The notes beneath the pieces are model-generated. The model saw only the letters and a list, made by a program, of their open reading frames with translations. It had not been told where the DNA came from and searched no databases. The translations under genes were made by a program, and so were the position numbers. This document shows positions 1-22,888 of a stretch of DNA of 22,888 nucleotides, piece by piece; positions within the stretch are counted from its first letter, which is position 1; each line of letters opens with the position of its first letter. The stretch comes from a virus: the IMG/VR virus record IMGVR_UViG_3300023223_000400, positions 1 to 22,888 of that record; one strand, given 5' to 3'.

Positions 1-545
1 AGCTTATCATAGTTCGTGTCCGCAAGGTGATGCGCGAGTTCATGAAGGATCGTCTCTTTAGTAAAGAAACTCTTACTCCATATTTCGGGTACGTTGGCTG
101 TTCTTTTATAGTGCGCGTAGAAGGGGTGGTCACTGCGATTGTTAGTAGTTAGCGTGAGATCCTTTTCGAGATCAAGCTCGGTACATACATGATGGAAGAA
201 CGCGAACATTTCTGTCCGACGTAAGCGTTTCCTTAATGAACGAATTTTGATTAAGTGTACCCTCTCCCATTTATAGACTCTTTTTTTCTGTGAATCGCGT
301 ATGTGACAACCCGCGTATTTTTCGGGAGGAGTGAAGTTACTAATGTCTTGGGGTAAGTTCCTTAAAGCCTCGTCTAAAGTATCATATCCGAGAGATATCT
401 TACGAACATCCCAAACGTGCCTTCGGTCTTGGCGCCAATAGGTATGGAATATGGTTCCGTTCCAATCAGAATGGATGAACACATTCCCATTAGCTGGGTG
501 CTTTTCTTCGTGGTGCACCCGGTCTTCCCACCCATTATTATGCAT
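1..545 (-). CDS. HExxH zinc metallopeptidase-like protein, C-terminus off left edge
   Basis: This frame is open from ATG at 545 to the left edge: 181 full codons, no stop. It is partial because the window ends. Residues 168-173 read HELAHH, in context ILHELAHHLAD, the zinc-binding helix of gluzincin-type metallopeptidases: two His ligands and the catalytic Glu. The third ligand would lie beyond the edge. The N-terminal 60 residues are rich in His and Trp; the middle is basic (RKRLRR near 125). No signal peptide is visible, so it is probably cytoplasmic or a virion component. It begins four bases after the stop of the upstream gene (550-807), with no good ribosome-binding site, so it is probably translated by coupling at the end of the leftward operon. 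The motif supports metal-dependent peptidase chemistry; family and substrate are not recognised. Confidence 0.7.
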   Translation of the reverse strand, partial: MHNNGWEDRVHHEEKHPANGNVFIHSDWNGTIFHTYWRQDRRHVWDVRKISLGYDTLDEALRNLPQDISNFTPPEKYAGCHIRDSQKKRVYKWERVHLIKIRSLRKRLRRTEMFAFFHHVCTELDLEKDLTLTTNNRSDHPFYAHYKRTANVPEIWSKSFFTKETILHELAHHLADTNYDK

Positions 546-549
546 AGGA

Positions 550-807
550 TTAATCTATGCGGTCGTGCCAAGTAAGCGGCCGGATAGCACATGTGACTGC
601 TTGGCATGGCTCGCCCAACTTCTTGCTCATCTTCCCGGCGAACTCGCGGGAGTTAGCATGGTCGGCGATCTTCACAAGATCACTGAAGGTTGCTTTTGGG
701 TCGCGCTCGAATCCGAAGGTGACTTTCATACCTTCTTTCTTGGTGGCTAGGGGGTATCTGTTTTCGATCAGAAACTTGCCGGTCTTCTTGGATAGAATCA
801 GGTTCAT
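550..807 (-). CDS. Hypothetical protein, 85 residues
   Basis: A short soluble, basic protein of 85 residues with no recognisable family. A purine-rich site (GAGAGG) lies about nine bases upstream of the ATG at 807, a reasonable ribosome-binding site. The N-terminal part has alternating hydrophobic and charged residues (LILSKKTGKFLIENRY, then KVTFGFERD), suggesting a small beta-rich fold, followed by a helix-like stretch near residues 42-65. It ends four bases before the metallopeptidase start, so the two are probably cotranscribed and perhaps cotranslated. Function unknown. Confidence 0.6.
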   Translation of the reverse strand: MNLILSKKTGKFLIENRYPLATKKEGMKVTFGFERDPKATFSDLVKIADHANSREFAGKMSKKLGEPCQAVTCAIRPLTWHDRID

Positions 808-853
808 TGCAATAACCTCTCAACATTGCTGTACTGCAAGCATAGCACAGATG

Positions 854-952
854 TTAGATGATTGCAAATAACACCCCTAGAATCAAGGGGGTGTTGTAGA
901 AAACAACAACTCCAAATATGAGATATGCTGCTATTTTTAGGGCAAGTTTCAT
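854..952 (-). CDS. Possible 32-residue single-span membrane peptide
   Basis: A small reading frame starts at ATG 952 and overlaps the stop of the gp46-like C-terminal gene in an ATGA arrangement, the same coupling seen elsewhere in this operon. The peptide begins MKLALKIAAYLIFG and is almost entirely hydrophobic, with a short YNTP break near the middle, as expected for a small membrane peptide with a basic N-terminus. There is no separate ribosome-binding site. Part of the frame (870-895) can fold into a hairpin with eight-base arms (AACACCCC/GGGGTGTT), so the stretch could instead be a transcript hairpin with a chance reading frame. Phages commonly encode small membrane peptides that act on the host envelope, but nothing here shows a specific role. 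Confidence 0.45.
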   Translation of the reverse strand: MKLALKIAAYLIFGVVVFYNTPLILGVLFAII

Positions 953-1557
953 GAGTGGTCAGTCTCGATCCAGGATATCTCGTTTTGCTTCTTCACGTAC
1001 ATAACATCTTCGATTTGCGACGCGACATCTTCTCTATGGGTAATCAGGAGGACACGTTTATTCTTTGCTATGCACATTCTCCGTAAGGCCACGACGGCAT
1101 TTTCAGCCCCTCGTTGGCAGATGCCGTTGTCAATAAGCTCGTCGAACCCTAGTAGATTGATGCGATAGTTCATATACTCAAATGCGTCTTGGAAAGCGAA
1201 GTTCATCGCGATCCTTAACCGGTTCCTTTCACCTTTCGATAGGTTACCATGATCATACTCTTCATGGTAGAGTTTTATTTCAACTGATAGATCTGGTTGG
1301 AAGGCTACCTGGTGTGGAAGTTCTAGGACTTTTAGCCAATAGGATAGGCGGGAGTTGAGCTTCGGCAACCACCTATCTATTATAAGCTTACGAATATAGC
1401 TGTTCTTGTTCGTGAGAAGCTCTATGAGGAAGTTGTAGTGGTCAACTAACTTCTGCAGCTCTTTGACTTCAGAGTCGTTTATCTGTTGAATGGCGTTCGC
1501 CTTGAGCTTGTCGATACTTTCGAGATGGGGATTCAACAGATACTTCATCATTGGCAC
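949..1557 (-). CDS. 46: gp46/SbcC-like recombination ATPase, C-terminal half (frame-shifted)
   Basis: This frame encodes the C-terminal half of a Rad50/SbcC-family ATPase, the partner of the gp47 nuclease in processing DNA ends for phage recombination and replication. It contains a short coiled-coil stretch (residues 10-60), the ABC signature LSKGE at 106-110, a Walker B segment LLGFDE at 135-140 and the switch His in ITH at 172-174. It lacks the Walker A and zinc hook, which sit in the preceding overlapping frame (1469-2707). Joining the two by a +1 shift gives about 585 residues, close to T4 gp46 (560). The first ATG codons of this frame (near 1557) have no convincing ribosome-binding site, and an in-frame TAA lies just upstream. 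The downstream end overlaps the possible membrane peptide by ATGA. Confidence 0.85.
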   Translation of the reverse strand: MPMMKYLLNPHLESIDKLKANAIQQINDSEVKELQKLVDHYNFLIELLTNKNSYIRKLIIDRWLPKLNSRLSYWLKVLELPHQVAFQPDLSVEIKLYHEEYDHGNLSKGERNRLRIAMNFAFQDAFEYMNYRINLLGFDELIDNGICQRGAENAVVALRRMCIAKNKRVLLITHREDVASQIEDVMYVKKQNEISWIETDHS

Positions 1558-2707
1558 CGTTTAAGAATTTCCGGAGTTCTTCCAATACTGGTTTTTCTTT
1601 AAGTATCAATTCTTCAAGCCCCTCTATGTGTTCTTGTGTAACGGATTTCTTCTCTTCTACTTCCGTACGGTACTTGGGGTCAGCTTCCCAGTGCTGATTA
1701 CAAGTAGGGCATTTACTATCATCGAGCACTACCAAAGCAGCAACAGCCGTTTCGTGATCTTTTATCTCGCGCTCCAACGTGTCGTTGTTCTGACTTATGG
1801 ACTGTTCAAAGGCTGAGTGTTCCATGAGATAGTCTCTAGCGGCGGCTTTGGTTTCAATTAGTTTCTTTTCTAGATTACCAAGTAGTTTAAGCAATTCAAT
1901 TTCGTTCTCTACATCTACTGCACCGAGAGCATCTATCACTCCTCGAAGTTCTGCAATAGTCTCTGCCTTCTCTTGGTTCCATAGCTCAGCCCGGCCATTG
2001 ATATCATCTATCTCACGTTGGATACGTGCGTTGGCTTGTTTGGTTGAATCAAGTTTTGTTTCCGCTATGGTGAGATCTCTGTTCTTTTCTTTGCGTTGTT
2101 CTTTTAACACTTTCGCCTTTTGGGAAAGGATAGAGAAACCAAAAAGCTTCTCGACTACATCACGACGCTTTTCTTCAGTTAGCTTAAAGTACTCAGTAGA
2201 TTCGGACGAGTTTGCAATGAGGTATTCGGCCAAGGTGATGTCATAGCCGAGGATGCCTATGATTTCATCGGTCGTCTCGCTCTTGCTTCGTGAAATGTTG
2301 TACTTGAAAGTACGACCTTCTTTGGCTTTGAAGTCTTCTTCAGCATTCTTGGGTTTGCGGAACAGTGATAGTTTGGATGGACGCTCTCCGCGTTCGATCA
2401 GATATGACCAGTTTCCCTTATCGAAGGTAAGGGTCACCATCATAGATTCTCGTTTGTTCGCCCACTTATTAACGAGTCCTTTATTAGAGGCGTCCCGGAT
2501 TACTTTACCGAACAGCACATAACAAAGCGCGTCCATGATAGCACTTTTGCCTACACCATTTCTGGAATCCTCACCACCAGTATCCATGTTTTCGCCCAGG
2601 ACAACTGTCATGACGTTGCCGTTAAGCTGGATGGTGGTTTCTTTGTTACCGAAAGAGAGGAAGTTTCTTAGTGTGAGTGTTATAAATTCTAGTGAGTTAG
2701 AGTTCAT
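1469..2707 (-). CDS. 46: gp46/SbcC-like recombination ATPase, N-terminal half with zinc hook
   Basis: This is the N-terminal half of the Rad50/SbcC-like subunit. A beta-rich ATPase start leads into the Walker A loop NGVGKS at 50-55, preceded by a long acidic loop (GENMDTGGEDS) of the type known in T4-like phage gp46 proteins. Residues about 195-325 are a charged coiled coil. CPTC near 332-335 is the zinc hook that dimerises two molecules, and a return coil follows. After about residue 382 the sequence stops looking like a coil (SVESPSRKYRQAQG) and runs to a stop, while the natural continuation is in the +1 frame. The start overlaps the winged-helix gene stop by 11 bases. It should form a complex with the gp47-like product of 3199-4257. 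Confidence 0.9.
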   Translation of the reverse strand: MNSNSLEFITLTLRNFLSFGNKETTIQLNGNVMTVVLGENMDTGGEDSRNGVGKSAIMDALCYVLFGKVIRDASNKGLVNKWANKRESMMVTLTFDKGNWSYLIERGERPSKLSLFRKPKNAEEDFKAKEGRTFKYNISRSKSETTDEIIGILGYDITLAEYLIANSSESTEYFKLTEEKRRDVVEKLFGFSILSQKAKVLKEQRKEKNRDLTIAETKLDSTKQANARIQREIDDINGRAELWNQEKAETIAELRGVIDALGAVDVENEIELLKLLGNLEKKLIETKAAARDYLMEHSAFEQSISQNNDTLEREIKDHETAVAALVVLDDSKCPTCNQHWEADPKYRTEVEEKKSVTQEHIEGLEELILKEKPVLEELRKFLNGANDEVSVESPSRKYRQAQGERHSTDKRL

Positions 2708-2957
2708 TCAGATTGCCAACCAAAGGCGTTAAAAATCGCCACGTGAAAACGATGGTCCCGTCATCATCTTCACCTTCCGCTTGCCAACCGCGTTCTACAA
2801 TGCCCTTTTTGTCCAGACGTTGTAGGAAGTTAAATAAGGCCGGGCGTTCTATTTCTTCGCCAAGTCGTTGCAGGTTCTGATAAAGCTCGCCCGTAGACAT
2901 AACAAAGCTGCTGTCTTCAAGGACCCCGAGAATTGATATTTTCTGCGCGTTTTTCAT
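2697..2957 (-). CDS. Small winged-helix-like protein
   Basis: An 86-residue protein whose pattern fits a winged helix-turn-helix: helix 1 (ILGVLEDSS), a second helix after STGELYQNL, a recognition-type helix (RPALFNFLQRLDKKGIVER) and a beta-wing region (GTIVFTWRFL). Such folds bind DNA or act as small protein adaptors. Its last codons overlap the gp46-like start (shared ATGAACTCTAA), so the two are translationally coupled. It starts six bases after the 64-residue gene. No target can be deduced. The fold call rests on pattern only and is moderately sure. Confidence 0.65.
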   Translation of the reverse strand: MKNAQKISILGVLEDSSFVMSTGELYQNLQRLGEEIERPALFNFLQRLDKKGIVERGWQAEGEDDDGTIVFTWRFLTPLVGNLNEL

Positions 2958-2963
2958 GGCGGA

Positions 2964-3158
2964 TTAACCGTCAATATAGTCTTCATTGACGTGGGTGTCA
3001 AGTGTATGTACGAGGGCCGTGCGCGGGACCAATACATAGCGCTTCGTGCAGATGCAGTCCGCTATGAAATATCCTTCATCCTCGTCCCATTCCCACGTCA
3101 AATGCTCGCCACAGCAATCTGAAGCTGATTCGAATTGTATATTAAATTCTTCTGTCAT
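2964..3158 (-). CDS. Small acidic Cys-containing protein, 64 residues
   Basis: A 64-residue acidic protein with a CC pair near residue 15 and a CIC triplet near 35, separated by an acidic aromatic stretch (TWEWDEDEGYF). The spacing is reminiscent of a small zinc-binding knuckle, but the ligands are not a standard ribbon. A weak purine-rich site (GTGAGAA) precedes the ATG at 3158. The gene lies between gp47-like and gp46-like genes in the same operon, so a link to DNA end processing is possible but only by position. Function not recognised. Confidence 0.6.
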   Translation of the reverse strand: MTEEFNIQFESASDCCGEHLTWEWDEDEGYFIADCICTKRYVLVPRTALVHTLDTHVNEDYIDG

Positions 3159-3185
3159 TTCTCACTGTTTACTTGATTCGGTCAA

Positions 3186-3209
3186 AAAGTGTGCAAAATT
3201 ATACACTTT
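3186..3209 (-). terminator. Weak hairpin after the gp47-like gene
   Basis: Read leftward, seven-base arms AAAGTGT and ACACTTT flank a ten-base AT-rich loop immediately at the gp47-like stop codon, followed by a short T run (TTTTT). The geometry resembles a weak intrinsic terminator. With genes continuing in the same direction it may only reduce read-through or protect the 3' end of a processed message. Confidence 0.3.
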
Positions 3210-4257
3210 CGTCACAACTTTCATATAGATCGACTAGCATAGCAGTATCGTATTCAGATCCTTCTGTGTCTAGTTTTCTAAGATGATCAACGACCATACC
3301 ATCAACGTTTTGATCTTCTTGTACATCAGTTGCTTCTTCCGTTAGATCTCTCTTTTCTTGGGGTATGATAGTAATAGATCGAACTTCATCGCTGAATAGT
3401 TCTTTGAGCTGGAGCGACTCTTCAATACTCAAATCAACGTCGTCGTGGCATTCAATCACACTGTGTTTCGTATAATGCTTGCTAATATCGTCATTCTCCA
3501 TAGCGCCGAGGAGATCGGACACCCTGGTCTTGTTGTAGTTGGGAGCATCTTTCCAACTTAGCATCTTTGGATCTTTGTCCCACTCTAAAATCATACACCC
3601 TCGATCCCTATCAGCCAAATCATTAAAGTTGTGGGGAAAGCAGTTTCCAATGTATGTTACTGGAATGTTATGCTCGTTCATCTTCATTTGTCTTTTGTGG
3701 AAATGACCAGAGTATACTGCCTCACACTTATAGAAGTGGTCTGCCAGTAGACCCATGCCCTTGTCGAAGCATCTGATATTTTCATTCATTAAGAATGTGG
3801 GGAATTCAAAATGACCGAAGACGTATTTGCATTGAGTATCGGGCGGGGTAGTGAATTCACTACCGACCAACCAGGGGCAGAAGAGTACATCATCTACCTG
3901 TGTCATTTCATTATACACATGAATGTTCTCGTAACGACCGAGAAGGAAAGGAAGGGAATGAACATCCCGGTTGGTTTTGAAAAAGATGTCGTGATTACCT
4001 ATGAGCCAATGAATAGGTATTCCCAGGTTATTCAGTCTGTTTATCGCGCCGACTGAGTACCACTGTGTGTCAACACGCAACCGTGATTTATTATCATACC
4101 AGTCGCCGAGAAAGATAATCGAATCGCATTCATGGGCAATGACTTGTTCGAGGAACCAGTCAATATAACGATAGCAGTCTTTGTTGTGTAGCTCGGAGTC
4201 GGCCTTCTTACCCCAATGGATGTCAGTGAAGCAAGCTGCTTTATTGAATAAGGTCAT
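3199..4257 (-). CDS. 47: gp47/SbcD-like recombination nuclease
   Basis: A 352-residue calcineurin-like phosphoesterase of the Mre11/SbcD family, close in length to T4 gp47 (339). All metal-binding motifs are visible in order: DIH at 12-14, GDWYDN at 51-56, GNHD at 87-90, GHFE at 148-151 and SGHFH at 183-187. These residues bind two metal ions and cut DNA at ends. With the gp46-like ATPase it resects ends for strand invasion, which in T4-like phages also primes replication. The C-terminal 80 residues are acidic and less conserved. The start overlaps the stop of the upstream zinc-ribbon gene by ATGA, implying coupled translation. Three short genes separate it from the gp46-like ATPase frames: a Cys-rich 64-residue gene and the winged-helix gene directly, with no long gap. 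Confidence 0.95.
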   Translation of the reverse strand: MTLFNKAACFTDIHWGKKADSELHNKDCYRYIDWFLEQVIAHECDSIIFLGDWYDNKSRLRVDTQWYSVGAINRLNNLGIPIHWLIGNHDIFFKTNRDVHSLPFLLGRYENIHVYNEMTQVDDVLFCPWLVGSEFTTPPDTQCKYVFGHFEFPTFLMNENIRCFDKGMGLLADHFYKCEAVYSGHFHKRQMKMNEHNIPVTYIGNCFPHNFNDLADRDRGCMILEWDKDPKMLSWKDAPNYNKTRVSDLLGAMENDDISKHYTKHSVIECHDDVDLSIEESLQLKELFSDEVRSITIIPQEKRDLTEEATDVQEDQNVDGMVVDHLRKLDTEGSEYDTAMLVDLYESCDESV

Positions 4258-4550
4258 AGTATTTCAGCGTAGCCGGCAGCGTATATAAGGAATATAGTGT
4301 TGCATCTGTAACATTTGGCCTTGATACCCTTTATTTTCCGGAGAGACCACCAGCTCATCATCTCACACTCACAAAAAGGACAACAGAGACCACCATGGCT
4401 ATCACTCGCAGCTCTTATCTCTAGGAAGAGTTCTCGATCTCGCTTTTTATGTTCAACAGAGAACAACTTGACTGTCCGCCTAAAATAAGGAGGTTTGAGC
4501 CAAGCACGGATTGTGGACAGCACAGACATCTGGTGCCAAAATATGGGCAC
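4254..4550 (-). CDS. Small zinc-ribbon protein
   Basis: The C-terminal half carries two Cys pairs, CPFC (with an extra preceding Cys and a following Cys) and CYRC, about 25 residues apart, a classical zinc-ribbon layout. Aromatic and basic residues (WWSLRKIKGIKAK) lie between them. The longest frame starts at a GTG (4550) with no convincing ribosome-binding site. Alternative starts are the ATG at residue 8 or a TTG near residue 28 preceded by AGGCGG, so the N-terminus is uncertain. Its stop overlaps the gp47-like start by ATGA. Zinc ribbons often bind nucleic acid or polymerase; position suggests a transcription or recombination accessory, but this is not shown. Confidence 0.6.
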   Translation of the reverse strand: MPIFWHQMSVLSTIRAWLKPPYFRRTVKLFSVEHKKRDRELFLEIRAASDSHGGLCCPFCECEMMSWWSLRKIKGIKAKCYRCNTIFLIYAAGYAEIL

Positions 4551-4572
4551 TTTTTAGATGGAAGTCAACTTC

Positions 4573-4971
4573 TTAGAATTTACAGTCGTGAGGTTTGTTG
4601 TGAATCAGACCGAAGAATCCTGGGCTCGCGTCTGCTAATTGAGCGTCCCAGTCAGCATGATGGGTCTCGGTCACCTTGCCGTCTTCCGATATGATGAAGA
4701 AATATTCTTCTGCCATTGAATCAGTCACCATGAGGAATTCCACCTTGTTCCACATGATATTCCGATGAACGGCATATTCTGAACCGTTGAGTTGGCCCAC
4801 GTAGATGTAGCCAGTTGAATTAGTACCATCGCATGTGGCCGGGGCGTATCGTTCGAATTCAGTCTTGTAGATCTCCACGACCTTATCTTCGTATTCATCA
4901 GCGTATGATGGCGACCACACCAATAATGCGGTAAGTCCTACTAGTACTAAACCTATGATTAGATGTTTCAT
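4573..4971 (-). CDS. Small exported protein with cleavable signal peptide
   Basis: A 132-residue protein beginning with Lys-His and a hydrophobic stretch (residues 3-20), followed by SYA then DEY, a good signal-peptidase I site after residue 24. The mature part of about 108 residues is acidic and contains two Cys residues (one near 47, one at the extreme C-terminus, HDCKF) that could form a disulfide in the periplasm. No lipobox or further membrane span is seen. The ATG overlaps the stop of the gp55-like sigma gene (ATGA), so the two are translationally coupled. A periplasmic role during infection, such as envelope modification or exclusion, is an inference. The family is not recognised. Confidence 0.75.
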   Translation of the reverse strand: MKHLIIGLVLVGLTALLVWSPSYADEYEDKVVEIYKTEFERYAPATCDGTNSTGYIYVGQLNGSEYAVHRNIMWNKVEFLMVTDSMAEEYFFIISEDGKVTETHHADWDAQLADASPGFFGLIHNKPHDCKF

Positions 4972-5549
4972 TTGCTTTTCTTCACCTTCTTATTTATTAC
5001 ACGCTTTTTGCGTTTGGGTTTGACAGCTTCCGGGTCCTTGGGTTTTTTACTCATTTCCTTTATCTCTGCATCAGTAAGCCGTGGGGCCTCGGCTATTTCC
5101 TGCATAGAGGACACCGCGCGGTCATGGTGTTGCTGCTGTTCGTTTTCAAGCTGCCGGGCATGCGAAGGCGTGAAGCCCTGCTGTTCTAGTAATGTGTCCT
5201 TAATCCGGCGAACCTTCTTTTCCTTATCGAGGAAGGTCAGGAACGAGTGAGTCACGATCTGAGTGTAGTAACCAAATGGATTCTGGCTCTTTTCTGGATT
5301 GAATTTCAGCGCATTCTGCATTAGAGACACTATAGCCTCGCTTCTCATATCATCGATGTAGGTATACCCACGCCAGTTCACCTTCTGGGAATAACGATCA
5401 ACCAGCATTTGCAGCATACCGACCAATTTTGGAGTCATGCACTGGGCAGGCGTCCAGTTAGGATTACTCGTCTGAGTATCCTTACTCATCATTATCTCTT
5501 CTATGAGACTAGCGTTATTAAGATAGTTCTTTTTCTTCGCGACAGCCAT
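4968..5549 (-). CDS. 55: T4 gp55-like late-transcription sigma factor
   Basis: A 193-residue protein resembling the minimal sigma factor gp55 of T4-like phages, which directs host RNA polymerase to late promoters of the TATAAATA type. Residues about 55-112 hold the region-2-like core: a helix with DDMRSEAI, then ALKFNPEKSQNPFGYYTQIV, and a basic helix with LDKEKK, the pattern typical of phage gp55. The start chosen is ATG 5549, preceded by AAGGAG at ideal spacing; a longer frame to 5597 lacks such a site. The C-terminus is a Lys-rich tail, unlike the hydrophobic-acidic clamp-binding tail known for T4 gp55. It is the first gene of the leftward operon, downstream of a TTGACT/TATTCA promoter. 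Confidence 0.85.
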   Translation of the reverse strand: MAVAKKKNYLNNASLIEEIMMSKDTQTSNPNWTPAQCMTPKLVGMLQMLVDRYSQKVNWRGYTYIDDMRSEAIVSLMQNALKFNPEKSQNPFGYYTQIVTHSFLTFLDKEKKVRRIKDTLLEQQGFTPSHARQLENEQQQHHDRAVSSMQEIAEAPRLTDAEIKEMSKKPKDPEAVKPKRKKRVINKKVKKSK

Positions 5550-5602
5550 GCAGGCTCCTTGGGTGGTTATTATTTTTCTTGACAAAATTTCACCCATTGG
5601 TA

Positions 5603-5632
5603 TGAATATGTAGTTTTCTTATTGAAAGTCAA
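5603..5632 (-). promoter_or_regulatory. Leftward sigma70-like promoter for the gp55-like operon
   Basis: Read leftward, TTGACT (5632-5627) and TATTCA (5608-5603) are separated by 18 bases, about 55 bases before the gp55-like ATG. This fits a host housekeeping promoter, so the sigma gene and recombination genes could be expressed before late transcription. Confidence 0.5.
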
Positions 5633-5643
5633 GGAATCCCGCG

Positions 5644-5651
5644 CGTAAATA
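5644..5651 (+). promoter_or_regulatory. Late-promoter-like box upstream of gp48/54-like gene
   Basis: CGTAAATA lies 22 bases before the ATG at 5674 and matches six of eight bases of the T4 late box TATAAATA. It faces right, back to back with the leftward promoter at 5603-5632. Confidence 0.4.
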
Positions 5652-5673
5652 CCTCAATTACCGAGAAACTGGC

Positions 5674-6564
5674 ATGGTCGTCGAAGATATAAATCAGAAA
5701 AACCAACCCTCCTTTGCGTTCGAGCATGTAGCTGCCCGGCTGCTACCGTTTGATCTTATGAAACTGGGTATCACGCAAGCTCTTGGAAGCACGAGTATTC
5801 AGGAAGAACAAAAGAATGTCAGGGTAAAAGGGCTCACGGCCTCGTTACAAAACACGTCGGTATTACCTAACGATTCGTTATCACTCGGCACCGAAAACAT
5901 ACAAGCTAATACACGAGATCTACACCCACTGGCTCCCATAGTCGAAACTAATGGTTTGGTTTTTCCATACAATCCGATAATCACAGAGAACATTAGTGTT
6001 AAGTATGACACCGTGGAACTTACTCATACTAATGAGTCGTTCTATGTTTATCGGGGTACGGATAATGTGCGGATCAATATATCAAATGCAGTCTGGACGT
6101 GTGATACTTTCGACAATGCAGTATATGCTTTGTCTGCACTTCATTTCTTCAGGACCTATAGCCAAATGGACTTCGGCAGAAACCGATCAGGCCGTCCGCC
6201 GGCACCGATGTGGTTTTCAGCTTACGGTAATTATGCATTTCATAGAGTACCTGTTCTACTTGAAAAAGCAGATTGGAATTTTCCTAATGATATAGACTAT
6301 ATCGGGATACCAGAGTTTGGTTCCACGGAATATCGTGCTAGGAAATTGCAGATGAAAAGGAATTCTACTGGCAAGTATACCTGGATGCCAATGAAGTTTG
6401 AGATTTCTGGCATAAGCCTCATCGTACAACATTCTCCTAAGTTTTGGACAAACTGGAGCCTTCAAGATTATAGAAGTGGGGCCATGCTTCGCAAGCGTGG
6501 TTCTTTCCATTCTTTACCTTCACAGGTAAGTGATAAGAATATAGGAGACACGGGGAGTTCATAA
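5674..6564 (+). CDS. gp48/gp54-like baseplate and tail-tube junction protein
   Basis: A 296-residue protein resembling the T4-like gp48/gp54 family that caps the baseplate hub and nucleates the tail tube. Characteristic stretches are GLVFPYNPII (94-103) followed by YDT, a basic/aromatic block with ALHFFRTYSQMDFG (154-168), GRPPAPMWFSAYG (173-185), and FHRVPVLL then FPNDIDYI (189-210), which match the order seen in cyanophage and T4 relatives. The two T4 proteins are paralogous, so which one this represents cannot be fixed from sequence alone. The ribosome-binding site is weak (GAGAAA). The stop overlaps the next start as TAATG, indicating coupled translation with the gp53-like gene. Confidence 0.75.
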   Translation: MVVEDINQKNQPSFAFEHVAARLLPFDLMKLGITQALGSTSIQEEQKNVRVKGLTASLQNTSVLPNDSLSLGTENIQANTRDLHPLAPIVETNGLVFPYNPIITENISVKYDTVELTHTNESFYVYRGTDNVRINISNAVWTCDTFDNAVYALSALHFFRTYSQMDFGRNRSGRPPAPMWFSAYGNYAFHRVPVLLEKADWNFPNDIDYIGIPEFGSTEYRARKLQMKRNSTGKYTWMPMKFEISGISLIVQHSPKFWTNWSLQDYRSGAMLRKRGSFHSLPSQVSDKNIGDTGSS

Positions 6565-6863
6565 TGGTTTATAATCCAACATATACGAAAGAATCTCCAT
6601 ATTTTTTCACTAAGATTATTAATCGATTCTTGACTTATTATGTTCATCGTAGTATCCCACCACATGAGTTAGATTCCGTCATTACTCTTAATGATGAAAC
6701 CTATGTGAACAGGCCAGATTTATTGGCTAGGGATCTTTATGGCGACGAGGATCTATTCTGGGTCATTCCTCTTAGGAACGGGCTACAGGACCCAGTTTTC
6801 GATCTCAAATTAGGTGAGCTACTTGTAGTACCTCACCCCTCGTTTGTTGAGGAATTGCGATAA
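6564..6863 (+). CDS. 53: gp53-like baseplate wedge protein
   Basis: A 99-residue protein matching the gp53 family of T4-like baseplate wedges. The diagnostic core is YVNRPDLLARDLYG followed by LFWVIPLRN (residues 47-71), then DPVFDLK and a terminal VVP motif like the end of a LysM-type fold. T4 gp53 is longer (196 residues), so this is a compact version. The start overlaps the preceding stop (TAATG) and has GGGAG just upstream. The following gene starts immediately after its stop. It is expected to connect neighbouring wedges with gp25- and gp6-like proteins encoded later. Confidence 0.85.
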   Translation: MVYNPTYTKESPYFFTKIINRFLTYYVHRSIPPHELDSVITLNDETYVNRPDLLARDLYGDEDLFWVIPLRNGLQDPVFDLKLGELLVVPHPSFVEELR

Positions 6864-9437
6864 ATGTTTATTCCCAAGCGAAAGCATCCTCAAGAACCGC
6901 AAGACGCGCGTCCTCAGGATTCTGTCACGCCACAAACTAAATCAGTCTTTGAACAAATTCAGAATTTTGCTAGAACAACTAGGGATCGTTTCGTCATTCA
7001 ACCTATTGTTCGTACCGCAGAAGCGATATTTGAAGAATCGGATAAGTCTACTTTTGCTAGAACTCGTGGGCAGCAGATAATACAAGAACGGCGGAAAACG
7101 AAAACTCAATTTATAGATCCAAGTTCAACGGGTAAGACTGCGGCTGCTACTTCTGCATCTATTCCTACGGGTGACCCTTCTGTTTTTAAAATCGAGCCCA
7201 GGAGAGACCTTTCCGAATTTCTTCCTGATAATGTGTTGAATGATTACATTAATATTCAATATCATTTAGTACTCACGATGCTGCCCGATAGGGACTTGGC
7301 CGAGCTGCAAACATTAATCCCGCAAGCCAGTAACGATACTGATGATATTCTTCAGCTAAACAAGGAAATTGGTGGTGTTACAATAGCATCAACAGGTGAT
7401 GTGTTTGCAAATGAGACTACAGACGTGTTTATACCACCTGTTCCACAAGCGGAAAGCGACCCGCAATTAAATCCAGGGACGAAGGTACAACGCGATGTAA
7501 AAGATAGGAATTACTACAACATTAAAAGCCTGACTCTTGACAACGTATTTTCACCATCAAAGAACAATCCAGGAATATCGCAAATGATCACGGCCGAGAT
7601 GAGTTTGGTTGAACCTCACGGGTTTCGTTTGGTTGAAGATATTCGTCGTATTGCAGATAGAATAGGATATGCTAATATTAATTTGGGGCGGGTGGTTTAC
7701 AGACTTGACATATTTTTCTCTGGCTATAATACCGAGGAAGGTGTATGGGTACCGAATATCAGTTTAGATCCCAGAAGATCCGTGCAGCAAGATTTTATAT
7801 CGTATTTCATAAACCTAACAACCATGAGTGCGAAGGTTGAATCGAATGGAACCAATTACACATTGGGTCTCACGCCGGCTGGGCATGTTTCTTTCCGTCC
7901 AGAAGAAATTATACTTGAAGCAAACTCAATCGCGGCTGGAGCAAAAAAGGCAGATGGTGGTGGAGTACAGACTTTTGGCGGATTTATTGACAACTTATGT
8001 GTGGCTTTAAATGATTATCGTAGAACTAGATCGAATCAACAAATAAAACGAACGTATAAGATTTGGGCTCCAGATATTCTTCGACAGCAAAAATTCTACT
8101 CAGGTGAATTCCTTGATCGGAAGGGATTGTTAAGTGATCTTCCCAACGGCCAACGGGTGATATCGATTGGTAAAGATATGGGTCTCACTGATGTTATGCA
8201 GGCTGCTCTTGAAGATTTACCATTTGTGCAAGAACAATTTCTTGCAGACAAGAATAATGAATCCTTCTTGGTTCCGAAAATCCATTGGACGGTACGGTAC
8301 AATGCGATATACGAAAACAAAAATCCTCAATTAAATGATTATGACAATATTCGTTTGGAATACATTATAGAACCGTATGTGACATATAAGAAGGCGACAA
8401 TAGAAAACAAAGAACAGGCGGCTAACGTCGTCAATCCTATAGCTCAAAGTAATAGGGTCGAAGCTATGATTCGTCTTGGTATGATTGCCCGTATCTATGA
8501 TTACATTCATACGTCTGAGAATACTGAAGTTAAAGATCTTGATTTGGATTTCAAACTTCTCTATTACACCGCAATGAACACAAGTAAAGACACACCGACC
8601 GGTGGTGGTATTTCTACAGCACATAGCGCAAGTGATACTGCTAACAAGCGAAAAGAGAAAAATGAATTAAATCAGCCCACTAGATCTGATGATGATTTGC
8701 TCAAATCCATTATAGATAATGATGACCCTCGTGTCGATTCTGCACTACAAAGAATATTTGGCCAAAACAAAGAAGAAGCTGCTGGAGATGGACAGAATGA
8801 AACGGACAACCCATTCAACACGAAGCATGGTGGTATGGGTGAATTACCAAAAGATGATTATGGAAGTGCTAACTTCGGTGCGGACGATCCCCAACGTGAG
8901 AAGTACAAGATCTATTTCAAAGACTACACGGAAAATGATTTACTTCTTTTAAACGGATTAGAGATCCGAGGTGATCCTGTTTGGTTGTTATCACCCTATG
9001 CTAATATTTCTTTGAATACTTTGACGGCGGTTGATGCATCGCGAGGTAATCAAACAGAAACAACACGAACCAATCTGTTTCAACCACACGCAGCGAAAGT
9101 GATATTCCTCAAGATGTTTGAGCCCTTACAGGATGACTTGATGAATCCTAATAGGCGTCCGGCTGGTTTCGGACGTAACGTTTTTGGTGGGTTCTATGAG
9201 ATATATACTGTAAAAAGTACATTCGAAGGCGGGAAATTTATACAAAAACTGAGCGGGGGAAAGATCGATCATCTCAATTATGTTGAGCAACAGTTTCGAA
9301 AGAATTCACGGGGGTTTCAATCCTTAGCACCAACAAGACCAGAACGAAACCCAATCCCACAACAAAATGATCAGCCTAATGAAGCAGCCGTAGCAGTAGG
9401 AGATACGGTGGCGTCTGAATTTTTCACTGGAGCTTAA
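6864..9437 (+). CDS. Probable baseplate hub protein (gp27 position), 857 residues
   Basis: A large structural protein directly upstream of the spike gene, the place where a hub (gp27/gpD-like) protein is expected. Residues 1-110 are charged and probably flexible. Residues about 115-560 form a mixed alpha/beta body. A polar, Gly/Asp-rich linker covers about 580-680. The C-terminal part (about 685-810) contains FGGFYEIYTVKSTFEGGKF near 774-792 and a following SGGK, reminiscent of the closing strands of hub domains that report a tail-tube-like fold. It has no signal peptide or membrane span. The start abuts the gp53-like stop. The hub role is inferred from context and this C-terminal pattern; it is much longer than T4 gp27 (391 residues). 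Confidence 0.6.
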   Translation: MFIPKRKHPQEPQDARPQDSVTPQTKSVFEQIQNFARTTRDRFVIQPIVRTAEAIFEESDKSTFARTRGQQIIQERRKTKTQFIDPSSTGKTAAATSASIPTGDPSVFKIEPRRDLSEFLPDNVLNDYINIQYHLVLTMLPDRDLAELQTLIPQASNDTDDILQLNKEIGGVTIASTGDVFANETTDVFIPPVPQAESDPQLNPGTKVQRDVKDRNYYNIKSLTLDNVFSPSKNNPGISQMITAEMSLVEPHGFRLVEDIRRIADRIGYANINLGRVVYRLDIFFSGYNTEEGVWVPNISLDPRRSVQQDFISYFINLTTMSAKVESNGTNYTLGLTPAGHVSFRPEEIILEANSIAAGAKKADGGGVQTFGGFIDNLCVALNDYRRTRSNQQIKRTYKIWAPDILRQQKFYSGEFLDRKGLLSDLPNGQRVISIGKDMGLTDVMQAALEDLPFVQEQFLADKNNESFLVPKIHWTVRYNAIYENKNPQLNDYDNIRLEYIIEPYVTYKKATIENKEQAANVVNPIAQSNRVEAMIRLGMIARIYDYIHTSENTEVKDLDLDFKLLYYTAMNTSKDTPTGGGISTAHSASDTANKRKEKNELNQPTRSDDDLLKSIIDNDDPRVDSALQRIFGQNKEEAAGDGQNETDNPFNTKHGGMGELPKDDYGSANFGADDPQREKYKIYFKDYTENDLLLLNGLEIRGDPVWLLSPYANISLNTLTAVDASRGNQTETTRTNLFQPHAAKVIFLKMFEPLQDDLMNPNRRPAGFGRNVFGGFYEIYTVKSTFEGGKFIQKLSGGKIDHLNYVEQQFRKNSRGFQSLAPTRPERNPIPQQNDQPNEAAVAVGDTVASEFFTGA

Positions 9438-9440
9438 GTA

Positions 9441-11864
9441 ATGCCACGCAACCCAAGATACGAACAAGGTGTATCTCGTATAGCCCGCGACGACTGGTCG
9501 GGAGAGCGACGCACGCCTAATATTCAAGAGCAATCTCTTGGGTTCTATATTGGTATAGTTATGGATGACTTCGATGATCAGCGTTTGGGTCAACTATGGG
9601 TGTATATTCCAGGGCTGTCTGCCAGGCGCTTTGAAAACGAAAGTGTACCAAGCTATGGTGGAACAGTGCCGGATAGAAATCAACCTGGTGATGACTCTGC
9701 TAATCTAGATTATGATCAGGAACTTCGACTGGGATGGATACAATGTATGCCTATGTTCCCATTCTTTGGTTCTGATGATTATCGTGTTAAGGAAGGTATA
9801 GATACAGACAAACGTAATTCAGAAGTGGGTGATGTTGTTTCGTATGGGTGGTGGTCCCAGCCAAGAAATGGTGATCACGTAGGCGTGTTGTTTGCCCACG
9901 GAGATATTGCAAAGGGATTTTGGATAGGATGTATCCCGAAGTTCTCAAGGAACTTCATGGTCCCCGGTTCTCCTGGCAGACCACCTAAAGACTTTAGTGA
10001 TAAAGCCGAACATGCTACTACCGTCGCACTGAAGAATGCTGCTCCTGATGAAGCTGGCATCCCAGCTCTTGATAAAGCACGTCATACTACTACCCAAAAG
10101 AGGAACGCTGACGGAACATCGGATGCAACAAGACCAGGTGGTATTGAAGTAGAAACTGAGAGTCCTTTAGCTGCTACTGATTTTGCTTTCAACTTACGTG
10201 AAGCGGGTCTTCTCTGTGATCCATTAAGGGGAGCCGGGAGTTCAAGTTCTAGACGAGAGAGTCCTTCATATGTCACGGGTTTTAAATCTGCAGGATGGTC
10301 TTTTGATAGTGAGAAGAACAATCTTAATAACCTAGACCCTAATAATTTGGAAGCGGTCCCGCGTGGCAAAAGGTTTTCCGCATCCAGTCCCGTGGCCGGC
10401 GGACTTAGTACTTTCGCTGGCGTGAATACTACTGGGCATCAATTGGTGTTCGATGATCATCCCGATTGTCAGAGTATTCGTCTTCGGACATCTGCCGGTT
10501 CACAGATCTATTTCAACGATTCGTGCGCAGCGCCGTTCATTTATGTTTCTACTGCAAGAGGGAACGTATGGATTGAACTTGTTGATGACGGTGCCATGAA
10601 TGTATATGGTAGGGGCTCGGCATCATTCCACTTCGAGGAGGATATCAACTTAACTGCGGGTAGAAATATAAATTTGGAAGCGCGTGGCAATATGAATGTT
10701 AGTGTGGGTGGAGATTATACAGAAGATATAGTTGGCGGTCTTAACTCGACAGTAGGTCTTAGCTCCATATCATCTTCAGCCGATTTTGAAGTCAAAACGT
10801 TAGGTGCAATAAACCTCCAGGCCCTTACGAAACTTAGTTTGCTTTCAAGTAATGAAATAGTAGAACAGGCTGCTGGTAATTTCGCAGTCACTGCCGGTGG
10901 GGTGTATCGTGAAGAAGCGCCGGCCGGTATTTTCATGAACAGTGGAGCTGGTTCTCCAGGAGTCATGGCGTCAGACCCTGGCATATTTGAATTGATTCAA
11001 GTTCCTGGCATTCCAACCCAGGATGAAATAGCTGTGTGCCGTGAGCCAGAAGCGGATCTTGATGCACTGGCATCAATAGTTCCCCAACACCAACCTTGGA
11101 CAGGACGTTGTGGTAATTCTCGTGGCTTTCGTGGTTTCGCTGATGAATCCGAACCATCGGTTAATATGAGGGGGTCATCAAGATCAGACGCTGGAGCGCC
11201 ACTATTGGTAATCGGATTGATAAATGGAACTCAAGCTCTATTTGTGCCTAATAGTTATCAGACGAATTCATTGGCTGAAGAACCTTCATATATACAAGAA
11301 GCTATTCCCGCCGGCAAGCTCAATCCAGCATCGACTTACACTACATCTCAAAGAATGAGGAATTTCATTCAAAATTTCGAGTTGTTTTCAGGCAAAGCTT
11401 ATCTCGACGCTGGCGTTAAGTATGCTATTGGATTCGGCCATAATATCCTCGTGGGTGATATAATTAATGATATCAACGGGAATCAGATTGTTGTAGATCA
11501 AGCTGAACTAAACAGACTAAAACGCACAAAAGGTGATTTACGTATTAATCGGGATGAAGCCGACCGAATATTTGATATCGACCTACTAAAATTTGAGCAG
11601 GGTGTTAAAGATAATGTCACAGTGGACATTACCCAAAATCAGTTCGATGCTATGGTGTCATTTTCTTATAACTGTGGTGTTTCCGCTATGGCTAAAAGCA
11701 CGTGGTTACGTGAATTAAACAACGGTAGATTTCAAAACGTGCCGAATTCATGGATGAAATTCAGCCAATCGAATAACCCGAATGCGCCGCCAGCCAAGGC
11801 AGTGAATGCAGGTCTTTTACGACGCCGACGAGATGAGCTGGAGAATTTCTTCGCTGTAGTTTAA
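9441..11864 (+). CDS. 5: gp5-like central spike with C-terminal GH24 lysozyme domain
   Basis: An 807-residue needle protein. Residues about 33-170 look like the gp5/VgrG OB-fold (GFYIGIVMDDFDD, QLWVYIPG, and later GDHVGVLFAHGD and GFWIGCIP). Residues about 335-500 contain short alternating repeats (SIRLRTSAGSQIYF, INLTAGRNINLEARG, NMNVSVGGDYTED) typical of the triple-stranded beta-helix. Residues about 640-805 are a T4-type lysozyme: Glu647 and Asp656 align by exact spacing to T4 lysozyme Glu11 and Asp20, but the Thr26 position is Ala662 in YAIGFGH. Domain order differs from T4 gp5, where lysozyme sits between OB-fold and beta-helix. It should pierce the outer membrane and locally open peptidoglycan. 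The stop overlaps the convergent sigma gene. Confidence 0.88.
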   Translation: MPRNPRYEQGVSRIARDDWSGERRTPNIQEQSLGFYIGIVMDDFDDQRLGQLWVYIPGLSARRFENESVPSYGGTVPDRNQPGDDSANLDYDQELRLGWIQCMPMFPFFGSDDYRVKEGIDTDKRNSEVGDVVSYGWWSQPRNGDHVGVLFAHGDIAKGFWIGCIPKFSRNFMVPGSPGRPPKDFSDKAEHATTVALKNAAPDEAGIPALDKARHTTTQKRNADGTSDATRPGGIEVETESPLAATDFAFNLREAGLLCDPLRGAGSSSSRRESPSYVTGFKSAGWSFDSEKNNLNNLDPNNLEAVPRGKRFSASSPVAGGLSTFAGVNTTGHQLVFDDHPDCQSIRLRTSAGSQIYFNDSCAAPFIYVSTARGNVWIELVDDGAMNVYGRGSASFHFEEDINLTAGRNINLEARGNMNVSVGGDYTEDIVGGLNSTVGLSSISSSADFEVKTLGAINLQALTKLSLLSSNEIVEQAAGNFAVTAGGVYREEAPAGIFMNSGAGSPGVMASDPGIFELIQVPGIPTQDEIAVCREPEADLDALASIVPQHQPWTGRCGNSRGFRGFADESEPSVNMRGSSRSDAGAPLLVIGLINGTQALFVPNSYQTNSLAEEPSYIQEAIPAGKLNPASTYTTSQRMRNFIQNFELFSGKAYLDAGVKYAIGFGHNILVGDIINDINGNQIVVDQAELNRLKRTKGDLRINRDEADRIFDIDLLKFEQGVKDNVTVDITQNQFDAMVSFSYNCGVSAMAKSTWLRELNNGRFQNVPNSWMKFSQSNNPNAPPAKAVNAGLLRRRRDELENFFAVV

Positions 11865-12757
11865 ATGAACAAGTCTGTTGGATCGATGCCCATATACCCG
11901 ACTTGATTTTTTAACTCCGTTTCGATTTTCTCGTGAGCCTCATTCCTGATTTGACGAACGCGCTCCTTGGATATTTTGAATCTCTTACCAAGCTTATCCA
12001 ATGTTATGACATCGCCTTTCTCTTGTAGCTTTTGTGCAATGAATATCTTTCTCTCCCGTGGGGTGAGGACTTTCTTCATCACATCACGAACCAGACGCTT
12101 TTGAAACTTAATGGTCTCGTTGATGATAGTCTCTTCCTCCACCATCGGCGTGTTGGCTGCCAGCGTATCTCCTTTGGTTATATCACTGTCTTCGGACTTA
12201 CCGATCTTTTCAGAGAGCGAGTCATGAGGCTTACGAAACATATCATACATGCACTGTATCTCTGTGACAGTCGTTCCATAATCCTCAGCTAAGGTGGCGG
12301 CCACATTGGTGGTCAGCGTGAAGCTGCCATTTTTCCTCATCTCTTTAGCGATGAGTTTTCTTAAGGCGAAGAAGAGCTTCTTCTTCATGTGGCTAGTGCA
12401 CACATGAACAAGGAAGTAGTTCTTGGTTATGAAGCCGTACATGACACCTTTTACCCAAGTCTTAGCATAGGTAGAGAAACGTAGACCCCTTGACAGATCA
12501 TATCGTCTGGCGGCCTCGATTAGGGCTACTAGGCCCTCGGACGTGAGTTCTTCGGGGTCCATCCGGTAGCCGGATAGCTCCTTAATCGTTCTGAGGATAA
12601 TAGGAGAGTAGCTCACTACGATCTTAGTGAGGTACTGGTTGTCTTTGGTTTCACGCCATTTAACGAAAAGCTCGATCTCTTCCTCCTCGGTGAGCAAGAC
12701 GCGATGGGATTTGACGAAATTCTTAGTCGTGAGGCCCACGGTTTCGTGGTTCTTCAT
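11861..12757 (-). CDS. RpoH-like (sigma32-type) sigma factor
   Basis: A 298-residue sigma70-family protein close in length to E. coli RpoH (284). Region 2 spans about 45-110 (LTSEGLVALIEAARRYD, then RFSTYAKTWVKG). The stretch HMKKKLFFALRKL at 123-135 matches the RpoH-box pattern that distinguishes sigma32 from housekeeping sigma. Region 4 is at about 228-280 with LTPRERKIF and the recognition helix SKERVRQIRNEA. It lacks region 1.1. A strong AAGGAGG site precedes ATG 12757. It is transcribed against the surrounding baseplate genes and ends tail-to-tail with the spike gene, sharing TTAA. It probably redirects host RNA polymerase to heat-shock-type or phage promoters. The fold is clear; the promoter set is unknown. 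Confidence 0.9.
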   Translation of the reverse strand: MKNHETVGLTTKNFVKSHRVLLTEEEEIELFVKWRETKDNQYLTKIVVSYSPIILRTIKELSGYRMDPEELTSEGLVALIEAARRYDLSRGLRFSTYAKTWVKGVMYGFITKNYFLVHVCTSHMKKKLFFALRKLIAKEMRKNGSFTLTTNVAATLAEDYGTTVTEIQCMYDMFRKPHDSLSEKIGKSEDSDITKGDTLAANTPMVEEETIINETIKFQKRLVRDVMKKVLTPRERKIFIAQKLQEKGDVITLDKLGKRFKISKERVRQIRNEAHEKIETELKNQVGYMGIDPTDLFI

Positions 12758-12802
12758 TTTCTCCTCCTTTTATGATGTTTATATTTCCTACGAAAAGCAG
12801 AT

Positions 12803-12810
12803 GGTAAATA
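12803..12810 (+). promoter_or_regulatory. Late-promoter-like box upstream of gp25-like gene
   Basis: GGTAAATA lies about 70 bases before the gp25-like ATG and matches six of eight bases of TATAAATA. The distance is longer than for the other boxes, so the leader would be about 60 bases. Confidence 0.3.
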
Positions 12811-12841
12811 GTTTGAAGTCTCTTACAGGATTTATCGTAAC

Positions 12842-12857
12842 AGACAAATATGTGTCT
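12842..12857. promoter_or_regulatory. Inverted repeat over a sigma-gene promoter -10
   Basis: AGACA and TGTCT form five-base inverted arms around AATATG. The centre coincides with the -10 hexamer (CATATT read leftward) of the candidate RpoH-like gene promoter, a location suited to an operator. The arms are short, so chance is possible. Confidence 0.25.
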
Positions 12858-12875
12858 CAATTAAGAGGATTTCAA
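12847..12875 (-). promoter_or_regulatory. Leftward sigma70-like promoter for the RpoH-like gene
   Basis: Read leftward, TTGAAA (12875-12870) and CATATT (12852-12847) are 17 bases apart, about 90 bases before the sigma gene start. Matches to consensus are five of six and four of six. Confidence 0.4.
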
Positions 12876-12879
12876 GGGT

Positions 12880-13251
12880 ATGGCGGCTCCTTTATATCGT
12901 GGATTTTCAACTAAAGCCAGAACAGGCATAGATACTAGGATCTTTGACATAGATCTGGTACAGGCTGATCTGCTTAATAAATTTGAGACCCGTCTCGGTG
13001 AGAGAGTGGGCCGACCGGATGAGGGCTCAATCATTCATGATCTCCTTTTCGAGCCAATCGATTCTAGGACTGAGGCACTAATAACAGCCGATGCAGAGCG
13101 CATTATTAATGAGGACCCAAGAGTCGAGCTAATAGATATGGTAGTTAATTTTACTCCTGACACAGGCACTATACAACTTGATCTGACCCTACAATTTGTC
13201 GAGTTCGATATGAATGACTCATTCACCGTTACCTTTGAGGGAGGCACCTAA
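12880..13251 (+). CDS. 25: gp25-like baseplate wedge protein
   Basis: A 123-residue protein of the gp25/IraD-like family, the sheath-nucleating wedge component of contractile tails; T4 gp25 is 132 residues. The conserved core EGSIIHDLLFEP (48-59) with a following polar segment, then the EDPRVEL motif (78-84) and beta strands typical of the family, are all present. The N-terminus (residues 1-25) is a positively charged arm. AAGAGG lies about 12 bases before the ATG and AAGGG closer. The stop overlaps the next start as TAATG, coupling it to the gp6-like gene, its structural partner in the wedge. Confidence 0.92.
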   Translation: MAAPLYRGFSTKARTGIDTRIFDIDLVQADLLNKFETRLGERVGRPDEGSIIHDLLFEPIDSRTEALITADAERIINEDPRVELIDMVVNFTPDTGTIQLDLTLQFVEFDMNDSFTVTFEGGT

Positions 13252-16200
13252 TGACCGCTCTCGCCAGACAAAATACCTTATTCGTTAGCGAAGACTGGAT
13301 CAGAATTTATGAAGCGATCCAGAATGTCGATTTCCGTGCGTATGACTTTGACAATTTAGTCGCTGCTCTAGTAAATCATCTCCGCGATAACTTCCCCGAA
13401 GAGTTCAATGATTGGATTGCATCATCTGAATTCATTATGAAGGTTGAGGTGTTAGCTTGGCTATCACAGAATATCGCATTCCGTGTGGATCTTAATTCAA
13501 GAGAGAACTTCTTAGCCACCGCAGAACGACGCGATTCATTAATAAGATTAGCACAGAATATTTCGTATAAGGTTAATAGAGTGCGTAGTGCGACTGGAGA
13601 AGTCAGAATTGAAAGGATTCGTACTAACCAAGCTCTGTTCGACTCTAACAATACTGCACTCCAAGATAGAGAGGTTATTTGGAATGATCCGAAGAATGAA
13701 GATTTCTTTGAACAGTTCATTTTAATTCTTAATGCGGCACTTACAACACGTGCTCAGTTTGGTAGACCTATAGCCCGATTCACTGAGGGGCAAAACAAAA
13801 CCGAAGAATATGTATTCAACACGGCAGCGCCTACATCAGGTACTTTTCCATTTAACACCAATATTAATGGCGTACCATTACCTTTTGATGTAGTAAACTC
13901 ACGCCTCAATGATACTACTGGAGTGTTAGAAGAATTGGCACCAAACCCAGAAAATACTTTCAGTGCTTTCTTTAAACAGGATGGTCGAGGATTAAGTTCA
14001 ATTGGTTCAGGGTTCTTTTTACCAATAAAGCAAGGATCGCTCGCCTTTCAAGATGAACAGTTTGATGATGCCATCCCAGTACGAACCGTTGAGATTAACG
14101 CACAGAATGTCAATAATGATGATTTCTTTGTTCAAGAATTAGACGCACAAGGAAACGTTATCGCTGCTTGGGAACAGGTCGATACAGTCTTTGGTGAGAG
14201 TGTAAGCTTCAACGTGCAAGAAGAGAATAATGAAAGAGTGTTTGAAATAGACACCCTCGTTAATGATCGCGTAAGAGTTAGATTTGGTGATGGTAAGTTT
14301 GGGGCGATTCCTGTAGGTAGATTCCGATTCTGGTACAGGACTGCGAATCCACAACCACAACTTATTCAGCCGGCCGATATTAATAGTCAGACATTCACAT
14401 TGCCTTATGTAGCAAACGGTCAGGTATTCTTTCTTACTATCACGTTTTCATTAAAGGAAACAATTGCTAACGCTGCTGCATCCGAATCAAACTTTGATAT
14501 TAGGACCAGAGCTAACCGCGTGTTCTATACTCAGAACCGTATGATTACGGGAAGGGATTATGAAAGTTTCTTTTTGAAAGACAATGCTATTCGAAAGGTG
14601 AAAACGGTTAATCGAACCTTTGCTGGTCATTCACGATTCGCAAAACTTAATGATCCAACTGGGCTATATCAGAATTTGAAGATTGTTGCTGAGGACGGTC
14701 GATTATTCCAGGAAGACACCATAGCTATTCAATTTGCTACAGCCGACACTCAGCTTCTTTCAGTACAAGAGTTAGTAGACCAAATAGTAAAGCCTCTGCT
14801 TAAGAAAGCTGATAAAACTCTGCTTTATTTCAACAAATATCCCGAGCTGTTTTTCCCTTCTATCCCAGAATTAAGGTGGGTTCAGACATCTATCATCGCT
14901 GGTCAGTCACGTGGAAACATTACCGATAATGGTACGCCGGTCGCCGTCGGTGACACTGCTAGTGGTGACTTAATTTTCGTAGACGCTGATGCCGTAATAA
15001 GAATAGACACACCAGGTGGAGATCTCGTTTTTGTTGATAGGATTATCGGTGATGGTACTGCCTCGGATGGTATCATCTTGGGTAAGATTATTGAAGATAA
15101 TTCGAAGGTAGTGTCTGTTGTTCCAGCATTCCGAAATACTATTAATGGTGATGAGCAATTCTTACTAGAAGAGCAATTAGAGATGAAGCTGGATGTTGGG
15201 TTGTCCTTTGACCAAGATACTGAATCGTACCTGATTGTTACTTTTGATAACTTAGACAAAACAAGCCTCTTTAGCTTAATTAACCAGGGAGATGTGACGG
15301 GGGCGGGGCTCGATGCTTCTTGGATGATAATGCTAGAGTTTATTCCTGGCGGGACAGAAGAAGATAAGTGGAAAATCACAGACCGTGGTTTTGGTATCTT
15401 TTTCGAATCGGCTAGAGAGAATGATTTCTTTTTTGTAAACAATGAGCCGGTTGTTGATCCAGAAACTGGTGAGGTGGTTAATGATACAATCACGTTACTT
15501 GAATGTAATGAGTCGCGGGATAGTTTGCGGCGACGTAGGCTTCCAGGTATACCAGGACTCGCATGTCCATTACGTTGTTTGGAATTCCTAGGCGACGGCA
15601 CAACTACGGATTTCAAAACGCAGGAGGGTCCATTAGATCCAGAAACTGTTGTGACTACAGATACTGTTCTTCAGGTTCTTAATTCTGATTATATAATCGT
15701 AGCTTCGGTTTCTGGAGATATTGTCAGGTTCATCAATCCACCCGCAGTTGGAGCACAAATTTTGGTCTGTATATCGACATCACTTATCAACGTTAACCCG
15801 ACCGTTGCTGTGTTTCCTGGAGATGATTTAACAGTCGAGTTTGATTTGGGTGTACAGATAGTTAACCCAACGAATATATTGAGTTTCATTGATGGTGTTA
15901 TGCAGAATTCATCTTTGGATTTCGGCGTGGGAACAATTGGAAATAATGCGAGCATACTCTATGGAGCCCCGATATCAACGGGCTCGCAGGGTGTAGCTTA
16001 CACTTTGGGAGGAGTGGATAGCCCAATCTATAACAAGTTTAATTTTACGGGAGATGGTTCAACAACTATCTATAATATCGCGTCGTCTGAACAAACCGAA
16101 GACACAATTCTTATAGCATGGGATGGTATTGTTCAAGATCCTGATACTTATACAGTAGCTACAGTTTTCTCTGGAACAGAAATAACCTTTACCACCGCGC

Positions 16201-17630
16201 CTCCATTGGGGGTTAATATGCGAATCGTATCTATAGCAATTCCGGCATTTACGCAAAGCGCAGTATTCCGATTTCCCACGGATGGTAGTCAGCAAACTTT
16301 CATACTAACCGGGCTGACATCTATAAACTCATCACAAGCTATGGTATTCATAGATGGAGTTTTACAAGATGGCGACTGGTCAACAACACCAGTCTGGACC
16401 CCAGCGACTAACGCAGTATTCTTTACAGTTGCCCCAGCCGCTTCTCAAGTTGTGGAAGTGTTTGCGGTCCTTGGTGCCGTAGGAACGGCCATAGACTTCG
16501 ATCCTGACGATCTCTTACCTGATGCCAGCACACCATTCAATTTGGGTAATATTGCGGTCAGTTCATGTGATGTGAACTATTTGGGTCAGGATGTGAACTT
16601 ATTTGTAGCAGACGTGCTCCGTCATGATGATGGTTTTGTAAATGCTAACGGTGTACTCGTAACACCAGCAGATGATGATCGTTCAGGATTTTTTGATAAT
16701 CCATTCTTGTTTAGAGATATTGTACTCCAGGATGGTTTCACTGACTTAGTACTATGGAGAAAAATTGAAGAATTAGGATTCACAATTAATGATCCAATCA
16801 ATCAATTGACAAGTCCTAAAGGTACATATGGACGTTCTAGCCAAGGTGGTGTTGCTGTTGGTGATCCGCTAGCTCTTGCGGTAGCCAATGGTGATATACA
16901 TTTGGATGTGTCTACTAATACTTGGTTAGTAGCTAATAGCATACTGAACATGTGGGAGGCTGCTCCAGATCAAACTCAATTCAAGTCTGAAATAGGACGG
17001 GATCATCTCAAGTTTATATGGAAGCATTTCGCCCCTGATGCTTTCAGAATAGATCCATCAGTTTCCAATGTTATGGATGCATACATATTGACCAGTACTT
17101 TTGATGATGCTTTCCGTACGTTCCTATCTAATAATGACCCGATATCGGAGGCTCCGGTGGAACCGACACCAGAGTCATTACGTATTCAGTTTGCCGAGTT
17201 TGAACAGTTCAAGGCAATAAGTGATGCTATTATTTTTCACACGGCACGTTATAAGGCGCTCTTCGGTCAACAAGCTGTTCCTGAACTTCGTGGTATATTC
17301 AAGTTGGTGCAGACACCGGGTTCACTAATCAGTGAGAATGATCTTAAGCTTAGAACTTTAACGGCCGTTGATGAGTTCTTCGATGTTAATAATTTTGATT
17401 TCGGGGAGACTTTCTTCTTCACCGAACTTATTGCTTTTATCCATCAGCAGTTAGCTCCAGAAGTCCAGTCTGTCGTTATTGTACCCACAGAGAACGATCA
17501 GGCATTTGGTCGGCTATTCCAAGTTCGTTCAGAGCCGGACGAGCTATTCATTTCAGCAGCTAGCCCGGAGGATGTAGAAGTAGTTGAATCACTAACCGAC
17601 GAAGAATTAAGAATTGGGACATTCATCTAA
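13251..17630 (+). CDS. 6: gp6-like baseplate wedge protein, greatly enlarged with beta repeats
   Basis: A 1459-residue homologue of the gp6/baseplate-J family, more than twice T4 gp6 (660). Residues 1-150 carry the wedge N-terminus, and RFGDGKFG at 344-351 is the hallmark of this family, followed by helices with TRANRVFYTQNRMITGRDYE. Residues about 560-625 form a Gly/Asp-rich insert (GDLIFVDADAV, GGDLVFVD). Residues about 776-1075 contain four related segments with a GDGxxTxF-like start, a central xxDGVxQ motif and in some a TFTTAPP-like end, a pattern common in phage tail-fibre beta domains. The C-terminal 380 residues resume the wedge-like fold (LFGQQAVPELRG). It overlaps gp25-like and 102-residue genes by TAATG. 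It should form the wedge ring that opens during contraction. Confidence 0.85.
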   Translation: MTALARQNTLFVSEDWIRIYEAIQNVDFRAYDFDNLVAALVNHLRDNFPEEFNDWIASSEFIMKVEVLAWLSQNIAFRVDLNSRENFLATAERRDSLIRLAQNISYKVNRVRSATGEVRIERIRTNQALFDSNNTALQDREVIWNDPKNEDFFEQFILILNAALTTRAQFGRPIARFTEGQNKTEEYVFNTAAPTSGTFPFNTNINGVPLPFDVVNSRLNDTTGVLEELAPNPENTFSAFFKQDGRGLSSIGSGFFLPIKQGSLAFQDEQFDDAIPVRTVEINAQNVNNDDFFVQELDAQGNVIAAWEQVDTVFGESVSFNVQEENNERVFEIDTLVNDRVRVRFGDGKFGAIPVGRFRFWYRTANPQPQLIQPADINSQTFTLPYVANGQVFFLTITFSLKETIANAAASESNFDIRTRANRVFYTQNRMITGRDYESFFLKDNAIRKVKTVNRTFAGHSRFAKLNDPTGLYQNLKIVAEDGRLFQEDTIAIQFATADTQLLSVQELVDQIVKPLLKKADKTLLYFNKYPELFFPSIPELRWVQTSIIAGQSRGNITDNGTPVAVGDTASGDLIFVDADAVIRIDTPGGDLVFVDRIIGDGTASDGIILGKIIEDNSKVVSVVPAFRNTINGDEQFLLEEQLEMKLDVGLSFDQDTESYLIVTFDNLDKTSLFSLINQGDVTGAGLDASWMIMLEFIPGGTEEDKWKITDRGFGIFFESARENDFFFVNNEPVVDPETGEVVNDTITLLECNESRDSLRRRRLPGIPGLACPLRCLEFLGDGTTTDFKTQEGPLDPETVVTTDTVLQVLNSDYIIVASVSGDIVRFINPPAVGAQILVCISTSLINVNPTVAVFPGDDLTVEFDLGVQIVNPTNILSFIDGVMQNSSLDFGVGTIGNNASILYGAPISTGSQGVAYTLGGVDSPIYNKFNFTGDGSTTIYNIASSEQTEDTILIAWDGIVQDPDTYTVATVFSGTEITFTTAPPLGVNMRIVSIAIPAFTQSAVFRFPTDGSQQTFILTGLTSINSSQAMVFIDGVLQDGDWSTTPVWTPATNAVFFTVAPAASQVVEVFAVLGAVGTAIDFDPDDLLPDASTPFNLGNIAVSSCDVNYLGQDVNLFVADVLRHDDGFVNANGVLVTPADDDRSGFFDNPFLFRDIVLQDGFTDLVLWRKIEELGFTINDPINQLTSPKGTYGRSSQGGVAVGDPLALAVANGDIHLDVSTNTWLVANSILNMWEAAPDQTQFKSEIGRDHLKFIWKHFAPDAFRIDPSVSNVMDAYILTSTFDDAFRTFLSNNDPISEAPVEPTPESLRIQFAEFEQFKAISDAIIFHTARYKALFGQQAVPELRGIFKLVQTPGSLISENDLKLRTLTAVDEFFDVNNFDFGETFFFTELIAFIHQQLAPEVQSVVIVPTENDQAFGRLFQVRSEPDELFISAASPEDVEVVESLTDEELRIGTFI
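15576..16475 (+). repeat. Four degenerate beta-domain repeats inside the gp6-like gene
   Basis: Four diverged copies of about 60-75 residues each start near residues 776, 853, 930 and 1005 of the gp6-like protein. Shared landmarks are FLGDGTTTDF, VFPGDDLTVEF, FTGDGSTTIY and FPTDGSQQTF at the starts, and FIDGVMQ, AWDGIVQ and FIDGVLQ in the centres of copies two to four. The repeats are recognisable in protein rather than DNA, implying old duplications. Confidence 0.65.
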
Positions 17631-17938
17631 TGAACTGGATCAACGATATGAAGAAGCGAGCTGGCATAGTCACCGAACAGCCAGAGCAGCAAGACCGTAC
17701 GAATGAGTTAGAAGAAAGACTCTATCAAGCCTTCAAAGGAGTTACAAAAGGCTGGCCTTCCGTTCACAATAACATACTTGAGATAAACCTCGAAACGGAT
17801 GATTTTCCACTATCTATAGATCAAATCCGTGAATATGATGCCCTTGTAAAAAAGACCCTCGCCGGGGTAAACGTGGAATTCGTCGGCCTAAAGGGCGGCG
17901 TTAGTTTCGACGTTGAGCTTATATGGCGCCTTGACTAA
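17630..17938 (+). CDS. Hypothetical protein, 102 residues
   Basis: A small acidic protein whose start overlaps the gp6-like stop (TAATG), so it is coupled to the baseplate operon. It opens with an amphipathic helix (residues 1-15), a Gln/Glu-rich linker (16-24) and a helix up to about 40. Alternating strands follow (NILEINLETDDFPLS), then a helix (IREYDALVKKTL) and final strands VEFVGLKGG and FDVELIWRL. The pattern suggests a compact alpha/beta domain. The coupled position suggests a structural or assembly role in the tail, but no family is recognised. Its last bases hold the -35 element of the promoter for the next gene. Confidence 0.7.
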   Translation: MNWINDMKKRAGIVTEQPEQQDRTNELEERLYQAFKGVTKGWPSVHNNILEINLETDDFPLSIDQIREYDALVKKTLAGVNVEFVGLKGGVSFDVELIWRLD

Positions 17939-17959
17939 TATTCCTTTCTGTATTAGATT
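17931..17959 (+). promoter_or_regulatory. Sigma70-like promoter for the TAXI solute-binding protein
   Basis: TTGACT (17931-17936) and TAGATT (17954-17959) are exactly 17 bases apart and 42 bases before the ATG. The -35 element overlaps the end of the preceding gene. The CTTGAC context also resembles the -35 of RpoH-type promoters, so either factor could act. Confidence 0.5.
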
Positions 17960-17972
17960 CAATACCCACACA

Positions 17973-17980
17973 CGTAAATC
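17973..17980 (+). promoter_or_regulatory. Late-promoter-like box upstream of the TAXI gene
   Basis: CGTAAATC lies 21 bases before the ATG, at nearly the same distance as the box before the gp48/54-like gene. It differs from TATAAATA at three positions, so support is modest. Confidence 0.25.
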
Positions 17981-18001
17981 TAGGATTATGAGGATTCTCA
18001 A

Positions 18002-18919
18002 ATGAGAAAATTTCTGACAGTTGCCGCTGCAGCTCTTGTAGTGGCTCTTGGTTCCTCGTCCATTGGTGTAACTTCAATTCTCACAGAGGCGTCTGCTGCT
18101 GCTACCGCCAATGCTGCGTTGAGGCTATGTACTGGTGGTACGAAGGGTAATTATTACTTCTCCGGTCAACAGATTAAACACCAGGCTCAAGGAGACATTG
18201 CCGTAGAGGTAGTTTCCACGAGAGGCACATGGGATAACTTTATCAAGATGGCCAATGACGAATGCGATGCTGCTATTGTTCAGGCAGATGGTTGGTCCGT
18301 TTGGAATGCCAAAAACCCCAGTGCTGCTCTAATGTTAGAGCGGGTAGATGTACTTTACGATGAGTATGTGCATCTGTATTGCAATCGCGAAAGTGGTATC
18401 GATGAGGTCGGCGATCTTGAAGATAATTCCGGTAAGTACACAATTCTTACAGGCAAGAATGGATCTGGTAGCCAAGTTACTTGGAGAAACTTTATCATTG
18501 AAGATGACGACTACGGACCAGAGCACGTGACCCAATTGCCTCTAGGCGGCGCTCGTGCCAGGACCAAGGTCAAGGCTGGTATTGATGCTCAATGTGCTAT
18601 CTATGTTGCTGGTCTAAACTCTTCTTTCATGACAAAAGTTGAAGAGCTTAGTAAGTGGGTTCGTTTGGTCGATGTTGACGACGGCGACTTCAACGATACG
18701 GTAGATCCTGCCGGCAATCCAGTTTATACTTTCAAGACGATCCCTGAAAAGACGTATCCGGGGCTCATCGACGCTGTGTTCAGCTTAGACACAGTAGCTG
18801 TAAAAGCTGTTCTTGTCGTAACGGCTAACTGGATCGATGAAAACGAGGATGCTTATGATCGTTTTATCGATTATCAGCTTAACGCTCAGAAGGTAATCCG
18901 CGAGCACGTTGGTCAGTAA
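18002..18919 (+). CDS. TAXI-family periplasmic solute-binding protein
   Basis: A 305-residue protein with an N-terminal signal peptide (basic MRK, hydrophobic core to about 25, ASA cleavage site near 32). The mature part resembles TAXI-type receptors of TRAP transporters: a first strand entering CTGGTKGNYY (43-52), a VEVVSTRGTWDN segment (68-79), then DAAIVQADGW (89-98) and a hinge-like ILTGKNGSGSQVTW (148-161). Four Cys residues in the mature part could form disulfides. In bacteria such proteins bind organic anions or amino acids and deliver them to a membrane transporter; no membrane subunit is encoded here. GAGG lies nine bases before ATG 18002. Flanked by its own promoter and a strong terminator, it is built like a cargo gene. 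It could serve host nutrient uptake, block host uptake, or be a virion part. Confidence 0.8.
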   Translation: MRKFLTVAAAALVVALGSSSIGVTSILTEASAAATANAALRLCTGGTKGNYYFSGQQIKHQAQGDIAVEVVSTRGTWDNFIKMANDECDAAIVQADGWSVWNAKNPSAALMLERVDVLYDEYVHLYCNRESGIDEVGDLEDNSGKYTILTGKNGSGSQVTWRNFIIEDDDYGPEHVTQLPLGGARARTKVKAGIDAQCAIYVAGLNSSFMTKVEELSKWVRLVDVDDGDFNDTVDPAGNPVYTFKTIPEKTYPGLIDAVFSLDTVAVKAVLVVTANWIDENEDAYDRFIDYQLNAQKVIREHVGQ

Positions 18920-18940
18920 ATTCAAATTTACTTAAACCGG

Positions 18941-18970
18941 AAAGGGGGCTTTAAGCCCCCTTTTTCTTTT
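18941..18970 (+). terminator. Strong intrinsic terminator after the TAXI gene
   Basis: A GC-rich hairpin with arms AAAGGGGGC and GCCCCCTTT and a five-base loop is followed by TTTTTCTTTT. It lies 22 bases after the stop codon and separates the TAXI gene from the following late gene. Confidence 0.93.
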
Positions 18971-19009
18971 CTATGTACTAACCATCTCCAAAATGGCACC
19001 TAGTCAAGC

Positions 19010-19017
19010 TATAAATA
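19010..19017 (+). promoter_or_regulatory. T4-type late promoter box TATAAATA
   Basis: An exact TATAAATA lies 28 bases before the ATG of the long structural gene and about 40 bases after the terminator. It is the consensus read by gp55-type sigma factors in T4, and a gp55-like gene is in this window. Confidence 0.7.
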
Positions 19018-19045
19018 ATCGAGCAACTAGCAGAGCCACCAAGAA

Positions 19046-22000
19046 ATGGTCAGAGAACGTAGAGCTTTTTCGAATTACCCAGATAACCAGAAGACCGCCC
19101 AAAATGATAGGGAGACTTTCATTGCGGACGATCTTATGTTTGAGCCTGAAAAGTTTGATTTTCTTAATGGCTTCATAGGTGATGTTGACAGGCTCACCGC
19201 TGAAGATCTTCAAAGAACTCCCCAGATCATTGAGAGAGATGCCGAGAGGCAGAAGTATCAACTTTCTATTGGCGCCACCTTCATCAATCCAGACACCCAG
19301 GTTCGTACTTCTGGGGCATTCTATACAGACGTAACCAGACAGATTAGTGCCAATGGTGGAATCATCGATGATCCCAACAGGCTGTTCAGTACGGATTTCT
19401 ATGCCTGGACTCCTCCTATTGATTACGACAAGCATATTAACTTCGGTCGATATGTGTGGGTGGGAGCAGGTAACGCAGAGGTCAATGGAGAATACATTAC
19501 GAAAGAACCGGCGCATTCAAAAACAACCATATATGAGTTTGATGGATCAGCGTTTATCAAACGTGATGTTGAAATAGTAAATGGTCTTCCTGCACCAGGC
19601 CCAGATGGAACATTCGTAGAAGATGCCAGTACAGTTGATAGATTCATTTATCGTTCAAATGGCGCGGCCTTTGTTCAGCTTAGTTTTTCCGTGGTTGCAG
19701 ATATTCCAACAGACTTCACAGGATTTATTGTAGGTGATTTCGTATACGTTGCCCGTACCGGACCAGAATTCAATCGTCCACTTGTTTGGATATTCAGCGA
19801 ACCTGCCGGTAGGTGGATTCCGCAACCGGTCGTTGTTAATCCTATAGAACCCAGCAGCCCACGCGAGGGTATGGTATGGGAACACGCACGAATTAATCCT
19901 CGCAGGCCATTCTATGTATTCACTAATGGTGTATTCGTTGAGTTGGCTTATACTCCTCAGGATGGACCGACTGGTGTTGGTGTTGATGGCGAATACATTT
20001 ATGACACGCGAGATTATGCGGACATCACTGATGGTTGGGTGAGAGAAAACTGGTGGCGTCATGCTGAAGATCTTGCGCCCGTTGACGTAGCTGCAGCTGG
20101 CTCGGAAGGACAATCTGTACGCCCCATAGTTGAATTTTGGAATGGCCTGGAACCGTTCCCCGGTGATGCTAGAGATTTTCGTAACGATACACCTATATTC
20201 AAGAAATTTGCTTTTGACTTATTGTCTAGTGAAATTGTTGATACTGGTGAAAGCACTACGATATTTCAATATAAGGTTGGTACAGGCACAGATGATTTTG
20301 TATTAGGTTTTCCCATTACCTTCAATGAGACAGGAGAGTTCGTATTTGATCTAACCTTGGAATCTGGAACATCCGCATTTACGGGCTACAAGTTCTTTAG
20401 GGAATCAATATCAGATCTTGTTCATTCGGTATGGATGAAGTCTGATGTTAAGACCGTCCAAGAAGAGGACGCTAATGGTCTCTTCGAGTTACCGAAAGGT
20501 ATAACCTCGAATCCAGATCATGAGGTACTTACTGAAGTTTCTCGATCACGTATGTTGTTGCACATGACTTCGGTTATTGAGGCTCAAGACACTTTTTCTG
20601 GTGACAAGTTCGGTATTAACTCGTGGCGATGGACTCGCCGGAGCCCGGTTTTGGGAGCTACTATGATTGATAATGAGCAGACTCTATTACGAGTTCTTGC
20701 TTTGCTTCAAAACGTCAATCTTGATTTACCAAACGCGATACGACGGATTGCAAGGGAATATAATAAAGTATTATTCCGTTTCACAAACAGACTTAATCAG
20801 TTGTGGGATGACAACACATTGGCTGATGCTGCCAATACTCTATTAGTGACACCAACTGAGGCAGTAGATGCTGTTCTAACTGAGCTATTCATTGGTAGGA
20901 ATGAAGACTTTCCATTCTTCTTTTCTGATATGGGGACTTATCTTGAGACACGAGTGTTCGGTGGAATAGCTTCCGTAGTTGATCCTGCTTCAAAACCAAT
21001 ATTCGTTCCAGCATCTGCGGCACGTAACGGTGCAGCTCCCTGTTTCAAACCAGAATCTTTTGTAGATCGGGATGGGACTACTTTACTACGTGGTCATGAC
21101 GGACAGATAATTGAATCGTTTGGTGATGATCGTGATCTTATTTGGTTAGAACTACAAACACGTTTCTTTGATGCAACACCGTCATCCTATTGCACGGAGT
21201 CTTCAACTTTCTCATCACGATTTTCTCTCTCGAATTTCTTTCTTGATGATTTTTTTGGTAACCTAATTCCACTTACTGACATCGAACCGGTTGATAATGT
21301 AGTCGATGATTTCAATACTGTTGTAGGACCCACACCAGGCCAACGTGTGTTCTCAAAACTACAACCCGTGTTCGCTACATTTAATGGTGCTTCGTGGTTT
21401 ACTACCCCGGTGACCACTGATGATACTTTCCTTAATAATGACGATGGTGAATTCTATATTTTCAACGGCCTTGGCACGTTTATCATTGATACGTTCAATA
21501 GGCCATTTATCTTTGACTATTCAGACAACGAATTCAGGCGCATAATACGCCGAGAGTTCGAGCGTTTCATTACTACCGTATCAGACGATTTCACAGTCAA
21601 CAACACATTTGATGTTAATGATCCCTTCACTTGGAATTTCCGGTCTGCGGGCGTTGAAGGTAATTATGTCGGTATCTATCGTCGAGTTTATAATACTGAA
21701 CAACCGCATTCACATCCATGGGAAGTGGTTGGATATAAGATAGAACCAGACTGGTGGCGCACCCAATACGTGCCCGATAGTACAGCGGCCGATGGCACGC
21801 CGAGATATGGAAGTACTCATCCTATGTGGGTTGATTTCGCCGCTGGGTTTATCGATCATCCAGTTACTCCATTCACCCGCGTAGATTTAACTATGGTAGC
21901 TCCTATCCCGGTTGATGTAGTTGGCGAGTTACTTGATCCAATAGCAGCAGGCGTCGTTGATGAGGGTAAGCTCGATTTACGTAGAATTGATGATGGTTGG

Positions 22001-22888
22001 GCTTATGGTGATGGGTCGCCAGTAGAGTTACAATTTACTAGATCTGCATTCTATGCGTTTTCCTTTTCTCTGACTAGTTATCTTATGAAAACAGCCCTCT
22101 GGGTAGACAATGCCTGGTCAGAAGTGTACATCGACATTGGAGATGTTGGGGCCAATCAGATATTCAGGTCTCCCCATATTGTTCATAGGGACACGTTGAC
22201 TAGACCAGCCATTGCGGTTTTACCTGTTCATTTAGAAATTGACGATAGTGGCAACACGGTTCAACGGTTAGGTATAAATTCGTGGATCTCGGAGGCAGTT
22301 AGAATTGCCGGCGGCAGTCCACAGAATGATTTTGGAAGAGTAATTAGGAATACCTCTCCTGCTCTAAGCTGGAGAACTGCAGGTTTCATCAATGAAGACC
22401 GCACAATTATAACGACACTAGCTAACATTGAGATCCCGTTCGAGGATGTTCATGTTCTTCTTCACAGGTCACAGCCTATCCAGGACGAATTCGTATCTGG
22501 TGTGATAGTAATAAGAGAAAATCCCGGATATCGTGTTTTTGGGTTTGACCCATTCGATCCTCTTTTCCGTGTAGAGCTTCCTGAAATGCCTATTGTGGCT
22601 GCGCAATCAGAACTACAAGAAAGTTTTATCGTAGAGGCTATTGATCCTTCTCTATTTGACGGATCAGTTTTCAATAACGGCACGGTGACTAGGAGCTTTA
22701 CACTCACTGAACTTACATTACCATTACAAACACGAATAGATACCGCAAAGTTTGGCGTATTGATTAATGGCTCTCGTATCAAACCACAGCATATTACTAT
22801 CATCAGTAATACTGAGTTCGAAATAGAAGATTTGGTCGAATTGGAAATAGGTGATGTGGTAACCGCTAGTGTTATTACTACCCCTATG
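19046..22888 (+). CDS. Very large tail or baseplate structural protein, open at right edge
   Basis: The frame starts at ATG 19046 and stays open for 1281 codons to the right edge, so the gene is partial. The start sits just behind the TATAAATA box; the ribosome-binding site is weak (CAAGAA). The protein has no signal peptide, is rich in aromatic, Asp and beta-type residues, and shows recurring phrases (ENWWRHAED and EPDWWRTQY; DDFNTV and SDDFTVNNTFD) suggesting related modules. It includes a helix-rich part (about 550-620, LLRVLALLQNVN) and, near 1160, PGYRVFGFDPFDPLFR. In T4-like order a gp7-type wedge protein (1032 residues) follows gp6, so a baseplate wedge arm is a reasonable guess. No family motif proves it. 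Confidence 0.7.
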   Translation, partial: MVRERRAFSNYPDNQKTAQNDRETFIADDLMFEPEKFDFLNGFIGDVDRLTAEDLQRTPQIIERDAERQKYQLSIGATFINPDTQVRTSGAFYTDVTRQISANGGIIDDPNRLFSTDFYAWTPPIDYDKHINFGRYVWVGAGNAEVNGEYITKEPAHSKTTIYEFDGSAFIKRDVEIVNGLPAPGPDGTFVEDASTVDRFIYRSNGAAFVQLSFSVVADIPTDFTGFIVGDFVYVARTGPEFNRPLVWIFSEPAGRWIPQPVVVNPIEPSSPREGMVWEHARINPRRPFYVFTNGVFVELAYTPQDGPTGVGVDGEYIYDTRDYADITDGWVRENWWRHAEDLAPVDVAAAGSEGQSVRPIVEFWNGLEPFPGDARDFRNDTPIFKKFAFDLLSSEIVDTGESTTIFQYKVGTGTDDFVLGFPITFNETGEFVFDLTLESGTSAFTGYKFFRESISDLVHSVWMKSDVKTVQEEDANGLFELPKGITSNPDHEVLTEVSRSRMLLHMTSVIEAQDTFSGDKFGINSWRWTRRSPVLGATMIDNEQTLLRVLALLQNVNLDLPNAIRRIAREYNKVLFRFTNRLNQLWDDNTLADAANTLLVTPTEAVDAVLTELFIGRNEDFPFFFSDMGTYLETRVFGGIASVVDPASKPIFVPASAARNGAAPCFKPESFVDRDGTTLLRGHDGQIIESFGDDRDLIWLELQTRFFDATPSSYCTESSTFSSRFSLSNFFLDDFFGNLIPLTDIEPVDNVVDDFNTVVGPTPGQRVFSKLQPVFATFNGASWFTTPVTTDDTFLNNDDGEFYIFNGLGTFIIDTFNRPFIFDYSDNEFRRIIRREFERFITTVSDDFTVNNTFDVNDPFTWNFRSAGVEGNYVGIYRRVYNTEQPHSHPWEVVGYKIEPDWWRTQYVPDSTAADGTPRYGSTHPMWVDFAAGFIDHPVTPFTRVDLTMVAPIPVDVVGELLDPIAAGVVDEGKLDLRRIDDGWAYGDGSPVELQFTRSAFYAFSFSLTSYLMKTALWVDNAWSEVYIDIGDVGANQIFRSPHIVHRDTLTRPAIAVLPVHLEIDDSGNTVQRLGINSWISEAVRIAGGSPQNDFGRVIRNTSPALSWRTAGFINEDRTIITTLANIEIPFEDVHVLLHRSQPIQDEFVSGVIVIRENPGYRVFGFDPFDPLFRVELPEMPIVAAQSELQESFIVEAIDPSLFDGSVFNNGTVTRSFTLTELTLPLQTRIDTAKFGVLINGSRIKPQHITIISNTEFEIEDLVELEIGDVVTASVITTPM

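Follow-up and report, generated by a model that had tools for sequence, protein, structure and literature searches.

The question raised by this locus is what a phage might gain from carrying, in the midst of its baseplate genes, a gene for a TAXI-type solute-binding protein, a receptor of the kind known from transporters. The window, by which we mean the whole stretch of DNA that was analysed, is a viral record of 22,888 bases and possibly a fragment. The phage it comes from is T4-like and of the jumbo type, akin to the Atu_ph07 and Phosso jumbo phages, and the record holds gp25-like and wedge proteins, a hub with lysozyme, a giant structural protein, SbcC/SbcD-like genes and a late sigma factor. 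The initial annotation had placed the gene in a baseplate region, and this is correct, as gp25-like, wedge and giant structural genes lie around it. The features referred to below are the following.

13251..17630, plus strand: baseplate wedge gene, left backbone flank (phrog_10646; relatives)
17630..17938, plus strand: ORF of 102 aa with no assigned function (76% conserved in the sister phage L303)
17931..17959, plus strand: weak sigma70-like promoter match, 9 of 12 (sequence match)
17939..18986, no strand: swapped cargo segment (L303 homology ends with the stop codon of the 102-aa ORF, 17938, and starts again at 18987)
17990..17994, plus strand: ribosome-binding-like site GAGGA, 7 nt 5' of the ATG (sequence)
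18002..18919, plus strand: gene for the TAXI-type solute-binding protein P0001, 305 aa (TIGR02122, PF16868, phrog_6856; AlphaFold2 model and PDB matches)
18002..18115, plus strand: predicted signal peptide and linker, residues 1-38 (hydropathy; low pLDDT to residue ~38)
18939..18972, plus strand: intrinsic terminator, 12-pair stem and T-run (folding energy against shuffles)
19010..19017, plus strand: T4-type late-promoter motif TATAAATA (the single exact match in the window; kept in L303)
19046..22888, plus strand: giant virion structural gene, cut by the record end, right backbone flank (phrog_10938)

A 170-aa antisense ORF at 19004-19516, which overlaps the structural gene, was set aside. 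Elsewhere in the window, three observations on the minus strand may be recorded in their own right. Namely, the SbcC-like gene (949-2707) is spread over two overlapping frames (949-1557 and 1469-2707), each with a match to phrog_77; the split may be real or may result from a frameshift or a sequencing error. A second sigma-70-like factor (11861-12757; phrog_351, with sigma regions 2 and 4) is encoded within the baseplate cluster, on the strand opposite to it, and recurs in the relatives. Finally, a 132-aa protein (4573-4971), whose start resembles a signal peptide and which matches no family, adjoins the late sigma factor and is possibly another secreted phage protein.

The reading frame at 18002-18919 is genuine, with an ATG start and an intact frame. 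Its product is only just over the cut-off of TIGR02122 (84.6 bits against 84.35, with 268 of 320 positions aligned), scores 66.3 bits against PF16868 (cut-off 27) and matches phrog_6856 with an E of 9e-54 (residues 23-291 on 8-274 of 288), so that the proposed identity as a TAXI receptor is borne out by profile search. An AlphaFold2 model, for which a 32-row alignment of related loci served as input, reached a pLDDT of 89.4 and a pTM of 0.83. The best six PDB matches to this model are TAXI receptors throughout, at Z 23.5-25.2 (for 8s4j, Z 25.2 over 252 residues with an rmsd of 2.9), and the next unrelated fold follows at Z 14.9; because of this drop, we take P0001 to have the fold of a two-lobed receptor, as opposed to that of a virion protein. 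In other words, between a two-lobed binding protein and a phage virion domain, the choice on which the initial annotation had staked its proposal, structure prediction favours the former. The N terminus also looks like that of a secreted protein, as had been suggested: MRK is followed by a hydrophobic core at residues 4-18 and AxA sites at 30-38. The signal peptides of the homologues are shorter and typical.

That said, the notion that a phage-borne TAXI receptor would be a novelty is out of date. Such genes are already known as phrog_6856, where no function is assigned, and several GenBank phage records carry a TAXI annotation. In the RP12/RP31 paper there is just an entry for a 'TRAP transporter solute receptor like protein', and TAXI/TRAP genes go unmentioned in the main texts of the FBKp24 and Asesino papers, of a 2021 jumbo-phage survey and of a 2026 review. 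As a single query, P0001 found no relative in viral_contigs, and since the diversity of a 12-row alignment made it unsuitable for pattern searching, sub-family alignments were used instead.

Is the gene part of the phage's standing equipment? Using the wedge protein as query, we collected 18 related loci and compared those that span the site. In the sister phage L303, whose wedge protein is 89% identical, other DNA, with an ORF on the minus strand, takes the place of 1,048 bases that include both the TAXI gene and its terminator, and as the 102-aa ORF is conserved there, this ORF belongs to the phage backbone and lies outside the cargo. Other relatives carry different small genes at the site, such as a DUF1289 gene in L307, and nothing at all is inserted in L312, L313, L315, Phosso and Atu_ph07. 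The TAXI gene itself was found in none of 11 related records and in none of three named jumbo phages searched whole. It is thus exchangeable cargo in a T4-like jumbo-type phage, as the initial annotation had it, and resembles a moron in being absent from close relatives at the same place, and the comparison defines a precise cargo slot inside a jumbo-phage baseplate cluster.

The control elements proposed for this cargo fared differently from one another. The terminator is strong (-18.6 kcal/mol, z of -4.1, equalled by 0 of 200 shuffles), whereas the promoter match is no better than chance: 26 sites of the 9-of-12 type were observed in the region against 21.9 +/- 4.7 expected from shuffled sequence, although its -35 box, TTGACT, is absent from L303, which has TAAACT. 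The motif TATAAATA stands 3' of the cargo and 5' of the next structural gene, and none stands 5' of the TAXI gene; given this position and its retention in L303, the cargo apparently makes no use of it.

Homologues of the gene are scattered over phages and prophages of several kinds, rhizobial, Pseudomonas, Vibrio, Erwinia and Klebsiella ones among them. Their genomic settings are unrelated: they lie beside regulators, tRNA clusters or DNA metabolism genes, and an E. coli prophage copy has a tRNA gene on one side and the lysis genes on the other. It is in this light that one should judge whether P0001 might be a component of the virion or the baseplate, as the initial annotation had also entertained. 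While the position between baseplate and giant structural genes speaks for such a role, the gene is absent at the same locus in all relatives checked, so that their baseplates do without it, in unrelated phages the homologues map to early, tRNA or lysis-side regions, the N terminus is signal-peptide-like, the gene has a terminator of its own and the best fold matches are receptors. We therefore consider a virion role very improbable.

How do the phage copies relate to the receptors of cellular transporters? In a quick maximum-likelihood tree of 73 sequences, including 39 cellular receptors, P0001 and the phage copies group together and are split from the cellular receptors by a branch with an SH-aLRT of 97, a split that may look too clean, because one side was gathered by phage seeds and the other by a transporter profile. 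The one exception is a 'phage' sequence, L014, from a fecal contig, which groups with the cellular receptors. A few chromosomal genes also belong to the phage lineage, and the rows nearest to P0001, L099 and L101, come from gammaproteobacterial assemblies. When the phage profile was run against 274 gammaproteobacterial genomes, six genes scored 174-320 bits and all else at most 97 bits, although the score of L099 is not independent, since L099 is part of the scanning profile. Those of the high-scoring chromosomal genes that were read in context are solo, with no adjoining permease and no obvious prophage. Judged from these sequences, the tree and the scan show phage TAXI copies as what appears to be a lineage apart from the transporter receptors, common to a few solo chromosomal genes, which is a new observation.

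Several forms found alongside this lineage may be mentioned here. In L101 (3233-7742), and likewise in L109, a chromosomal solo TAXI domain is fused to a long N-terminal part, and 3' of the fused gene in L101 there follow DUF2491, a 255-aa gene without assignment and a ligand-gated ion channel that carries a receptor domain. More than 100 plasmids, mostly of Klebsiella (e.g. L192, NZ_CP024875.1), carry a piece resembling the end of the prophage TAXI gene together with the small gene beside it, apparently a remnant. Last, L252 and L253 are cellular TAXI proteins of 430 aa for which membrane segments are predicted both at the N terminus and around residue 340, a membrane-anchored form.

If the phage lineage stands apart, does it still bind a ligand? 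The ligand contacts of the receptor VcGluP have been published, and Tyr45, Gln93 and Glu125 among them contact the amino group of the ligand (PMC11574862). Mapping the contacts onto the phage lineage by profile alignment to 8s4j, we find Y51, Q94, E121 and G156 present in P0001, with S75 replaced by Thr76. Across the lineage, counting only sequences with a letter at the given position, the equivalents of Y45, Q93, E125 and G156 are kept in 32/32, 33/33, 33/33 and 33/33 cases, as against 35, 30, 26 and 36 of the 39 cellular receptors. All phage copies thus appear, by alignment, to retain the Tyr, Gln, Glu and Gly contacts of VcGluP, which is also new. As the kept Tyr45, Gln93 and Glu125 equivalents hold the amino group in VcGluP, the ligand of P0001 may be a small amino-acid or acidic one, glutamate-like being our best guess, by analogy with a distant homologue of ~21% identity to P0001.

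The C terminus is a different matter. In 32 of 33 lineage members the tail after Tyr242 measures 51-70 residues (the one outlier has 19), and none of the 39 cellular receptors has fewer than 88. P0001 has 63 residues past Tyr242, so that the full C-terminal part of domain 1 is absent, and the final residue of its model aligns to residue 298 of the 328 of VcGluP. By this comparison, about 25 and up to 30 C-terminal residues of the transporter receptors appear to be missing in the phage lineage, again a new observation.

These features bear on whether the gene is simply a host gene, recently captured and carried passively without a role. Speaking for this reading, the phage of the window is the only one of its group with a TAXI gene, and the G+C of that gene is slightly above that of most neighbours. 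The lineage, however, spans unrelated phages with the pocket residues kept without exception, and the reading frame in the window is intact, so that we find passive carriage distinctly improbable.

The main rival reading is uptake. Namely, P0001 may be the product of an auxiliary metabolic gene that feeds glutamate-like nutrients to a host permease, be it a TAXI-type TRAP permease, GltS or another, in the manner of cyanophage PstS. The ligand pocket is intact, TAXI receptors occur in many Alphaproteobacteria, and GltS has been proposed, on genetic evidence, as an alternative membrane partner of TAXI receptors (PMC12344293); E. coli, the host of one prophage copy, has GltS in a control search, though E. 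coli was left out of the evidence on TRAP permeases. We looked for two permease families, TRAP_fused (TIGR02123) and GltS (PF03616), at the family cut-offs. Among the 11 bacterial genomes that carry a gene of the phage lineage, some of them drafts, two have TRAP_fused over the cut-off, one of these two also has GltS, and nine have neither, while TAXI-type receptors exceed the TIGR02122 cut-off in eight of the 11. TRAP_fused was likewise absent from all nine distinct TAXI-carrying phage genomes searched whole, one of which is a partial record. In the 22,888-base record there is no TRAP membrane component, and no gltS gene was found beside or fused to the ORF at 18002-18919; the lack of transporter genes in the window, to which the initial annotation had pointed, says little by itself, because the record is possibly a fragment. 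A permease outside the two families could serve P0001. Nevertheless, the nine carrier genomes without either permease, the nine phage genomes without TRAP_fused, the separate lineage and the missing C-terminal segment make it unlikely, as a general rule, that the phage protein borrows or outcompetes the TAXI transporter of the host, as had been suggested, and the uptake reading as a whole seems to us rather unlikely.

What stands beside the phage genes instead, in most cases, is a very small membrane protein. We defined a partner as a hydrophobic ORF of 25-90 residues directly adjoining the TAXI gene and, by this admittedly crude hydropathy test, found one in 25 of 37 phage loci (less than 85% identical) versus 16 of 133 other genes of those loci (Fisher p of 8e-11). 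Taking 75% representatives and relaxing the hydropathy limit slightly, we count 24 of 32 phage loci and 4 of 34 cellular receptors, an excess that is likewise new; stricter limits give 21 phage loci versus two cellular receptors, and 17 versus none. The start of the partner often overlaps the TAXI stop. The gene order flips, the partner being downstream in Klebsiella phages and enterobacterial prophages and upstream in Erwinia phages, where it matches phrog_1470 (TciB-like) and is preceded by a TerB-like gene. In a 519-kb phage it matches phrog_1130, a membrane protein, and in the E. coli prophage it has 49 aa. No partner exceeds a Pfam family cut-off, most are without any family, and PADLOC returned no match for P0001 or for the partner proteins. 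In profile comparison, the partner sets are mostly of no detectable kinship, the Klebsiella-type and Pseudomonas-type sets alone looking related, and for this reason some of the genes paired here may adjoin each other by chance. Beside the window copy there is no small hydrophobic ORF within the limits used.

This last point suits another reading, in which P0001 is a periplasmic sink or decoy that merely binds solute, starving or blinding host sensors or competitors, and needs no membrane partner. The window copy does stand alone with its own terminator, and its binding contacts are kept. Against this, the small hydrophobic gene beside most phage copies would go unexplained, and a sink needs high expression, for which there is no strong or late promoter 5' of the TAXI gene. 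We regard this reading as improbable.

The best explanation, which we hold tentatively and at slightly less than an even chance, is that the exchangeable cargo gene encodes a periplasmic receptor of amino-acid type which works without a permease and acts on the infected cell's envelope. P0001 would be exported to the periplasm, where it would close on a small amino-acid or acidic ligand; the liganded protein would then act on the cell envelope without passing its ligand on to a TRAP permease. The very small co-encoded membrane protein would convey the output in most related phages; for the window copy this part would fall to a membrane protein of the host, or to a phage gene beyond the record. 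The location, the type of ligand and the envelope action without a TRAP permease are what we infer, and envelope action seems more likely than nutrient import because the phage lineage keeps the pocket, goes without the usual transporter and sits mostly beside a tiny membrane protein. The likeliest benefit would be control of the infected cell's envelope, either blocking competing phages or holding and timing lysis. Whether the output is exclusion, lysis control or something else is a guess, for which we can cite no more than the TciB/TerB link seen in one group and, from one prophage, a location ahead of the lysis genes.

One can go further and propose that unrelated phages share a hitherto unrecognised envelope module, in which a shortened TAXI receptor senses a periplasmic amino acid and a very small membrane protein converts the signal into a block on competing phages or into lysis control. 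We put this forward as conceivable but rather doubtful. If true, it would mean a nutrient-sensing control point in phage infection, with a transporter receptor used without its transporter. More generally, phage genes labelled 'TRAP transporter solute receptor' are easily taken for nutrient-uptake genes, and this label is probably wrong for the phage lineage, since the pocket is kept, a segment of the receptor is missing, there is mostly no permease and there is often a very small membrane partner. A candidate two-gene system is thus at hand in named temperate and jumbo phages, namely PBC5, Atu_ph08, FBKp24, Asesino and the E. coli prophage.

How, finally, does P0001 compare with known systems? 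With VcGluP (8s4j, 9ibo) and TtGluBP (1us4, 8u79) it shares the fold (Z 24-25), the predicted secretion and the Tyr, Gln, Glu and Gly contacts, and it differs from them in the low identity already given, the missing C-terminal residues, the separate branch and the lack of a cognate permease in what was searched. Cyanophage PstS is likewise a periplasmic binding protein carried by a phage. It is described as binding phosphate for a host uptake system (PMC3429862), whereas for P0001 no host transporter is implied. BP0403 of the Bordetella TAXI-GltS pair (PMC12344293) resembles the phage arrangement in being a TAXI receptor without a TRAP permease whose gene overlaps that of its membrane partner; that partner, however, is a full Na+/glutamate symporter, while those of the phage TAXI proteins are tiny (31-90 aa). 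Phage P1 has a TerB-TciB pair in its tciABC genes (TerB-like, TciB, TciC), and in Erwinia phages a TerB-like and a TciB-like gene immediately precede the TAXI gene. In P1, there is no TAXI gene at that place (TciC was considered as a TAXI protein and dropped, being 35 aa long), the tci roles are assigned by homology only, and the window has no tci gene. The solo genes of gammaproteobacteria (L099, L298-L302 and, in fused form, L101) are like P0001 in their high phage-profile scores and in having no adjoining permease, and unlike the phage genes in being chromosomal and mostly without a small hydrophobic neighbour. There remain the members of phrog_6856 and the annotated TAXI/TRAP receptors Asesino gp8, FBKp24 gp370 and EBPR siphovirus 2 gp58: these three flank a small hydrophobic protein, which the window copy does not, the genomes of this group that were searched lack a TRAP_fused gene, and the window copy, unlike them, sits in a baseplate cargo slot, yet all of them are of the same lineage and length class as P0001.
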